Positions 1 through 64,000 of a stretch of DNA of 64,000 nucleotides are shown piece after piece (the stretch's first letter is position 1; each line of letters starts with the position of its first letter). A program made the translations under genes and the position numbers. This DNA is from Actinomyces sp. oral taxon 448 str. F0400 (GTDB taxonomy: Bacteria; Actinomycetota; Actinomycetes; Actinomycetales; Actinomycetaceae): positions 2,076,330 through 2,140,329 of the forward strand of contig NZ_GL985606.1 of assembly GCF_000220835.1 (NCBI RefSeq), given 5' to 3'. A model generated the notes under the pieces. The model saw only the letters and a program-made list of their open reading frames with translations. It ran no database searches and had not been told where the DNA came from.

Positions 1-1
1 G

Positions 2-682
2 CCCGACTCCCCCGACGAGATCCTGGCCTCCATGGGCAACTACATCATGGACGCCGACGCCCTCCTGCGGGCGGTGACCGTCGACGCCGCCGACGAGTCC
101 TCCAAGCACGACATGGGCGGCGACATCGTCCCATGGTTCGTGGATCAGGGGACCGCCGGCGTCTACGACTTCAAGGACAACGACGTCCCGGGCGCCACGG
201 ACCGGGATCGCGACTACTGGCGCGACGTGGGGACGGTCGAGGCCTTCTACGAGGCCCACCAGGATCTGATCTCGGTCACGCCGGTGTTCAACCTGTATAA
301 CGACCGGTGGCCGCTGTTCGCCGGATACACGAACTCCATGCCGCCGGCCAAGTTCGTCTACGGTCATCACGAGCGGCTCGGACACGCGGTCGATTCGATC
401 GTCTCCCCGGGGGTGATCGTCTCCGGCGGTGAGGTGATCTCCTCGGTGCTCTCCCCCGGAGTACGGGTCAACTCCTGGTCGTCGGTGCGCGAATCGGTCC
501 TCATGGACGGAGTGAACGTCGGACGCAACACAGTGGTCAGCCGCGCGATCCTCGACAAGTACGTGTCGGTCGAGGAGGGGGCCATGGTCGGGATCGACTC
601 CGAGCACGACCGTGAGCGGGGCTTCACGGTGACCGAGTCGGGCATCACCGTCGTCGCCAAGGGACAGGTCGTCACCCGTTGA
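2..682 (+). CDS. glgC: Glucose-1-phosphate adenylyltransferase, C-terminal part (5' end outside window)
   Basis: This is the 3' part of GlgC, which makes ADP-glucose from glucose-1-phosphate and ATP for glycogen synthesis in the cytoplasm. The open frame runs in from the left edge, so the N-terminal nucleotidyltransferase motifs are missing. What remains holds the end of the catalytic domain (GNYIMDADAL, a YWRDVGTVEAFYEAH segment) followed by the left-handed beta-helix domain with repeated hexapeptide-like stretches (SIVSPGVIVSGG, SVLSPGVRVNS, SVLMDGVNVGRNTVV) that carries allosteric sites in the family. The ending 'GITVVAKGQVV' is usual for actinobacterial GlgC. Nothing looks broken in the visible part. 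Identification is from recognisable family sequence. Confidence 0.95.
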   Translation, partial: PDSPDEILASMGNYIMDADALLRAVTVDAADESSKHDMGGDIVPWFVDQGTAGVYDFKDNDVPGATDRDRDYWRDVGTVEAFYEAHQDLISVTPVFNLYNDRWPLFAGYTNSMPPAKFVYGHHERLGHAVDSIVSPGVIVSGGEVISSVLSPGVRVNSWSSVRESVLMDGVNVGRNTVVSRAILDKYVSVEEGAMVGIDSEHDRERGFTVTESGITVVAKGQVVTR

Positions 683-711
683 GACGGGCGCGACGGAGAC
701 GCGCCCGTCGG

Positions 712-717
712 TAGCAT
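712..717 (+). promoter_or_regulatory. -10-like hexamer of serB (leaderless pattern)
   Basis: TAGCAT lies exactly 6 bases before the serB ATG and no ribosome-binding site is visible between them. The spacing would put transcription start on the A of the start codon. Inferred from pattern only. Confidence 0.45.
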
Positions 718-723
718 CCCGTC

Positions 724-1410
724 ATGACCTCCTCGAGACTCGCACGCGTCCGCGGCGCCCGCGCCACCGGGCGGCTGGCTGATCTCGGTCCTGGTCTGCT
801 GGTCATGGACGTGGACTCCACGCTCATCGAGCAAGAGGTTATCGAGCTCCTCGCTGAGAGCGCGGGCACGCGCGAGCGGGTCGCGGGGATCACTGCTCGG
901 GCGATGCGTGGCGAACTCGACTTCGCGGCCTCACTGCGCGAACGCGTCGCCACCCTGACCGGGATGGACGAAGCCGTCTTCGCCGATGTCCTCAGCAGGG
1001 TGCGGCTCACGCCGGGGGCCGAAGCCCTCATCTGCGATCTCCGCGAACGCGGTTGCCGAGTGGGCGTGGTCTCAGGAGGCTTCGAAGAGGTCGTCCGCCC
1101 GCTGGCGGAGAAGCTGGGCCTCGACCATGCGGCGGCCAATCGCCTCGAGGTCGAGGAGGGCGTGCTCACGGGCCGCGTGGTGGGCCGCATTGTCGATCGC
1201 GAGGTCAAGACCCAGTGCCTGCGCGCCTGGGCGAGTGCGGACGGCGTCGACATGGAGCGCACGGTCGCCGTCGGGGACGGCGCCAACGACCTGGGCATGA
1301 TCGCGGCTGCGGGCCTGGGCGTGGCCTTCTGCGCCAAGCCGATCGTGGTCGAGTCCGCACCGGCGGCCGTGCACGTGCGCGACCTGACGGCTGTGCTCGA
1401 GCTGCTGTGA
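724..1410 (+). CDS. serB: Phosphoserine phosphatase SerB
   Basis: A 228-residue HAD-superfamily phosphatase that removes phosphate from L-phosphoserine in the last step of serine synthesis. Motif I is visible as MDVDST (nucleophile D29, acid/base D31), followed by the cap region (EQEVIELLAE, TARAMRGELDF) typical of SerB. Motif II is in VSGGFEEV (about residue 120), and motif IV is GDGANDLGMIAAAGLGVAF near the end. Length fits a single-domain SerB without an ACT domain. It follows glgC by 41 bases but has its own -10-like TAGCAT at 712-717. It converges on sixA. Confidence 0.93.
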   Translation: MTSSRLARVRGARATGRLADLGPGLLVMDVDSTLIEQEVIELLAESAGTRERVAGITARAMRGELDFAASLRERVATLTGMDEAVFADVLSRVRLTPGAEALICDLRERGCRVGVVSGGFEEVVRPLAEKLGLDHAAANRLEVEEGVLTGRVVGRIVDREVKTQCLRAWASADGVDMERTVAVGDGANDLGMIAAAGLGVAFCAKPIVVESAPAAVHVRDLTAVLELL

Positions 1411-1504
1411 GGCCGCCCGCCGCAGGGTGCGTGGCGACCGCCGCCATGCAGCTCCACGCCGCTGCCGGCACCGCGACGACATTCTGAAAGAGCCCCGGCG
1501 ATTC

Positions 1505-2017
1505 TCAGCGCGGCGCAGTGACGATCTCGGTGATGTGAGCCCCCTGAGGAGCGAGTTGCGTCCATGATCCGGTCACGGAAAGCACCAGGGCCGTGGCCGT
1601 CGGTACCCCGAAGGAGACCTGGGCGGCCAGGTCGTCATCGGTGTCATGGAGCATGTGGGCGAGGATCGAAACTGTGGGTTCGTGCCCGACGAGAACCACC
1701 GTGCTCGTGGCCTCGGGAAGAGGGGTGAGCAGTTCGAGGACCTTCAGGGCGCCGTTGTGATAGATCTCGGGTTCGACTCGGACCTCGACCGGTTCGAGGC
1801 GTTCCTGCATCGGCCGGGCGGTCTGCCGAGCGCGTGCGGCGGGCGAGACGAGCAGAAGGTCGAGGCAGCCGATCCGCCTGCTCAGGGAGCGGGCGAGCTC
1901 ATCGGCCAGACCACGGCCCCTGGATGTCAGCGGACGCTCGAGGTCGGTGGGAGCGTCGTGAGCCGCCTTGGAGTGGCGGACCAGGACCAGAGTCTTCCTG
2001 AGATTCTCAGTCGTCAC
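1505..2017 (-). CDS. SixA-type phosphohistidine phosphatase (histidine phosphatase superfamily)
   Basis: A 170-residue protein of the histidine-phosphatase branch that includes SixA, which dephosphorylates phosphohistidine in phosphorelay or PTS proteins; the substrate here cannot be told. The catalytic RHSKA motif (LVLVRHSKAAH) begins at about residue 12, and the second histidine is in VLVGHEPTVS. The GTG at 2017 is chosen because the RHG-type motif of this family sits near the N-terminus. The frame stays open far upstream on this strand, but that extension lies under the dus gene. TAAGGT is 8 bases before this GTG, a leaderless-like arrangement. Divergent from dus. Confidence 0.82.
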   Translation of the reverse strand: MTTENLRKTLVLVRHSKAAHDAPTDLERPLTSRGRGLADELARSLSRRIGCLDLLLVSPAARARQTARPMQERLEPVEVRVEPEIYHNGALKVLELLTPLPEATSTVVLVGHEPTVSILAHMLHDTDDDLAAQVSFGVPTATALVLSVTGSWTQLAPQGAHITEIVTAPR

Positions 2018-2025
2018 GAAAAGCA

Positions 2026-2031
2026 ACCTTA
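2026..2031 (-). promoter_or_regulatory. -10-like hexamer of the sixA-type gene
   Basis: On the minus strand TAAGGT is followed by 8 bases and then the GTG start, with no Shine-Dalgarno sequence. It is consistent with a leaderless transcript. Inferred. Confidence 0.4.
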
Positions 2032-2131
2032 CGGCACCGGTCCGGGCTGGTGCGATGCGGGAGAGGACATCCGGCGTCTCATCGAGAGGGGTGGGGGCCT
2101 CGCCCGCGCCGCGGTCGTGTGCCAGCATGGC

Positions 2132-3448
2132 ATGGTGACCTCTCATTCCTCGTCCCTCGATTCCCTCGGATACGCGCCGCCGGACGGCGAGCGGACGGCG
2201 ATCGCGCCGCTGCGCATCGGGCCGATTGAGGCGGCCACTCCCGTTGAGCTCGCTCCGATGGCGGGGGTGACGAATGCGTCCTTCAGACGCCTGTGCCGTC
2301 TGGCGGGTGAATCGGCGCTGCCCGAGGCGCTGCGCCCCGCGCACGGAGGAGGTCCGCTCGGTGATGGCGATCGTCTTCTCGCACCGGCGGGCCTGTACGT
2401 CACCGAAATGGTCACAACCCGCGCCCTGGTGGAACGCAACGACAAGACACTGGCCATGGTGCGCACCGACCCCGATGAGAGGGTGCGTTCTATCCAGCTC
2501 TACGGGGTGGACCCGTCCATCGCCGGCCGAGCGGTGAAGATTCTGGTCGAAGAGGACCTGGCCGATCACATCGACCTGAACTTCGGCTGCCCGGCTCCCA
2601 AGGTGACCCGTAAAGGCGGAGGCGCCGCGCTCGCATGGAAGAAGGACCTGCTTGCCGCGATCCTGCGCGAGACCGTGCGCGCCTGCGAGCGAGCCGTGCG
2701 TGCCGCCCACCGCGAGCGGGCAGTCCCGGTGACGGTCAAGACGCGGATCGGCATCGACGAGGATCATGAAACCTATCTGGACGTTGCACGGGCGGCGCGG
2801 AACGCGGGCGTAGCGGCGATCGCCCTGCACGGGCGCACGGCCCGCCAGCACTATTCGGGGAGGGCGAGCTGGGAAACGATCGCTCGGCTCAAGGAGGCCA
2901 CCGATATGCCGGTGCTCGGTAATGGGGACGTGTGGACCGGGGACGATGCGCTGCGGATGATGCGCACCACCGGTTGCGACGGCGTCGTCGTCGGGCGCGG
3001 CTGCCAGGGGCGGCCGTGGCTCTTCGCGGACATCGTCGCCGCCCTCCACGGATCGGCGACGCGCGCGCACCCCGGCGTGGACGCCGTCATGGCCGTCATC
3101 GAGGAGCACGGCAGACTGCTGGCGGCCGAAATGGGCGAGGACCGGGGCGTGCGGGACCTGCGCAAGCACCTGAGCTGGTATCTCAAGGGCTACCCCGTGG
3201 GCGGACGGGCTCGCCAGAGGCTCATGCATGTGGGCACACTGGCGGACCTGCACGAGGCTCTGATGTCCATGCGCCGCCGGCTTCCCGAGGAAGTGCCCTA
3301 TCCGGGGGAGGCGGTCGAAGGCCCCCGGGGTCGGGCGGGTGCGCCCAAGCGTCCGCATCTGCCCGACGGCTGGTTGGAGACGCCGTGGCTGACCCGGGAG
3401 CAGAAGGCGCTCCTGCTTGATGCCGAATCCGATCTCTCGGGCGGCTAA
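2132..3448 (+). CDS. dus: tRNA-dihydrouridine synthase
   Basis: A 438-residue FMN-dependent enzyme that reduces uridine to dihydrouridine in tRNA D-loops. The family start APMAGVTNASFR is visible at about residue 36, then IDLNFGCPAPKVTRKGGG with the catalytic cysteine (about residue 155), VKTRIGID, ALHGRTARQHYSG and VLGNGDVWTGDDA (FMN phosphate site). An insert of roughly 30 residues between the first strand and FVTEMV is typical of actinobacterial Dus. The ATG at 2132 gives the usual short N-terminus. A longer open frame upstream overlaps sixA and is rejected. Convergent with the YibE/F gene; a hairpin lies between them. Confidence 0.93.
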   Translation: MVTSHSSSLDSLGYAPPDGERTAIAPLRIGPIEAATPVELAPMAGVTNASFRRLCRLAGESALPEALRPAHGGGPLGDGDRLLAPAGLYVTEMVTTRALVERNDKTLAMVRTDPDERVRSIQLYGVDPSIAGRAVKILVEEDLADHIDLNFGCPAPKVTRKGGGAALAWKKDLLAAILRETVRACERAVRAAHRERAVPVTVKTRIGIDEDHETYLDVARAARNAGVAAIALHGRTARQHYSGRASWETIARLKEATDMPVLGNGDVWTGDDALRMMRTTGCDGVVVGRGCQGRPWLFADIVAALHGSATRAHPGVDAVMAVIEEHGRLLAAEMGEDRGVRDLRKHLSWYLKGYPVGGRARQRLMHVGTLADLHEALMSMRRRLPEEVPYPGEAVEGPRGRAGAPKRPHLPDGWLETPWLTREQKALLLDAESDLSGG

Positions 3449-3484
3449 TACGCATGCTGAGACGTCAGATGCACGGCGACCGGG

Positions 3485-3503
3485 CGCAGGTGCCGAACCT
3501 GCG
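3485..3503. terminator. Hairpin between convergent dus and YibE/F genes
   Basis: CGCAGGT, a 5-base loop, then ACCTGCG: a perfect 7-bp stem placed between two convergent stop codons. No U-tract follows on either strand. Probably a bidirectional terminator; inferred from position and structure. Confidence 0.5.
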
Positions 3504-3538
3504 GGGCTTCAGAAGGGCCGGAGCCGGTCCTATCGCGG

Positions 3539-4843
3539 TCATCGATCGACCGCGGCTGCGGATCTGATCGGCGCGGAGGGGGGACCGGCAGTAATGCGAC
3601 ACAGCAGTGCGGCGATCGCAGTCGTCGCCGGGATCGCGAGCACCAGCCCGATGGAGGACACGAGCGTGCGAACGATCTCCTCGGCGATCTCACCCGAGAG
3701 CATCGTCTCGCTTACACCTCGATCGATGAGCGAGGCCGCCAGGATCAATGGCAGGGCGGTTCCCGCATAGGCGAAAGCGAGCGTGTAGACGGTCGAGGCG
3801 ATATGGTCGCGCCCGATGCGCATACCGCCGGTGAACAGGCGCGCGCGACCGAGCGACGGGTTGGCGGCGTGCAACTCCCATACGGACGAGGCCTGGGTGA
3901 TGGTGACGTCGTTGAGCACGCCGAGGCCGGCGACGACCATCCCGCAGGTCAACAGCGCCCGCAGGCTCAGGCCCGGCACGAGTGAGGCCAGCGTGAGAGC
4001 CGACTCCTCGTTCGCGCCGGTCAGGTTCGCCGCGTTCACGCCCCACAGGGATAGTACGACCATAATCACCACGCCGACGACGGTGCCCAGCAGAGCCGTC
4101 GTCGTGCGCACCGAGATGCCGTGAGCGGTGTAGACCGCCAGCAGCATCATGGCGCCAGCGCCCACGAGAGCCACCCACATCGGCGGGGCCAAGTCGAGCA
4201 GGGCCGGGATCATGAAGAACATGAGAACGCACGTCGCCAGGATCAGGCCTAGGACGGACAGGGCGCCCCTGCGACCGGCGACCGCCACGACGAGCACGAG
4301 GTAGACGATCGACAGCGCGAGCACGGGGACCTGACGCTGGTAGTCGACGAAGACGTAAGGCGTGCCCGAGGCCAGCGCCGAGGGGGTGTACATGACTCGC
4401 AGGCCGTCGCCGACGTTCGCGCTGTCCCTGAACTCGGCGGGCACGTGCACCGGCTGGACGAGACCCTCGCCGTCGCCCGAAGTAATGCGGGCGCACACGG
4501 CGTCATCCAGCAGACTGTCATCGGAGTAGCCGCCCAGCGGTCTGGCGGCCCCCTCGCAGTCCGCCACCGAGGTCGACGTGATCGTCGCGGTCTCCATGCC
4601 GGTCCCCTCGGCGCCGAAGGGCTGGGAGCCGACCAATGAGCTCTTGCCGGGCCACAGCACCACGAGGCCGACGAGCGTGGCGACCACGATGGGTCCCATG
4701 ATCGCGGCCAGCACGACGCGCACGCGCCGCCGCTCGGGTGCGGGGGCGCTCGCCCCGCCAAAGGCGCGGAACCGGCCGCGGGAGCGACTGCTCGTGCCCG
4801 CGGGCGCCGGGGAAACGGGCGCAGGGACCTCATCATCGTTCAT
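3539..4843 (-). CDS. YibE/F family integral membrane protein
   Basis: A 434-residue protein resembling the YibE/F family, whose function is not established. The N-terminus is Pro/Ala-rich and basic, then one membrane segment (about residues 46-66), an extracytoplasmic stretch of about 100 residues, and a block of about seven hydrophobic helices (from VPVLALSIVYLVLVVAV on). Family-like segments include LTCGMVVAGLGVLNDVTITQASSVWEL and the repeated small-residue helices. Divided from glyS upstream by 115 bases; a CATCAT hexamer 6 bases before the ATG may be its -10. The ATG at 4843 gives a typical length. Confidence 0.8.
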   Translation of the reverse strand: MNDDEVPAPVSPAPAGTSSRSRGRFRAFGGASAPAPERRRVRVVLAAIMGPIVVATLVGLVVLWPGKSSLVGSQPFGAEGTGMETATITSTSVADCEGAARPLGGYSDDSLLDDAVCARITSGDGEGLVQPVHVPAEFRDSANVGDGLRVMYTPSALASGTPYVFVDYQRQVPVLALSIVYLVLVVAVAGRRGALSVLGLILATCVLMFFMIPALLDLAPPMWVALVGAGAMMLLAVYTAHGISVRTTTALLGTVVGVVIMVVLSLWGVNAANLTGANEESALTLASLVPGLSLRALLTCGMVVAGLGVLNDVTITQASSVWELHAANPSLGRARLFTGGMRIGRDHIASTVYTLAFAYAGTALPLILAASLIDRGVSETMLSGEIAEEIVRTLVSSIGLVLAIPATTAIAALLCRITAGPPSAPIRSAAAVDR

Positions 4844-4958
4844 GGGTCCATGATGCCCGCACCGGTCCCGAGCCGCAGGAGCGACGCTGGGGCGTCCCTA
4901 AGCGCGAGGCACCGTTTCCTCCCGACGCCGCCGCACTCGCGCCGGCGGGGACCGCCTC

Positions 4959-6350
4959 TCAGCAACCGATGAGGCGCTCGGCGAGGTAGCGCTCGACGTC
5001 CTGAAGCGGAATGCGCTCCTGAGCCATGGTGTCGCGCTCGCGCACGGTGACGGCGCCGTCGTCGGGCGACTCGAAATCGTAGGTGACGCAGAAGGGCGTA
5101 CCGACCTCGTCCTGGCGACGGTAACGACGGCCGACGGCGCCGGCGGCGTCGTAGTCCACGTTCCAGCGCCGGCGCAGACGCGCGGCGAGCTCCCGAGCAG
5201 GACCGGTGAGCTCCTCCTTGCGGCTCAGCGGCAGGACGGCGGCCTTGACGGGCGCGAGTCGCGGGTCGAGCCGCAGGACGGTGCGCATGTCCACCCCGCC
5301 CTTGGTGTTGGGGGCCTCATCCTCTGTGTAGGCCTCGACCAGGAAGGCCATCAGGGAGCGAGTCAGACCCGCCGACGGCTCGATGACGTAGGGCACCCAG
5401 CGCTCGTTCCTGGCCTGGTCGAAATAGGACAGATCCTTGCCGGAGTGCTCGGCATGGGTGGACAGGTCGAAGTCGGTGCGATTGGCAATGCCCTCGAGCT
5501 CGCCCCACTGCGATCCGGCGAAGCCGAAGCGGTACTCCAGGTCCACAGTGCGCTTGGAGTAATGGGAGAGCTTCTCGGCGGGGTGCTCGTAAAGGCGCAG
5601 GTTGCCCTCACTAATCCCCAGGTCGGTGTACCAGGCCCTGCGGTAGTCGATCCAGTACTGATGCCACTGCTCGTCGGTGCCCGGTTCGCAGAAGAACTCC
5701 AGCTCCATCTGCTCGAACTCGCGGGTTCGGAAGATGAAGTTGCCCGGGGTGATCTCGTTGCGGAAGGACTTGCCGACCTGGCCGATGCCGAAGGGCGGCT
5801 TCTTTCGAGCGGCACTCATGACGTTGGTGAAGTTGATGAAGATGCCCTGAGCCGTCTCAGGACGCAGGTAGTGCAGGCCGGCCTCGTCGTCGACAGGACC
5901 GAGGTAGGTCTTGAGCAGGCCGGAGAACTCACGCGGCTCGGTCCACCGGCCGCTCTGCCCGGTCACCGGGTCGGGCACGTCGGCGAGCTCGATGGTCGCG
6001 GGATCCAGACCCTTGCGCTCGGCGTACTCCTCGATGAGCTGGTCGGCGCGGTAGCGTCTGTGCGTATGGAGGGACTCCACGAGCGGGTCGGTGAATGCGC
6101 CCACATGCCCGGAGGCGACCCACGCCTCGCGCGGCAGGATGACGGAGGAATCCAGTCCGACGACGTCGTCGCGGGAGCGGACCATGGACTGCCACCACTG
6201 ACGCTTGATGTTCTCCTTGAGCTCGACGCCGAGCGGTCCGTAGTCCCAGGCGGAGCGGGTACCACCGTAGATCTCCCCGCAGGGGAAGACGAAGCCGCGG
6301 CGCTTGGCCAGGTTGATGACGCGTTCGAGCGTGGAGGAGGTCTGTGCCAC
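4959..6350 (-). CDS. glyS: Glycyl-tRNA synthetase, single-chain dimeric type
   Basis: A 463-residue class II aminoacyl-tRNA synthetase that charges tRNA-Gly. Recognisable segments are [25 protein letters not shown] at the start, the motif 2 area ([31 protein letters not shown]), [15 protein letters not shown], and motif 3 ending [15 protein letters not shown]. The C-terminal anticodon-binding domain follows ([12 protein letters not shown]). This is the single-polypeptide form found in actinobacteria. It starts with GTG, preceded by AGGAG at 7 bases. Divergent from the zinc-uptake operon. Confidence 0.96.
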
Positions 6351-6500
6351 CGTGTTTCTCCTGATACTGTCATGCCGTCGTTGTCCGCACCTGGTCGGTG
6401 GGAACGAGTGCGGTCATCCTACGGGCACGAGGGCCCCGCCCACCGATCAGGTGACGCGGAGTTGGACTCGCCACACTCTCGGATCGCAGGGCCGGACAAT

Positions 6501-6530
6501 TTGACTGATAATAATTCTCAATTCGAGAAT
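6501..6530 (+). promoter_or_regulatory. Promoter of the zinc-uptake operon with Zur-box-like palindrome
   Basis: TGATAATAATTCTCA at 6506-6520 is a near-palindrome matching the general form of Zur sites (TGA-AAT-ATT-TCA half sites with one central base and one mismatched pair). A possible -35 (TTGACT, 6501-6506) and -10 (GAGAAT, 6525-6530; 18-base spacing) flank it, and GATAAT inside the palindrome could also act as -10. The site is 17 bases before znuA, whose operon ends with a Fur-family gene. Expected effect: repression when zinc is plentiful. Inferred from sequence likeness. Confidence 0.65.
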
Positions 6531-6537
6531 AGGGCTC

Positions 6538-7545
6538 ATGACCGCTCCCACCGTCCGCCGTGCTCTGTCCGTCGTCGCCGTCGCGGCACTGACCCTGCCG
6601 CTGGCCGCCTGCTCCGCCCTGTCCTCGTCCTCGGACTCCTCCGACACGAGCGCCCCGGCGGACGCCGAGGGCGCCCTGTCCGTCGCCGTCTCCTTCTATC
6701 CGATCCAGTACCTCACCGAAGCCATCGGCGGCGACTACGTCTCTGTCACCAGCGTCACCCCCACCAACACCGAGCCGCACGACTACGAGCTGTCCCCCAA
6801 GGACGTGACCGCCCTGTCCTCCAGCCAACTGGTCGCCTACGTCCAGGGTTTCCAGCCCTCCCTCGACGATGCGATCAGCCAAGTCTCGGGCCCCACGGTG
6901 CTCGACCTCGCGAGCTCGATCGATCTTGTCCACCACGAGGACAGCGAGGAGCACGAGGACGGCGAGGAGACCGACGGCGCCACCGCCGAGGCGACCGACG
7001 AGGGCCACGACCACGGCGCCGACAGCGCGGAGGCTCTCGATCCTCACTTCTGGCTCGACCCGGTGCGCATGAAGTCCGCCGCCACCGCCATCGAGGAAGC
7101 CCTGGCCACAGCCGACCCCAACCACGCCAGCTCCTACAAGAACAACCTCGACACCCTCGACGCATCTCTCGACGACCTCGACACCAGCTACTCCCAGAGC
7201 CTGGGCAGCTGCGAGCGCACCACCTTCGTCACCTCGCACTCCGCCTTCGGGTATCTCGCCGACCGCTACGGCCTGACCCAGGCCTCGATCTCCGGCATCG
7301 AGCCCGAGGCCGAGCCCAGCCTCGCCGAGATCGCCGACATCAAGGAAGTCGTCCAATCCACTGGCACCACCACGATCTTCACCGAGGAGCTCGTCTCTCC
7401 CGAAACCGCCGAAACCATCGCCAACGAGACCGGTGCCACGACCGCTGTCCTCAACCCCATCGAGTCCCAACCCGAAAGCAGTGACTACGCTGAAGCGATG
7501 AGGACCAACCTGGGCGAGCTGCGCACCGCCCTGTCCTGCAAGTAA
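6538..7545 (+). CDS. znuA: Zinc ABC transporter substrate-binding lipoprotein
   Basis: A 335-residue lipoprotein of the cluster 9 metal-binding family (ZnuA/AdcA). The signal peptide ends in a lipobox (LPLAACS, Cys at about residue 23). The mature part begins VAVSFYPIQYLTEAIGGDYV, with the first metal histidine in TEPHDYELSP. A His/Glu/Asp-rich loop (about residues 124-165) is the flexible loop usual for zinc binders. The second and third ligands are in DPHFWLDPVRM and TSHSAFGYLADRYGL, and the last acidic ligand in IFTEELVSPE. First gene of the operon with znuC and znuB, behind a Zur-box-like site. A manganese role is less likely given the His loop and the neighbouring Fur-family gene. Confidence 0.92.
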   Translation: MTAPTVRRALSVVAVAALTLPLAACSALSSSSDSSDTSAPADAEGALSVAVSFYPIQYLTEAIGGDYVSVTSVTPTNTEPHDYELSPKDVTALSSSQLVAYVQGFQPSLDDAISQVSGPTVLDLASSIDLVHHEDSEEHEDGEETDGATAEATDEGHDHGADSAEALDPHFWLDPVRMKSAATAIEEALATADPNHASSYKNNLDTLDASLDDLDTSYSQSLGSCERTTFVTSHSAFGYLADRYGLTQASISGIEPEAEPSLAEIADIKEVVQSTGTTTIFTEELVSPETAETIANETGATTAVLNPIESQPESSDYAEAMRTNLGELRTALSCK

Positions 7546-7575
7546 ACGCACCAGGCGCCAACCCTGAAGGAACCC

Positions 7576-8538
7576 ATGACCGCCACCCCCGCACGCCCGG
7601 CCGCAACCGGGCCCGCACCGACGCCGCCCGGAACCACCCGGGCGGCGTCGTCCGCCGTGCCCGGCCCAGCCGTTTCGTCCGCCGTGCCCGGCCCCAGCCG
7701 GGTCGAGGTCATCACCGTCCGGGACGCCTGCGTCGTCCTGGGCGCCAGCCTCGTTCTCGACGCCGTCGACCTGACCGTGGTCGAAGGCGAATCGGTCGCC
7801 ATTCTCGGTGCCAACGGCTCGGGCAAGTCCACCCTGATCAAGACCGTCCTCGGTCTGCACCCGACTCGATCCGGACGGGTACGTCTCTTCGGCCACGACG
7901 TCACTCGACGCCGCCATGTGCCCTGGGACCGGGTCGGCTACGTGCCCCAGCGCGTGGGCGCCGGTTCGGGCGTGCCCGCCACCGCTCTGGAGGTCGTGCG
8001 CTCCGGACTCCTGTCCCCTAGGCACCCCCTCGCCGACCGCGGCCGCCGCGCGAGTGCACGGGCCATGGACGCCCTGGACGCCGTCGGCCTGGCGCACCGC
8101 GCCAAGGACCACGTCCAGATCTTCTCGGGCGGTCAGGCTCAGCGCGTCCTCATCGCCCGAGCCCTGGTGCGCTCACCCCAGTTGCTGCTGCTCGACGAGC
8201 CGCTGGCCGGCATCGACCGCGCCTCGCGCCAGTCCCTGGCCGCCATCCTGACCGACCTGCACGCCCGGGGACTCACCCTGGTGACGGTCCTGCACGAGAT
8301 GGGAGAGCTGACCGACGTCGTCACGCGCGCAGTCGTCCTGTCCGAGGGGCGCATCATCTCCGACGGCCCGGCCACCGGGGTGACCCCCTCGCATCACGAC
8401 CATGCCAGGCACGATGAGCTCGGTCATGACCACGGCGAGGACTGCGAGCACGAGCACCGCCACGGCGCGAACCAACCCGCCGTCCACCATGCGCCGGTCC
8501 TATCGACCTCCGCACCCGACCGGGGAATCGTCTCATGA
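7576..8538 (+). CDS. znuC: Zinc ABC transporter ATP-binding protein with His-rich tail
   Basis: A 320-residue ABC ATPase that powers zinc import with ZnuB. Walker A is GANGSGKST (about residue 76), the signature is FSGGQAQR (about residue 182), Walker B is LLLLDEPLAGID, and the H-loop is VLHEMGEL. A Pro/Ala-rich stretch of about 45 residues precedes the domain; the start could be internal, but the ATG at 7576 has AAGGA at 6-7 bases. The C-terminus (about residues 272-306) is packed with His, Asp and Glu, which is unusual for the cytosolic subunit and could bind zinc. It overlaps znuB by 4 bases (ATGA). Confidence 0.92.
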   Translation: MTATPARPAATGPAPTPPGTTRAASSAVPGPAVSSAVPGPSRVEVITVRDACVVLGASLVLDAVDLTVVEGESVAILGANGSGKSTLIKTVLGLHPTRSGRVRLFGHDVTRRRHVPWDRVGYVPQRVGAGSGVPATALEVVRSGLLSPRHPLADRGRRASARAMDALDAVGLAHRAKDHVQIFSGGQAQRVLIARALVRSPQLLLLDEPLAGIDRASRQSLAAILTDLHARGLTLVTVLHEMGELTDVVTRAVVLSEGRIISDGPATGVTPSHHDHARHDELGHDHGEDCEHEHRHGANQPAVHHAPVLSTSAPDRGIVS

Positions 8539-9431
8539 CCGCACTCCTGAGCTCACTCAGCGACATGTTCGCCAGCCCCCTCATGCAGCGCGCCTTCATC
8601 GTGGCCGTCCTCGTCGGTCTGTCCGCACCAGTGGTCGGCACCTACCTCGTCCAGCGCGGCCTGGCACTACTGGGCGACGGCATCGGCCACATCGCCCTGA
8701 CCGGGGTGGCGCTGGGCTGGATCGGCGGTGCGGCCGCCAACGTCACCCCGCACGATGCGCTCGCCGTCCCCGGCGCGATCGTCATCAGCGTCATCGGCGC
8801 CGTCCTCATCGAAATCATCCGCGCCCGCGGCCGCACTCGCGGGGACGTAGCCCTGGCGATCCTCTTCTACGGAGGCATCGCCGGCGGAGTCATCCTCATC
8901 AAGTTCGCTGGCGGCACGACAACCAACCTCACAAGCTACCTCTTCGGGTCGATCGCCACCGTCTCGGTCTCCGACACCTGGTTCACCATCGTGCTGGCCA
9001 TCGGAGTGCTCCTCATCGGCCTGGGACTGCGCGGACCGCTGTTCGCCCTGAGTCACGACGAGGAATTCGCCCGCGCGAGCGGCCTGCCCACCGGCGCACT
9101 CAACGTGACCGTGGCCGTCGTCGCCGCTCTGACCGTATCGGTCTCGATGCGGGTGGTCGGCGCGCTGCTCGTCTCGGCCGTCATGATCGTCCCGGTCGCC
9201 ATCGCCCAGCTGGTCTCCCACTCCTTCGCCCGGACGATGCGCCTGGCCATGACCATTGGCGTCCTGGCTTGTGTAACCGGTCTGACGATCACCTACATCG
9301 TGGCCGCCTCCCCCGGAGCCATGATCGTCGTGCTCCTCGTCGCCGGCTACGCCGTCGTCGCCGTCATCACCGCGCTGGTGCGCCTGCTGACACGAGTCGC
9401 ACCCAAGGCGCTGAGCCCCTCAGGGGGGTGA
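8535..9431 (+). CDS. znuB: Zinc ABC transporter permease
   Basis: A 298-residue polytopic membrane protein of the cluster 9 metal permease family, forming the channel of the zinc importer. About eight hydrophobic helices are visible; family segments include QRGLALLGDGIGHIALTGVALG near the N-terminus and VGALLVSAVMIVPVAIAQL in the second half. Its start codon overlaps the znuC stop, indicating translational coupling. A perfect 6-bp hairpin follows 11 bases after the stop, so transcription may end or drop before zur. Confidence 0.93.
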   Translation: MTALLSSLSDMFASPLMQRAFIVAVLVGLSAPVVGTYLVQRGLALLGDGIGHIALTGVALGWIGGAAANVTPHDALAVPGAIVISVIGAVLIEIIRARGRTRGDVALAILFYGGIAGGVILIKFAGGTTTNLTSYLFGSIATVSVSDTWFTIVLAIGVLLIGLGLRGPLFALSHDEEFARASGLPTGALNVTVAVVAALTVSVSMRVVGALLVSAVMIVPVAIAQLVSHSFARTMRLAMTIGVLACVTGLTITYIVAASPGAMIVVLLVAGYAVVAVITALVRLLTRVAPKALSPSGG

Positions 9432-9442
9432 GACACTCTCCA

Positions 9443-9458
9443 GTCCGCCCATGCGGAC
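9443..9458 (+). terminator. Short hairpin after znuB
   Basis: GTCCGC, a CCAT loop and GCGGAC form a 6-bp stem in the 80-base gap between znuB and zur. No U-tract follows, so it may only attenuate or protect the 3' end. Weak evidence. Confidence 0.3.
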
Positions 9459-9511
9459 CACGCCCGCACGCACTTGCCGCCGATGAGCACCATCCTCCAG
9501 GAGACGCAGCC

Positions 9512-9952
9512 ATGACCACGAGCCGCAGCACCGCGGGTTCCACCTCGGCACGCCCCAGGGCGACCCGACAGCGCGCCGCGGTCACCGACATCCTCACACG
9601 CACTGCGGAGTTCCGTTCCGCCCAGCAGATCCACGCCGCCCTCGAGGCGGAGGGGACGAAAGTGGGCCTGGCGACGGTCTACCGCAACCTAACGGCCATG
9701 GCCGAGGCCGGCGAAGTCGACCAGGTGCGCAGCATCGAGGGGGAGACCCTCTACCGATCCTGCGAGCACCCCGAGCACCATCACCACATCGTGTGCCGCT
9801 CATGCGGGCGCACCGTCGAAGTCAGCGGCGGAGAACTCGAGGCCTGGATCACGCGAGTATCCGCGAAGCACGGTTTCACGGCGATGGAGCACACCGCCGA
9901 ATTCTTCGGTCTGTGCCCCCGGTGCTCATCCAAGGCCGACGAGGACGTCTGA
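9512..9952 (+). CDS. zur: Fur-family regulator, probably Zur
   Basis: A 146-residue Fur-family repressor. The winged-helix part reads ATRQRAAVTDILTRTAEFRSAQQIHAALEAEG then VGLATVYRNLTAMAEAGEVDQV, the family DNA-recognition helix. Metal sites are CEHPEHHHHIVCRSCG (about residues 84-99) with the CRSC zinc pair, and a second C-x2-C in GLCPRCSSK at the end. Position directly after znuACB argues for zinc-responsive Zur instead of iron-responsive Fur. The ATG at 9512 has AGGAG 8 bases upstream. It converges on uppS. Confidence 0.88.
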   Translation: MTTSRSTAGSTSARPRATRQRAAVTDILTRTAEFRSAQQIHAALEAEGTKVGLATVYRNLTAMAEAGEVDQVRSIEGETLYRSCEHPEHHHHIVCRSCGRTVEVSGGELEAWITRVSAKHGFTAMEHTAEFFGLCPRCSSKADEDV

Positions 9953-9983
9953 TCCGCGTCGACGCGCGGTCGCACCGTCGTAC

Positions 9984-10796
9984 TCACGACCGCACGCCGT
10001 CCACCGCCCCGCCGAAGCGGCGGTCACGGTCAGCGTAGGCCTTGCAAGCCCGCCACAGCTGGACACGGTCGAACTCGGGCCAGGGCAGATCCGAGAAGTA
10101 CAGTTCGGCGTAGGCCGCCTCCCACAAGAGGAAGTTACTCGTGCGTTGCTCGCCACCGGTGCGGATGAGCAGATCGACGTCGCGCATGGCCGGTGAGTAC
10201 AGGTAGCGACGGACGGTCCTCTCCGTCACCGCCGAGGCCTTGATCCGTCCGGCATCGACGTCGCGGGCGATCGCCCGAGCGGCGTCGGCGATCTCGGCGC
10301 GCCCCCCGTAGTTCAGGCACATGTTGAGCACGAGCGTCTCATTGCCCGCGGTCATGCGCTCGGAGCGGCGCACTTCGGATAGGACCGACTTCCACAGGCG
10401 CGGCTCGCGCCCCACCCAGTTGACGCGCACACCCCACGCCAGCAGATCGTCGGTCTGGGCGCGCAGCACGGTGCGGGTGAACCCCATGAGGAAGCGGACC
10501 TCGGAGGGGGAACGCTTCCAATTCTCGGTGGAGAAGGCGTACACGCTCAGTTCCCCGACACCGATCTCGACGGCGCCCGCGATGACGTCCATCATGGTCG
10601 ACTCCCCCACGCGGTGCCCTTCGGTGCGCGGCAGACCGCGCGCGTTGGCCCAGCGTCCATTGCCGTCCATGACGCAGGCGACGTGAGCGGGGATCGATCG
10701 GGCAGGCAGCTCGGGCGGAGTCAGGCCCGGCCGATGCAGGGGGACCGCGCCGTCGGATCCCGGATCGTCCGACGCAGCGGAGGACTGATCGGTCAC
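9984..10796 (-). CDS. uppS: Isoprenyl transferase (undecaprenyl diphosphate synthase family)
   Basis: A 270-residue cis-prenyltransferase that makes the polyprenyl diphosphate carrier lipid for cell-wall synthesis. The catalytic aspartate is in CVMDGNGRWA (D44), followed by GHRVGE, YAFSTENWKRS, LNYGGRAEI and the C-terminal DLLIRTGGEQRTSNFLLWE motif that binds the second substrate. The first 30 residues are a Ser/Asp/Pro-rich extension. It starts with GTG 1 base after the recO stop, so it is the downstream gene of a recO-uppS unit. Whether the product is short or long chain cannot be read from sequence alone. Confidence 0.94.
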   Translation of the reverse strand: MTDQSSAASDDPGSDGAVPLHRPGLTPPELPARSIPAHVACVMDGNGRWANARGLPRTEGHRVGESTMMDVIAGAVEIGVGELSVYAFSTENWKRSPSEVRFLMGFTRTVLRAQTDDLLAWGVRVNWVGREPRLWKSVLSEVRRSERMTAGNETLVLNMCLNYGGRAEIADAARAIARDVDAGRIKASAVTERTVRRYLYSPAMRDVDLLIRTGGEQRTSNFLLWEAAYAELYFSDLPWPEFDRVQLWRACKAYADRDRRFGGAVDGVRS

Positions 10797-10797
10797 A

Positions 10798-11547
10798 TCA
10801 GACCCTTTCGACGAGGGAGAGGGAGCGCAGGCGGCGCTCGAGGTGCCAGGTCACGTACGCCGACACGATCCCGGACGCCTGCGCCCGCTCCCGCCCAGTG
10901 GAGGCGTCGGCCACGTCCCAGTCCCCACTGAGCAGCGCCCCCAGCAGAGCCATCGTCCCAGGGTCGACGTCGACGGCTCCGGCGGGTCGGCAGGCGGAGC
11001 ACACCGCCCCGCCGGCTTGGACGTGGAAGGCCGCATGCGGCCCGGGCGCGCCGCAGCGGGCGCAGTCGTAGCACGACGGCGCCCACCCGGCCAGTGCCAG
11101 GGCGCGCAGGAGATAGGAATCCAGCACGAGCCCAGGCGCATGGCGCGCCCGAGCGAGGGCGTACAGAGCGCCGTAGAGCAGAAGGTACTGCTGGGGCGAA
11201 TCGGCGGTGCCCAGATCACCGCCGTCGGCCGTAAGCCGCTCTGCCGTCTCAACCATGGTGGAGGCGCAGGTGAAGACGGCGTAGTCGCCTGCGATGGAGC
11301 GTGCGAAAGGATGAAGCGTTTCGACCTGGGTGACCACGTCGAGAGCTCGCCCGTGATGCAGCTGGAGATCGACCATGGAGAAGGGCTCCAGCCGGGCGCC
11401 GAAGCGCGAGGTCGTGCGTCGCACCCCCTTGGCGACGGCGCGCACCTGCCCATGAGCGCGGGTGAGGATGACCACGATGCGGTCGGCCTCCCCCAGCTTA
11501 TAGGTGCGCAGGATGACGGCCTCATCCCGGTAGAGCCGCTCGGGCAC
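10798..11547 (-). CDS. recO: DNA repair protein RecO
   Basis: A 249-residue RecO, the mediator that loads RecA in RecF-pathway recombination. The N-terminal OB-fold is seen in [24 protein letters not shown] and [22 protein letters not shown] zinc finger follows as C-x2-C-x2-C and later C-x2-C (about residues 158-185). Length is normal for actinobacteria. It lies 15 bases downstream of the leuA stop and one base before uppS; leuA-recO-uppS order is common in this phylum. The ATG at 11547 is the first one in frame. Confidence 0.92.
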
Positions 11548-11562
11548 GCCCAGCTCGCCCCG

Positions 11563-13341
11563 TCAGCGCAGCGCGCGGTTGACGGCGGAGATGACGGCCT
11601 TGAAGGAGGAGGTCGTGATCGACGGGTCAATACCGACGCCCCACAGCACTTGACCGCCGACCTCGCACTCGACGTAGGAGGCGGCCCTCGCATCGCGGCC
11701 CTCGCTGAGCGCGTGCTCGACGTAGTCGAGAATCCGCACGTGCACGCCCGTCTGCTCCAGAGCAGTGACGAAGGCGTCGAGCGGACCATTGCCGGAGGCC
11801 GTCAAAAGCTTGCGATCCTGGCCGTCGGCGATCGTCACGGTGAGGATCGACTCGCCCTCGCTGGCGGTGGTCAACGTGGCGCCCCTGAGCGAGAAGCGCC
11901 CCCAGGCGGGGAGCTCGGCGTCCGGCACGGCCGCCGCAGGCAGGTACTCGTCGGCGAAGATCGACCACATGCCCTCGGCGTCCACCTCGCCCCCGTAAAT
12001 GTCGGTGTGACGCTGAACGATACGGGAGAACTCGATCTGGAGACGACGGGGCAGATCCACCTTGTGAGCCTGCTTGAGCAAGTAGGCGACCCCGCCCTTG
12101 CCAGACTGGGAATTGACGCGCACGACGGCCTCATAGGAGCGACCCACGTCGTGAGGATCGATGGGCAGGTACGGCATGGTCCACGGCACCGCGGCCTCGG
12201 CGGCCGCACCGTCCGGATTCTCGGCCCTCGCGGCCTCGATGGCTTCGGCCCGGGCGGCAAAGCCCTTCTTGATGGCGTCCTGGTGGGAGCCGGAGAAGGA
12301 GGTGTAAACGAGCTCGCCGGCGTAGGGGGTGCGGGGCGGCACATCCATCTGAGTCGAACGCTCCACCGTGCGGCGGATCTCATCGATGTCGGACAGGTCG
12401 AGCATGGGGTCCACGCCCTGGCTGAAAAGGTTGAGGGCGAGCGTGACCAGATCGACGTTCCCGGTGCGCTCCCCGTGGCCGAACAGGCAGCCCTCGACGC
12501 GGTCGGCTCCGGCCAGCAGACCGAGCTCGGCGGCGGCGACGGCGGAGCCGCGGTCATTGTGGTTGTGCAGGGACAGGCAGACGTTCTCGCGGTGGGAGAG
12601 GGAGCGATTCATCCACTCGATCTGGTCGGCGTAAACGTTGGGGGTGGCTCGCTCCACGGTCGCAGGCAGGTTGAGGATGATCTCGCGGTTGTCCGCGGGC
12701 TGCCACACGCCCATGACGGCCTCGCACACGTCAAGTGTGTAGTCGCGCTCGGTGTCGATGAAGATCTCCGGGGAGTACTCGTAGCCGAAGATCGTCTCGT
12801 CGGTGAGGACTTTCTCGGCCCGCGCCATGATCTGACGAGTGCCGTCGATGGCGAGCTCGCGAATGTCGTCGCGGCTCATCCGGAAGACGACCCGACGGAA
12901 CAGAGGCGACAGGGCGTTGTAGAGGTGGACGGTGGCGCGCGGCATACCGACGCAGGCGTCCAGAGTGCGGTCGATGAGGTCGCCGCGCGACTGGGTGAGC
13001 ACCGAGATGGTGACATCATCGGGGATGGCGTCGTCCTCCACCAGGGAGCGCACGAAATCGTAATCGGTCTGAGAGGCGGCGGGGAAGCCGACCTCAATCT
13101 CCTTGAAGCCCATGCGTACGAGCAGGTCGAAGATCGCGCGCTTGGCCGTCGGCCCCATGGGCTCGATGAGACTCTGGTTGCCGTCGCGCAGATCGGTGCT
13201 CAGCCAGCGGGGGGCGGCGGTGATGCGCCTGTCCGGCCAGGTGCGATCGGGCAGGGACGTGTCGACGGTGTCGAGGAAGGGCACGTACTTGCCGAAAGGC
13301 ATCCCGGAGGGCTGCTGGGGTGCGGGGTGAGCGGTGCGCAT
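11563..13341 (-). CDS. leuA: 2-isopropylmalate synthase
   Basis: A 592-residue enzyme that condenses acetyl-CoA with 2-oxoisovalerate, the first committed step of leucine synthesis. It is the long actinobacterial form. The catalytic entry motif is [16 protein letters not shown] (about residues 47-62), the metal-binding motif is [13 protein letters not shown] (about residue 250), and [16 protein letters not shown] follows. The C-terminal third (after about residue 440) is the LeuA dimer domain that binds leucine for feedback inhibition. The ATG at 13341 has AGGAG 6 bases upstream. A leader peptide with three consecutive Leu codons lies 103 bases upstream, so the gene is probably attenuated by leucine supply. 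Confidence 0.96.
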
Positions 13342-13370
13342 GGTGTTCTCCTAGGGGTGAGCGTCTGCTC

Positions 13371-13397
13371 GAGAGGCACCGCAGGGCGGGTGCTCTC
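13371..13397 (-). terminator. Attenuator-like hairpin in the leuA leader
   Basis: On the minus strand GAGAGCACC and GGTGCCTCTC pair with one bulged C around an 8-base loop. GGCACC further upstream (complement at 13432-13437) could instead pair with the GGTGCC arm (13375-13380), giving two exclusive structures between the leader peptide and leuA. No U-tract follows. Inferred from base pairing by eye. Confidence 0.45.
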
Positions 13398-13444
13398 CCG
13401 GTGGCTGGCAACGCGAATGAGCCGCGGTCGGGGTGCCGGCCCGG

Positions 13445-13504
13445 TCAGGCCCCGCCGCGGCGACTAAGCAGCAGACTCGCCTGGAGTCGCGGGGTCGCTC
13501 GCAC
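13445..13504 (-). CDS. leuL: leuA leader peptide (Leu-rich)
   Basis: A 19-codon frame encoding a peptide that ends QASLLLSRRGGA and stops 103 bases before leuA. Five leucines in all are possible, three of them in adjacent codons (CTG CTG CTT). Short Leu-rich peptides before leuA are a known actinobacterial attenuation device: ribosome stalling at Leu codons changes folding of the leader RNA. The GTG at 13504 is preceded by TAACGT at 7 bases, so the peptide may be translated from a leaderless mRNA. Too short for ordinary gene calling. Role inferred from position and codon content. Confidence 0.68.
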   Translation of the reverse strand: MRATPRLQASLLLSRRGGA

Positions 13505-14076
13505 GGGGATGACGTTACCGCGTTCCACGCCCGGGCGCAGGTCGGTGACACGCGGCCGGCGGACATCTCCGACACCGAACGCGCTCCGAGCGCTCAGTCC
13601 GCCCGTCTCGCCCGGCTCACGGTCATGACGGCGGCCGGCCGAACCGGCCCCGCCCGCCACTTCGACGCGCCCGTGAAGTCGATCTTCTCCCTCGACGAGT
13701 TCCCCGAACCAGAGCGTCCATGTCTGAAGACCGAGGATGCGCGTCGTACTCGGCGGGGCCCACGCTTCTGCCCCCGCACTGAGGTCCATGATCGCCGCCT
13801 GTGGTCGATCGGCAACGAGGCGGATCGGCAGGCGAGCCGTGATGCTCGTCTGCATCGCCTCACTGGCCACGCCCGGACCCGCCGCCCCCGATGATCACCA
13901 TCCGCCAACCGCCCGCGGACCCATGAGCAGCGGTCGTCACCCCCTGGCTCATACTCTAGGCGAACCGGGCCGGGTCCTAAACGCGATCAGGCCACGCCCC
14001 GGGGAACGCGGAGAGGGCACCACACGTCCGCTCGCTGTCACCCGGTTCCGTCAGGGTGCCATAAACACATGCCGGT
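13505..14076. other. Gap between leuA leader and putA with no supported gene
   Basis: About 570 bases. TAACGT at about 13512-13517 on the minus strand serves as the likely leuA leader -10. The rest has open frames on both strands, but none matches a family I recognise and none has a convincing start. I see no RNA gene or clear repeat here. Confidence 0.4.
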
Positions 14077-17000
14077 CTACAGGAGACCTTCGGCCAGGTC
14101 GAGGGGTGTGCCGAAGCGGTGGGCGGTGACGGATACCGCCTGCTCGCGGAGGAAGGGCAGGAGCTCAGTGTGCGGGCAGGTCGTCACGGCCCCTGTGTAC
14201 AGGCGAACGTCCGGACTCCCGCCGATCAGGCGACTCGCCTCGCGCCACCGGGACTCGGCGGTCTGCCCGCGCGGGCCCAGGATGCGCACGCGCAGCCCGA
14301 GAGCCCCGGAGGCCGCCAGATCGGTCAGTCGGGCGTTCCACACCCCCGGCGCCTCGACGTTCACCTCGACGCCGGCGGCGACCAGTGCATCCGCCAATCC
14401 GACCGGCAGCTCGGCGGCCACGGACAGGCTCACGAAACCGCTCGCGCGCACACCGGCCGCCATGACGCGCACCAGGTCGGCCAGATGAGTCCCGCTTCCG
14501 GCCCGTACGACGACCGTCGTGGGCCGGTAGCGCAGCACATTGCGCTCGCAGGCGAGCCCGGTGACATCCCGGGCCGCCCCGTACTGGACGTCCCATGCTT
14601 CGGCGTCGGCTACGAGGGCGCGACGCAGTTCGGTCATGTCGTGCCGGTCCAGCTGGGTACGCACAGCATCGTAGAGAGCGGACACACGGCCATCCAGAGT
14701 GGTCGCCAGAACGTGGTGGCCCTCGTAGGCGGTCTCGTGATCCTGACCGGCGGCCGGCACGACCTCGCCCAGACCGAGCAGGTAGGAGGGGCCTCCGGCC
14801 TTGGCCGTCGTCCCGATGGCCGACCGCTTCCACCCGCCGAAGGGCTGACGGCGCACGATCGCGCCGGTGATGCCGCGGTTGACGTAAAGATTCCCGGCCT
14901 CGACATCCTCCAACCACACGGCGAGATCCTCGGCATCGAGGGTGTGCAGTCCGGACGTCAAGCCGTAATCGACGGCGTTGACGGCGTCGATGGCCTCCTG
15001 CAGCGTCCCCACGCGCATGACGCCCAGCACGGGGGCGAAGTACTCGGTGAGATGGAACTCGCTGCCGGGTGTGACGCCCACACGGATGCCCGGACGCCAC
15101 AGGCCATCGCCCAGATCGCGCGGGGTCAGCACCCACCGCTCGCCGGAGCCCAGCGTCGTCAAGCCCCGCAACGCCTTGACGTCGTCGGGGACCACGAGAG
15201 GTCCGACCTGGGAGTCCAGGTGCTCGGGGCTGCGCACCCGCAGGGAGGCGGTGGCATCCACCAGCTGACGGGCAATGCGCTCCGAGGCCCCGGCAGAGCC
15301 GACCAGGATGAGCAGGGAACTCGCTGAGCACTTCTGCCCGGCGTGGGCGAAGGCGGAGGCGACGACGTCGCGCACCGCCAGATCCGGATCGGCCGAGGGA
15401 GTGATGATGAGGGAGTTCTTGCCGCTGGTCTCCCCCAGCAGATGCATGTCCGGTTTCCAGGAGCGGAAGAGCCGTGCGGTGTCGTAGGAGCCGGTGAGGA
15501 TCACCCGGTCGACTCGCTCGTGGGTCACCAGATGGCGCGAAACATCGCCGTCGTCGAGCGGGGCCAGGACCACAAGGTCCTCGGGCAGGCCGGCGTCGTG
15601 AAAGGCGCGCACGAGTTCGGCCGCGCAGCGCTTGGCCGGGGGCGCCGGCTTGAGGATGACGGCACTGCCCGCGGCCAGCGCCGCCGCCACGCCCCCGGTG
15701 GGGATCGCCAGCGGGAAGTTCCACGGGGAGGCGACCACGGTCAGGTCCACCGGGACGAAACGGGCGCCCGTCATGTGCGCCGAATCGTGCAGGAGCAGCG
15801 AGGTCTCGGCGTAGTGGCGGCAGAAATCGATGGCCTCGCTGACCTCGGGGTCGGACTGGTCGATGGTCTTGCCGGTCTCGGAGGCGGCTACCTCGATGAG
15901 CTCGTTTCGGCGGGCGGCCAGGACGTCCCCGACCCGGTTCAGGACGGCGGCCCTCTCCGCGGGGTCGCGGCGTCGCCACACCGCGGCGGCGGCCGCGGTC
16001 GTTTCCGCAACCGCGTCGACCTCCTCGGCGGTCTCCATACGGGCGGCGCCCGCCTCGACCTGAGCGATCCCCCGCTCGGAGGTGGGGACAGCGGCGGCGA
16101 TGTCGCGGGCCCAGCGGCGGTTGGCGGCCAGGGAGGGGTCGGAGTCCGGGGTCGAGGCGAAGGGCCGACGGCCGGGCCCGGGGGACATCGTCGTCTCGAC
16201 GGGCGCACCCGCCTCGCGCTCGGCGCACCGGTCCTGGGTCCGGTTGGGCGCCGGGATGGGGGCGTCGGGGGCCAGGTCGGCTAGAGCATCCAGGAAGCGG
16301 TTCTGCTCGCGGGCGAAGACGGCCTCATCCGCAGCCAGATCGAAGACGCCCGACATGAAGTTCTCCGGCGCCGCGTTCTCCTCCAGACGACGCACGAGGT
16401 AGGAGATGGCGACATCGAACTCGTCGGGGTCGACCACGGGCACGTACAGCAGGAGGCGGCCGACCTCCCGACGCACGACCTCCTGCAGGTCGGTGGCCAT
16501 GCCCGCGAGCATCTCGAACTCGACGCTGTCCTCCACGCCCCGAGCGGCTCGCAGCTCATAGGCGAAAGCGATGTCGAACAGGTTCTGCCCGGCTACGCCC
16601 AGACGGACCGCCCGGGTGCGCTCAGGGGTCATGGCCCAGGTGAGGATGCGCTTGTAACTCGTATCCGTGGCCCGCTTGGTCGGCCAGGTGGCCAGTCGCC
16701 AGTCGTGGAGGGCGGCATCGACCCGTTCCATGGACAGGTTGGCGCCCTTGACCACACGCACCTTGATGCGCGACCCGCCGGCGTCCACACGGGCCGCGGC
16801 CCAGTCCTGGAGACGCTCCATGGCGGCCAGGGAGTCCGGGAGGTAGGCCTGCAGCACAATGCCGGCTTCGTAGCCGGCCAGGTCCTCCTGGTCGAGGATG
16901 GCGGTGAAAACGGCGATGGTCAGATCGAGGTCCTTGTAGTCCTCCATGTCAAGGTTGAGGAAGGTGCCGTGATCCCGGGCCAGGCGGTACAGGGGCGTGA

Positions 17001-17646
17001 GCACCTCGACTCCATGGGCGACGACCTCCTCGAAGCCCCACGGGTTGTGGGGACCGGTGACGGCCGAAACCTTGACGGAGACGTAGTCGACGTCGTCGCG
17101 GACCACGAGGCGGGAGACCTCAGCCAGGCGCCGAGCGGCCTCCCTGTCCCCCAGGACGGCCTCGCCCAGCAGGTTGACGTTCAGGCGGTTGCCGCTGGCG
17201 CGCAGCCGGGCCAGGGCGGGACCCAGCCCCCTGTCGGTGGCGTCGATGACAAGATCGCCGACGAGCTCGCGGAAGACGCGGCGCGCCACAGTGGTCACGG
17301 TGCGCGGGGCCAGTCGGGTCGCCCGGCCACCCAGTCCCAGGGCCCCGGCCAGCGAGGCCGGCAGAAAGTCGGTGCGCGAGGCGGCCAGACGCGATAGGGC
17401 GCGGCTGGCGACGTCGAGGTCGGCGGGCCGCACGACGTCGTCGACGAAGCGGGTGGTGAAGCTCAGACCATCGGGGTCGGACAGGATCCGCGCCAGGAGT
17501 CGAGCGGTACGAGGCACGGGTTGGGAGGCGGACTCGTCGGCCCAGTGACGCGCGCGGGCAGTCGCCTTCTCTCCGAGATCCCAGAGATTCTCGGGGCAGA
17601 CGCGCTCGATATCGTGGGACAGCGGATGATCGACGGTGGCTGGCAT
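14077..17646 (-). CDS. putA: Bifunctional proline dehydrogenase / L-glutamate gamma-semialdehyde dehydrogenase
   Basis: A 1189-residue fused enzyme that oxidises proline to glutamate: an FAD-dependent proline dehydrogenase (about residues 60-480) passes its product to an NAD-dependent aldehyde dehydrogenase (about residues 560-1010). In the first part SVKVSAVTGPHNPWGF, FLNLDMEDYKDLDLT and RIKVRVVKGANLSME are PRODH segments. In the second, SPWNFPLAIPTGG, ILTGSYDTARLF, LLGETSGKNSLI (general base Glu) and AHAGQKCSASS (nucleophile Cys) are visible. The last 170 residues form a C-terminal domain seen in long PutA proteins. No N-terminal DNA-binding ribbon-helix-helix is present, so it should not act as its own repressor. 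ATG 17646 has AGGAG at 8 bases; a longer upstream frame is rejected. Confidence 0.93.
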   Translation of the reverse strand: MPATVDHPLSHDIERVCPENLWDLGEKATARARHWADESASQPVPRTARLLARILSDPDGLSFTTRFVDDVVRPADLDVASRALSRLAASRTDFLPASLAGALGLGGRATRLAPRTVTTVARRVFRELVGDLVIDATDRGLGPALARLRASGNRLNVNLLGEAVLGDREAARRLAEVSRLVVRDDVDYVSVKVSAVTGPHNPWGFEEVVAHGVEVLTPLYRLARDHGTFLNLDMEDYKDLDLTIAVFTAILDQEDLAGYEAGIVLQAYLPDSLAAMERLQDWAAARVDAGGSRIKVRVVKGANLSMERVDAALHDWRLATWPTKRATDTSYKRILTWAMTPERTRAVRLGVAGQNLFDIAFAYELRAARGVEDSVEFEMLAGMATDLQEVVRREVGRLLLYVPVVDPDEFDVAISYLVRRLEENAAPENFMSGVFDLAADEAVFAREQNRFLDALADLAPDAPIPAPNRTQDRCAEREAGAPVETTMSPGPGRRPFASTPDSDPSLAANRRWARDIAAAVPTSERGIAQVEAGAARMETAEEVDAVAETTAAAAAVWRRRDPAERAAVLNRVGDVLAARRNELIEVAASETGKTIDQSDPEVSEAIDFCRHYAETSLLLHDSAHMTGARFVPVDLTVVASPWNFPLAIPTGGVAAALAAGSAVILKPAPPAKRCAAELVRAFHDAGLPEDLVVLAPLDDGDVSRHLVTHERVDRVILTGSYDTARLFRSWKPDMHLLGETSGKNSLIITPSADPDLAVRDVVASAFAHAGQKCSASSLLILVGSAGASERIARQLVDATASLRVRSPEHLDSQVGPLVVPDDVKALRGLTTLGSGERWVLTPRDLGDGLWRPGIRVGVTPGSEFHLTEYFAPVLGVMRVGTLQEAIDAVNAVDYGLTSGLHTLDAEDLAVWLEDVEAGNLYVNRGITGAIVRRQPFGGWKRSAIGTTAKAGGPSYLLGLGEVVPAAGQDHETAYEGHHVLATTLDGRVSALYDAVRTQLDRHDMTELRRALVADAEAWDVQYGAARDVTGLACERNVLRYRPTTVVVRAGSGTHLADLVRVMAAGVRASGFVSLSVAAELPVGLADALVAAGVEVNVEAPGVWNARLTDLAASGALGLRVRILGPRGQTAESRWREASRLIGGSPDVRLYTGAVTTCPHTELLPFLREQAVSVTAHRFGTPLDLAEGLL

Positions 17647-17711
17647 GCGTAGCACTCCTGGGTCGAGAACAGGACGTCTCCAAGTGTGCCGTATGCCGCC
17701 TTCCTCGTGGG

Positions 17712-17736
17712 AAGAAACAGGAACCGACCGGTTCCC
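17712..17736 (-). terminator. Intrinsic terminator after the hydrolase gene
   Basis: On the minus strand GGAACC, a GGTC loop, GGTTCC, then TGTTTCTT. The stem begins about 50 bases after the hydrolase stop and has a U-rich tail, so it fits an intrinsic terminator of the phoH-to-hydrolase transcription unit. The same dyad (17720-17735) lies 74 bases upstream of putA and could alternatively be an operator. Confidence 0.55.
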
Positions 17737-17786
17737 GAACCCGACGCAGGCTCTCGATGCGGGACTGTCGGCAGGACCACTTACGT

Positions 17787-19583
17787 TCAGTACAGAATGG
17801 GGAACAGACCCCAGTAGGCCAATGCGGCCAGGAGGATCGCCGTGCCGGTCAGAGCGGAGCCCAGGACGCAGGCCGCCGGCACGGTCAGCCAGGGGCCGCC
17901 CTCCCCACGCCCATGGTGCACATGACCGCGCATGAGCCAGACGCGTTGAGTGAGCTTGACCTCCAGGACAACGGTGCCCATGGCGACGGCCTGGACGACC
18001 ATCCAGCCGCCGTAGGAGAACAGATGATTGGTGCGGTAACTCATCGCCAGGGACGCCACGCCCAGGATGTAGGCGGCGTACATCACCCAGGAGGCCACGA
18101 TGCTCAGAGCCAGGGAGACCGTCCAACGACCGATGGGATCGGGCAGATGGAGGCCCCGGCGGCCGCGCAGGCGCGGCATCTGCCCGAGCCCCCATAGGAG
18201 CACCGCCAGGGCCAGTAATCCGAAGCCCAGGACGAAGGCGGCGAACATGAGGTCGCCCGAGGCGTACCAGCGGGTCGGATCGGGGGTGCGCGCCCAGTAG
18301 GCCTGAGTGGGAGCGGCGCCGGCGACATGCGGTGCGGCATCGGCAGTCGCGGGCAGGCCGGTCACCCAACGCGTCAGGTCGCGGGCGACGCCGGGGGCCA
18401 GAGGGCCGTCGGTGGTGGTGCCGGACTTGAGACCGTGATTGGCGCCCGCGTAGTAGCGCACGGTCAGATCGTCGTCGCCGGAGCGCTGCAGGGCCTGCCA
18501 CACCGTCGTCGGCCCCTGGACCAGCGGCATGGAGGCATCCGCCGTGCCGTAGAGCATGAGAACGGGCACGGTGATCCGCTCCAAATAGGGCACGGAATCG
18601 AAGTCGGCGTAGTCGAAGCCGCCGCCGGGGATATCGGCGGATCCCAGGACGCGCGGAATCATGGTGAGCATGGGCTCGGGCACACCGACGTTGCGCATGT
18701 AGGAGTCCACGGCCAGGGCCATCTGCTCGCGCAGCCGCACCACCGGGGCGCTGGCCAGCACGAGGAATGAGACGCGTGCGTCCTCGGCGGTCAGCACCAC
18801 TGCGGGGATGGCGCCCTCGGACTCGGCGTAAACACCGATCCGCCGCGAATCCACCCCGTCCAGGCCGGCCAGGTAGTCCACGCTGCGCCCGTAGTCAGCG
18901 GCCATGGCCGGGTAGTCGCGGGACGTCAGGGAGTAATCCTCCACGGGTTTGGAGGGCACGAGCGTCGTCACTCCCGCGGAGGCCAGAGCTCCGGCCTGCT
19001 CGGCGAAGCCCTCAATGGTCTGCGTGCCGGCGCCGTGCAGGAAGACCACGCCCGGGGCTGGTCCCCGAACGCCGACGGGACGGCGCAACAGGGCATCCAC
19101 CCGCTCCCCGTCGGCCTGGGTGACGGTGACCGTCGAAGTCTCCACGTCGTAAGCGCCCGGAACCGTGGTGGTCGCGTCGCCCCCGATGGAGGTATCGGCG
19201 GTGGTCGGCGCCAGCGGGTCGGACATGGGTTCGGGCGTCCAGCGCGGGCCGGCGAGAGTGCCGATGAGACTCAGGCTCAGCAGAGCCACGACTACTGAGC
19301 CCACGGTGCGGTGCCCAGCCGACAGGGCCACGACGAGGGCGCCCAGACCCAGGGTCGCGAGGATCTCCCAGATCGTCTCGCCGCCCGCTCCCAGGGCGGC
19401 CAGGACGCCGGCTCCGACGAGCACGGCCAGCAGCCCCAGGACGGTGCGACGCCGCTCCGTGCGCCACAGGAGGGACACGAGCTCGACGGAGCGCCGAGGG
19501 AGACTGCGCGCCCAGGACCAGCTCGAGCGCATTTCCGCGGCAGTCGGGCGGGCGGGCTCCCTTCGGGGATGACGACGGGCCAT
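17787..19583 (-). CDS. Alpha/beta hydrolase with N- and C-terminal membrane segments
   Basis: A 598-residue membrane protein with a hydrolase domain in the middle. Three hydrophobic helices lie at about residues 45-120, then the hydrolase domain: PGVVFLHGAGTQTIEGFAEQ (oxyanion region), the nucleophile elbow GVYAESEGAIPAV (Ser in E-S-E-G), LMLYGTADASMPL (acid) and YYAGANHGLKSG (His). Four more helices follow (about residues 430-590). This arrangement would place the hydrolase domain outside the membrane. Substrate unknown. The ATG at 19583 has GAGAGG 5 bases upstream and begins 8 bases after the era stop, so it is probably the last gene of the phoH-ybeY-corC-era unit. Confidence 0.78.
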   Translation of the reverse strand: MARRHPRREPARPTAAEMRSSWSWARSLPRRSVELVSLLWRTERRRTVLGLLAVLVGAGVLAALGAGGETIWEILATLGLGALVVALSAGHRTVGSVVVALLSLSLIGTLAGPRWTPEPMSDPLAPTTADTSIGGDATTTVPGAYDVETSTVTVTQADGERVDALLRRPVGVRGPAPGVVFLHGAGTQTIEGFAEQAGALASAGVTTLVPSKPVEDYSLTSRDYPAMAADYGRSVDYLAGLDGVDSRRIGVYAESEGAIPAVVLTAEDARVSFLVLASAPVVRLREQMALAVDSYMRNVGVPEPMLTMIPRVLGSADIPGGGFDYADFDSVPYLERITVPVLMLYGTADASMPLVQGPTTVWQALQRSGDDDLTVRYYAGANHGLKSGTTTDGPLAPGVARDLTRWVTGLPATADAAPHVAGAAPTQAYWARTPDPTRWYASGDLMFAAFVLGFGLLALAVLLWGLGQMPRLRGRRGLHLPDPIGRWTVSLALSIVASWVMYAAYILGVASLAMSYRTNHLFSYGGWMVVQAVAMGTVVLEVKLTQRVWLMRGHVHHGRGEGGPWLTVPAACVLGSALTGTAILLAALAYWGLFPILY

Positions 19584-19591
19584 GAGGCCTC

Positions 19592-20728
19592 TCAGAATCC
19601 CAGCCTGGCCAGAGCCTTCGGGTCGGACTGCCAATCCCTGGCGGTGCGCACGTGCAGGTCGAGATAGACCTTGCGGCCCACAAGCTCCTCGATACCTCTG
19701 CGCGCCACGATGCCGATCTCCTTCAGGCGCGAGCCTCCGCGCCCGATCATGATGGCCTTCTGGGAATCGCGTTCGACGACAAGGCTCACGCGCACCTGGA
19801 GGCGGCCTCCGGCGCCCTTGACCCGCGAACCGGTGGTGTCCGTGGCGGGGTCGAGGATCTCGTCGACGACAACGGCCAAGGAGTGGGGCAACTCGTCGCG
19901 CACCTCCTCCAGGGCGGCCTCGCGAACGAGCTCACCGATCATGACGGCCCGGGGCTCGTCAGTGACATCGCCGGTGGGGTACAGCGGCGGGGACAGGGGC
20001 AGGTGGGAGGCGAGGACGTCGACCAGGACATCGACCTGGTAGCCGTCCCGGGCCGAGACGGGGACGATGTCGGCCCACCGGCCGAGGGCGTCGACGGCCA
20101 GAAGCTGGGCAGCCAGCGTCTCCTTGGAGACCGTGTCGGCCTTGGTGACCGCGACGACGATCGGGGCGTGCGAGGCGGCTATGTCGCGTGCGATGAAACG
20201 GTCGCCGGGGCCGACTTTCTCGTTGGCGGGGATGCAGAAGACGATGGCGTCGACGTCGACGAGGGTCTCGCGCACGAGATCGTTGAGGCGCCTGCCGAGC
20301 AGGGTCCTGGGGCGATGCAGGCCGGGAGTGTCGACCAGCACCAGCTGGGAGGACTCCCGATGGACGACGCCGCGCACGTTGTGACGGGTGGTCTGCGGCC
20401 GCCCGGAGGTGATGGCGACCTTCGTGCCGACCAGAGCATTGGTCAAGGTGGATTTGCCGGCATTGGGGCGTCCGACCAGGCAGGCGAAACCGGCTCGGAA
20501 GTCCTCCTGGGAGGCGGGGACGACAAGCCTCGCGCGGACGGAGGCGGGCGGGGTGCCGCCGTCGGGTCCCGCACCGCCCTCGTCGTCGAGGATCCGGTCC
20601 CCGGTGCCACCGGACTCATCGGGAGAACCGGACGCACCGGAGCCATCGGGCGCATCGGGTCCGGCGAAGGCGTCGGAGCCGCCCACGAGTCCGGCGTCGG
20701 CGGGAGGGCGGATGGGGATATCGGTCAT
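19592..20728 (-). CDS. era: GTPase Era
   Basis: A 378-residue Era, the GTPase that binds 16S rRNA and helps assemble the 30S subunit. G1 is GRPNAGKST (about residue 86), G2 area TTRHNVRG, G3 DTPG, G4 TKAD, and the C-terminal KH domain reads RDSQKAIMIGRGGSRLKEIGIVARRGIEELVGRKVYLDLHV. The first 70 or so residues are an acidic Gly/Asp/Ser-rich extension not found in short Era proteins. Start choice: ATG 20728 has AGGAG 4 bases upstream; ATG 20740 overlaps the corC stop (ATGA) but has no proper site. Either is possible. Confidence 0.94.
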   Translation of the reverse strand: MTDIPIRPPADAGLVGGSDAFAGPDAPDGSGASGSPDESGGTGDRILDDEGGAGPDGGTPPASVRARLVVPASQEDFRAGFACLVGRPNAGKSTLTNALVGTKVAITSGRPQTTRHNVRGVVHRESSQLVLVDTPGLHRPRTLLGRRLNDLVRETLVDVDAIVFCIPANEKVGPGDRFIARDIAASHAPIVVAVTKADTVSKETLAAQLLAVDALGRWADIVPVSARDGYQVDVLVDVLASHLPLSPPLYPTGDVTDEPRAVMIGELVREAALEEVRDELPHSLAVVVDEILDPATDTTGSRVKGAGGRLQVRVSLVVERDSQKAIMIGRGGSRLKEIGIVARRGIEELVGRKVYLDLHVRTARDWQSDPKALARLGF

Positions 20729-20736
20729 GGTGCTCC

Positions 20737-22023
20737 TCATTCCTGGGGGTCGGTGGGTCGGGGCGCGCAGGAGCGACCGACGACGAGGGTGGCGACCTGG
20801 CGGCGCCTACCGACAGCCTCCTCGGCTCTCAGATCGACGCCCTGGGCGCTCCCGCAGGCACCGGGCAGAGGGACGCGACCGATGGCCTTGGTCAGCAGGC
20901 CGCCGGCGGTGTCGACGTCGTCGTCGTCGATCTCCAGGTCGAACAGCTCGCCGAGCTCGTCCAGGCCCAGCCGCACGGGCACGCGGTAGGTGCCGTCCCC
21001 CAGGTCCTCGACCTCGGGCTCGGCGTGGTCGTGCTCATCGGTGAGTTCGCCGACGACCTCCTCCAGCAGGTCCTCCATGGTGACCAATCCGGCCGTGCCG
21101 CCGTACTCGTCCACGGCCAGGACCATGTGCACGTGATCGGTCTGCATCTCACGCAGCAGGTCGTCGGCGAGCTTGGTCTCCGGAACCCAGACGACTTCGC
21201 GGGTGAAAGACGCCGCGGGCCGCCCCTCATGGTCGGGGTGGTCGGACAGGCGCCGCAGAACGTCCTTGAGGTAAAGGATTCCGCGCACGTCGTCGGCGTC
21301 CTCCCCCACCACCGGCACCCGCGAGTAGCCGGAGCGAACGAACAGGCGCATGGCGGCGGCGGCGGGCTCGTCGGCATCAATGGTCACCATGTCGGTGCGG
21401 GGCACCATGACCTCGCGCACCAGGGTCTGGCCGAGCTCAACGACGCTGCGCATCATCTCGCGGTCCTCATCCTCGATGGTCTCGGCCTCACCGATCTCGT
21501 CGATCATCTCGCGCAGGTCCTCGGTGACCTCGGCGCGGGCCTCGGCATCGGTCAGGGCCGCCGAACGCCCCCAGCGGGACTCGACCCAGCGCCACGGGGC
21601 GCCCAGGGCGTCGACCCTGAGCAGGACGCCCGCCAGAACCAGAAGCACGGCATCGGGATCGCGGCGCCCGACCGAACGAGGGGAGAAGCCGACGACCAGG
21701 CCGAGCAGAACGACGTTGAGGACGACTGCGACCGCGAGCACCTGCCACCACCGGCTCAGAATGCCCGAGACGGCCAGGGTCAGCAGGACGGCCGCGAGCA
21801 TGTCGACGGCGACGCGGATCGACGTGACCGAGCCGAGCACCTGGGCGCGCCGGGAGGCCAGGGTCAGAACGCGCCCGGCGCCCCGGCGCTCATCCTGGAC
21901 GAGGTCCTCGGCGGCGGCGCGAGTCATGCGCGTCAGGGCCGCCTCACCGGCGGAGAGCACGGCTCCGAAGACCAGGACGACGACCGCCAGAAGGATCAGG
22001 AGGGCGACGGGAGCCCCACTCAC
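20737..22023 (-). CDS. Hemolysin C/CorC family protein with CBS domains
   Basis: A 428-residue protein of the HlyC/CorC (CNNM-related) family. An N-terminal DUF21-like membrane domain with three or four helices (about residues 5-130) is followed by a linker rich in Glu (EDREMMRSVVELGQTLVREVMVPRTDMV), a CBS pair (DADEPAAAAMRLFVRSGYSRVPVVGED, and VHMVLAVDEYGGTAGLVTMEDLLEEVVGEL), and a CorC_HlyC C-terminal domain. The family is linked to divalent-cation transport; specificity here is unknown. It starts with GTG overlapping the ybeY stop by 4 bases. phoH-ybeY-corC-era is a classic actinobacterial order. Confidence 0.9.
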   Translation of the reverse strand: MSGAPVALLILLAVVVLVFGAVLSAGEAALTRMTRAAAEDLVQDERRGAGRVLTLASRRAQVLGSVTSIRVAVDMLAAVLLTLAVSGILSRWWQVLAVAVVLNVVLLGLVVGFSPRSVGRRDPDAVLLVLAGVLLRVDALGAPWRWVESRWGRSAALTDAEARAEVTEDLREMIDEIGEAETIEDEDREMMRSVVELGQTLVREVMVPRTDMVTIDADEPAAAAMRLFVRSGYSRVPVVGEDADDVRGILYLKDVLRRLSDHPDHEGRPAASFTREVVWVPETKLADDLLREMQTDHVHMVLAVDEYGGTAGLVTMEDLLEEVVGELTDEHDHAEPEVEDLGDGTYRVPVRLGLDELGELFDLEIDDDDVDTAGGLLTKAIGRVPLPGACGSAQGVDLRAEEAVGRRRQVATLVVGRSCAPRPTDPQE

Positions 22024-22478
22024 CGGCCCCGCTCCGCGAGGAAGGTCAGCAGCAGGGTGCGCTGAAGGTCGAACATCTCTTTCTTCTCCTGCGGCTCGGC
22101 GTGGTCGTACCCCAGGAGGTGGAGGATGCCGTGAGTGGCCAGCAGCAGCATCTCCTCCACAGCGGAGTGACCCGCCTCGATGGCCTGCTTGGCCGCGACC
22201 TGCGGGCACAGCACGATGTCGCCCAGGGTCCCGGCGGGCGTCTCGTTCTCGGCGGTGCCTGGGCGCAGCTCGTCCATGGGGAAACTCATGACGTCGGTGG
22301 GGCCGGGCAGATCGAGCCAGCGCGCGTGGAGCTCGGCCATGGGCTCGGGGTCGACGAACAGAATGCTGAGCTCGGCCAAGGGGTTGACGTGCAGGGTGCG
22401 CAGGACGTGGTCGGCCAGCGCGGCGAATTCGGTGCCGTCGACGACGGTCTGGGTCTCATTGACGACCTCGGTGCTCAC
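22020..22478 (-). CDS. ybeY: Endoribonuclease YbeY
   Basis: A 152-residue YbeY, the metal-dependent endoribonuclease of 16S rRNA maturation and ribosome quality control. The H-x3-H-x5-H zinc motif is visible as HGILHLLGYDH (about residues 116-126), preceded by PTDVMSFPMDE and GDIVLCPQVAA, both family hallmarks. It starts with GTG overlapping the phoH stop by 4 bases and its own stop overlaps the next GTG, so three genes are translationally coupled. Confidence 0.95.
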   Translation of the reverse strand: MSTEVVNETQTVVDGTEFAALADHVLRTLHVNPLAELSILFVDPEPMAELHARWLDLPGPTDVMSFPMDELRPGTAENETPAGTLGDIVLCPQVAAKQAIEAGHSAVEEMLLLATHGILHLLGYDHAEPQEKKEMFDLQRTLLLTFLAERGR

Positions 22479-23590
22479 GGGTGGTTCCTCTCACGGGCGT
22501 CCTGGGGGGTGCGGCCGCGGCGACCGCCATGAGCGCGGTCGCGCCGGGGCGCGGAGGCCGACTGAGCAGCGCGCTGGGCATCGTAGCGGGAGTAGGCGTC
22601 GACGATGCGGCCCACGAGCCGGTGGCGCACGACGTCGGCGGACCCCAGCTCGCAGAAGGCGATGCCGTCGACCCCCTCGAGAATGCGACGCACGACAAGC
22701 AGCCCGGAGGACCGGCCCGCGGGCAGATCGATCTGGGAGATGTCGCCGGTGACGACCATCCTGGAGCCGAAGCCGAGACGAGTGAGGAACATCTTCATCT
22801 GCTCGGGAGACGTGTTCTGAGCCTCGTCGAGGATGATGAAGGCGTCGTTCAGCGTGCGTCCGCGCATGTAGGCCAGCGGAGCGACCTCGATGGTGCCGGC
22901 GGTCAGGAGCTTGGACAGGTCCTCGGGCTCGAGCATGTCATGGAGGGCGTCGTAGAGGGGCCTCAGATAAGGGTCAATCTTGTCGGTCAACGAGCCCGGC
23001 AGGAAGCCGAGATTCTCCCCGGCCTCGACGGCGGGCCGAGTCAGAATGATGCGGTTGACCCGTTCGCGCGTCAGGGCATCGACGGCCTTGGCCATGGCCA
23101 AATAGGTCTTACCCGTCCCGGCCGGGCCGATGCCGAAGGTGATGGTGGCCCTCTCAATAGCGTCGGTGTAGTCCTTCTGACCGAGCGACGCGGGGCGAAT
23201 GGAGCGTCCGTGGGAGGTCAGGACGTCGTCGGCAAAGACCTCGGCGGGGCGGGCCGAGACCTCCAGCAGGCCGATGGCGCGCTCGACGTCGGCGGGGGAC
23301 AGGGACGCGCCAGCGCGGGCGATGTCGATGAGCTCGGTCAGCAGGAGGACGACGAGATCGACTCGGGACTCCTCGCCGGTGATGACGACGGTGTCGCCGC
23401 GCACGTGGATATCGACGTCGGAGAACCCTCGCTCGACGGTGCGCAGGACCTCGTCGTGCACACCGAGCAGGTTCACCGGAGCCAGGTCCGCGGGCAGGAC
23501 GAGGCTGCGGGCGACGTCCTCGGGAGTGCGCCGACGCAGATCAGCGGAAGCATCTCGGTGGGCCGCTGCCGCGGCGAAAGGCTGGGTCAT
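22475..23590 (-). CDS. phoH: PhoH family ATPase
   Basis: A 371-residue PhoH-like P-loop ATPase, a predicted RNA helicase-like protein. An N-terminal domain (about residues 35-130) precedes Walker A GPAGTGKTYLAM (about residue 155), RPAVEAGENLGFLPGSLTDKIDPYLRPLYDAL, Walker B FIILDEAQNTSPEQMKMFLTR and GDISQIDLP, all conserved in the family. The last 30 residues are basic and disordered. It heads the phoH-ybeY-corC-era unit. TAGGCT stands 10 bases before the ATG and may be its -10. Confidence 0.94.
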   Translation of the reverse strand: MTQPFAAAAAHRDASADLRRRTPEDVARSLVLPADLAPVNLLGVHDEVLRTVERGFSDVDIHVRGDTVVITGEESRVDLVVLLLTELIDIARAGASLSPADVERAIGLLEVSARPAEVFADDVLTSHGRSIRPASLGQKDYTDAIERATITFGIGPAGTGKTYLAMAKAVDALTRERVNRIILTRPAVEAGENLGFLPGSLTDKIDPYLRPLYDALHDMLEPEDLSKLLTAGTIEVAPLAYMRGRTLNDAFIILDEAQNTSPEQMKMFLTRLGFGSRMVVTGDISQIDLPAGRSSGLLVVRRILEGVDGIAFCELGSADVVRHRLVGRIVDAYSRYDAQRAAQSASAPRRDRAHGGRRGRTPQDARERNHP

Positions 23591-23686
23591 CGTGCCGATC
23601 AGCCTACCGGTGTCCGACGTCTCGCCCCAGGACCGCCGCCGTGAGGCACGACGCGCGACGGTTCCACCCCGCCCGCCGGCGGCCGA

Positions 23687-24559
23687 TCAGGCGACCACCA
23701 TGAGCGCAGTGCCGATGACGAGCAGTGCGAGCCCGGTCAAGGAGCGTCTCCCCTGGCGCTCGTGCAGCACGATGACGCAGAAGACGACCGTGACTAGGAC
23801 GCTCAGCTTGTCGATCGGGACGACGAGGCTGGCCGGCCCCTTCTGGAGGGCGCTGAAGTAGCACAGCCAGGAGGCGCCGGTGGCCAAACCGGAGGCGGCG
23901 ATCCAGCCGAGCTCGTCGCGGGGGACACGGCGGACCCGCTCCCGCTTCCCGGTGACGAGCACCATCATCCAGGCCATGACGAGGACGACGCCGGTGCGCA
24001 CGGCGGTACCGAGGTTGGATTCGACATCGGTGATTCCGATCTTGCCGAGCACTGCGGTCAGTGCTGCAAAGACGGCGGAGCCGAGGGCCCAGGGCAGCCA
24101 CCCGCCGCCGTGGGCGACGGCGCGGGGCAGGGCGCGCAGATCCGCGGCGTCGAGCATGAGGAACGTGCCCGTCGTCATGAGGACCACCCCGCCCAGGCCC
24201 ACCCGGGTCAGCGATTCCCCCAGGAGGAGAACCGCCAGAATGACGGTCAGAACGGTGGAGAGCTTGTCGACGGGAACCACCCGGGAGACGTCGCCGAGCT
24301 GGAGGGCCCTGAAGTAGCACAACCAGGAGGCGCCGGTGGCCAGACCGGACAGAACGAGGAAGACAAACGTCCGGCCGTCGATACGGGCCACCTGATCCTG
24401 GGAGCCGACGATCAGCACCATGAGCCAGGCGGCGGCCAGCACGACGATGGTGCGCAGGGCGGTGGCCACGGTGGAGTCGGTATGACGAATTCCAAGTTTG
24501 GCCAGCACCGCGGTCAGTCCCGCGAAGAACGCGGAGCCGCAGGCGAGCAGGATCCACAT
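23687..24559 (-). CDS. EamA/DMT-type permease, two tandem halves
   Basis: A 290-residue membrane protein of the drug/metabolite transporter superfamily with ten hydrophobic helices in two EamA halves. The halves are unusually alike: each contains SGLATGASWLCYF-x-ALQ-x-G followed by VVP[VI]DKLS, and the DNA of those segments is nearly identical (see findings). Substrate unknown; the DMT family exports metabolites or amino acids. The ATG at 24559 is preceded by TAAGGT at 7 bases, which suggests a leaderless mRNA. It stands alone between phoH and the ABC genes. Confidence 0.85.
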   Translation of the reverse strand: MWILLACGSAFFAGLTAVLAKLGIRHTDSTVATALRTIVVLAAAWLMVLIVGSQDQVARIDGRTFVFLVLSGLATGASWLCYFRALQLGDVSRVVPVDKLSTVLTVILAVLLLGESLTRVGLGGVVLMTTGTFLMLDAADLRALPRAVAHGGGWLPWALGSAVFAALTAVLGKIGITDVESNLGTAVRTGVVLVMAWMMVLVTGKRERVRRVPRDELGWIAASGLATGASWLCYFSALQKGPASLVVPIDKLSVLVTVVFCVIVLHERQGRRSLTGLALLVIGTALMVVA

Positions 24560-24566
24560 GAGGGTC

Positions 24567-24572
24567 ACCTTA
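24567..24572 (-). promoter_or_regulatory. -10-like hexamer of the EamA permease gene
   Basis: TAAGGT followed by 7 bases and the ATG on the minus strand; no Shine-Dalgarno site in between. Leaderless pattern, inferred. Confidence 0.42.
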
Positions 24573-24639
24573 GACGCAGTCGGACGCCAGCGGAGCGCCG
24601 CGTCAGCAAAACACGGGCACGCGGTCTGGCCCGTCCGCC

Positions 24640-25386
24640 TCACCGAGTACGTCGGGGCATGGTGATGGGTGCGACGGCGAGAGCGACCAGGCCGATGACG
24701 GCGAGCATGCCGAAGTCGCAGACCAGACCAGCGGTGGTCTCCGCGGTGGAGCGGATCTCGGTGACGGCGTTGACGGCCCAGCTCATCGGCAGCAGCCGGC
24801 TGGTCACCTCCAGACCCCGGGGCATCTCATCGCGGGCGACGAGCAGGCCGCACAGGAACATCTGGACACCGATGACCACGGGCATGAACTGGACGGCTTG
24901 GAACTCGGTGCGGGAGAAGGCGGAGACCAGTAATCCCAGGGCGACGCCGACGAAGGCGTCGAGCAGGGCCGTCAAAAGGATCCACCCCCACGAGCCGGCG
25001 ATGGTGACGCCCAGACCCCAGGCGCACACGGCGACCAGAAGAAGCGACTGGCCGACGGAGACGAGAGTGAAGGCAGTGGCGTAGCCCGTGAGAAGATCGG
25101 CGCGATGCAGGGATGTGGTCCACAGGCGCTCAAGGGTGCCCGAAGCGCGCTCGCGCAACATGGTCACGCTCGTGACCAGAAACATGACAGCCATGGGGAG
25201 GACCGCGATCATGATGACGGCGATGCGCTCGAAGAGCTGCTCGCCGTGCGGGTAATCGCGATAGACGAAGGACAGCAGGATCACCAGAAGCGCGGGGACG
25301 ACCAGGATGAGGGCGACGGTGCGCCTGTCGCCGAGGAGCTGGGCGAGGACCCTGCGAACGGTGGCGGCATAGGTGCGCGCGTTCAT
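24640..25386 (-). CDS. ABC-2 type transporter permease
   Basis: A 248-residue permease of the ABC-2 family with six hydrophobic helices (for example TVALILVVPALLVILLSFVY, IMIAVLPMAVMFLVTSVTML, LLVAVCAWGLGVTIAG). The ERASGTLERLWTTSLHRADLLTGY segment is the hallmark cytoplasmic loop of ABC-2 drug or polymer exporters. Its ATG overlaps the ATPase stop by 4 bases (ATGA), so the two are made together. With the TetR gene upstream it is likely a drug or toxic-compound efflux pump; substrate not determinable. Confidence 0.88.
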   Translation of the reverse strand: MNARTYAATVRRVLAQLLGDRRTVALILVVPALLVILLSFVYRDYPHGEQLFERIAVIMIAVLPMAVMFLVTSVTMLRERASGTLERLWTTSLHRADLLTGYATAFTLVSVGQSLLLVAVCAWGLGVTIAGSWGWILLTALLDAFVGVALGLLVSAFSRTEFQAVQFMPVVIGVQMFLCGLLVARDEMPRGLEVTSRLLPMSWAVNAVTEIRSTAETTAGLVCDFGMLAVIGLVALAVAPITMPRRTR

Positions 25387-26177
25387 CGGGCGACCTCCTG
25401 ACGGCCGGAGATGATCGGAGCGGCGTCGGGCGCCCGCGCCGTCCTCTCGGCGCTGCGGATGAGGCGGAGAAAGGCGTCGTCGAGGGTGGTCCCCCCGGTG
25501 CGCTCGAGCAGTTCGGACGCGGTGGTGGTGGCGAGCAGGCGGCCTTCGCGCATGAGCAGAACGGCATCGCAGCGGAAGGCCTCGTCCATGACGTGGCTGG
25601 AGACGAGGATCGTGGTGCCCCGGGCGGCGATAGCGCGGAAAGCCTCCCACAGGTCCTCGCGCGTGACGGGATCCAGGCCGACGGTCGGCTCGTCGAGGAC
25701 GAGGAGTTCGGGATTCGCGACGAGGGCGCAGGCCAGGCTGACGCGGTTCGCCTCGCCGCCAGAGTAGGTGCTCACCCGGCGGTCGGCCAACGCGGTCAGA
25801 CCCACGACCTCCAAGGCTTCGTCAACGCCTTGCATGCGCGAACCCGCCAGGGAGGCGAAGTAGCGCAGATTCTGACGGGCGGTAAGGTCCTTGTAGACGG
25901 CGGCGGACTGAGTGACGTAGCCGATGCGATCGCGTACGTCGGGGGCGCCGGGAACGTGCCCCAGGACGGCGACCCCGCCTTCGTAGCGCTGAACGCCGAC
26001 GAGGGCGCGCATGAGCGTGGTCTTGCCGCAGCCGGAGGGGCCGAGCAGACCGGTGACAGTACCGGTGGACAGGGCGACGTCGAGGCCGTGGAGGATCTCG
26101 TGGCCGCCGCGCCTCACGCGCAGGTTCTCAACGCGTACCGCAATATCGGAATCGGTGTCGTTCACACTTTTCATCAT
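25383..26177 (-). CDS. ABC transporter ATP-binding protein (efflux type)
   Basis: A 264-residue ABC ATPase. Walker A is GPSGCGKTT (about residue 46), Q-loop YVTQSAAVYKDLTARQN, signature YSGGEANRVSLA, Walker B LLVLDEPTVGLDP and the H-loop VSSHVMDEA. The pattern is that of the drug-export (DRA) subfamily paired with ABC-2 permeases. The start chosen is the ATG at 26177, because TTGCGC-17 bases-TATATT ends 6 bases before it, which would make the mRNA leaderless; earlier in-frame codons would lie upstream of this promoter. A second ATG follows directly. The start region is inside a palindrome that may be the operator of the adjacent TetR. Confidence 0.88.
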   Translation of the reverse strand: MMKSVNDTDSDIAVRVENLRVRRGGHEILHGLDVALSTGTVTGLLGPSGCGKTTLMRALVGVQRYEGGVAVLGHVPGAPDVRDRIGYVTQSAAVYKDLTARQNLRYFASLAGSRMQGVDEALEVVGLTALADRRVSTYSGGEANRVSLACALVANPELLVLDEPTVGLDPVTREDLWEAFRAIAARGTTILVSSHVMDEAFRCDAVLLMREGRLLATTTASELLERTGGTTLDDAFLRLIRSAERTARAPDAAPIISGRQEVAR

Positions 26178-26185
26178 GTGATGAA
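26170..26185 (-). promoter_or_regulatory. Palindromic operator over the ABC promoter
   Basis: On the minus strand TTCATCA-CA-TGATGAA has perfect 7-base arms around 2 bases. It overlaps the last bases of the -10 box and the first codons of the ABC ATPase, where a bound repressor would block transcription. The TetR-family gene lies about 90 bases upstream. Inferred from symmetry and position. Confidence 0.58.
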
Positions 26186-26212
26186 TATATGACGCGGGGA
26201 ACCCCTGCGCAA
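26184..26212 (-). promoter_or_regulatory. Promoter of the ABC-2 efflux operon
   Basis: TTGCGC (26207-26212), 17-base spacer, TATATT (26184-26189), then 6 bases to the ATG. The spacer holds GGGG-TT-CCCC, a second small dyad. It is one of the clearest sigma-70-type promoters in the window. Confidence 0.6.
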
Positions 26213-26273
26213 GGATCGCGTCATAGCCCTTCGAGATGCTCAAGCGCTCTCGAGGACGGTGATCCCCAGATCC

Positions 26274-26870
26274 TCAGTCCAGATCCTCAGTCAGGTAGCG
26301 CTGGATGGTGGGGCCGACGGCCGCGGCCAGTGTCTGCGCATCCGCAGCGCGGACGGCGTCGAGACGGACTACCCACCGCGCCATCCCCAGACCGACGAGC
26401 TGACTGGCGACCAGCTGGGAGCGCAGATCCACCTGGTCGGGAGCCACGCACGTCACGACGGGGGTGACGAGAGCGCCGATGAGCATGGAGCGGATGCGCT
26501 CCACCACCTCCTGATCGCCGAGTGCGGCCCACATCACGGCGGTGAAGCGATCCTGACCCATGCGATCCCATTGGGTAATGAAGACTTCAACGAAGGCTCT
26601 TCCCTGTTCGGCCTTGGGCAACCGTCGCACCCCGTCGAGCAGTGAGGGGTCCGCGAGCGCTCCGTCCAGGGTGCCCAGCACGGACTCGACGAACAGCCGG
26701 GAACGGTCGGGAAAGTAGTGGTGGACCAACGCCGGGTCAACACCGGCGGCGCGGGCGATGCCGCGCAGGGAGGCGGAGTAGCCGTCACGGGCGAAGGCGA
26801 CGCGGGCGGCGACGAGAATCGCCTCGCGCGCGTCGGGGCTACCGGCGGGACGTCGCCCGCGTGTGCTCAT
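26274..26870 (-). CDS. TetR family transcriptional regulator
   Basis: A 198-residue regulator. The N-terminal HTH reads AREAILVAARVAFARDGYSASLRGIARAAGVDPALVHHYFPDRSRLFVES (about residues 14-63), the standard TetR/AcrR pattern. The remaining part is the ligand-binding dimer domain, with the ending typical of actinobacterial TetR_C regulators of transporters (GLGMARWVVRLDAV). The ATG at 26870 is chosen because the HTH starts about 13 residues later; an upstream in-frame extension is Arg/Pro/Gly-rich and unlikely. It is co-oriented with and just upstream of the ABC operon, which it probably controls. Confidence 0.88.
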   Translation of the reverse strand: MSTRGRRPAGSPDAREAILVAARVAFARDGYSASLRGIARAAGVDPALVHHYFPDRSRLFVESVLGTLDGALADPSLLDGVRRLPKAEQGRAFVEVFITQWDRMGQDRFTAVMWAALGDQEVVERIRSMLIGALVTPVVTCVAPDQVDLRSQLVASQLVGLGMARWVVRLDAVRAADAQTLAAAVGPTIQRYLTEDLD

Positions 26871-26960
26871 GCCGCGGCTCCCGTCGAATCCGCGCGGCCC
26901 CTCTCGCACAGGCGAACCCGATCGGGGTCGAGGTCGGGGGGACACCGATGCGCGGAATAC

Positions 26961-27557
26961 TCACAGCTCAAGACCGACACCCTGCGTCGACGGCATACCG
27001 GGCGCCTCGGGGAGCTCAGGACAACGCGTGCGACGCTGCGCCAGGAGCACGAGCGCGGCCTGCTCCCCCGTCACCCGGAGGAGATCCGCGCTGATCGGAC
27101 CGGTCGGCACACCCGCCGCCTTCTGATTGACCCGGTTCATCCAGCGCGCCCGCCAGCCCATGTGATCCCACGGCCACTGCGCGTCGGCCCAGATGACGGC
27201 GATGTAGTCGTTGGTCACCCCCGCCGTCGTGAACGACACCGGCCGGAATCCGAGAGCCTGCTCCCACGGGATGAAGCCGATCGACAGGCCCGACGTGTTG
27301 TCCCAGATGCCCTGGTCGTCGACGACCAGAGCCGGCCGGCCCATCATGCGCACGCCCAGGACGCCAAAGAAGCCGAAGACGATGACCCCTATGGGACCAA
27401 CGATGGAGAAGAGGAGGGCCCACAGGCCGAAGGAGTGGGACGACAGGCCGTCGTAGGTTATAACGAGGCTGATGACCACGAAACAGGCGGAGCCGGCGAT
27501 CACGAACACGGAACGCCCCTTGGCTCGGGACACGCGAAGCACAGGGAGACTTGACAT
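26961..27557 (-). CDS. Membrane protein of unknown function (STM3941-like)
   Basis: A 198-residue protein with two hydrophobic helices (about residues 16-35 and 45-70) and a cytoplasmic-type domain containing PALVVDDQGIWDNTSGLSIGFIPWEQALGF, which resembles the STM3941-like family of bacterial PH-like membrane proteins. The family has no assigned function. Last 30 residues are polar. GAGAAT stands 6 bases before the ATG and could be a leaderless -10. It lies between tetR and rsmE without overlap to either. Confidence 0.6.
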   Translation of the reverse strand: MSSLPVLRVSRAKGRSVFVIAGSACFVVISLVITYDGLSSHSFGLWALLFSIVGPIGVIVFGFFGVLGVRMMGRPALVVDDQGIWDNTSGLSIGFIPWEQALGFRPVSFTTAGVTNDYIAVIWADAQWPWDHMGWRARWMNRVNQKAAGVPTGPISADLLRVTGEQAALVLLAQRRTRCPELPEAPGMPSTQGVGLEL

Positions 27558-27635
27558 GCCGGCATTCTCTCACGCCGGACCCGGCGCGTCCCGCGATCAG
27601 TAAGGCCGGATCCGGTTCCGCCCGCCACGGCCGCC

Positions 27636-28433
27636 TCACCCCCACAGGCCGGCGCACTGCGCCAGAACCGCGAGCGCCACCGGGCCCGCCGAGGCGGTGC
27701 GCATGACGTGCGGGCCCAGCCGCACCGCCGTGGCCCCGGCATTCTCCAAGGCGATCGTCTCCGCATCGCTGATCCCTCCTTCCGGGCCCACCACCACGGC
27801 CGCCGTCGGCGGCTCGTCGCCATCGGCCTCCGGCAGGGCCGTTCGGCCGATGGGCGCCGTCGACTCCTCGTGGAGCACCAGCACTGCTCCCCCGGTTTCC
27901 ACGACCTCACGCGCCCAGACGATCAACGCCCCTGTCGTCATGACCGCCTCGATCCGCGGCACTCGCGCCCTGCGCGCCTGCTTGGAGGCCCGGCGCGCCG
28001 TCGCCCGCCAGCGGGCGCGCCCCTTGGCGGCCCTCGGCCCCCTCCACACCGACACGCATCGCTCCGCCTGCCACGGCACGACTGTGTCGACGCCCACCTC
28101 GGTCGCCGTCTCCACCGCCTGTTCGTCGCGGCCCCCCTTGGCCAGAGCCTGGACGAGCACGAGCCTCAGGGCCGCCGGCGGCTCCTCGATCCGCTCGGCC
28201 ACTCGCACCATCAGACGGTCCCGCTCCCCTTCGGCGGCCTCCACCTCGCACACCAGCCGCAGGCCCGCGCCGTCGACAAGGTCCACGCGCTCGCCCGCTC
28301 TCAGCCGTCGCACCGTCACGGCGTGGTGGGCCTCAGCACCGGTCAACGCCAGCAGGTCGCCGCGGTCGGCCGCACCCGCGGCGCCGACCGGCTCGAGGGT
28401 GTCGGGGGTGAGGATGAAGACGGGTGCGCTCAC
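27636..28433 (-). CDS. rsmE: 16S rRNA m3U1498 methyltransferase RsmE
   Basis: A 265-residue SPOUT-family methyltransferase that methylates U1498 of 16S rRNA. The N-terminal PUA-like domain contains HHAVTVRRLRAGERVDLVDGAG, and the SPOUT part contains LVQALAKGGRDEQAVETATEVGVDTVVPWQAERCVS and the knot motif VVGPEGGISDAE followed by ATAVRLGPHVMRTASAGPVALAVL. These are the family's diagnostic segments. It starts with GTG with TAGGCT exactly 6 bases upstream. Divergent from yggS. Confidence 0.94.
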   Translation of the reverse strand: MSAPVFILTPDTLEPVGAAGAADRGDLLALTGAEAHHAVTVRRLRAGERVDLVDGAGLRLVCEVEAAEGERDRLMVRVAERIEEPPAALRLVLVQALAKGGRDEQAVETATEVGVDTVVPWQAERCVSVWRGPRAAKGRARWRATARRASKQARRARVPRIEAVMTTGALIVWAREVVETGGAVLVLHEESTAPIGRTALPEADGDEPPTAAVVVGPEGGISDAETIALENAGATAVRLGPHVMRTASAGPVALAVLAQCAGLWG

Positions 28434-28439
28434 AGGACC

Positions 28440-28445
28440 AGCCTA
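28440..28445 (-). promoter_or_regulatory. -10-like hexamer of rsmE
   Basis: TAGGCT, 6 bases, then the GTG start on the minus strand. The same hexamer and spacing recur before the HIT gene. Leaderless pattern, inferred. Confidence 0.45.
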
Positions 28446-28478
28446 CGGTTGCGCGCATGCCCGCGAGGGAGCCGGTGC

Positions 28479-28484
28479 TAGCGT
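28479..28484 (+). promoter_or_regulatory. -10-like hexamer of yggS
   Basis: TAGCGT, 7 bases, then the ATG at 28492. The identical hexamer and spacing occur before the DUF3097 gene. It faces the rsmE hexamer 33 bases away, so the two promoters overlap back to back. Confidence 0.45.
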
Positions 28485-28491
28485 CGCACGT

Positions 28492-29265
28492 ATGACCCAC
28501 TCGCAGCGCCCCGCTTCCTCCTGCACCACCGCTGTTACCATCGAGGATTTCCGTCGCAACCTGGCGGCCGTGCGCGCTCGCATAGCCGCCGCGGCCGACC
28601 GCGTCGGGCGGGACGCCTCCGAAATCCGCCTGCTGCCGGTGTCCAAGACCGTCCCCGAGGACCGTATACGCACCGCCTGCGCCGCGGGCATCACGCAGAT
28701 GGGCGAGAACAAGGTGCAGGAGGCCAAGCGCAAGGCCGCCGCCCTGGCCGACCTCGACATCCGCTGGTCCGTCATCGGCCACTTGCAGACCAACAAGGCC
28801 AAGGATGTGGTCGCCTTCGCCGACGAGTTCCAGGCGTTGGACTCCCTGCGCGTCGCCGAGGCCCTCGACCGCCGTCTCCAGCCCACCGGGCGCGGCCTGG
28901 ACGTCTTCGTGCAGGTCAACTCCTCGGGGGAGGCGTCCAAGTTCGGTGTCGAGCCCGACGGGGTCATGGGGATCCTGAGGAGGCTTCCCTCCTACTCCTG
29001 TCTGCGCGTGGTGGGACTCATGACGCTGGCCGCCCGCACTGACGACGAGGCTCGTATCCGCGAATGCTTCCGCATCATGCGCTCCTTGCGCGAAGCCGCT
29101 CTCCAGGAGGATCTTCTGAGCGATGGGCAGCTGTCCATGGGGATGAGCGGGGACTTCGAACTCGCCATCGAGGGCGGAAGCACCTGCGTGCGCGTGGGCC
29201 AGGCGATCTTCGGGGCGCGCTCGACGCCCGACTCGGCGTACTGGCCCGAGCGTTCCTCGCGCTGA
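28492..29265 (+). CDS. YggS family PLP-binding protein
   Basis: A 257-residue member of the YggS/PROSC family, which binds pyridoxal phosphate and helps keep PLP and amino-acid pools in balance. The PLP lysine is in RLLPVSKTVPEDRI (about residue 47). Other family segments are MGENKVQEAKRKAAAL, WSVIGHLQTNKAKDVVAF, VFVQVNSSGEASKFG and LSMGMSGDFELAIEGGSTCVRVGQAIFGAR at the phosphate-binding end. The ATG at 28492 follows the TAGCGT element. Convergent with the MFS gene. Confidence 0.93.
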   Translation: MTHSQRPASSCTTAVTIEDFRRNLAAVRARIAAAADRVGRDASEIRLLPVSKTVPEDRIRTACAAGITQMGENKVQEAKRKAAALADLDIRWSVIGHLQTNKAKDVVAFADEFQALDSLRVAEALDRRLQPTGRGLDVFVQVNSSGEASKFGVEPDGVMGILRRLPSYSCLRVVGLMTLAARTDDEARIRECFRIMRSLREAALQEDLLSDGQLSMGMSGDFELAIEGGSTCVRVGQAIFGARSTPDSAYWPERSSR

Positions 29266-29275
29266 ACGCCGGCCG

Positions 29276-29324
29276 GAGACGGGGACGGGACGCGGGCTCG
29301 GGCGCTCTCATGTCCCCCGTCTTC
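29276..29324. terminator. Long-loop hairpin between yggS and the MFS gene
   Basis: GAGACGGGGAC and GTCCCCCGTCTTC pair over about 10 bp with one bulge around a loop of some 25 bases, between two convergent genes. The right arm overlaps the MFS stop. Possible bidirectional terminator; no U-tract. Confidence 0.35.
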
Positions 29325-30687
29325 TCACCCGCATGAGGACGCAGCCGAGAGCAACCGTCGCCGCCCCAGTCGTGAGGGCACCGACTCCGCCGGGCGACCC
29401 GACGGGGACGCTCAGCAGGGCGCCGACGACACTGGTCCCGGCGCTGGTACCCAGTTGCCGGGCTGAGGTCATGATGGCGCCTACGCGACCGGGCGGGGCG
29501 CCCGGGACCGCCGCTGTGGTGAGTGTCGCTGCGGTACTCGCCGACACCGCGGAGATCCCGAAGACGACTGTCGCCAGACAGGCCCCGGCCACCGCCGTCG
29601 AGCGACCCGCGCCGATGGCGAGGAATCCGGCCCCCGCGAGCCATGGGGACACCGCCATAACGGAACACGTCGTCCCGGGCGCACGGCACATGCGCTGAAT
29701 GAGGGGGGCGCACAGGAGCGCTACAGCGCCCTGGACCCAGAAGGGCAGTCCCGCCAGCCAGGGGGACGACGCCCGCAGGGAATCGAACTGGACGGCGAGA
29801 AGAAGGACCTCGGCCGCCTGCCAACCGCCGAAGGCCGCCATCAGCACCAACCCGCCCCTCGTCACCATGTCATCGAACATCGCCGGGGGAATGACTGGGC
29901 GAGGCCGATGAGCATCGGCGTGCACGACTGCCGCCAGCAGGGGCGCTGCCCCGGCCAGCGCCACGAGGGGAGGCCACCAGGCCTTGACGAGCAGGGTCGT
30001 CTCCGCCGCAGCGAGAAGGAGAATTACAGCCGCGCTCAGGAGCAATGGCGGATGGACGGTCCGCTCCGCCGGCGGACGCCGCCTGCGAGCACCCGACCGA
30101 CCCATCACCGTGGAGAAAACGAGAAGTGCGAGCGCAATAATAGTGGGACCGATGAACCCGGCCTTCCACCCGAAGAAGGCTATCAGAGGGGTTCCCAGCC
30201 CCACCCCCGCGGCGAGGCCCACGGCTCCTACGGCGGAAAACCAGCTCAAGCCGCGGCGCCTGGCCGGCGGGGGCAGGCTAATGAGGAGCGCCAGGCTCGC
30301 CGGGGCGGCCAGGGCCGCGCACGAGCCTTGAAGGGCTCGCACGACGATGACCGGCTCGATGCTGTTCGTCGCCACCACCGCCCCGCCGGCCAGGGCGAAT
30401 CCGAACAGCGCCCACCGTAGGACGCGTAGAGCCCCGAAGCGATCACTGCACCACCCGCCGAGCAGAAGGAGCCCTCCGAAGACCAGAGAATAAGCACCCT
30501 GAGCCAGAGAGACCCGTCCGATCCCGGAGTGCAGCTGCTGGGACATGACCGGGGACGCCGATGTGATAACGGTAGTGTCCAGGACCAGAAGAAGTTGTAC
30601 GCCGACGAGAACGGGGGCCGCCCCGCAAGATCCGGTTCGGCCCGTAACGGTGTCGGCTGCTCTCCGTTTCCTGAAACCCACGATCAC
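29308..30687 (-). CDS. MFS transporter (drug/metabolite efflux type)
   Basis: A roughly 459-residue major facilitator protein with about 12-14 hydrophobic helices. TM1 contains LLLVLDTTVITSASPVM, reminiscent of the DHA2 start (D-x-T-V-V/I-x-x-A-x-P), and the first loop has GGWCSDRFGALRVLRWALFGFALAGG, the MFS motif A region. Near the end MTSARQLGTSAGTSVVGALL is a DHA2-like motif. The start is uncertain: GTG at 30687 or 30681 are the only close candidates, neither with a Shine-Dalgarno site. Divergent from a LysR gene, which may regulate it. Confidence 0.8.
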   Translation of the reverse strand: MIVGFRKRRAADTVTGRTGSCGAAPVLVGVQLLLVLDTTVITSASPVMSQQLHSGIGRVSLAQGAYSLVFGGLLLLGGWCSDRFGALRVLRWALFGFALAGGAVVATNSIEPVIVVRALQGSCAALAAPASLALLISLPPPARRRGLSWFSAVGAVGLAAGVGLGTPLIAFFGWKAGFIGPTIIALALLVFSTVMGRSGARRRRPPAERTVHPPLLLSAAVILLLAAAETTLLVKAWWPPLVALAGAAPLLAAVVHADAHRPRPVIPPAMFDDMVTRGGLVLMAAFGGWQAAEVLLLAVQFDSLRASSPWLAGLPFWVQGAVALLCAPLIQRMCRAPGTTCSVMAVSPWLAGAGFLAIGAGRSTAVAGACLATVVFGISAVSASTAATLTTAAVPGAPPGRVGAIMTSARQLGTSAGTSVVGALLSVPVGSPGGVGALTTGAATVALGCVLMRVRRRGT

Positions 30688-30725
30688 AGTCTTGCGAACA
30701 CATCGGAATAAGACCAACAACGGTT

Positions 30726-30753
30726 TTGACAGACGAGCATCAGTACTTCTAAT
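30726..30753 (+). promoter_or_regulatory. Sigma-70-type promoter of the LysR gene
   Basis: TTGACA (30726-30731), 16-base spacer, TCTAAT (30748-30753), then 9 bases to the ATG. The untranslated leader would be very short or absent. Confidence 0.6.
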
Positions 30754-30762
30754 CTCGCGTTC

Positions 30763-31620
30763 ATGGAACTCCGCCACCTGGCGTGTTTCCTGGCGGTTCT
30801 CGATACGGGATCCTTCACCCGGGCCGCGGAGCGCGCCCATCTGACCCAGTCGGGCCTCAGTCAGCAGATTCAGGCCCTGGAACGCGACCTCGGCACGACG
30901 CTGTTCACACGCCGACCGGTGCGCCCGACGCCGCCGGCGCTGGCTCTCGAGCCTCACGCACGTTGTGCTCTCGCCACCGTCTGCGAAGCCAGGCGTGCGA
31001 CCGCAGCCGCAGCCGGGACGCACGTGGAACTGCGGGTGGGAATCATCGCCTCACTCACTGCGGTCGATCCCTGCTCCCTGCTCGAACGCGTCCGCCGCGC
31101 CCACCCGAACCTGTCGGTCGCCGTGGTTCAGAAGGCCACCGACGCCATGGTTGAGGACGTGCGCGACGGCCGCCTCGACCTGGCGATCGCGGACACCGCG
31201 CCCCCATCGGATCCGACGCTGGCCTCCATGGCAGTGGGCGAGGAGCCCTTCTGCCTCACTGGTCCGGCATTGCCATCCGAACCGATTACTCCGGCGAATC
31301 TCGACGCGCGCACCTGGGTCGCCCTGCGCCGCGGGACTCGGCTCCGCGAGATCTTCGACCGTCTTATGGAGGACCTCCATCTCCCCGCGGTGGTCACCGC
31401 CGAAGTCAGCGATATCCGGCTCCTGCTCAGGTTGAGCGCAGTCGGCTTCGCAAACGCCATCGTCCCCGCACCGATGGTCAGCCGCTGCCCGGCCACCCCC
31501 ATTCCCGCGACCGTTCTGCCGCCCCGCACCCTTCGGGCCGTGCACCTCTCTCGTCACCGCAACCCGGCGCTGGCGACCTGCCTGCACATTCTGCACAGCG
31601 GCGCAGGCCTCGCCAGCTGA
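30763..31620 (+). CDS. LysR family transcriptional regulator
   Basis: A 285-residue LysR regulator. The N-terminal HTH is textbook: MELRHLACFLAVLDTGSFTRAAERAHLTQSGLSQQIQALERDLGTTLFTR (residues 1-50). The substrate-binding part (about 85-280) has the fold's usual segments such as ELRVGIIASL, LLERVRRAHPNLSVAVV and RDGRLDLAIADTA. It is transcribed away from the MFS gene with about 75 bases between starts, the usual arrangement for a LysR and its target. Effector unknown. Confidence 0.92.
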   Translation: MELRHLACFLAVLDTGSFTRAAERAHLTQSGLSQQIQALERDLGTTLFTRRPVRPTPPALALEPHARCALATVCEARRATAAAAGTHVELRVGIIASLTAVDPCSLLERVRRAHPNLSVAVVQKATDAMVEDVRDGRLDLAIADTAPPSDPTLASMAVGEEPFCLTGPALPSEPITPANLDARTWVALRRGTRLREIFDRLMEDLHLPAVVTAEVSDIRLLLRLSAVGFANAIVPAPMVSRCPATPIPATVLPPRTLRAVHLSRHRNPALATCLHILHSGAGLAS

Positions 31621-31670
31621 GCAGAACGCTCGTCGGCCACTATCGTAGGGCGCTCCGCGGGGACCACCCG

Positions 31671-31708
31671 GAGAAGCGTGCGGGCGCTCACGCGCCCGCA
31701 CGCTTCTC
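31671..31708. terminator. Perfect 17-bp hairpin between lysR-type gene and dnaJ
   Basis: GAGAAGCGTGCGGGCGC, a TCAC loop, then its exact complement. It lies between two convergent genes and its last bases enter the dnaJ stop codon. Likely a bidirectional terminator; no U-tract follows on either strand. Confidence 0.65.
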
Positions 31709-32861
31709 AGCGGCGCTTCCTGCCCCGACTCTTACCGCCCTTGAACCGGCTGGAGACCTTATCCGCCAGGGATTCGTCTCGAGCCGGCGCAAACCCGTCT
31801 TCACCGCGCAGGGAGGCGAGCTCGGTGAGCAGCTGACGCTGGCGGTCGTCGAGTCCGCTGGGCGTCTCCACCACGATCTGCACGTGCAGGTCGCCGCGGC
31901 CCGAACGGCGCAGCCGGCCCACGCCCAGGCCCGAGAGGACCACCTCATCGCCGCCCTGAGTGCCCGGCTTGACCGACACGATCCGCTCTCCGTCAAGGGT
32001 GGACAACGGGAAGCTGGCGCCCAAGGCGGCCGCCGTCATGGGCACGCGCAGCTCGGTGTACAGGTCGTCACCGGTGCGTGAGAGGGAGTCGTCGTGCTTC
32101 TCATGGATCTCAACGTACAGGTCCCCGCTGGGACCGCCGGCCGGGCCGGCCTCACCGCGCCCGGACATGCGGATGCGGGTGCCCGTGGATACGCCCGCCG
32201 GGATATTGACATCGATGGCGGTGCGCACGTGCCTGCGGCCCTCCCCGTCGCAGTCGCGGCACGGGGAGGCGATAACGGTGCCGAACCCCTGGCAGCGCGA
32301 GCACGGCGAGGAGGTCACCACGTTGCCCAGGAAAGAGCGCTGCACGCGCTGGACGGAGCCCCGCCCGTCGCACTGCGAGCAGGTGACCGGACTGGTCCCC
32401 TCGGCGCAGCACGACCCGCCGCAGGTCCCGCAGGTGACGTAGGTGTCGACCGGAAGGCTCTTGGTCGCCCCGAAGGCCACGTCCGTCAAGTCCACTTCGA
32501 GGGCCACCAGGGAATCCTGGCCCCGCCGCGCCCGGGAGGCAGGACCGCGCGAGGCGGCTCCGCCCCCGAAGAAGGCCTGCTGGAGGAAGTCGCCGAAGCC
32601 CCCGAAGTCGGCGGCGCCGAAGCCCCCGGCGTTGAATCCCCCGTCCGCGTGCACGGCCTCCTCCCCGCCCAAGTCGTACATCTGACGCTTGTCGGAGTCG
32701 GCGAGAACCTCGTAGGCGACGTTGATGGCCTTGAACTCGTCCTCATGGCCCGGGCCGGCGACATCGGGGTGCAGCCGCCGGGCCTTCTTCTTGTAGGCGC
32801 GCTTGATCTCGTCGGTGGTGGCCTGGCGGCTCACGCCGAGAACCTCGTAGTAGTCGCTCAC
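31707..32861 (-). CDS. dnaJ: Chaperone DnaJ (second, HrcA-linked copy)
   Basis: A 384-residue type I DnaJ co-chaperone that stimulates DnaK. The J domain holds HPD (KARRLHPDVAG, about residue 33), then a Gly/Phe-rich stretch (about residues 75-105), four zinc-finger repeats of C-x2-C-x-G type (CGTCGGSC, CSQCDGRG, CSRCQGFG, CRDCDGEG; about residues 145-215), and the substrate-binding C-terminal domains. The HPD of the J domain is followed by a short insert-free helix IV region. It starts with GTG 120 bases after hrcA; hrcA-dnaJ2 is the usual actinobacterial heat-shock pair. Regulated with hrcA by the CIRCE element. Confidence 0.94.
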   Translation of the reverse strand: MSDYYEVLGVSRQATTDEIKRAYKKKARRLHPDVAGPGHEDEFKAINVAYEVLADSDKRQMYDLGGEEAVHADGGFNAGGFGAADFGGFGDFLQQAFFGGGAASRGPASRARRGQDSLVALEVDLTDVAFGATKSLPVDTYVTCGTCGGSCCAEGTSPVTCSQCDGRGSVQRVQRSFLGNVVTSSPCSRCQGFGTVIASPCRDCDGEGRRHVRTAIDVNIPAGVSTGTRIRMSGRGEAGPAGGPSGDLYVEIHEKHDDSLSRTGDDLYTELRVPMTAAALGASFPLSTLDGERIVSVKPGTQGGDEVVLSGLGVGRLRRSGRGDLHVQIVVETPSGLDDRQRQLLTELASLRGEDGFAPARDESLADKVSSRFKGGKSRGRKRR

Positions 32862-32981
32862 GCTTGCTGATGCTCCCTGGTCGGTGATGGTTCGAGTGCC
32901 GGGCGATCTCCGGCTGATGCTGACGCCGCGGCCGAAGGCCGGCGCGGGCGGCGCCCTCGGGTACGTCTCATGGGGTGGGCC

Positions 32982-34055
32982 TCATGGGGCGGTGTCGGCG
33001 GTGCCGGTCAGGAACCGGGATAGATAACGCGCCACGGCGCGCACCGCCGCCATGGTCGCCGGGTAGTCCATACGGGTGGGGCCGATGATGCCCAGGTGCG
33101 CGACGGCGGTGCCCGCGCCCGCCCCGTAGGCGGCGGTAACGACGCTGGCCTCGGCCAGGGCGTCATCGTGGTTCTCACTGCCGATGGATACGCGCATCTC
33201 CGCATCGGTCGTCGAGCACGGCGTCCGCCCGGGAGCGGGGGCCTCGGCGAACAGGCGCAGCAGCACCACCTGCTCCTCGACGGCGTCCAGGAGCGGGCCG
33301 AGCGAGGAGAAGTCCGGGGTGGAACGGGCCAGGTTGGCAGTACCGGCCACGACGATGCGCTCTTCGCCGTCGGGGCGCAGCGCCTCGATGAGCTCGTCGG
33401 CCACGCTGCTCAGCAGCGCCCGCTCCTCCTCGGGAACACGCTCAGCCAGGCGGGTCAGGACGGGGACCACATCGGCGGCGACGCGGCCCGCCAGGGCCGC
33501 GTTCATGCGAGTGCGCAGGGATTCCAGGACGAGCGGGTCCACCGCACATCCCATCGGCATGGACACCGTGCGCTGCTCGACGCGGCCGGTGTCGGTAATA
33601 ATGACGAGCAGGACGCGCGTGGGCCCCAGAGCGACGAGCTCGAGGTGGCGCAGAGCGGTGCGCCGCAGACTGGGGTACTCCACGACGGCGAGCTGACCGG
33701 TGAGCTGAGCCAGAACCCGCACGGTGCGGGCCACGACCTGCTCCAGGTCGACCGCGCCCGCCAGCAGCGCCGTTATGGCGCGCCGCTCGGGAGCGGACAG
33801 GGGCTTGATCCGGGCGACCTCGTCGACGAAGAGGCGATAGCCCTTCTCGGTGGGCACCCGCCCGGCGCTGGTGTGGGGCTGATGGATGTAGCCCTCATCC
33901 TCCAGGGCGGCCATGTCATTGCGAATCGTGGCCGGGGAGACGCCGAGACGGTAGCGCTCGACCAGAGCGCGCGAGCCGACAGGTTCACGGGTGCGCACGT
34001 AATCCGTGATGATGGCGGAGAGGACCTTCAAGCGGCGATCATCGGCCATGGTCAT
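32982..34055 (-). CDS. hrcA: Heat-inducible transcription repressor HrcA
   Basis: A 357-residue HrcA repressor. The winged-helix segment is [72 protein letters not shown] in the first 80 residues. The middle and C-terminal dimerisation/GAF-like region includes [24 protein letters not shown] near the end. Two ATGs (34055 and 34049) are possible. It is autoregulated through the CIRCE palindrome 43 bases upstream and is followed by dnaJ. Confidence 0.95.
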
Positions 34056-34097
34056 GCTCCCTGCCCTCTCTTCCCATCGGCGGACCCGCGATACCGG

Positions 34098-34124
34098 TTA
34101 GCACTCGCGGCGTGTGAGTGCCAT
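34098..34124 (-). promoter_or_regulatory. CIRCE element (HrcA operator)
   Basis: TTAGCACTC-N9-GAGTGCCAT matches the CIRCE consensus TTAGCACTC-N9-GAGTGCTAA with two mismatches at the outer end of one arm. It precedes hrcA on the minus strand and overlaps a possible -10 (TAGGAT, 34123-34128). HrcA would bind here and release on heat shock. Confidence 0.88.
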
Positions 34125-34174
34125 CCTACGCCGAGGTCCGGCGGGTCAGTCGCCCAGGTGACGTGAAGTTCCCC

Positions 34175-34180
34175 TAGCGT
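34175..34180 (+). promoter_or_regulatory. -10-like hexamer of the DUF3097 gene
   Basis: TAGCGT, 7 bases, then GTG 34188. It is identical to the element before yggS and used here to choose the start codon. Confidence 0.42.
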
Positions 34181-34187
34181 GCCCAGG

Positions 34188-35228
34188 GTGAACACGACGC
34201 CCGACCGCTCCCGCCCCCTGCCCGGCTCGACCGTTGAACGACGCAAGGCTCTGCGGGCCCGGGCCGCTCGCGGGAGCTCGGGCGGGCGGCCCTCGGCAGC
34301 CCCGCAGACCGCCTCCCCGCCCGCCCGGCCATCGGGTTCGAACCGTTACGGGGGCGATGTGCTCAACGTCGACCCCCACCGCGTGGGTCCGAATGCGCTC
34401 CGCCCCGAGTCCACGCATGTGGTCCTGGAGCGCGGCATGGTTCTGGAGGACCGGGAGACCGGCTTCGTGGGGGCGGTCGTCGCGGCCGAGAAGTCCGGGG
34501 GACGCCACATTGTCGTCCTGGAGGACCGCCGGAGGACTCGCCGCGGCTTCCCGCTAGGAGGCGGCTTCTGGCTCGAGGGCCGCCCCGTCATCGTCGACCC
34601 GCCCCCTGCGCTCCCGAGCGCGCCCCGCGGCCCGGTCAGCGCCGCCGGGCGCAGGCTCACGGCGTCGGGCTCCTACGCCGTCGAGGACGGCGGGGCGAAG
34701 GTCGCGCGCGCCTCGCGCATCTGGGTGGAGGGCAGGCACGACGCCGAACTGGTGGAGAAGGTGTGGGGCGACGACCTGCGCCATGAGGGAATCGTCGTCC
34801 TCATGCTCGACGGCATCGACAACCTCCCCGAGGTCATGACGTCCTTCAGCCCGGGTCCCCAACGGCGCGCGGGCGTGCTCGTGGACCACCTCGTGATCGG
34901 CTCCAAGGAATCGCGGATCGCCGAGCGCGTGCGCAAGGCGCCCGGAGGCGAGAACGTCCTGGTGCTCGGCCACCCGTACGTCGACGTGTGGCAGGCCGTC
35001 AAGCCCGAGCGCATGGGGCTGCGGACCTGGCCCCGCGTGCCGCGCGGCACCGACATCAAGCACGGCACTCTCGAGGCGCTCGGCTGGCCGCACGAGACCC
35101 AAACGGACATCGCCCGCGGCTGGCAGCGGATCCTGGGAAGGGTGCGCACCTACAAGGATCTCGAGCCGAACCTGCTGGGGCGCATGGAGGAGCTCATCGA
35201 CTTCGTCACCGCTCCGGGCACGCGCTGA
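34188..35228 (+). CDS. DUF3097 family protein
   Basis: A 346-residue actinobacteria-specific protein of the DUF3097 family, function unknown. Family-like stretches are RPESTHVVLERGMVLEDRETGFVGAVV, RRTRRGFPLGGGFWLEGRPV, ARIWVEGRHDAELVEKVWGDDLRHEGIVVLMLDG (a TOPRIM-like segment with WVEG and D), and VLVGHPYVDVWQAVKPERMGL-type ending. The first 55 residues are low-complexity. GTG 34188 is preferred over GTG 34179 because the TAGCGT element is 7 bases before it. Divergent from hrcA. Confidence 0.85.
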   Translation: MNTTPDRSRPLPGSTVERRKALRARAARGSSGGRPSAAPQTASPPARPSGSNRYGGDVLNVDPHRVGPNALRPESTHVVLERGMVLEDRETGFVGAVVAAEKSGGRHIVVLEDRRRTRRGFPLGGGFWLEGRPVIVDPPPALPSAPRGPVSAAGRRLTASGSYAVEDGGAKVARASRIWVEGRHDAELVEKVWGDDLRHEGIVVLMLDGIDNLPEVMTSFSPGPQRRAGVLVDHLVIGSKESRIAERVRKAPGGENVLVLGHPYVDVWQAVKPERMGLRTWPRVPRGTDIKHGTLEALGWPHETQTDIARGWQRILGRVRTYKDLEPNLLGRMEELIDFVTAPGTR

Positions 35229-35250
35229 GGGCGGTCGATCGTCCTCCGCC

Positions 35251-35269
35251 CGCCCGCCCGGAGCGGGCG
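35251..35269. terminator. Hairpin between DUF3097 and the antiporter gene
   Basis: CGCCCGC, a 5-base loop, GCGGGCG: a 7-bp stem 22 bases after the DUF3097 stop and before the convergent antiporter stop. No U-tract. Confidence 0.45.
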
Positions 35270-35337
35270 CCCGATGGACCTCGCCGAAGGCCGGCCGCGG
35301 GGTGCCGGGGCCCGCGCGAGCCCGAACGACCCCGACT

Positions 35338-36741
35338 TCAGTCGTCGACGAGAGCCAGACGCCGGCCGGCGCGGATCAGGCGCGCGTCATTGCTCAGCAG
35401 CGCCACCGTCACGAGGGCGCCGACCGTTTTGGCCCAGCCGGGCCCGGCGATGAACAAGCACACCATCGCGGCCAGGACGGGAACGAGATAGGTGAAGGTC
35501 CGGACGATGTACCCGCCGAAGGAGGGCATCTGCACGTGACGCCCCTCCGCCACCGATTTGACCATGAAGTTCGGACCGTTGCCGATGTAAGTGATCGCCC
35601 CGCACAGCACCGCGCCCAGCGAGATCGACACGAGGTAGACCTCGGGCACCCCGGCGACCGTTCCTCCCCCGGGATGGGCCACCTGCCCGGCCATCTCGAA
35701 GAAGGTCGCGTAGGTCGGGGCATTGTCCAGCACGGAGGACAGGCCCCCGGTGAAGATGAAGAATGTGACCTGATTCAGCGGCAGCGAGCCGGCCACCTCG
35801 TCGAGGTAGTGCAGGGCCGGGATCATGGTCAAGAAGATGCCGATGAACAGGGTGGCGACCTCGACGATCGGCCCCCACTCGAACTGGTTGTCCCTGAAAC
35901 GCGCCCGCTTGTCGCCCAGAGCGTACGAGGCGCCGGCCGCCGCGAGCATGATGATCTCGCGCAGCGGCACCCAGTTCATGACGGTGGCGCTCCCGGCCTC
36001 GATGGCCTCGACATCGATGGACGGGGCGAAGGCCACGGCCAGGATGATGACGAGGAACCAAACGAAGTTGGTGGCCCCGCGCAGGCCGAGGGGCTCGATC
36101 TCAGCGCGATCCAGACGCACGGAGACGGCGGGCTCCTGCGCATGATAGTAGGTGTCGAGCGCGAAGTAGGCAGCCAACAGCATCGCATTGACGAACAGCC
36201 ACTCGGGCAGCAGGCGGAGGGTCCAGATGAAGGGTACGCCGCGCAAGAACCCGAGGAAGAGAGGAGGGTCGCCCAAAGGTGTCAGCAATCCGCCGCAGTT
36301 GGCCACGATGAAGATCGCGAACAGGACCGTGTGGACCCGGTAGCGACGTTCGGCGTTCGTGTTGAGCAGCGGCCGGATGAGCAGCATGGCCGCGCCGGTC
36401 GTACCCACGAAACTGGCCAGAACGGCGCCGATGGCCAGGAAAACGGTATTGCTGCGCGGCGTGGCCTCGATGTCGCCCTTGAGGAAGATGCCGCCGGAGA
36501 CGATGAAGAGGGCCAGGAGCAGAGCGATGAACTGCCCGTACTCGACGATGGAGGCGAACACGACCCGCCAGCCTCCGGCGATCCACATCCACACGGCCAC
36601 GGGCAGACCGAGGACCAGAGCGACGGCGAACTGGCTAGTGCGGCGCTCCCACCAGAGGGTTGTGGCGGGCACGAGCGGAAGGACGGCGATGCAGGCCAGC
36701 ATCGTGGCGAAGGGCAGGACGGACCACCACTGGAGGTGCAT
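35338..36741 (-). CDS. NhaD/citrate-transporter-type sodium:proton antiporter
   Basis: A 467-residue membrane protein with about 12 hydrophobic helices. Segments such as GTTGAAMLLIRPLLNTNAERRYRVHT, VANCGGLLTPLGDPPLFLGFLRGVPF, GLSSVLDNAPTYATFFEMAG and CGAITYIGNGPNFMVKSVAE are conserved in the NhaD-like sodium:proton antiporter / citrate-transporter (ion transporter) superfamily. The ATG at 36741 is preceded by a GAGGAG site at 6 bases. Physiological cation or substrate cannot be fixed from sequence, though NhaD-like sodium/proton exchange is the best guess. Confidence 0.85.
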   Translation of the reverse strand: MHLQWWSVLPFATMLACIAVLPLVPATTLWWERRTSQFAVALVLGLPVAVWMWIAGGWRVVFASIVEYGQFIALLLALFIVSGGIFLKGDIEATPRSNTVFLAIGAVLASFVGTTGAAMLLIRPLLNTNAERRYRVHTVLFAIFIVANCGGLLTPLGDPPLFLGFLRGVPFIWTLRLLPEWLFVNAMLLAAYFALDTYYHAQEPAVSVRLDRAEIEPLGLRGATNFVWFLVIILAVAFAPSIDVEAIEAGSATVMNWVPLREIIMLAAAGASYALGDKRARFRDNQFEWGPIVEVATLFIGIFLTMIPALHYLDEVAGSLPLNQVTFFIFTGGLSSVLDNAPTYATFFEMAGQVAHPGGGTVAGVPEVYLVSISLGAVLCGAITYIGNGPNFMVKSVAEGRHVQMPSFGGYIVRTFTYLVPVLAAMVCLFIAGPGWAKTVGALVTVALLSNDARLIRAGRRLALVDD

Positions 36742-36881
36742 GGGTCTCCTCGGATCGAGTTCGGCGACGAGCCGCTGGGCTGGCTCAGCCTACGTCGCCC
36801 CGCGCCCCGGAGCGTGCGAACCGCGCGTCCCGGCAGCGCGTCCGGCGCCGCTCCGGTGGCCGGACACGCGGGAGACCGCCG

Positions 36882-36896
36882 ACCCCGAACCGGGGT
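36882..36896 (-). terminator. Hairpin after the small membrane-protein gene
   Basis: ACCCCG, a 3-base loop, CGGGGT, directly after the stop at 36899 on the minus strand. Short GC-rich stem without U-tract. Confidence 0.3.
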
Positions 36897-36898
36897 GG

Positions 36899-37429
36899 TC
36901 AGTAGCGGACGACGTCACGCCCCTGGATGCGCACGTAGGCGTAAACGGACATGAGAGCCGTCAACGGGAAGGTGAGGATCCATCCGATGACGGTGACGAT
37001 TCCCAGAAGCATGAGGACGAACCCCACAAGCGCGAATGGAAAGAGGTCGGCTACGTTGGCCGACAGGATCCGGTAGGAGAAGGCCATCGCGTCACCAGCG
37101 CTCGTCCCCCGGTCCACGACGATGAACCGGGCGAAGAAGAGCAGGAATGCGGCGGCGACGCCCGGGATGATGCACAGGAGGGATCCGATGACCACGGCCA
37201 GGTAGGTCAGGAAGGAGGTCAGGAGGGCCTGGCCGAAGTTCGGGAAGGTCACGAAGTCCGTGAAAGTGACGCGCCGTCCCGAGGCGACCGCCAGACAGAC
37301 ATGCGCCAGAGCGATCATGGAGAACAGCGATGCGACGATTGTGATGGGAGCTCCCCAGGCGAAACCGTAGCTGTGCTGCACTCCGTTGAGCTCGTAGTGG
37401 CCGTTCACCCCGATCCCGCACAGGATCAT
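36899..37429 (-). CDS. Four-helix membrane protein with missing or unusual start
   Basis: A 176-residue protein from the first ATG, with four hydrophobic helices and segments like VVIGSLLCIIPGVAAAFLLFFARFIVVDRG and ADLFPFALVGFVLMLLGIVTVIGW that resemble integral membrane proteins common in actinobacteria; no function known. The same frame is open 108 bases further upstream, and those codons (for example ASPNPPPSIGGALSWAWSAI) look like the expected N-terminus, but there is no ATG or GTG, only CTG 37495 and ATT codons, and a TAG at 37538-37540. The gene may use a rare start or be 5' truncated. Confidence 0.55.
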   Translation of the reverse strand: MILCGIGVNGHYELNGVQHSYGFAWGAPITIVASLFSMIALAHVCLAVASGRRVTFTDFVTFPNFGQALLTSFLTYLAVVIGSLLCIIPGVAAAFLLFFARFIVVDRGTSAGDAMAFSYRILSANVADLFPFALVGFVLMLLGIVTVIGWILTFPLTALMSVYAYVRIQGRDVVRY

Positions 37430-37579
37430 CCAGACGGCGAAACCGACTAACAGGACAATCGGATTGTCCTTAATGGCACTCCACGCCCAGGACAGAGCGC
37501 CGCCGATCGACGGGGGAGGGTTCGGCGACGCCCCGCGCTATCTGTGTTATCGTGAACAATGTAAGTAACGCAGTGGTGA

Positions 37580-38164
37580 GTGCATCGCCGGGGTAGCCGC
37601 CCGTCGCGTCGACGTCCCTCGTCCGTGAGGAGGCCTCCGACGCTCGCCTGCACCGCGTTGATGGTCGTGACGACCATCGTCATCGGTGTCCTGCTCTGGG
37701 CGATTTTGACCATATCCAGGGATACGGTCCCCTTCGGGGTCTCGGTGCTCGCCGACCGTATCCACCACTCGGTCGTCCTCCGGGCCACTCGCCTCTGGCA
37801 CCGCATCTGCGCGACCGTCACGATCGCCGCGATCGCGCTCCTCATCTGGTTCCATCTCAGCGAGGTCGGCGCCCGCAGACCCGGCCTGCCGAGCCTAGTC
37901 GTCGTCGTTCAAATCAGAGCGGCTCTGGCATGCTGGGTTCTCGTGCGCCTGCCGATCATCAGGGCTAAGCGTGCCGCCGACTGGTACGCGCGCCTGCGCA
38001 CCTTGCTGGCCGAGGCCCGTGCCCACGGCATGAGCGAGCAGAACGTCCTCGACGCCGCCCACCAGCTCGACGCTCTCCCCCGTCAGCAGCGAGCGCTGAT
38101 GGGAGATCCCCGCGTTATGACGCGGAGCCGAACCGACCCCGCCCGGCCAGAGAGCGGAGAATGA
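37580..38164 (+). CDS. Hypothetical membrane protein
   Basis: An open frame of 194 codons from GTG 37580; GTG 37625 and ATG 37661 are other in-frame starts, and the first 27 residues are basic and proline-rich, so the real start may be one of the later ones. Three hydrophobic stretches (around residues 25-45, 73-90 and 105-125) suggest a membrane protein; the C-terminal 70 residues are polar (LRTLLAEARAHGMSEQNVLDAAH). No family recognised. Divergent from the preceding membrane-protein gene, with about 150 bases between the best starts. Followed by a strong hairpin. Confidence 0.5.
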   Translation: MHRRGSRPSRRRPSSVRRPPTLACTALMVVTTIVIGVLLWAILTISRDTVPFGVSVLADRIHHSVVLRATRLWHRICATVTIAAIALLIWFHLSEVGARRPGLPSLVVVVQIRAALACWVLVRLPIIRAKRAADWYARLRTLLAEARAHGMSEQNVLDAAHQLDALPRQQRALMGDPRVMTRSRTDPARPESGE

Positions 38165-38173
38165 GCGAGGACC

Positions 38174-38199
38174 GCGGCGGCGAGAAAACCGACCGCCGC
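38174..38199. terminator. Hairpin between the hypothetical gene and leuS
   Basis: GCGGCGG and CCGCCGC form a 7-bp stem around a 12-base loop between two convergent stop codons. Likely bidirectional terminator. Confidence 0.45.
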
Positions 38200-38212
38200 A
38201 GCCACCGGGCGG

Positions 38213-41173
<2,961 letters not shown>

Positions 41174-41316
41174 CGAAGGAGCGCTTTCTCTTCCGTGGTC
41201 GTGAATGCACATGCATCGAGCGCCGGCGGTGCGCCCGTATCCGCGAGACTTCGCGCAGGACGAGTGGGAACGCACCTGCTGACGCCGCCCAGCCTATCCC
41301 CGATCCGCGTCGTCGC

Positions 41317-41338
41317 CCCGCGCCGTCCGAGGCGCGGG
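41317..41338 (-). terminator. Hairpin after the HIT gene
   Basis: CCCGCGCC, a 6-base loop, GGCGCGGG (8-bp stem) about 100 bases after the HIT stop and upstream of leuS. The rest of this 267-base gap carries TAGGCT at 41291-41296 (minus), a possible leuS -10. Confidence 0.45.
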
Positions 41339-41440
41339 CGTGAGGCACGGATCACGGCGAACTGCACCCAACCGCCAGCCGCTGCCGCCGGCATCGGAGC
41401 GGGAACGAAGGCGGAGAAGAAGAGAACGGCGAGAGGGGGC

Positions 41441-41908
41441 TCAGGCGAGGGCGGGCGAGTCCATCCGCACGGGCACGAACTGGCCCCACCCGTCCTCGCG
41501 CAGCCCCTCGCGCAGACGGGTCATCGCCTCGTCGAGCTGCGCGTCGTCGGCCGCCCGCGCGGCAGACGGGGCGATGTCGGCGGCCTCGTGCAACGGGAGC
41601 ACGTGAATGTGCAGGTGGGGCACGTCCAGCCCGAGGACGACGATGCCCGGACGCAGGGCGTCGAAGACGCGGACCTGGGCGGCAGCGATGCGCTTGGCGA
41701 TCACCGACAGATGAGCGACGGTCGCGTCATTGGCATCGACGTAGGAGTCGAACACGATACGCGGCACGACCAGAACGTGGCCGGGGGTCTGCGGCTCGAT
41801 GGTGGCGAAGGCGACGCACACGTCATCGGCCCAGACGAAACGCCCGGGGATGTCGCCGTTGATGATCCTGGTGAAGACGGAGGTCTCGGGGGTTCGGGGG
41901 GCAGCCAT
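41441..41908 (-). CDS. HIT family protein
   Basis: A 155-residue histidine-triad protein, the family of nucleotide hydrolases/transferases. The triad H-x-H-x-H is seen as PHLHIHVLPL (about residues 97-106), and EPQTPGHVLVVPR with the conserved IINGDIP start are family-typical. Substrate (AMP-NH2 type or dinucleoside) cannot be told. ATG 41908 has TAGGCT 6 bases upstream, overlapping the end of the DtxR gene; leaderless transcription is likely. Confidence 0.9.
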   Translation of the reverse strand: MAAPRTPETSVFTRIINGDIPGRFVWADDVCVAFATIEPQTPGHVLVVPRIVFDSYVDANDATVAHLSVIAKRIAAAQVRVFDALRPGIVVLGLDVPHLHIHVLPLHEAADIAPSAARAADDAQLDEAMTRLREGLREDGWGQFVPVRMDSPALA

Positions 41909-41914
41909 GGCCCT

Positions 41915-41920
41915 AGCCTA
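41915..41920 (-). promoter_or_regulatory. -10-like hexamer of the HIT gene
   Basis: TAGGCT, 6 bases, ATG on the minus strand. Its first three bases are the TAG stop codon of the DtxR-family gene. Leaderless pattern. Confidence 0.45.
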
Positions 41921-42646
41921 GGCCAGCACCCACATGTGCCCCATCGGCAGGACGACGTCGCCGGGCTCATCGGCGGACTGCCCGGCCGGGCGAGCGGCGC
42001 GCACCACGGTGGCCTTGCGGCGCTTCTCCCCCAGGACGACGGCGGACATGGTGCCGCGGTCGGTCACTGTCACCGACGTGCCCAGGCCTATGCCCGCCCG
42101 GGCGAGACGGCGCAGGGTCCGCGGGCAATCCTTGATGCGACCCACGACGCCGGTTTGGCCCACCGGCATCATGTCGACGCTGTACAGCGCGGGCTGAATG
42201 ACACGGCCCTCGGGGGTGGGGATCGGGTCGCCGTGCGGGTCGCGGACCGGGCGATCGAGGGCCTCGTCGAGCGCCCGCAGGAGCCGCTCGGAGACGGCGT
42301 GCTCGAGGACCTCGGCCTCGGCGTGCACCTCGTCCCAACTCAGGCCGAGGCGCTCGACCAGGTAGGTTTCCAGGAGTCGGTGGCGGCGCACCATCCCCAT
42401 GGCCAGGCGGTACCCCAGCCGGGAGAGGGTGACGGCCCTGTAGGGCTCGTGCTCGAGCAGACCCGCCTCGACCAGTCGACCCACGTTCTCCGAGGCCGTG
42501 GACGGCGCGACCCTCATCCGTCGCGCCAGGCCGGTGATCGAGGCCCCCGACCCGCCCCACTCGGAGGCGGCCCACACTGCCTTGAGGTAGTCCTGAGTCA
42601 CAGCGGAGACCTCCGTCGGGGTCTGAACCGCGTCGGCGGGACTCAT
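41918..42646 (-). CDS. DtxR/IdeR family metal-dependent regulator
   Basis: A 242-residue regulator with the three-part DtxR layout: winged HTH (TQDYLKAVWAASEWGGSGASITGLARRMRVAPSTASENVGRLVEAGLLEHEPYRAVTLSRLGYRLA, about residues 17-82), the metal-binding dimer domain (VRRHRLLETYLVERLGLSWDEVHAEAEVLEHAVSERLL), and an SH3-like C-terminal domain. Ligands look like His/Glu/Cys-poor positions, so either iron or manganese is possible. The VKOR gene stop overlaps its ATG by 4 bases (ATGA), so it is co-transcribed with and downstream of VKOR. Confidence 0.88.
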   Translation of the reverse strand: MSPADAVQTPTEVSAVTQDYLKAVWAASEWGGSGASITGLARRMRVAPSTASENVGRLVEAGLLEHEPYRAVTLSRLGYRLAMGMVRRHRLLETYLVERLGLSWDEVHAEAEVLEHAVSERLLRALDEALDRPVRDPHGDPIPTPEGRVIQPALYSVDMMPVGQTGVVGRIKDCPRTLRRLARAGIGLGTSVTVTDRGTMSAVVLGEKRRKATVVRAARPAGQSADEPGDVVLPMGHMWVLA

Positions 42647-43398
42647 CGCAGCATCGCCGCCCAGCCGTCCCGGAAGGCGATCAGGATCGTGACGACGACG
42701 GCCACATACATGACGCCGGCCAGATACCAGCGCGCTCCGTGCAGGCGCCGGGCCGCCGGGGCGGTCAGGCCCAGATGACCGCCCTGCGCGGCCTCGCCCC
42801 AGGTGAGTGCGGCGATCGGGATCGTCACCGCCCAGATGACCATGCAGAAAGGGCACAGCTTGCCGAAGGCGAGGATCGAGACAGTCAGGAACCACACGAC
42901 GAAACCGATTCCGATGACAGTCCCCGCCGTCAGGCCCCACCACACCCAGCGGGGCAGGCGCTGGCCGCAGGCGAGCAGCGCACCGACGAACAGGAGCACC
43001 GCGAAGGCCATCGCACCGATGAACGAATTGGGCACGCCGAGCAGGTTGCCCTGCCATACGTTCAGGGAGTCGCCGCACGAGACGAGCGGGTTGATGTCGC
43101 ACGACAGATTCGCCAGCGGCTGCCTGATGAGTCTCAGCTCACTGGTCATAAGCTCCCAGCAGGCCGCGATCCCGATGAGGGAGCCGATAATGAGCAGCCA
43201 GGCGTAGCCTCGTCCCGCACCGGTGGCGATCGACCAGGCGGCCCGACCGGCCTCGTCGGGCGCCGCGTCCTGCGCGGCCCCGCGGGTCCCGGTCGCGTCG
43301 TCAACCGCCCCCCTCCCACTGGGAGCGTCGGCGAGGTAGGCGTCGAGTTCATCGACGCTCATGGCGTCGATCTCCGCCTCGGTGGGCACGCGCGCCAT
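42643..43398 (-). CDS. Vitamin K epoxide reductase (VKOR) family protein
   Basis: A 251-residue membrane oxidoreductase, the bacterial functional counterpart of DsbB, which reoxidises the thiol oxidase using quinone. After a disordered N-terminus the first loop cysteines are in LSCDINPLVSCGDSL (about residues 98-107), and the active-site pair is CPFC in LAFGKLCPFCMVIWAVTIP (about residues 182-185). Four to five hydrophobic helices are visible. Actinomyces-type bacteria use VKOR for disulfide formation in exported proteins. It is followed by the DtxR gene with a 4-base overlap. GAGGAGG lies 7 bases before the ATG. Confidence 0.92.
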   Translation of the reverse strand: MARVPTEAEIDAMSVDELDAYLADAPSGRGAVDDATGTRGAAQDAAPDEAGRAAWSIATGAGRGYAWLLIIGSLIGIAACWELMTSELRLIRQPLANLSCDINPLVSCGDSLNVWQGNLLGVPNSFIGAMAFAVLLFVGALLACGQRLPRWVWWGLTAGTVIGIGFVVWFLTVSILAFGKLCPFCMVIWAVTIPIAALTWGEAAQGGHLGLTAPAARRLHGARWYLAGVMYVAVVVTILIAFRDGWAAMLR

Positions 43399-43462
43399 CG
43401 GTACCTCCTCGTGGTCCGGGTCGTCTCAGCGGGTTATCGGGTGCGGCGGGAACGCAGCTGTC

Positions 43463-45337
43463 TCATTGTGCCTCATCGTCCCCTCCGATGGTCGTCCCCT
43501 CCACCGCATCGGGACCCAGGGCGGGCACCGGCCTCCAAGCGCCCACGGTGACCGACGCGTCGGGGTGGAGCACCACTGCGCGCCATGCGAGCAGGGAACC
43601 GTCGGCGTCGAAGGACAGGACGTGCAGGTAGGCGTCCTGCGTGACTCGCCCCAACGAGGTTCCGCCCTTACCCGCTCCGGAGACGAGGTGGGCGACGTCG
43701 AGGTTCGTGCCCCGAGTCACGCTCATCCCCTGCTCCTGATGGACGTGCCCGGCCACGAGCAGCGGAGCGCAGCCGTCCTCAACGAGGGGGCCGAAGGTCG
43801 CCGGCTGGTGGATGAGGACGATATCGGCTCCATCATTCCCCCCGCCCCTGCGCGCCCTCCGGCAGGAAACGGTGGCCAGACGCGCTCCGACATCGGTGGC
43901 GTCCTCCTCGCCGCGCTGGAAGGTCCCGCCGGGAGGGCTGCGGTCCGGGTCGACGTCACCCAGGACGCGCAGCCCGCCGACCTGCTCGATGTCGCCGTCG
44001 GTCACCGTCCAACCGAGGGCGCGCAAGCGCTCAGCGGTGAAGGTCGAATCGTGGTTGCCGATGGTCGCCACTCGGGCGATGCCGTCGGGAACCGCGTCCT
44101 GAAGGGCATCGACGCACACCTGCTCGGGCTCAGAACCTGTCATGGTCAGGTCGCCGTCGTCCATGTGGACGGTAGCGCCCGCCAGTGCATCGAGCAGCCC
44201 GGCGAAAGCGATGACGTCGAGGTTGCAGTGCAGATCGGTGGTCAGGGCCGCGGTGATGGCGCCCCGGTCGCGCACGGCGTCCGCAGCCGTCGTCGAGAGC
44301 GGCGGGGAAATCGGGCCGCCGGACGGATCACCGCCCGATGACGCGGAATCAGTCGGGGGCGAGGCGTCGGGGGACGCCGTGGCCGCCGCGGACGCCCCGC
44401 CGGTCCGTTGGTGAAGCTGCTCGGTCTCAACGGCGCCGTCCGCGGCCGTGGCACCCGCCCTCCCCTCAGTGGCCTGAGAGGCGTCCCAGGCGTTGCGCAG
44501 GTTGGTGCCGGCGGCATCGTAGAAGGCGGTGTTGTCCTCCAGGAACGCGGTGACCCTCCCGCCGTAGGCCTGGACGACGTCGGCGATGCGCCCGGAGACG
44601 CGGGCCCGCTCCAGCGGGGTGCCCGCCAGCACCTCCAGGCGGCCACCGGTCACCGGCTCGGAGCGCAGGGCCGGCACGAGCAGCGCCACGACGGTTACAA
44701 CGCCCGTGACGGTCAGCAGGGCGGAGGAGGTCTTGTGCGCCAGGGTCACGCGTACGGCGTCGCGCAGCCGGCCGCCTGCGGCCAGACGCCCGGCGGCCAC
44801 CAGGCACAGCACGACCGACTCCATCAATCCGGCACGTCTGAAGGCGTCGTCGACGAGAGCCCGCACTCCCCGCTCGATGGTGAGGTCGGGATGGGTGACC
44901 AGAGCGATATAGGCGGCGCCGTCGGAACTCAGCGCCTGCCCGAGCGTGGATTGGCGGGCCGCGTCGGGCTCCGCCCCTCCCGGGATCCGCCCTAGAACCA
45001 CCTTCACCCCCAGGATCCCGGCCGGCGAGTCGAGGGCGACCTGTCCCAGGGGGCCCAGGTCAAGGGTGACGGTCGAGTCGAGGGTCGTCGACCACTGGGC
45101 CTCATGGGGGCCGACAGGGCTGGAAGCCGTGGCCGTCGCCGCGCCGACGCACAGGCAGGCCGGGCAGGTGACGGCGAGCAGCACGGACGCGCGCACGACC
45201 TTGCGGAAGCGCACGGTGCGCCCCGTCCACCACCGCGAGCAGGCGGCGCGCGCCCGAGCGGCCGGTGCCCTGACGGCGTCGACCGCCGACCGCCATGCGC
45301 GCGCCGCCGTCATCGGCCTGGCCTGATCCCCGGGCAC
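43463..45337 (-). CDS. Membrane-anchored metallophosphoesterase
   Basis: A 624-residue protein. The N-terminal 300 residues hold one hydrophobic helix near residues 47-68 (VVRASVLLAVTCPACLCVG) and another around 205-225 (LLTVTGVVTVVALLVPAL), and a low-complexity linker. The C-terminal 260 residues are a calcineurin-like phosphoesterase: TDLHCNLD, ATIGNHDST (metal-bridging motif), VLIHQPATF, LLVAGHVHQEQG and HLVSGAGKGG. The substrate is not clear; family members act on nucleotides, cell-wall or phospholipids. The start is GTG 45337, with ATG 45313 also possible. It lies 3 bases after the HAD gene stop. Confidence 0.82.
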   Translation of the reverse strand: MPGDQARPMTAARAWRSAVDAVRAPAARARAACSRWWTGRTVRFRKVVRASVLLAVTCPACLCVGAATATASSPVGPHEAQWSTTLDSTVTLDLGPLGQVALDSPAGILGVKVVLGRIPGGAEPDAARQSTLGQALSSDGAAYIALVTHPDLTIERGVRALVDDAFRRAGLMESVVLCLVAAGRLAAGGRLRDAVRVTLAHKTSSALLTVTGVVTVVALLVPALRSEPVTGGRLEVLAGTPLERARVSGRIADVVQAYGGRVTAFLEDNTAFYDAAGTNLRNAWDASQATEGRAGATAADGAVETEQLHQRTGGASAAATASPDASPPTDSASSGGDPSGGPISPPLSTTAADAVRDRGAITAALTTDLHCNLDVIAFAGLLDALAGATVHMDDGDLTMTGSEPEQVCVDALQDAVPDGIARVATIGNHDSTFTAERLRALGWTVTDGDIEQVGGLRVLGDVDPDRSPPGGTFQRGEEDATDVGARLATVSCRRARRGGGNDGADIVLIHQPATFGPLVEDGCAPLLVAGHVHQEQGMSVTRGTNLDVAHLVSGAGKGGTSLGRVTQDAYLHVLSFDADGSLLAWRAVVLHPDASVTVGAWRPVPALGPDAVEGTTIGGDDEAQ

Positions 45338-45340
45338 GGT

Positions 45341-46237
45341 TCAGTTCCCGTGGAACCCAGCGATCCGTGCAGCCAGGGCGGTCGTGTAGGCGGAGGTGTC
45401 CTCCCACCCGGTCACGGCATGGCAGGGCACGCCCAGCGCCTTGACGGGGTAGTCGTTGCCCTCGGCGTCGAGTCGATCGCCCACGAAGAGCATGTCCTCC
45501 AAGGCGATGCCGGTCTGAGCGGCCAGATGGGTCATGCCGTAGGCCTTGTCAACGCCCTTGAGGGTGATGTCGACGCTCGTGGAGCCGCCGGAGCGGACCT
45601 CGAGTTCGGGCAGGCGGGCGGCGACGGCGTCGCGCAACCGCCCCTTCCTCTCCCCTGTGGGGTCCCAGGCCTTCTTGGCGTCCAGCGGCGCCTCCTGGCC
45701 CAGCGCCGAGAAAGTGATCTGAGAGCCGCGATCCTCCAGGACCGGCCCCCACGTCCGCTCCTCCCACAGGCCCAGGCGCCGAGCCTCGGCCTCGACGACC
45801 GCGAAGCCCTCCTCCACCTGGGCGGGGGTCAAATCGTTGGCGTAGACGAGTGTCCAGATCCCGCCCTTTCCGTCCTCCCCCTCGGAGTGCTCGGTCCGGA
45901 CGCCCCCGGTCCCATTCACCGCCGGAACAGGCGCGGCGTGGACATAGTAGCGCGTCCCGCACGTGGGCATGAGGTGGAGGCGATCCAGCTCCTCGTCGGT
46001 GGCGTCGAGACGGGCCAGGACCTGATCGCGGAACTGGCCGAGCCTTCCGCCGGAGATGACGCATACGGGCACGACGTCGAGCAGAGCGCGCAGGGCGGCG
46101 GCCATGGGCGCGGGCATAGGCGACTTGGAGGGCGCCAGGGTGTCATCGAGGTCGAAGGCGACCAGGCGGGGGACCATGTCGGACGAGGCCGTGGACAGGG
46201 CGTCAGGGACTTCTACGGTGTCTGCGGTGTCAACCAT
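45341..46237 (-). CDS. HAD-IIB family hydrolase (phosphomannomutase/sucrose-phosphatase-like)
   Basis: A 298-residue HAD phosphatase with a C2b cap, similar to eukaryotic-type PMM and sucrose-phosphatase branches. Motif I is RLVAFDLDDTLAPSKSPM, motif II VCVISGGRLGQF, the cap contains CGTRYY and SQITFSALGQEAP, then GGSTSVDITLKGVDKAYGM and motif IV MLFVGDRLDAEGNDYPVKALG. Substrate uncertain. Start choice: ATG 46237, with a CACAAT hexamer 6 bases upstream; a GTG at 46255 is an alternative. Stop lies 3 bases before the phosphoesterase start. Confidence 0.85.
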   Translation of the reverse strand: MVDTADTVEVPDALSTASSDMVPRLVAFDLDDTLAPSKSPMPAPMAAALRALLDVVPVCVISGGRLGQFRDQVLARLDATDEELDRLHLMPTCGTRYYVHAAPVPAVNGTGGVRTEHSEGEDGKGGIWTLVYANDLTPAQVEEGFAVVEAEARRLGLWEERTWGPVLEDRGSQITFSALGQEAPLDAKKAWDPTGERKGRLRDAVAARLPELEVRSGGSTSVDITLKGVDKAYGMTHLAAQTGIALEDMLFVGDRLDAEGNDYPVKALGVPCHAVTGWEDTSAYTTALAARIAGFHGN

Positions 46238-46243
46238 GGCTGC

Positions 46244-46249
46244 ATTGTG
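46244..46249 (-). promoter_or_regulatory. -10-like hexamer of the HAD gene
   Basis: CACAAT, 6 bases, ATG 46237. Only four positions agree with TATAAT; included because the spacing matches the other leaderless-like starts. Confidence 0.3.
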
Positions 46250-46345
46250 TCGCACGGATCGGTGGTGGAGCCGCCGCCACCCGTGCGTGTCGAGAGCGTC
46301 CGCGGCGGTCGGAGGGACGACCCCGCGAGCCTGGCGGGGACAGGT

Positions 46346-46519
46346 TCAGGGCCGGTCGGGATCCCCACGCAGGTTGGCGTGGGCCCGAGCGAAGGCCTCA
46401 GCCCTCGCCTCGCTGTCCTCCCGCCGCCCGCGCACTAGGAGGGCGGTCACCGATACCGCCAGCCCGCCCCAGATGATGATCATGGCGGCCAGCATGAGGA
46501 TGATGGCGGGTGCGCTCAT
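46346..46519 (-). CDS. MetS-type small subunit of an NSS transporter
   Basis: A 57-residue protein with one hydrophobic helix (IILMLAAMIIIWGGLAVSVTAL) and a charged tail (RGRREDSEARAEAFARAHANL). Its ATG overlaps the transporter stop by 4 bases (ATGA), and small proteins of this type are known partners of MetP, the sodium-coupled methionine/alanine importer in actinobacteria. Assigned to MetS by position and form. Confidence 0.82.
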   Translation of the reverse strand: MSAPAIILMLAAMIIIWGGLAVSVTALLVRGRREDSEARAEAFARAHANLRGDPDRP

Positions 46520-48078
46520 CTCATCACCCCCTCGAGCACATCGAGGTCCACGGGCTCGTGGGAGTCCACTGGCGTCCTCCAGGGCAGGAGCGTGAAGACG
46601 GCTGTCGCCACCGCCACGAGCAGGAGCATCCCCCAGCCGAAAACCGCTTCGAAGTTCCTGGAGTAGGTGTAGCCCGCGGTCGCGTAGGACCACACCGTTT
46701 GGACGAACATGACCCCCAGCAGGGCGGGGACGACCAGCGCGATCATGACGCGCCACCAGATGCCCACCACTCGGGTCTCGGAGACGAGGTTGAGATGGCG
46801 CTGAAGGACCTTGAGCCTGTTCAGCACGATCCCCACGCCTACGCAGGCGACGATCGCAGCGCCGACAACACCGATGTAGTTGATGTAGGCGTCGACGACG
46901 TTGAGGTCGTACAGGCCCGAGGAGGTGCCGAACAGGACGAAGGACAGCGCCGCGGAGGGCAGCCCGCACACGAGGGTCGCCCTGGGCGTGGACCAGCCGA
47001 ACTTCTCGGAGAAGCCCGCCGCCACAACCTGGATGATGGAGATGAAGGAGGTCAGGCCGGCCATCGAGAAGGAGCCGAAGAACAGAACGCCGAAGAGCGC
47101 GCCCCCGGGCATCTCGGAGATCACGGTGGGGAAGGTGACGAAGGACAGGGATGGACCGGAGATGCCGGACAGATCCGAGACCGCGACGCCTCGGGCCCAG
47201 GCCATGAAGCCCAGGGTCGCGAAAACTCCGACGCCGGCCAGCACCTCGAAGGAGGAGTTGGCGAAGGCGGCCACGAGCCCCGTTCCCACGAGGTTGGAGC
47301 GGGAACGCAGGTAGGAGGCGTAGGTGAGCATGATGCCGAATCCGATGGACAAGGAGAAGAAGATCTGTCCGAAGGCCGCCATCCACACGCGATGGTCGAG
47401 CAGGGCACCCCACTGGGGCGTGAACAGGGCGTTGAGGCCGTCGGTGGCGCCCGGCAGCAGAAGCGCGCGCACCACCAGGATGAGGAACATGAGCACCAGG
47501 AGCGGCAGGAAGACCTTGTTGGCCGTCTCGACCCCCTTGGAGACGCCGCGCGCGATGGTGTACAGGCCGAAGAACCACACGATGAGCAGCGGAATGACGA
47601 CCCCGCTCACCGGCATCGCGAAGTAGGCGGGGCTCGAGCCGGACAGCTCGCCGACCCCGATGTAGGAGGAGAAGAACGCGCTGGCATCATTCCCCCAGGC
47701 GGTGGTGAAGGAGAAAACGGTGTAGCGCAGGGACCAGGCCACAATGACCGCGTAATAGGTCATGATGACGAAGCAGATGAAGACCTGGAGCCATCCGAGC
47801 CACTCGAAGCGCCGGGACAGGCGGCGGAAGACCGCCGGAGCCGACCCCCGGTAGCGGTGCCCCAAGGCGTAGTCGAGCAGGAGGAAGGGGATGCCGGCGG
47901 CCAGGAGGGCGACGATGTAGGGAACGATGAAGGCGCCGCCGCCATTGGTGTAGGCGACACCGGGGAAGCGCCAGATATTGCCCAGACCGATGGCCGAGCC
48001 GATGGCAGCCATGAGGAATCCGAGCTGGCCGCTCCACTGCTCGCGCGCCGGCGATGAGGTCGTGGGGATGGAGGACAT
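46516..48078 (-). CDS. Sodium-dependent NSS family transporter (MetP-like)
   Basis: A 520-residue neurotransmitter:sodium symporter with about 12 helices. TM1 has the sodium-site motif MAAIGSAIGLGNIWRFPGVAYTNGGGAF, and MDYALGHRY-like TM2 loop (LLLDYALGHRYRG), VSKGVETANKVFLPLLVLM, SLSIGFGIMLTYASYLRS and SFSMAGLTSFISIIQVVAAG are family-typical. Substrate probably an amino acid; methionine or alanine by analogy with MetP/MetS. Upstream is a 288-base divergent gap shared with deoD. Confidence 0.88.
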   Translation of the reverse strand: MSSIPTTSSPAREQWSGQLGFLMAAIGSAIGLGNIWRFPGVAYTNGGGAFIVPYIVALLAAGIPFLLLDYALGHRYRGSAPAVFRRLSRRFEWLGWLQVFICFVIMTYYAVIVAWSLRYTVFSFTTAWGNDASAFFSSYIGVGELSGSSPAYFAMPVSGVVIPLLIVWFFGLYTIARGVSKGVETANKVFLPLLVLMFLILVVRALLLPGATDGLNALFTPQWGALLDHRVWMAAFGQIFFSLSIGFGIMLTYASYLRSRSNLVGTGLVAAFANSSFEVLAGVGVFATLGFMAWARGVAVSDLSGISGPSLSFVTFPTVISEMPGGALFGVLFFGSFSMAGLTSFISIIQVVAAGFSEKFGWSTPRATLVCGLPSAALSFVLFGTSSGLYDLNVVDAYINYIGVVGAAIVACVGVGIVLNRLKVLQRHLNLVSETRVVGIWWRVMIALVVPALLGVMFVQTVWSYATAGYTYSRNFEAVFGWGMLLLVAVATAVFTLLPWRTPVDSHEPVDLDVLEGVMR

Positions 48079-48214
48079 GGTGAAGCCTCTGTCGTCTGAA
48101 GTATCTAATGGACGAGCGCCGTGAGCGACGCCGTGCGAGCAGCGTCATCGGCCTGCGAGACAGGCGCGAGGACGGGAACCCATGCACCGTAGCCCCGCCC
48201 CCGGAGCGGACGAA

Positions 48215-48224
48215 TGGTATACCA
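48215..48224. promoter_or_regulatory. Palindromic extended -10 in the metP-deoD gap
   Basis: TGGTATACCA is a perfect palindrome that reads as an extended -10 (TGn-TATACC) on both strands. It lies near the middle of the 288-base gap between the divergent genes. It may serve either gene; no -35 is clear. Confidence 0.35.
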
Positions 48225-48366
48225 CGATCTGGGACGCCGGTGGTGGCCGATGGTGTGCGACACTGGACCGGTCAGCGCGTTGCAGTGACGGATCTCGCCC
48301 CGCCGCGCTCACCGGGCTCGTTGCTCCGCGACCGTTCCACAACCGATCAGCAATTCGAAGGACCTC

Positions 48367-49083
48367 ATGGCCACCCCGCACATCGCCGCCGAGCCCGGCG
48401 ACTTCGCCCCCGCCGTCCTCATGCCCGGGGACCCCGGGCGCGCTCGGCGCATCGCCGAGACCCTTCTGACCCGGCCCCGCCTGGTCACCGACGTGCGCGG
48501 CATGCTGGGCTTCACCGGAACCGTGGACGGCAAGCGGCTGAGCGTCATGGGCTCGGGCATGGGCCAGCCCTCCCTGACGATCTACGCCACCGAACTGTTC
48601 GACCAGTTCGGCGTCGAACGCATCATCCGCGTGGGCACGGCCGGCGGCATCAGCGAGCGTGTCAGCGTGGGCGACGTCGTCATCGCCACCGGCGCGCACA
48701 CCGACTCGTCCATGAACCAACTGCGCATCCCGGGCATCGGCTTCTGCGCCGTCGCGGACTTCCACATGGCGGAAGCCGCCTACCGGGAGGCCGTCGCTGC
48801 GGGCATCGTCGAGCGCACCCACATCGGCACGATCATCTCCCGCGACCACTTCTACCTCACGCCCGAGGGGCAGACCGAACGTCTGGCCGCCTACGGAACG
48901 CTGTGCGTGGAGATGGAGGCCGCGGCCCTGTACGGGACGGCGGCCGAGTACGGGCGGCGGGCCCTGGCGGTGCTCAACGTCTCCGACCACCTGCTCGACC
49001 ACTCCGGCGACATGAGCGCGGTCGACCGGCAGACGCGCTTCCAGGACGCCCTGCGCCTGGCGACGGCCGCGGCGTTCTGCTGA
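48367..49083 (+). CDS. deoD: Purine nucleoside phosphorylase DeoD type
   Basis: A 238-residue hexameric-type PNP that phosphorolyses purine nucleosides. The N-terminal VLMPGDPGRARRIAE, the phosphate-site VMGSGMGQPSLTIYATEL, RVGTAGGI, and the Met-Glu region CVEMEAAALYG (ribose binding) with VSDHLLD carrying the catalytic Asp are all present. It starts with ATG after AAGGA at 4 bases. Followed by a hairpin and a convergent ppgK. Confidence 0.95.
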   Translation: MATPHIAAEPGDFAPAVLMPGDPGRARRIAETLLTRPRLVTDVRGMLGFTGTVDGKRLSVMGSGMGQPSLTIYATELFDQFGVERIIRVGTAGGISERVSVGDVVIATGAHTDSSMNQLRIPGIGFCAVADFHMAEAAYREAVAAGIVERTHIGTIISRDHFYLTPEGQTERLAAYGTLCVEMEAAALYGTAAEYGRRALAVLNVSDHLLDHSGDMSAVDRQTRFQDALRLATAAAFC

Positions 49084-49092
49084 CGGCCGCCC

Positions 49093-49110
49093 GGCCCCGT
49101 CCGCGGGGCC
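49093..49110. terminator. Hairpin between deoD and ppgK
   Basis: GGCCCCG, a TCCG loop, CGGGGCC: a perfect 7-bp stem in the 43-base gap between two convergent genes. No U-tract; likely a bidirectional terminator. Confidence 0.55.
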
Positions 49111-49126
49111 TCATCGGGTGGATCGC

Positions 49127-49876
49127 TCACCCGACCCGGAAGGCCCGCCAGGCGGCGCCGACGATGCCGGCGGTATTGAGCAGGGCGGCCGGTACGATCG
49201 GAGTACGCAACCGCAGCAGCGGCAGGAACTTCTCATGCTTCTTCGACACTCCCCCGCCGACGACGAACAAGTCCGGGCTGAAGAGCATCTCGACGTGCGA
49301 GTAGTAGCGCTGCAGGCGCTTGGCCCATTTCTTCCACGACATGTCGTGAAGCGTTCTCTGCCCCGAGGAGGCGCGGGTTTCGGCGTCGTGGCCGTCGATC
49401 TCGAGGTGGCCGAGCTCGGTGTTGGGCACGAGCGTGCCGTCGACGATGACGGCCGACCCGATACCGGTGCCCAGCGTGGTGACGATGACGGTGCCGGCCA
49501 TGCCCTGCGCCGCCCCGTAGGCGATCTCGGCCAGGCCGGCGGCGTCGGCGTCGTTGAGGGCGTAGGAGCGGCGCCCCAGGAGGCGGGTCATGAGCTCATC
49601 GACATTAATCCCCTCCCAGGACTTGTCGAGATTCGCCATGAACCTCACGGTCCCGTGGACGATGGGCGCGGGGAAAGTGATGCCGACGGGCACGTCGGAA
49701 CCAACGCCGAGCCGGTCGATGATCTGACGGCACACCTGCGCCACCGCCTCGGGGGTGGAGGGCCGCGGAGTCTGGATGCGCACCCGCTCACCCACGAACT
49801 GACCGGTATCGAGGGCGACGAGAGCCCCTTTGACACCCGATCCGCCGATGTCGATCCCGCATGCCACATGGCTCAT
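49127..49876 (-). CDS. ppgK: Polyphosphate glucokinase (ROK family)
   Basis: A 249-residue ROK-type kinase that phosphorylates glucose with polyphosphate (or ATP), typical of actinobacteria. GIDIGGSGVKGALV is the phosphate-1 motif, PVGITFPAPIVHG and LNDADAAGLAEIAYGAAQG the sugar-binding part (ND), TTLGTGIGSAVIVDG the phosphate-2 motif, and ELGHLEIDG the ROK motif. ATG 49876 has AGGGGA 5 bases upstream and TATAGT about 40 bases upstream (49916-49921). A longer open frame upstream is rejected because it lies in the decayed region. Confidence 0.95.
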   Translation of the reverse strand: MSHVACGIDIGGSGVKGALVALDTGQFVGERVRIQTPRPSTPEAVAQVCRQIIDRLGVGSDVPVGITFPAPIVHGTVRFMANLDKSWEGINVDELMTRLLGRRSYALNDADAAGLAEIAYGAAQGMAGTVIVTTLGTGIGSAVIVDGTLVPNTELGHLEIDGHDAETRASSGQRTLHDMSWKKWAKRLQRYYSHVEMLFSPDLFVVGGGVSKKHEKFLPLLRLRTPIVPAALLNTAGIVGAAWRAFRVG

Positions 49877-49915
49877 CGCTGTCCCCTGAGAGTGTCCTGG
49901 TCGATACGGCCAGAG

Positions 49916-49921
49916 ACTATA
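49916..49921 (-). promoter_or_regulatory. -10-like TATAGT of ppgK
   Basis: TATAGT on the minus strand, 40 bases before ATG 49876, with a leader carrying a Shine-Dalgarno site. No clear -35. Confidence 0.4.
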
Positions 49922-50116
49922 GGATCCGGCGCCCGCTGGGGCCGAGTCGACGCTCCGAGCGGCCTCCCGCCCGCCCTCGCGGCGTTCGGCGCCGGAGTTC
50001 AAGCCGAACGTCAGGGCGAGGTCGATGTACTGCGGGCCGTGGCAGTCCAGCAGCTTCGTGATCGGCGCCGGCGCGGCCTCGCGGACGCACTCGTCCAGAC
50101 CCGCCCCTCGCCGTAG

Positions 50117-50300
50117 GCGACCGCAACGGCGCCCGGAGAGCGTACGAGGGACCGCCACCCCGCCCAGCTGGGCCGACGCATCCGCACTCACCTGGCCACC
50201 ATGACGGGAGTTCTCAGACGATTGGAGGCAGGCGGATGGGTTGGACGCCAGCCCGACGCGACCGACGAGCGCATGGGAGCCGAGGTCAGAATTCAGCCGC
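50117..50300 (+). pseudogene. MarR-family regulator remnant
   Basis: The frame from 50117 reads PAQLGRRIRTHLATMTGVLRRLEAGGW then VGRQPDATDERMGAEV, an obvious match in pattern to the wing-helix of MarR proteins (recognition helix TMTGVLRRLE, wing VxRxPDxTDxR). The frame is interrupted by TAG at 50114-50116; upstream, in the same frame, GEVDVLRAVAVQQLRDRR may be an earlier part. Downstream it runs on into different sequence and stops at 50377 with no normal C-terminus. No start codon is convincing. The gene is decayed or truncated. Nearest live relative not identifiable here. Confidence 0.6.
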
Positions 50301-50791
50301 TGAGCCACCACCGGCCGTCGAACTTAGACACGTGCATCGAGCAGAAACCCGACTCATCGTTAGCAGCGGTAATATGAACAATTAACGAGACGTCATCATC
50401 TCGATGAGCACTCTCCACGTGTGGGGTTAGTTCCCCCTCGAGGTGGGTCCGGGCGTGCCAGGAAACGGTTGAGAGGGACTTTATATGCCACAACTGGTGG
50501 AGGCGCAGACCTCGTCTGTCTTCCTGTCCGCGACGATGTAGCGAGTGATGTCCTGCCCGTTGCGCGCAGTGTCGACAACACTGGTGGAGAACGCGTCAGG
50601 AGTCGACTGATCAACTCCAGCACTGGAATCCAGGATGGATCCTGAGCCGGTGGCGTCTGCTGACGAGTCTGCGAGAACCTGGTCTGGCGCCTCCGGGGTG
50701 CCCCGGGCGGGTCGGGCAGGAGGTGATGAGGGTGAGAGACGGGGTTATCAGCAGGCCCGCGATCAGCCCGCCTAGGCCGGCCCATGTTCAC
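50293..50791 (-). pseudogene. Frameshifted lipoprotein-like gene
   Basis: Three minus-strand frames fit end to end. The first has a hydrophobic stretch then a lipobox-like end (LIAGLLITPSLTLITSC, around 50700-50770). The second, open 50484-50744, gives a Ser/Ala/Asp-rich linker and SVVDTARNGQDITRYIVADR, ending VCASTSC. The third, ending at 50293, gives LSTVSWHARTHLEGELTPHVESAH and FCSMHVSKFDGRWWLSG. Joining them needs frame changes near 50700 (a G/C run) and near 50485. The possible GTG start (50791) overlaps the stop of a short fragment upstream. This looks like a broken secreted lipoprotein; function unknown. Confidence 0.5.
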
Positions 50792-50883
50792 GAGGCGAGC
50801 GCCTGCCAGATGCCGACCATGGCGGTACGGGCCTGGACAGCATGAACACCCGTGAGCTCGGTAAAGTCGAACATCGCGGCCAT
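50788..50883 (-). pseudogene. Short gene-end fragment overlapping the lipoprotein pseudogene
   Basis: A minus-strand frame encodes MAAMFDFTELTGVHAVQA then RTAMVGIWQALAS before its stop TGA, which overlaps the GTG at 50791 by 4 bases as in an operon. The peptide is well behaved in composition but has no recognised family. It may be the end of a lost larger gene or a tiny protein. Confidence 0.3.
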
Positions 50884-51218
50884 CAGATGAATATCCCGTT
50901 GCGGCGCCCCGTCGGCCCCGCACGAGAGGCCCGCAGGGCGCGAACGAGAGCCAGGTCAACCGCACCGAGGCGGGACGCTTCGACTTCAAGGCCTCCGGAC
51001 CACCGGCCGCGTCCCTCGAGGAGCCGGACGAAGCCCGAACGATCAGGGGCCGGGACCTGTCCGGAGTCGTCGCCTCAACGGCCGTCAAACAGCGCGATCG
51101 CATCGGAAAGCCGTCCAACGTCGACGACGTCGTCCAGAACGCCTGTCTCAAGATCGGCAAGAGCGACGAGTTCGATCGCATCCCCCTGGCCCCATCCGCC
51201 TCGTGTCCAGGACCGTGA
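50865..51218 (+). pseudogene. Sigma-factor-like (ECF region 2) remnant
   Basis: A plus-strand frame with strongly GC-rich third positions contains RDRIGKPSNVDDVVQNACLKI, which resembles sigma-70 region 2 (compare the common actinobacterial form V-D-D-[VL]-V-Q-[DE]-T-x-L). No ATG or GTG begins it, it stops at 51216, and its expected continuation seems to lie in other frames (for example PIRLVSRTVTRSQ). Frames then end by overlapping the start of the next gene at 51264 (ATGA), as expected for a coupled pair. Likely a frameshifted ECF-type sigma gene; low certainty. Confidence 0.38.
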
Positions 51219-51263
51219 CCCGTTCCCAGGGGCACGGCAACAGGAACGACGGATCGACGTGCT

Positions 51264-51657
51264 ATGACCCATCGGGCGCGTAGGAGAGTCGGTGCAACGA
51301 TTCTCGTACTAGCGACCGTGGTGGGGGTATGAGACTCGGGCCGGAAGCGGGGACGACCCGGCGTCATCCGCACCGCTAGCCCTACGCCCGCAGACACTGA
51401 AGCAGTGCCGGCCCCGCGGCGACCCCCACCATGATGACCCGGACGCAGATCGCTCAGTGCGACAAGGCATGCACGTCACGTCAGTAGTGACTGCCACCGG
51501 CGGCTCCGACGTACAACTGACGGTCAACGGCCCACTCATCGACTCGCAACGCTCGGCGCCGACCCCACCGGTTCAACCACGGTGACCGGTACAGGGCGCC
51601 ATCCAGACCGGCAGCAGCGGCTGGCTGGGTCGAGCTGTCGGGCCGCTGCTCGACTAA
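51264..51657 (+). pseudogene. Frameshifted secreted or membrane-anchored protein gene
   Basis: It begins with a signal-anchor-like peptide (ATG at 51264, MTHRARRRVGATILVLATVVG) but the frame stops at 51330 near a GTGGTGGGGG run. A +1 shift leads to a frame open to 51585 with RQGMHVTSVVTATGGSDVQL then TVNGPLIDS. Two more shifts give TLGADPTGSTTVTGTG and AIQTGSSGWLGRAVGPLLD before the TAA at 51655. The pieces read as one secreted protein broken by at least three indels. With the sigma-like remnant before it, this may have been a sigma/anti-sigma or sigma/secreted-protein pair. Confidence 0.5.
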
Positions 51658-51689
51658 GACACCCCGTCCTCGCAAGCGGCTACAGCGCT

Positions 51690-51860
51690 ACCGCCCACCC
51701 AATGGATCAGTGACCTGATAACTCGCTTCGGGTCTCTTGTCAGGGAGCTGGTGGTGATGGAGACGCCGGAGCCGTGGAGGAGCCGGATGAGGCTGATAGC
51801 CAAATTGCGCAGCGCGGCCATGACCTCCTGCCAACCCCCGGGCATGAATCGACGTGCTAC
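51690..51860 (-). mobile_element. C-terminal remnant of an ISAs1-like transposase
   Basis: On the minus strand EVMAALRNLAISLIRLLHG then RDPKRVIRSLI is the form seen at the C-terminus of ISAs1/DDE-type transposases (V-M-A-x-L-R-N-L-A-I-x-x-x-R). No start, catalytic part or terminal repeats are visible, and the frame runs into the tRNA upstream. A relic of an insertion sequence, located next to the tRNA pair. Confidence 0.55.
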
Positions 51861-51926
51861 CACCAAACATTCTGGCGCCATTCCAACGAAAACGACCGCC
51901 ACCCGTAGGTGACGGCCGCCGACCAG

Positions 51927-51998
51927 TGGAGCTAGAAGGAATCGAACCCCCGTCTCCCCCACAACGTGGGGGCGCGCTACCAACTGCGCCATAGCCCC
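51927..51998 (-). tRNA. tRNA-Ala-like gene with atypical anticodon loop (reads GTT)
   Basis: A 72-base cloverleaf: acceptor GGGGCTA/TAGCTCC with G3:U70, the Ala identity pair; D arm identical to the neighbour tRNA-Ala; anticodon stem CCCCC/GGGGG with loop ACGTTGT; 4-base variable loop; T arm GGGGG-TTCGATT-CCTTC with two G-U pairs. The loop would read anticodon GTT (Asn) but has C instead of U at position 33. It ends with A73; CCA is not encoded. It may be an inactive duplicate of the Ala gene, or a chimeric tRNA. No promoter is clear; only 24 bases separate it from the Ala gene. Confidence 0.7.
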
Positions 51999-52022
51999 AT
52001 GAGTGAACCCTTATGCGGATCG

Positions 52023-52095
52023 TGGAGCTAGGGGGATTCGAACCCCCGACCTCTTCCATGCCATGGAAGCGCGCTACCAACTGCGCCATAGCCCC
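52023..52095 (-). tRNA. tRNA-Ala (GGC)
   Basis: A 73-base standard cloverleaf with acceptor GGGGCTA/TAGCTCC (G3:U70), anticodon stem CTTCC/GGAAG, loop ATGGCAT with anticodon GGC, variable loop AGGTC and T arm GGGGG-TTCGAAT-CCCCC. All conserved positions are present. CCA is not encoded. Confidence 0.95.
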
Positions 52096-52215
52096 GAACG
52101 CGGGTGCCGCCCCGCGGGCGACGGGCATAACTGTATGAAGTCCAGGCCTCATGGGCAAATCCACCTCGCGTGCGGTGCCTCACCCTGTGACGACGGACCT
52201 CGCTCGGGCACGGTG

Positions 52216-52866
52216 CTACGACAGGAATCCGCTGATCATCCCGCTCGTTGCGGAAGCGGCCCGCCCCCCGCCCCCGTTCCAGCGGACGAGCACCCAGCCC
52301 GGCGAGCGCGCCGTGCGCCCCAACTCGGCGTGGTGGCAGTTATCCAGACCGCGCAAACCGAACCACGCCGAAGGATCAAGCCCGAGGAGGCGAGTGGCGC
52401 CCAAGGTGATGGCCGCTCCGTGCGAGACGACAACGACCGCGTCCTCGCCCGCCGTCGCGGCGATCCGCTCCAGAATCGCGCCGACGCGGGAGGCGGTCGC
52501 AGCGCGCGTCTCGACCCCAACGCCCTCGGGGTCCCCGCCATCGCGCCACACGGCGAACTGCTCGGGCCAACCCGCCTCGATCTGAGCGCGGCTGAGACCC
52601 TCCCATCGGCCGAAGGAGCGCTCCACCAGGCCGCCGTCGACGCTCACGGTCAAGCCGCTCACCGCAGCCAGCGCCTCCGCCGTCTCCCGGGCGCGTCCGA
52701 GAGGCGAGGACACGATCGCGGTCGGCCTCAGGGCGGCGAGCCCCGGCGCGGCCGAAGCGGCTTGAGTGCGCCCCACCCCGTTGAGGGGGGTGTCGACCCG
52801 CCCCTGGACTCGGCCTGCGACGTTGTCATCGGTCTGACCGTGCCGCCACAAAATGAGCTGCGTCAT
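52216..52866 (-). CDS. Histidine phosphatase superfamily protein (phosphoglycerate-mutase-like)
   Basis: A 216-residue phosphatase of the RHG family. The catalytic motif is LILWRHGQTDDN at the N-terminus (H9 by position), followed by TPLNGVGRTQA, SSPLGRARETAEAL, ERSFGRWEGLS and the second histidine in VVVSHGAAITLGATRLLGL. In actinobacteria such proteins next to rsfS are often glucosyl-3-phosphoglycerate phosphatase-like, but substrate is not proven. ATG 52866 follows the rsfS stop by 12 bases. Part of the nadD-rsfS unit. Confidence 0.88.
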   Translation of the reverse strand: MTQLILWRHGQTDDNVAGRVQGRVDTPLNGVGRTQAASAAPGLAALRPTAIVSSPLGRARETAEALAAVSGLTVSVDGGLVERSFGRWEGLSRAQIEAGWPEQFAVWRDGGDPEGVGVETRAATASRVGAILERIAATAGEDAVVVVSHGAAITLGATRLLGLDPSAWFGLRGLDNCHHAELGRTARSPGWVLVRWNGGGGRAASATSGMISGFLS

Positions 52867-52878
52867 GGGCGAGGACGA

Positions 52879-53265
52879 TCAGCTCGCGACATCGGTCGGC
52901 GTCCGGACGTCCTGGGGCAGCTCGATGAGCGGACAATCCTTCCACAGCCGTTCCAACGAGTAGTGCTCGTAGTCCTCGGTCTGCTGAACGTGGACGACGA
53001 CGTCGGCATAATCGACGAGGACCCAGCGGGCCTCTTGGAAGCCCTCCCGCTGAACGCGTCTGGCACCCGCAGCGAGCATGGCCTCCTCGACGGCGTCGAC
53101 GATGGCCCGCACCCGGCGGTCGTTGCCCCCGGAAATGATGAGGAAGACATCGGTCAGGGCGAGACGCTCGGAGACATCGATCGCGATGATCCTCTCCGCC
53201 TTCTTCTCAGCGGCGGCGCGGGCGGCGATACGGGTCAGGTCGACGGCGCGGTCAGTGGCGGGCAC
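52879..53265 (-). CDS. rsfS: Ribosomal silencing factor RsfS
   Basis: A 128-residue RsfS/Iojap protein that binds L14 on free 50S subunits and blocks joining to slow translation on starvation. Family segments are ERIIAIDVSERLALTDVFLIISGGNDRRVRAIVDAVEE and RWVLVDYADVVVHVQQTEDYEHYSLERLWKDCP. It starts with GTG. nadD-x-rsfS-phosphatase is a usual actinobacterial order; here a large membrane protein lies between nadD and rsfS. Confidence 0.95.
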   Translation of the reverse strand: MPATDRAVDLTRIAARAAAEKKAERIIAIDVSERLALTDVFLIISGGNDRRVRAIVDAVEEAMLAAGARRVQREGFQEARWVLVDYADVVVHVQQTEDYEHYSLERLWKDCPLIELPQDVRTPTDVAS

Positions 53266-53307
53266 GAGTCTCCTCGGAACGGTCGGAGTGGTCGAGCTGC
53301 CGGGCCC

Positions 53308-55272
53308 TCAGCCCAGCAGTGAGGTCCACGTCGGAATCGCCCCGACGGTGGAGGCGCTGGCAGAGCTAGAGCCCCCGTGGTTGAGGAAGAACCACACCAG
53401 AGCGCCGATCACGAGCACGACGATCGCGACGATCGCGACGATGATCAGGATCCTGCTCATCGTCGACGTCCGCGGCCGCTCGGAGACCGGACCCATCGAG
53501 GCCATCGCCGTCGTCGTTGCGGGAGTCGTGCGCGAACCCCATCCCAGGTCCTGATCGGGCGCCGGCGCCCCTGCGGGCTGGGGGGCCGGGGCGCCCGGCT
53601 GCGGAGCCGCCCCGGGCGTCGCCTCCGGCATCGGCCCGTAGGGGGTGAAGGCCTGTCCGGACTCATCGAAGGCCGAACCGGCTTCCCTCAATGGCGGCGA
53701 GTCGGGCGCATCGGGCGTGCCGGTACCGCCGGAGGGGGGCTGCTGCTCGTCCTCGGGACGCAGGACGCGCCACTGCGGATTGTCGATCTCGTCGAATTCC
53801 TCGTCGACGGGACGCACGTCGCTGAGCTCGCCCGTATCGGTATCGACCGTGCGCACGCCCTGCGCCGCGTTGGGGATCCTGACAATGGGTCGGCGCGACG
53901 GCCCCCCGGCGGCCGGCTCGGTCGCCCAGTCGGGCAGGCCCTGAGGTTGCGCCGCCGCACCCGTGCCGAGCTCGTCACCATTGGGCGGACTCGAAGGGGC
54001 GGGCGGGCTCGGCACAGCAGCCTCCTCCGGTTCCGCCTCAGTACCGCCGACGGGTTGGAAGCCGCTGCCCGGCGCCCCCGGGGCCTCACGGTCGAGACCG
54101 ATCGTCTCCGGCGCGTCGTGGCCGACCCCCGTGCTACCCGTCGCCTCATCGTGGCCGGCCTCGGAGGCGCTCGGCGTCTCACGGTTGAGCAGGGAGCGCC
54201 GTTCAGGCATGACGGCCGGCTCGTCCGTGGCCGGTGCCGCAGTGTAGGGCGGCGCCGCCGCCGGCAAGTTGACGGCGTTCATCACACCGGTCGGCTGTGC
54301 GGAAATGTCCTCGATGTCATCATCGGACAGCGACGTATTGGCGACCTGCGGCACCGGCTCCTCGGAGGCCTCCAGACCGGTCGGGGCAGCGGGAGAGGCC
54401 GTACCGGCGGCCGCGGACCGCATGGCCCCGCCCGTCCCACCGGGAGAGGCCGACGCCGGATGCTCGGGGCCGGGCCTGTCGATCCCGGATGCGGGCGCAG
54501 GCCCCTGCTCGACATCGCCGGCCGCGGGCGGGCGCCCGGCGAGCGGTGTCCGGGGCGAGCGGTCTTCGGGAACGTCGGCGACCCGCGAAGCCGGGCCCGG
54601 TGCCGAGGCATATCCCCCGGACTCGGCGTCCCTCTTCTCAGCGATGTCGGAAAGGGGCGGTTCGCCGGCGGAGTGAGCCCCCGCGAGAAGAGGAGACGGC
54701 ACGGGGGCCTGCGAGCGCGCCGTCGCGGTCTCGTCATCGTGCGCGGGCGCCGTCCGCGCACCGGCCCCGGGAGCCGCGGCCTCCCGGGAGCCGCTCGGGC
54801 GCCCCACGGTCTGCGCCGCCTGCGTCCGGGCGAATGAGGGCGTCGGACCCATGGATTCGCCTGCGGCGCGCTGATCGGACGCGGGCAGGTCCGGCCCGCC
54901 CTCATCGGACCGCACGCCGGTGGACCCGCCGGTCCTCGTATCCGCCGATCCGGAGGGGGTCGACGCCGCGTGACTCCCGGCAGCCTCCAGGCTGGGCGTC
55001 CTGATCTCGGGCTGCTCGGCCAGCGGGTCTTGCAGCGCCCTGGCCTGCTCAGGGGTGATCTCCCCCGCCGCGACGGCGGCACGCAGCGCCGCCGCCTCCT
55101 CGCGCAGGCGCTTGAGCTCCCGCCGGGTCAGAAGGGGTTGCTGTCCGGTCAGGATGGCCTCGCGCTCGGCCGCGCGCTCGGCCTGCCGCATCTCCCGTCG
55201 GCTGCGGCGAGGGCCGGCGTCGTCCTCTGCGACGTCAGGCTGGCTCTGGTTGACGTCGGTGGTCTCAGTCAC
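53308..55272 (-). CDS. Large disordered protein with one C-terminal membrane helix
   Basis: A 654-residue protein. The N-terminus is a charged coiled-coil-like segment ([19 protein letters not shown] and [21 protein letters not shown], about residues 25-75), then about 500 residues of Pro/Ala/Gly/Ser/Glu-rich, low-complexity sequence, then one hydrophobic helix near the end ([22 protein letters not shown], about residues 612-635). No family is recognised. Position between nadD and rsfS, with its GTG start overlapping the nadD stop by 8 bases, indicates co-expression. The topology would leave the disordered part in the cytoplasm. Function not known. Confidence 0.75.
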
Positions 55273-55945
55273 CGTCGTTCTCCTTCCTCAGGGACTGCTC
55301 TCGTGCGACACGAGCGGTCATCGACGTCGTCGATGCTGGGTGCTCCACCGTACGGTAGAGCCCGTACTTCCGGATGTACTGGACGACACCGTCGGGCACG
55401 AGGTACCAGACGGGGCCGCCCTGGGCGACCCGACTGCGGCAGTCCGTGGACGAGATGGCCATAGCGGGCACCTCGACCAGCGACACTCTGTCCTCCGGCA
55501 GGCCGGTGTCCGTCAGGACATGCCCGGGACGTGTGACGCCGACCAGGCGGGCCAGGTCGAAGATCTCCGCGTTGTCCTTCCACGTCAGGATTTGCGTCAG
55601 AGCGTCGGCGCCGGTGATGAAGTAGAGCTCGGCGCCGGGGTACTCCGCGATGACGTCGTGAAGGGTATCGATCGTGTAGGTCGTGCCGCCACGGTCGATG
55701 TCCGCGCGGGAGACGGTGAAGCGCGGATTCGACGCGGTGGCGATGACCGTCATGAGGTAGCGGTGCTCCGCCGGCGCGACACGACGGTTCTTCTTGAAGG
55801 GCTGGGTCAGCGTCGGTACGAAGATGACCTCGTCGAGCCCGAAGACGTGCTGGACTTCGGAGGCAGCGACGAGATGACCGTGATGAATCGGGTCGAAGGT
55901 GCCGCCCATGAGACCGATGCGCAGCCGGCGTGGGGCGCCGCTCAT
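55265..55945 (-). CDS. nadD: Nicotinate-nucleotide adenylyltransferase
   Basis: A 226-residue NadD, which makes deamido-NAD from NaMN and ATP in NAD synthesis. [20 protein letters not shown] carries the GGTFDP and HxGH motifs, [37 protein letters not shown] follows, then [14 protein letters not shown] and the C-terminal motif [34 protein letters not shown] (SST-R). ATG 55945 gives the normal length; upstream in-frame codons are alternatives but unlike the family. Confidence 0.95.
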
Positions 55946-56141
55946 CGGCACCACCCCCCTGTCGCTGTTCGGCACTACCGCTCCTTCTGTCACTGCGAGC
56001 CCTGTGCACGCAGACATACCCATACTGCCACGGACAGGGGGCGCAGCGGTTCGTGCCACGCCCGCCGTGAACGCGGTCGTGATCGATCATCCCGCCCGCC
56101 CCGTCGAGCCCGCCGTCCCGTACCCGTGCGCCGGCGTGACC

Positions 56142-56147
56142 TATGCT
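56142..56147 (+). promoter_or_regulatory. -10-like TATGCT of the DeoR-family gene
   Basis: TATGCT lies 70 bases before the ATG of the DeoR gene, leaving a leader with a good Shine-Dalgarno site. No obvious -35. Confidence 0.35.
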
Positions 56148-56216
56148 GCGGGTACCGCGACGACCCCGGCAATGCTCCCGCTGTGCGGTCCCCGGGGAGC
56201 CCGCGAAGGAGACCCG

Positions 56217-56993
56217 ATGAGCCGCCACAAGCGTCTGTCCACCATCCTGGGCATCGTCGTCGAGGAGGGCAGCGTCCACATCGACGACATTATCAAGCGA
56301 CTCGACGTCTCGGCCGCCACGGCGCGGCGGGATCTCGATCTTCTGGCCCAGCAGCAGCTCATCACCCGCACCCGCGGAGGCGCCTGCGCCAACCCGATCT
56401 CCTCTCAGCTCCCACTGCGCTACCGCACGACCCGCATGGGGCGCCAGAAGGCCCGTATCGCCCGCGCGGCCGCCCAGATGGTGCGCCCCGGCGACGTCAT
56501 CGCTCTCAACGGCGGGACGACAACGACGGAAGTCGCCCGGGAGGTCGCGCTCCTGCCGAACCCGACCGCCCCGGAGGATCCCGTGACGGTCGTGACTAAC
56601 GCCGTCAACATCGCCAGCGAGCTGACCGTGCGCCAAACGGTTCGTGTGGTCGTCACCGGAGGTGTGACCCGAGCCCGCTCCTACGAGCTGACCGGCCCGC
56701 TGGCCGACCTGATCCTCCCCCGGATCTCGGTGGGGACCGTCTTCCTGGGCGTCGAGGGACTCGACCGCACCGGCGCTTACGCGTCCCACGAGGGCGAAGC
56801 GGCCGTGGGCGCCGCATTCGTCAGGGCCGCGCGCCGTACCGTCGTCGTCGCGGACCGCACCAAGCTCGCCGGACCCGCCTTCGCCCTGATCTGCGAGAGG
56901 GCCGATATCGATCTGCTCATCACCGACGAGGACGCCCGCTCCTCCGATGTCGCCGCCATGCGCGAGGCGGGGATCGACGTCCGCCTGGTGTGA
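56217..56993 (+). CDS. DeoR family transcriptional regulator
   Basis: A 258-residue regulator. HTH: RLSTILGIVVEEGSVHIDDIIKRLDVSAATARRDLDLLAQQQLITRTRGGA (about residues 6-56), the DeoR signature. The C-terminal DeoRC sensor domain has GDVIALNGGTTTTEVAREVALL, VVTNAVNIASELT and FLGVEGLD. Ligand is a sugar phosphate by family analogy; targets not visible here. ATG 56217 has AAGGAG 6 bases upstream. It is divergent from nadD and convergent with proA. Confidence 0.9.
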   Translation: MSRHKRLSTILGIVVEEGSVHIDDIIKRLDVSAATARRDLDLLAQQQLITRTRGGACANPISSQLPLRYRTTRMGRQKARIARAAAQMVRPGDVIALNGGTTTTEVAREVALLPNPTAPEDPVTVVTNAVNIASELTVRQTVRVVVTGGVTRARSYELTGPLADLILPRISVGTVFLGVEGLDRTGAYASHEGEAAVGAAFVRAARRTVVVADRTKLAGPAFALICERADIDLLITDEDARSSDVAAMREAGIDVRLV

Positions 56994-57054
56994 CGCCCTC
57001 CCGCATGAGGCGACGCGCGGGATGTCGGAGATTCGGGGATACGGCGGGGTCGTC

Positions 57055-58371
57055 TCAGGGGCGCACGTGACCGGCGCCCTCGACGATCCACTTGGTCGTT
57101 GTCAGAGCGGCCGGCCCCATGGGCCCGCGGGCGTGAAGCTTCTGGGTGGAGATACCCAGTTCCGCCCCCAGACCCAGCTGACCGCCGTCGGTGAAGCGCG
57201 TCGAGGCGTTGACCATGACGACGGCGGAGTCGACCGCCTCCGTGAAACGATTCATAGCTGTGATGTCCCGGGTGAGAATCGCCTCGGTGTGCCCGGTCGA
57301 CCACCGGGAGATGTGATCGACGGCTTCCTCCAGATCCGCCACGACCCGCACGGCCAGGTCAAGGCTGCCGTACTCGGTGGCCCAGTCCTCGTCGGTGGCC
57401 GCGACCAGCAGCTCCCCGCGACCGGCCCGCCCCGCTGAATCACGCAGCACGGTCTCGGCGGCGGCGTCCACGTGGAGGACGACGCCCTCATCCCACAGCG
57501 CCGCCGCGACGGCGGGCAGAAGGCGTTCGGCGATGTCGCAGTGCACCAGCAGGGTCTCGGCGGCGTTGCACACGCCCACACGCTGAGTCTTGGCGTTGAC
57601 GACGAGCGGCACGGCCGCCTCGAGGTCGGCCGAGGCGTCGGCGTAGACGTGGCAGTTGCCCGACCCGGTCTCGATGACGGGCACCGCCGATTCCTCCACG
57701 ACCGTCTCGATGAGTCCGGCGCCACCGCGCGGGACGAGCACATCGATCAAGCCCCGAGCCCGCATGAGCGCCGTGGCGCCCGCCCTTCCGGCGGCGTCCA
57801 CACTCGTCACCAGATCCGCGGGCAGACCGACGCTCTCCAGGGCGTCCCGCAGGATGCCGACAAGAGTGGCGTTGGTCCGCTGCGCGGCGCTTCCGCCGCG
57901 CAGCACGACCGCATTGCCGGACTTCAGGGCCAGAGCGGCCACGTCGACGGTGACGTTGGGGCGGGCCTCGTAGATCATGCCGATCACGCCCACGGGCACG
58001 CGCACACGGCGCACCTTCAACCCGTTGGGGAGAGTCCGGCCGTCGACGATCTGGCCGACCGGATCGGGCAGGCCGGCGACCTCGCGCAGGGAGGCGGCGA
58101 CGGCGGCGACGCGCCCGACGGTGAGGGTCAATCGGTCGACCAGCCCCTCCCTCATGCCCGCCCGACGAGCGCGCTCCACGTCGACGGAGTTGGCGGCCAG
58201 AATCGTCTGCGTGCCGGCCAGCAGCCCGTCGGCCATGGCGTGCAGCCCGGCGTCCTTGAGCTCGCGGCGCACGCCTGAGGCGGCGCGCTGCGCCAGACGG
58301 GCGGAGCGCGCCGTGCGGGTGACCGACTCGACCGCGTCCTGCTGGGGCGAGGGGCTGATGGAGACGTCCAT
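57055..58371 (-). CDS. proA: Gamma-glutamyl phosphate reductase
   Basis: A 438-residue ALDH-fold enzyme of proline synthesis that reduces gamma-glutamyl phosphate to the semialdehyde. Segments include [93 protein letters not shown] with the catalytic Cys, and [30 protein letters not shown]. The ATG at 58371 follows TATGGT-6 bases, the leaderless-like pattern. In many actinobacteria obg, proB and proA are adjacent; here a two-gene cassette in the opposite direction separates proB from proA. Confidence 0.95.
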
Positions 58372-58688
58372 GACCGCACCATACGGGACCGCCCCGGTTC
58401 AGGTGACCCCGGCCGACCGGGCTGTGAGGGCCAGGCGAGGGCCATTGGATGATCCGCCCTCCGATCCGCCGGCGTCCACAGGTACCGTTTCGGGGAAAGA
58501 CACGATATGCTGCCTGGCGCGAGGGCGCCCGGCCGTACCGCCCATGGCTTGAGCATCCGCACCGCTCGCCGTGGGGCGACACCACCACCACCCGCGGCGC
58601 GGGCGCCCTCGCCTCTCCCCTCCGACGAGGCCGTCGTCCGGTCTCTTCTCCGGCCTCTTCGTCGTCGCCCGTGATCGTCTCGACGTTA
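58372..58688. other. Gap between proA and the ATPase gene
   Basis: About 320 bases. It holds the proA -10-like TATGGT (58378-58383, minus strand, 6 bases before the ATG), then no supported gene or RNA. A CCCCGGTTCAGGTGACCCCG stretch and several small GC dyads are unremarkable. Confidence 0.4.
58378..58383 (-). promoter_or_regulatory. -10-like hexamer of proA
   Basis: TATGGT, 6 bases, ATG on the minus strand. Leaderless pattern, inferred. Confidence 0.45.
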
Positions 58689-58694
58689 TATAAT
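58689..58694 (+). promoter_or_regulatory. Perfect -10 box TATAAT before the ATPase cassette
   Basis: TATAAT (58689-58694) lies 40 bases before the ATPase ATG. A matching -35 is not obvious. Such an AT-rich box stands out in this GC-rich window and suggests an independently transcribed cassette. Confidence 0.5.
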
Positions 58695-58734
58695 TCTCCC
58701 GGTTAATGGTCGGGCAGGGGAGCAGGTACCGTCG

Positions 58735-59892
58735 ATGAGGATCACGCACCTGGAGGCGAGCAACTGGCGCAACTTCAAAAGCGTGGAGTTCGACGTCGGG
58801 GAGCGTCTGTTCATCGTCGGCCCGAATGCGGCCGGCAAGTCGAACCTGCTCGATATCTTCCGCTTCCTGTCGGATATCGCCGCATCGGGCGGTGGGCTCT
58901 CATCGGCCATCGAACGCCGCGGCGGGCTCAAGAAAGTTCGGAGCCTGTTCGCACGGAACTACGCCGGGGGACGCCTCATCATCGATGTCACCCTGCAGGA
59001 GGCGGAGACCACGTGGAGGTACCAGCTCGCTGTACGGGGCGAGAAGGGCGGACGAAACCGTCCGATCGTGGACACGGAGCTCGTGGAACGCAACGGCCGG
59101 ACCATTCTGTCGCGGCCGGACTCCCAGGACGATGCGGATCCTGAGAGGCTCACGCAGACTCACCTGGAGCAGATCGCGGCAAACCATGAGTTCCGTCCCA
59201 TCGCCGCGCACCTGTCGAAGGTTCAGTACTTCCATCTCGTCCCCCAGATCATCCGTGATCCTGCACGAACCACCCCCACTCATCACGATCCTTACGGCAG
59301 CGATTTCATCACCCAGATGAACAGCACGCCCATGATCACACGCAACGCCTGGCTCAGACGCATGCAGGAGGCGCTCCAGGCCGCCGTTCCGGGCTTCGAG
59401 TCGCTGGCCATCGAGACGGACCCCGCCGGCAAGCCGCACCTGATCGCCGGATACAGGAACTGGCGCGCGACGCCATCCAAGCAGAACGAGTCGGACTTCT
59501 CCGACGGAACACTGCGTCTCATTGGTCTGCTGTGGTCGATCATCAAGGCGCCGGCGAGCCCGGGCGTCCTCCTTCTGGAAGAGCCCGAGCTCTCCCTCAA
59601 CAATGCGATCGTGAAGATCCTGCCCTCAGTCCTGGCCCAGGTGCGCAGGTCCTCCGATCTTCAAATCGTGCTGTCCACCCACGCCCCCGAGATCCTCAAC
59701 GACGAGGGCATCAGCCCTGACGAGGTCCTCGTCCTGCGGGTCACGGACGACGGGTCGACGGCCGATCTCCTCTCGAGCCTGCCCGAAGTCGCGGACCTCG
59801 AGCTCGGGCTCGCCACCTCCGACGTCGTCGACGGACTCATCGCCCCGGACGACCTCACCGGGCTGATGACCGCCGCCCGGAGCCGTCGATGA
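58735..59892 (+). CDS. AAA/ABC-type ATPase of a two-gene cassette (OLD/AbiL/AriA-like)
   Basis: A 385-residue ATPase. Walker A is GPNAAGKSN (about residues 29-37) right after LEASNWRNFKSVEF, the start of RecF/SMC-type ABC ATPases. The middle (about residues 110-240) is a variable insert. The ABC signature region is SDGTLRLIGLLW (about residue 256), Walker B with catalytic Glu is VLLLEEPELSL (about residue 280), and the H-switch is LSTHAPEILNDEG (about residue 312). This matches the AAA_21/AAA_15-type ATPases of defence pairs such as PARIS AriA and abortive-infection systems. It overlaps the next gene by 4 bases (ATGA). Confidence 0.82.
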   Translation: MRITHLEASNWRNFKSVEFDVGERLFIVGPNAAGKSNLLDIFRFLSDIAASGGGLSSAIERRGGLKKVRSLFARNYAGGRLIIDVTLQEAETTWRYQLAVRGEKGGRNRPIVDTELVERNGRTILSRPDSQDDADPERLTQTHLEQIAANHEFRPIAAHLSKVQYFHLVPQIIRDPARTTPTHHDPYGSDFITQMNSTPMITRNAWLRRMQEALQAAVPGFESLAIETDPAGKPHLIAGYRNWRATPSKQNESDFSDGTLRLIGLLWSIIKAPASPGVLLLEEPELSLNNAIVKILPSVLAQVRRSSDLQIVLSTHAPEILNDEGISPDEVLVLRVTDDGSTADLLSSLPEVADLELGLATSDVVDGLIAPDDLTGLMTAARSRR

Positions 59893-60503
59893 GCCCGAGC
59901 CCTTATGTCTCGGTCGCGGTGGAAGGGCAATCCGATACGGGCATGGTCGAATCCTTACTCAATTACGTTGGGCTCGCACTCAGCCGCCCTTGCGTGGTCA
60001 AACGCGGGGCGTCCAATCTCGACAAGATGATTCCGAAGCTCAGCCGCGCCCCGATCGAGGCGCCATGGATCGTCTTCCGAGACTCCGATAATCGGTGTCC
60101 AGTCGAGTTGAAGAAGGAACTCATCGGTTCCGATCGCGGCAACGGATTCGAGCTGCGCCTGGCCTGCTCCATGACTGAGGCCTGGATTCTGGCAGACGCA
60201 AACGGGTTCGCCAAGTTCTTCAGAGTCAGCAGGAAGAAGCTCCCCGCAGCACCCGATGATCTTCAGCACGCCAAAAATGAGCTTCTCCGTCTGTGCCAGC
60301 ATTCCAGGTCCACCACCATCCAGAAAGAAATGGTGCGCGCTGACGGGAGCACCGGACCACTCTACGTCAATCGAGTCATCAATTTCTGCCGCGGGCACTG
60401 GGACGTGGCCAGAGCGTGCGAGCGCAGCCCCAGCCTCGCTCGCGCGGTGGCACGGTTGACGACCATGCGCGCCAAACTCGTCTCGACCCCGTCCGCGTCC
60501 TGA
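59889..60503 (+). CDS. DUF4276-type (TOPRIM-like) partner of the ATPase
   Basis: A 204-residue protein. It begins VSVAVEGQSDTGMVESLL (E12), a TOPRIM-like first motif, followed by the acidic pair in IVFRDSDNRC (D65, D67) and SMTEAWILAD (E97). The layout fits DUF4276/TOPRIM-like putative nucleases that accompany AAA ATPases in defence loci. No transmembrane segment. Its ATG overlaps the ATPase stop, so both are coupled. It reaches to within 40 bases of the convergent proB. The DUF4276 assignment is by likeness, not by a search. Confidence 0.7.
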   Translation: MSPSPYVSVAVEGQSDTGMVESLLNYVGLALSRPCVVKRGASNLDKMIPKLSRAPIEAPWIVFRDSDNRCPVELKKELIGSDRGNGFELRLACSMTEAWILADANGFAKFFRVSRKKLPAAPDDLQHAKNELLRLCQHSRSTTIQKEMVRADGSTGPLYVNRVINFCRGHWDVARACERSPSLARAVARLTTMRAKLVSTPSAS

Positions 60504-60541
60504 GGGCGGCGCACCCTGCTCGCAACGGCGGAACGCACGCA

Positions 60542-61693
60542 TCAGATGCGCTCGCCCGCCGTACGCGGCAACTCGGCGAGGTCGTCGCGGTGAACCACCG
60601 GGGCGACATGGTCGAGCGGATCGGCGGAACCGTCCCGGCGCGCCCGCAGGTCCTCTTCGAGCTCGCCCGATGCGTAACGGCAGATGCCGCGGGCCATGAC
60701 GCCCGCGGGGCCCACGAGCTCGACGACCGCCCCGGACTCGAAGTCCCCGTTCACGCCCGTCACGCCCGGCAGGAGAAGGGACTTCTTGCCCACTGTGATC
60801 GCCCGCTGCGCACCGGCGTCGATCACGATGCGTCCTTCGGGAACGGAGGCGTGCGCCATCCACAGCCGACGGCTGGGACGGTGCGGGCCGGTCGGGGCGA
60901 ACCAGGTGCCCAGGTCGACGGGCACTTCCCGCTCCCCCAGCAGACGGGGAGCGTCGTCGGCCGATGCGATGACGGCGGCCGTTCCGGAGGCGCAGGCGAT
61001 CGTCGCCGCCTGAAGCTTGGTGCGCATGCCGCCCGTGCCGAGTGTGCTCGCACGCCCGGTGACGTCAACGTCGATGAGCTCGTCCGGCGCGCCGACGTAG
61101 CGCACGGGCTCGGCCCCGGGAGTGCCCGGTCTGGCCGTCCACACGCCGTCGACGTCGGTGAGCAGCACGAGCACATCAGCCGTCACCAGGTGGGCCGCCA
61201 GCGCAGCCAGCCGGTCGTTGTCGCCGAGGTTGAACTCGGCGGTCGCCACGGCGTCGTTCTCGTTGACGATAGGGACCGCTCCCATCGACAGCAGGGCGCC
61301 GAAGGTGGCCCGCACGGTCCGGTAGTGGCTGCGCACCGCCACATCCTGGGCGGTGAGCAGGACCTGGGCCGTCACCACCCCGTAGGCGCTCATCGCAGTC
61401 TGCCAGCGCGAGACCAGGTGTCCCTGACCGACCGAGGCGGCCGCCTGCAGCAGGCGCAGCTCGCCCGGGCGCCCGGTCATGCCCAGGGGGATCAGCCCTG
61501 CGGCCACAGCACCCGAGGACACGAGAACCACGTCGTGACCGCGTCGTCGCAGCCCGGCGACGAGGCCCGCGATGATATCGATGCGGTTGAGGTCCAGTCC
61601 CCCGTCCGAACGGGTCAGAGAGGACGAGCCGACCTTGAGCACCACGCGAGCGTTGTCGGCCAGACTCGTGGGCCGGAGCCCGGCCGTGCTCAT
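60542..61693 (-). CDS. proB: Glutamate 5-kinase
   Basis: A 383-residue kinase of proline synthesis that phosphorylates glutamate. The kinase part contains [75 protein letters not shown] (ND-x-V), LLTDVDGVW and [15 protein letters not shown]. The C-terminal 110 residues form a PUA domain. ATG 61693 overlaps the obg stop by 4 bases (ATGA), so proB is made with obg. Confidence 0.96.
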
Positions 61694-63270
61694 GCGTCAT
61701 CCCGGCCGAGCCGGTCGGCGACGTCGGTCCACAAACCTTCGGCGGCCTCGTCACGCAGCTCCTGGCGTGCAGCCTCCTTGGCGTCCATGAGCGCATGGTA
61801 CTGAGCTCGGCGCTCGGCGCTGGTGCGACGGTGAGGTCTGTCGACCCGCGGGTCGGTGCCTCGCGCCCCGAGAAGCTCGGCGCCGGCCGACACGGTCGGC
61901 TCCCATGTAAACATCACCCCGCCGTCGACTGACCCGATGAGGACGGAGTCCCCGGCGTGCGCACCGGCGGCGACCAGTTCGTCCTCGACCCCGCCGGCCG
62001 CCAGACGATCAGCCAGGTAACCGACGGCCTCATCATTGGCGAAGTCTGTCTGACGCACCCAGCGCTCGGGCCCGTCCCCGCGAACCTGGTAGACATCCCC
62101 CTCGCCGGGGTGATGAATGAGATGCACCGTCGCCGCTGCCCTCCTGCCCCGGCCGGCGACGGCGGCCGGACGGATGACAGGTCGGGAGGCCTCGACGACC
62201 GCCCGCGAGGCCCGGGCGTCCACCCGCGCTCGTTCCACGAGTTCGGCCAGAGCGAAGGACAGGGTCCGCAGACCGGTGTGGGCGACGGCCGAGACCTCGA
62301 AGACGGGCAGAGCGCGGGAGGCGATGTCATCCCTCACGAAATCGGCGAGTTCGGCGGCCTCGGCGACGTCGATCTTGTTCAGCACGACGACACGGGGCCG
62401 GTCCATGAGCGGTGCGCGTCCCGTACGGGCCGGGTCGGATTCCTCCTCGCTCAGACGAGCGGCGTAAGCGGCGAGCTCGGCCTCAATGGCGTCCAAATCG
62501 CTCAGCGGGTCACGGCCGGACTCGAGTGTGGCGCAGTCCAGGACGTGAACGATGACGGCGCAGCGTTCAACATGGCGCAGGAACTCCAGCCCCAGTCCCC
62601 TGCCCCGGCTGGCGCCTGGAATAAGGCCGGGGACGTCGGCGATCGTGTAACGGATCTCACCGGCCTCGACGACGCCCACATTCGGCACCAGAGTGGTGAA
62701 GGGGTAGTCGGCGATCTTGGGCCGAGCCGCGCTCATGGCCGCAATGAGGGAGGACTTGCCGGCGCTGGGATAGCCGACCAGCGCCACGTCGGCGATGGTC
62801 TTGAGCTCCACAACGACGTCGCGCACCTGCCCCGGCTCGCCCAGCAGGTGGAACCCGGGAGCTCGGCGCCGGGAGGACGCCAAGGAGAAGTTGCCGCGTC
62901 CGCCGGTGCCTCCCTCGGCCACGACGACGCTGGCCCCCTCACCGACGAGATCCGCGACGATACCGCCTTCGGCGTCCTTGACGATGGTGCCCTCGGGAAC
63001 CGGCAGCACGAGGTCCGCGCCGTCCGTGCCGCGACGCCAACTCCCCATACCGGGCGTGCCGTTGCCGGCGGCGCGGTGAGGCGAGCGATGGTAGGTCAGC
63101 AAAGTGGTGGCCCGCGGGTCGACGACGAGCACGACGCTGCCGCCGTGCCCGCCGTCGCCGCCGTCGGGTCCGGCCAGAGGCTTGAACTTCTCGCGGTGGA
63201 TCGATGTGCATCCGTCGCCGCCGCGGCCGCCGCTCACGTGGAGAACCACTCGGTCGATGAAACTGGGCAT
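61690..63270 (-). CDS. obg: GTPase Obg/CgtA
   Basis: A 526-residue GTPase needed for 50S assembly and stress response. The Obg fold is Gly-rich with [59 protein letters not shown]; the G domain has [22 protein letters not shown] (switch I), [14 protein letters not shown]; and a C-terminal OCT domain lies at about residues 360-430. A further C-terminal tail is usual in actinobacteria. ATG 63270 has AGGAGG 5 bases upstream. It is preceded by a strong hairpin after rpmA. Confidence 0.96.
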
Positions 63271-63372
63271 GGGTCCTCCTGGATGATGTGGGCGCAGTGG
63301 CGGAAGACGTCCCGCATGCATAGCGAGCGCGGCCGGCGGATCGGCAGAACCGACGGTCAGCGGAATGCGCAT

Positions 63373-63408
63373 CGCGAGGGCGGACGGCCGAAGCCGCTCG
63401 CCCTCGCG
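63373..63408 (-). terminator. Nested hairpin between rpmA and obg
   Basis: CGCGAGGGCG and CGCCCTCGCG form a 10-bp stem, and inside it CGGC-CGAA-GCCG adds a 4-bp stem with a tetraloop. It lies about 25 bases after the rpmA stop and 100 bases before obg. May reduce read-through from ribosomal protein genes into obg. Confidence 0.6.
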
Positions 63409-63432
63409 GAACCAGATGGCGGTGCTGGAGGC

Positions 63433-63690
63433 TCAGGCCTCGGAACGCACGACGTTGACGACCTTGCGATCGCGATGCCTGCCGAACTGAACGCTACCGG
63501 CGGCCGTGGCGAAAAGAGTGTCGTCGTTGCCCCGACCCACGTTGATTCCGGGATGGAAATGGGTTCCGCGCTGGCGGACGATAATCTCCCCGGCCTTGAC
63601 GACCTGCCCGCCGAAACGCTTGACGCCGAGACGCTGAGCATTGGAGTCGCGGCCGTTGCGGGAGGAGCCGAGCCCCTTCTTGTGTGCCAT
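63433..63690 (-). CDS. rpmA: 50S ribosomal protein L27
   Basis: An 85-residue L27. The family start [48 protein letters not shown] is complete. The N-terminus reaches the peptidyl-transferase centre. No extra cleaved leader is present. Co-oriented with rplU upstream and obg downstream, the usual order rplU-rpmA-obg. Confidence 0.98.
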
Positions 63691-63741
63691 AATGAGGTTT
63701 CTCTCTCTTAAGCTGGTGCGTTCAGGATGCCGCGGGTCGGG

Positions 63742-64000
63742 TCATTCAATCGCTGTGATCTTGACTGCCGTGAGCTGGGCACGATGCCCCTGACGCTTGC
63801 GGAAGCCCGTCTTGTTCTTGAACTTGAGGATGTTGATCTTGGGGCCCTTCTCGTTACGGACGATCTCGGCGGTGACGGAGGATTCGGCGAGATCGTCGGC
63901 TCCAGCGGTCACCTTGTCGCCGTCCACCAGCATGACTGGAGCGAGGGAGACCTCATCGCCGATCTCGCCGGCGAGCTTGTCGACGACCACGACGTCACCG
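63742..64000 (-). CDS. rplU: 50S ribosomal protein L21, 5' end cut by window
   Basis: The 3' 86 codons of L21. [19 protein letters not shown] is followed by [46 protein letters not shown], ending with the normal C-terminal tail. The frame remains open to the window edge, so the start lies outside. rplU-rpmA order is conserved. Confidence 0.97.

Follow-up and report, generated by a model that had tools for sequence, protein, structure and literature searches.

Organization of the cassette

The stretch of DNA analysed here (64 kb, referred to as the window) carries two open reading frames between proA and proB. Both frames are intact, overlap by 4 bases (ATGA) and are read on the strand opposite to the two flanking genes, exactly as the first-pass annotation had placed them. 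The locus comprises the following features:

57055–58371, minus strand: proA, flank of the exchange site; Pfam Aldedh 2e-18, orthologue in 48 of 49 genus genomes
58689–58694, plus strand: TATAAT, possible −10 element of the cassette, with no recognisable −35
58735–59892, plus strand: gene A (HEC-01A), ABC/SMC-type ATPase, proposed sensor and regulator; 385 aa, ATG start
59889–60503, plus strand: gene B (HEC-01B), TOPRIM-fold putative nuclease, proposed effector; 204 aa, ATG start
60542–61693, minus strand: proB, flank of the exchange site; AA_kinase 1e-38 and PUA 2e-13, strong orthologue in 48 of 49 genus genomes
61690–63372, minus strand: open reading frame reading as obg

The start originally noted for the cassette, 58689, is the position of the TATAAT hexamer, whereas gene A itself begins at 58735. 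The hexamer lies 40 bases upstream of the A start codon and occurs only once in the window, both strands counted. The idea that the cassette owns a TATAAT box was thus borne out for the motif but not for a full promoter, as a strict two-hexamer scan listed none for the cassette and no −35 partner was found. Nevertheless, similar hexamers (TAGGAT, TAGAAT and TCGGAT) are located 39–41 nt before the ATG in the related loci of genomes G042, G052 and G047, which makes TATAAT a plausible candidate for the cassette promoter.

The gene pair matches HEC-01

Searches against the PADLOC profiles (PADLOC-DB 2.0.0) matched both proteins over nearly their full length to HEC-01, the Hma-embedded candidate 01. 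Protein A matched HEC-01A PDLC04180 with E 2e-161 (residues 1–378 of 385 against profile positions 1–379 of 382) and B matched HEC-01B PDLC04197 with E 1e-73 (residues 7–193 of 204). In agreement with the definition of the system, which asks for HEC-01B adjoining HEC-01A, the two genes are directly joined by their overlap. The next-best families for A were other HEC-01 subtypes, AriA, AbiLi and Mad3, which have the AAA domain in common (Pfam AAA_21, E 7e-33 for A). All 43 B homologues scanned matched HEC-01B, and among them no match to a TOPRIM defence family of another name was obtained at E ≤ 1e-5. Judged by its sequences, the cassette is a complete HEC-01 pair and hence an already catalogued candidate defence system. 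The suggestion that the pairing might be an uncharacterised variant was consequently abandoned, since PADLOC holds entries for both HEC-01A and HEC-01B. HEC-01 comprises many profile subtypes; the window copy is of the PDLC04180/PDLC04197 subtype and, rather than being embedded in an Hma locus, is found by itself between proB and proA.

The term "Hma-embedded candidates" is used in an excerpt of PMC12988326, which reports tests of several HECs and in that portion of its text does not name HEC-01 among them. The source preprint is Payne et al. 2024 (doi 10.1101/2024.01.29.577857), as cited in PMC11411939. HEC-01 also figures among the systems detected in Desulfovibrio piger (PMC12724379). To judge from the papers searched, the name HEC-01 comes from bioinformatics alone, and no experimental test of it was found in them.

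Protein B had initially been labelled DUF4276. This name proved marginal, as B reached PF14103 with E 0.08 and 13.6 bits only, compared to a gathering score of 30.2, and also remained below the cutoff of Pfam OLD-like_TOPRIM. However, 22 of the 43 homologues reached DUF4276 at E ≤ 0.01, which argues that B is related to this family by sequence though outside its cutoff. A literature search on DUF4276 turned up nothing, and sequence searches for solved relatives of B gave spurious matches only.

Predicted folds and conserved residues of A and B

The ATPase motifs reported for A, namely Walker A (G29..GKS), the SDG signature (256–258), Walker B (EEPE, 282–285) and the H-switch (H316), were all conserved in 45 homologues. 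The AF2 model (pLDDT 91.5) resembles SMC and Rad50 heads as well as PtuA of Septu and retrons with Z about 21; as modelled, A is an SMC/Rad50-type ABC ATPase. Two more distant AAA_21-type ATPase frames with 23–33% identity to A are present elsewhere in the window's own genome, G000 (G000:C1:408486-409469 and 573099-574088).

For B, an AF2 model with a mean pLDDT of 95.7 was obtained. The best solved match in VIA was the class 2 OLD TOPRIM domain 6nk8 (Z 9.0, 3.7 Å over 159 residues), followed by chains of the PARIS complex (Z 8.1 for 8ux9_A, and 7.9), 2p62, a Pyrococcus protein whose function is unknown (Z 7.8), Thermus OLD and then a retron complex. OLD TOPRIM domains and PARIS chains make up ranks 1–6 at Z 7.9–9.0, and although Z near 8 is modest by VIA's own note, this group stands out because clearly unrelated folds begin only at Z about 5. 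The model therefore supports a predicted OLD/AriB-like TOPRIM fold for B, and the proposed combination of an ATPase with a TOPRIM-fold partner, which a B protein of another fold would have contradicted, was upheld by the matches to OLD TOPRIM and the PARIS nuclease AriB. The acidic motifs that had been pointed out (E12, D65/D67 and E97) were likewise retained: E12, D65, C70, E97 and D103 are invariant in 43 of 43 homologues and D67 is an aspartate in 40 of 43. As B residue 5 lies opposite residue 19 of 8ux9_A, E12 would fall near AriB E26, a position read from the aligned ranges and not from a residue-level alignment. Exchange of AriB E26 for alanine abolishes tRNA cleavage, that is, AriB activity (PMC12409363).

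Comparison with related ATPase/TOPRIM systems

Like PARIS, the cassette encodes the ABC ATPase and the TOPRIM protein in separate genes. Besides the fold similarity of B to 8ux9_A, A matches the AriA profile (1e-28) via the common AAA_21 domain. The best match of A is by far HEC-01A, however, and B showed no match to any AriB or AriAB model at E ≤ 10, nor did any of the 43 homologues at 1e-5. Moreover, B comprises 204 aa compared to about 305 resolved residues in AriB. Defined by the AriA and AriB sequence families together, PARIS does not include the pair.

The ATPase N-terminus of the cassette is shared with OLD and Gabija GajA (the A profile reaches GajA with E 5e-14), and OLD provides the closest TOPRIM fold to B. 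In contrast to class 1 and class 2 OLD proteins and GajA, in which both domains form one chain, ATPase and TOPRIM are here encoded separately, and the genes adjoining the pair are proA and proB rather than a GajB helicase. The pair accordingly falls outside OLD and Gabija, if these are recognised by a single chain and an adjoining GajB. MADS and AbiL are also among the systems in which an ABC ATPase is combined with a TOPRIM domain (PMC12409363). A partially matches the Mad3 and AbiLi profiles, but among the matches listed for B there is no MADS or AbiL model, and no other MADS gene adjoins the pair. The kinship with OLD, AbiL and PARIS AriA proposed at first was thus sustained by fold for OLD and PARIS, whereas by sequence B matches no PARIS, AbiL, Gabija or MADS model.

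Occupancy of the proB-proA gap in Actinomyces

The genus, Actinomyces in the GTDB sense, was represented by 48 genomes with both proA and proB. Gap states were read directly for 41 gaps and judged for the rest by gap length and a search for A homologues. In these genomes a close A homologue is confined to the proB-proA gap. A and B are both intact in eight (G000, G001, G006, G020, G042, G050, G052 and G054), A is intact with B deleted or truncated in four (G016, G018, G022 and G047), and A is frameshifted, truncated or a remnant in six (G005, G015, G040, G044, G055 and G062), while 30 of the 48 gaps showed no trace of the cassette. The same pair is therefore not found at this spot in all relatives, in line with an insertion between proB and proA; the word "inserted", however, hides that the site is used recurrently across the genus and that many of the copies in it are decayed.

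Ten of the 18 occupied loci in the genus are damaged, as would be expected if the cassette were a non-functional remnant passing through the locus. We consider this highly improbable for the window copy, in which both frames are intact and all catalytic residues are kept, and whose dN/dS values to relatives are 0.13–0.25 for A and 0.19–0.24 for B. Across the related loci overall, dN/dS was 0.05–0.30 for A and 0.15–0.30 for B. Values of 0.3 or less for both genes indicate purifying selection at the sequence level and speak for real genes.

The damage is unevenly distributed: B is broken with A intact in four genomes, A is broken with B readable in one. This direction would fit a costly B, but with p = 0.05 against gene length, the more frequent breaking of B before A is only suggestive. 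Such an order of loss, together with the designation of AriA as "antitoxin" in PDB entries, might be taken for a toxin-antitoxin-like addiction or stress module, in which A neutralises B and persistence is due to addiction rather than phage defence. We regard such a module as unlikely in view of the many clean losses at the proB-proA site and of one particular locus. In G040 (L025, oriented 1152–2024) an in-frame deletion joins A residues 1–116 to B from about residue 9. The resulting single frame of 290 aa keeps Walker A and D65, D67 and E97 of B but has no Walker B, so that a B frame persists here without the rest of the ATPase, which would be forbidden for a strict antidote if that B is active. 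Conversely, the apparently intact A without B in some genomes counts against the reading as a defence pair.

Exchange of the cassette between species

At least 10 gains or losses of the cassette are required to explain its distribution on the proB-proA tree. The A protein of the window groups with that of G052 (support 97/97), whereas its proB-proA sequences group with G042, G044 and G047 (support 100/100). In AU tests, whose p values are optimistic because the tested groups were picked after the trees were seen, the proB-proA data rejected G000 with G052 (p 2.5e-4) and the A data rejected G000 with G042 and G047 (p 4.5e-5); a second, weaker conflict concerned G001 and G050 (p 0.008 and 0.036) and rose to p 0.08 when G022 was added to the second group. 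A transfer of the G054 A gene was unsupported (AU p 0.47). In each of the 12 genomes with intact A, the GC content of the cassette is lower than that of the two flanking genes, proB and proA. In the window it amounts to 0.64 for A and 0.61 for B compared to 0.72 for both flanks, and in the A. oris group to 0.49–0.53 compared to 0.71–0.74. Based on the tree conflict and the lower GC content, copies of the cassette appear to have been exchanged between species at the proB-proA site. Inspection of the junctions of 41 loci by eye revealed neither an integrase nor a target duplication, and a mobile element with these features of its own was rejected for this reason. The movement is thus most simply explained by homologous recombination, with the conserved flanking genes proB and proA supplying the homology.

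Distribution across phyla and association with defence genes

A wider survey with one genome scanned per species yielded 48 loci from Actinobacteria, Proteobacteria, Planctomycetes, Bacteroidota, Cyanobacteria, Acidobacteria and others; relatives with named records include Actinomyces gerencseriae, A. oris and Actinomyces sp. oral taxon 170. With few exceptions among the homologues fetched, A lies directly 5′ of B on the same strand, with a spacing of mostly −11 to +13 and −4 as the commonest value. In the loci fetched from outside the genus, the pair was never next to proA or proB. Homologues of the pair were not found in the phage, plasmid and viral contig collections, which speaks against an origin from such elements and also counts against a defence role, as defence cassettes often travel there.

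For 18 homologues located elsewhere than at the proB-proA site, the genes out to a distance of about 4 kb were set against those of 18 control stretches lying tens of kilobases off on the same contigs. DpdF, DruM/methylase, PsyrT, RmrA and SoFic were among the matches listed near the homologues, MzaA, reverse transcriptase, IetA, LmuB and PycC were found in the controls, and mad3/mad8 matches occurred in both sets. No clear enrichment of defence genes was detected in this comparison, a weak one given its crude gene calls and its tally by family instead of locus, and membership in a defence island was therefore not adopted.

Many copies of the wider family sit among ordinary metabolic genes. 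This environment, the absence from phage and plasmid records and the closeness of the A fold to SMC and Rad50 heads would also suit a housekeeping chromosomal pair for repair or nucleic-acid processing, consisting of a RecF/Rad50-like ATPase and a TOPRIM nuclease; an archaeal OLD-family ATPase serves the cell cycle and not defence (PMC12796447). Such a function is nevertheless quite unlikely for a pair that is missing from 30 of 48 Actinomyces genomes, decayed in others and rare in the phylum (B in 4 of 395 other genomes), and for which the A tree conflicts with that of proB-proA.

Proposed function of HEC-01

Taken together, HEC-01 is probably a PARIS/OLD-like sensor-effector system of two genes that resembles an OLD protein divided in two. 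The modelled folds, the pairing, the conserved catalytic-type residues and the exchange at the site are supported, and we infer an anti-phage role from the filing as HEC-01, the fold kinship to OLD and PARIS, and the pattern of gain and loss. The observation that started this work was hence confirmed and its interpretation partly supported. A PARIS-like mechanism appears most likely for A and B: A would bind ATP, oligomerise and keep B inactive, until A is acted on by a phage product and B is thereby released or activated. B would then cut nucleic acid, either tRNA (the PARIS target) or DNA (the OLD target), presumably by a two-metal site formed by E12, D65, D67 and E97, and this cleavage would halt growth before phage is made. 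More doubtful is the combined proposal that the proB-proA gap is an Actinomyces-specific, integrase-free swap site and that B represents an infection-triggered, tRNA-cutting TOPRIM RNase of a family apart from AriB.

While the pair itself was known from the catalogue, the present analysis adds support for the TOPRIM fold, an account of what happened to the cassette at a single Actinomyces site, and a set of naturally occurring loci that are intact, half-lost or empty. As a lone compact pair at one defined site in a culturable genus, it offers material to test whether HEC-01 defends, which half senses and which kills. It also illustrates clearly how a candidate defence system can be kept at a fixed position in the chromosome and apparently be exchanged between species there with no visible mobile element.

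Other contents of the proB-proA gap

Apart from the cassette, the gap contents include a glycosyl hydrolase (GH) family 20 protein, a DUF6199 protein, a sugar-type ABC transporter set, a DDE transposase and proteins lacking a Pfam match. The gap was also considered as a hotspot with varied defence cargo, but none of the four other gap contents tested matched PADLOC. In G062 (L018) and G018 (L020) the transporter set, an ATPase and a periplasmic binding protein with a LacI-like regulator, separates proB from the HEC-01 ATPase, and these loci lack B. The related genomes G004, G059, G046 and G041 (L019, L021, L024 and L026) carry about 1 kb with a lipoprotein-like open reading frame and no HEC-01; the frame of L026, the one tested of the four, had no Pfam or PADLOC match. 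G015 (L011, 1120–13261) contains a 12 kb insert with the DDE transposase, several short frames that matched nothing in Pfam and, at its proA end, a truncated HEC-01 ATPase, and in G039 (L028) the gap is filled by the GH family 20 gene. Finally, short direct repeats (GCCGAGATCGGTAGA-like units) were observed just after the proB stop codon in the related genomes G053 and G051 (L029 and L030).
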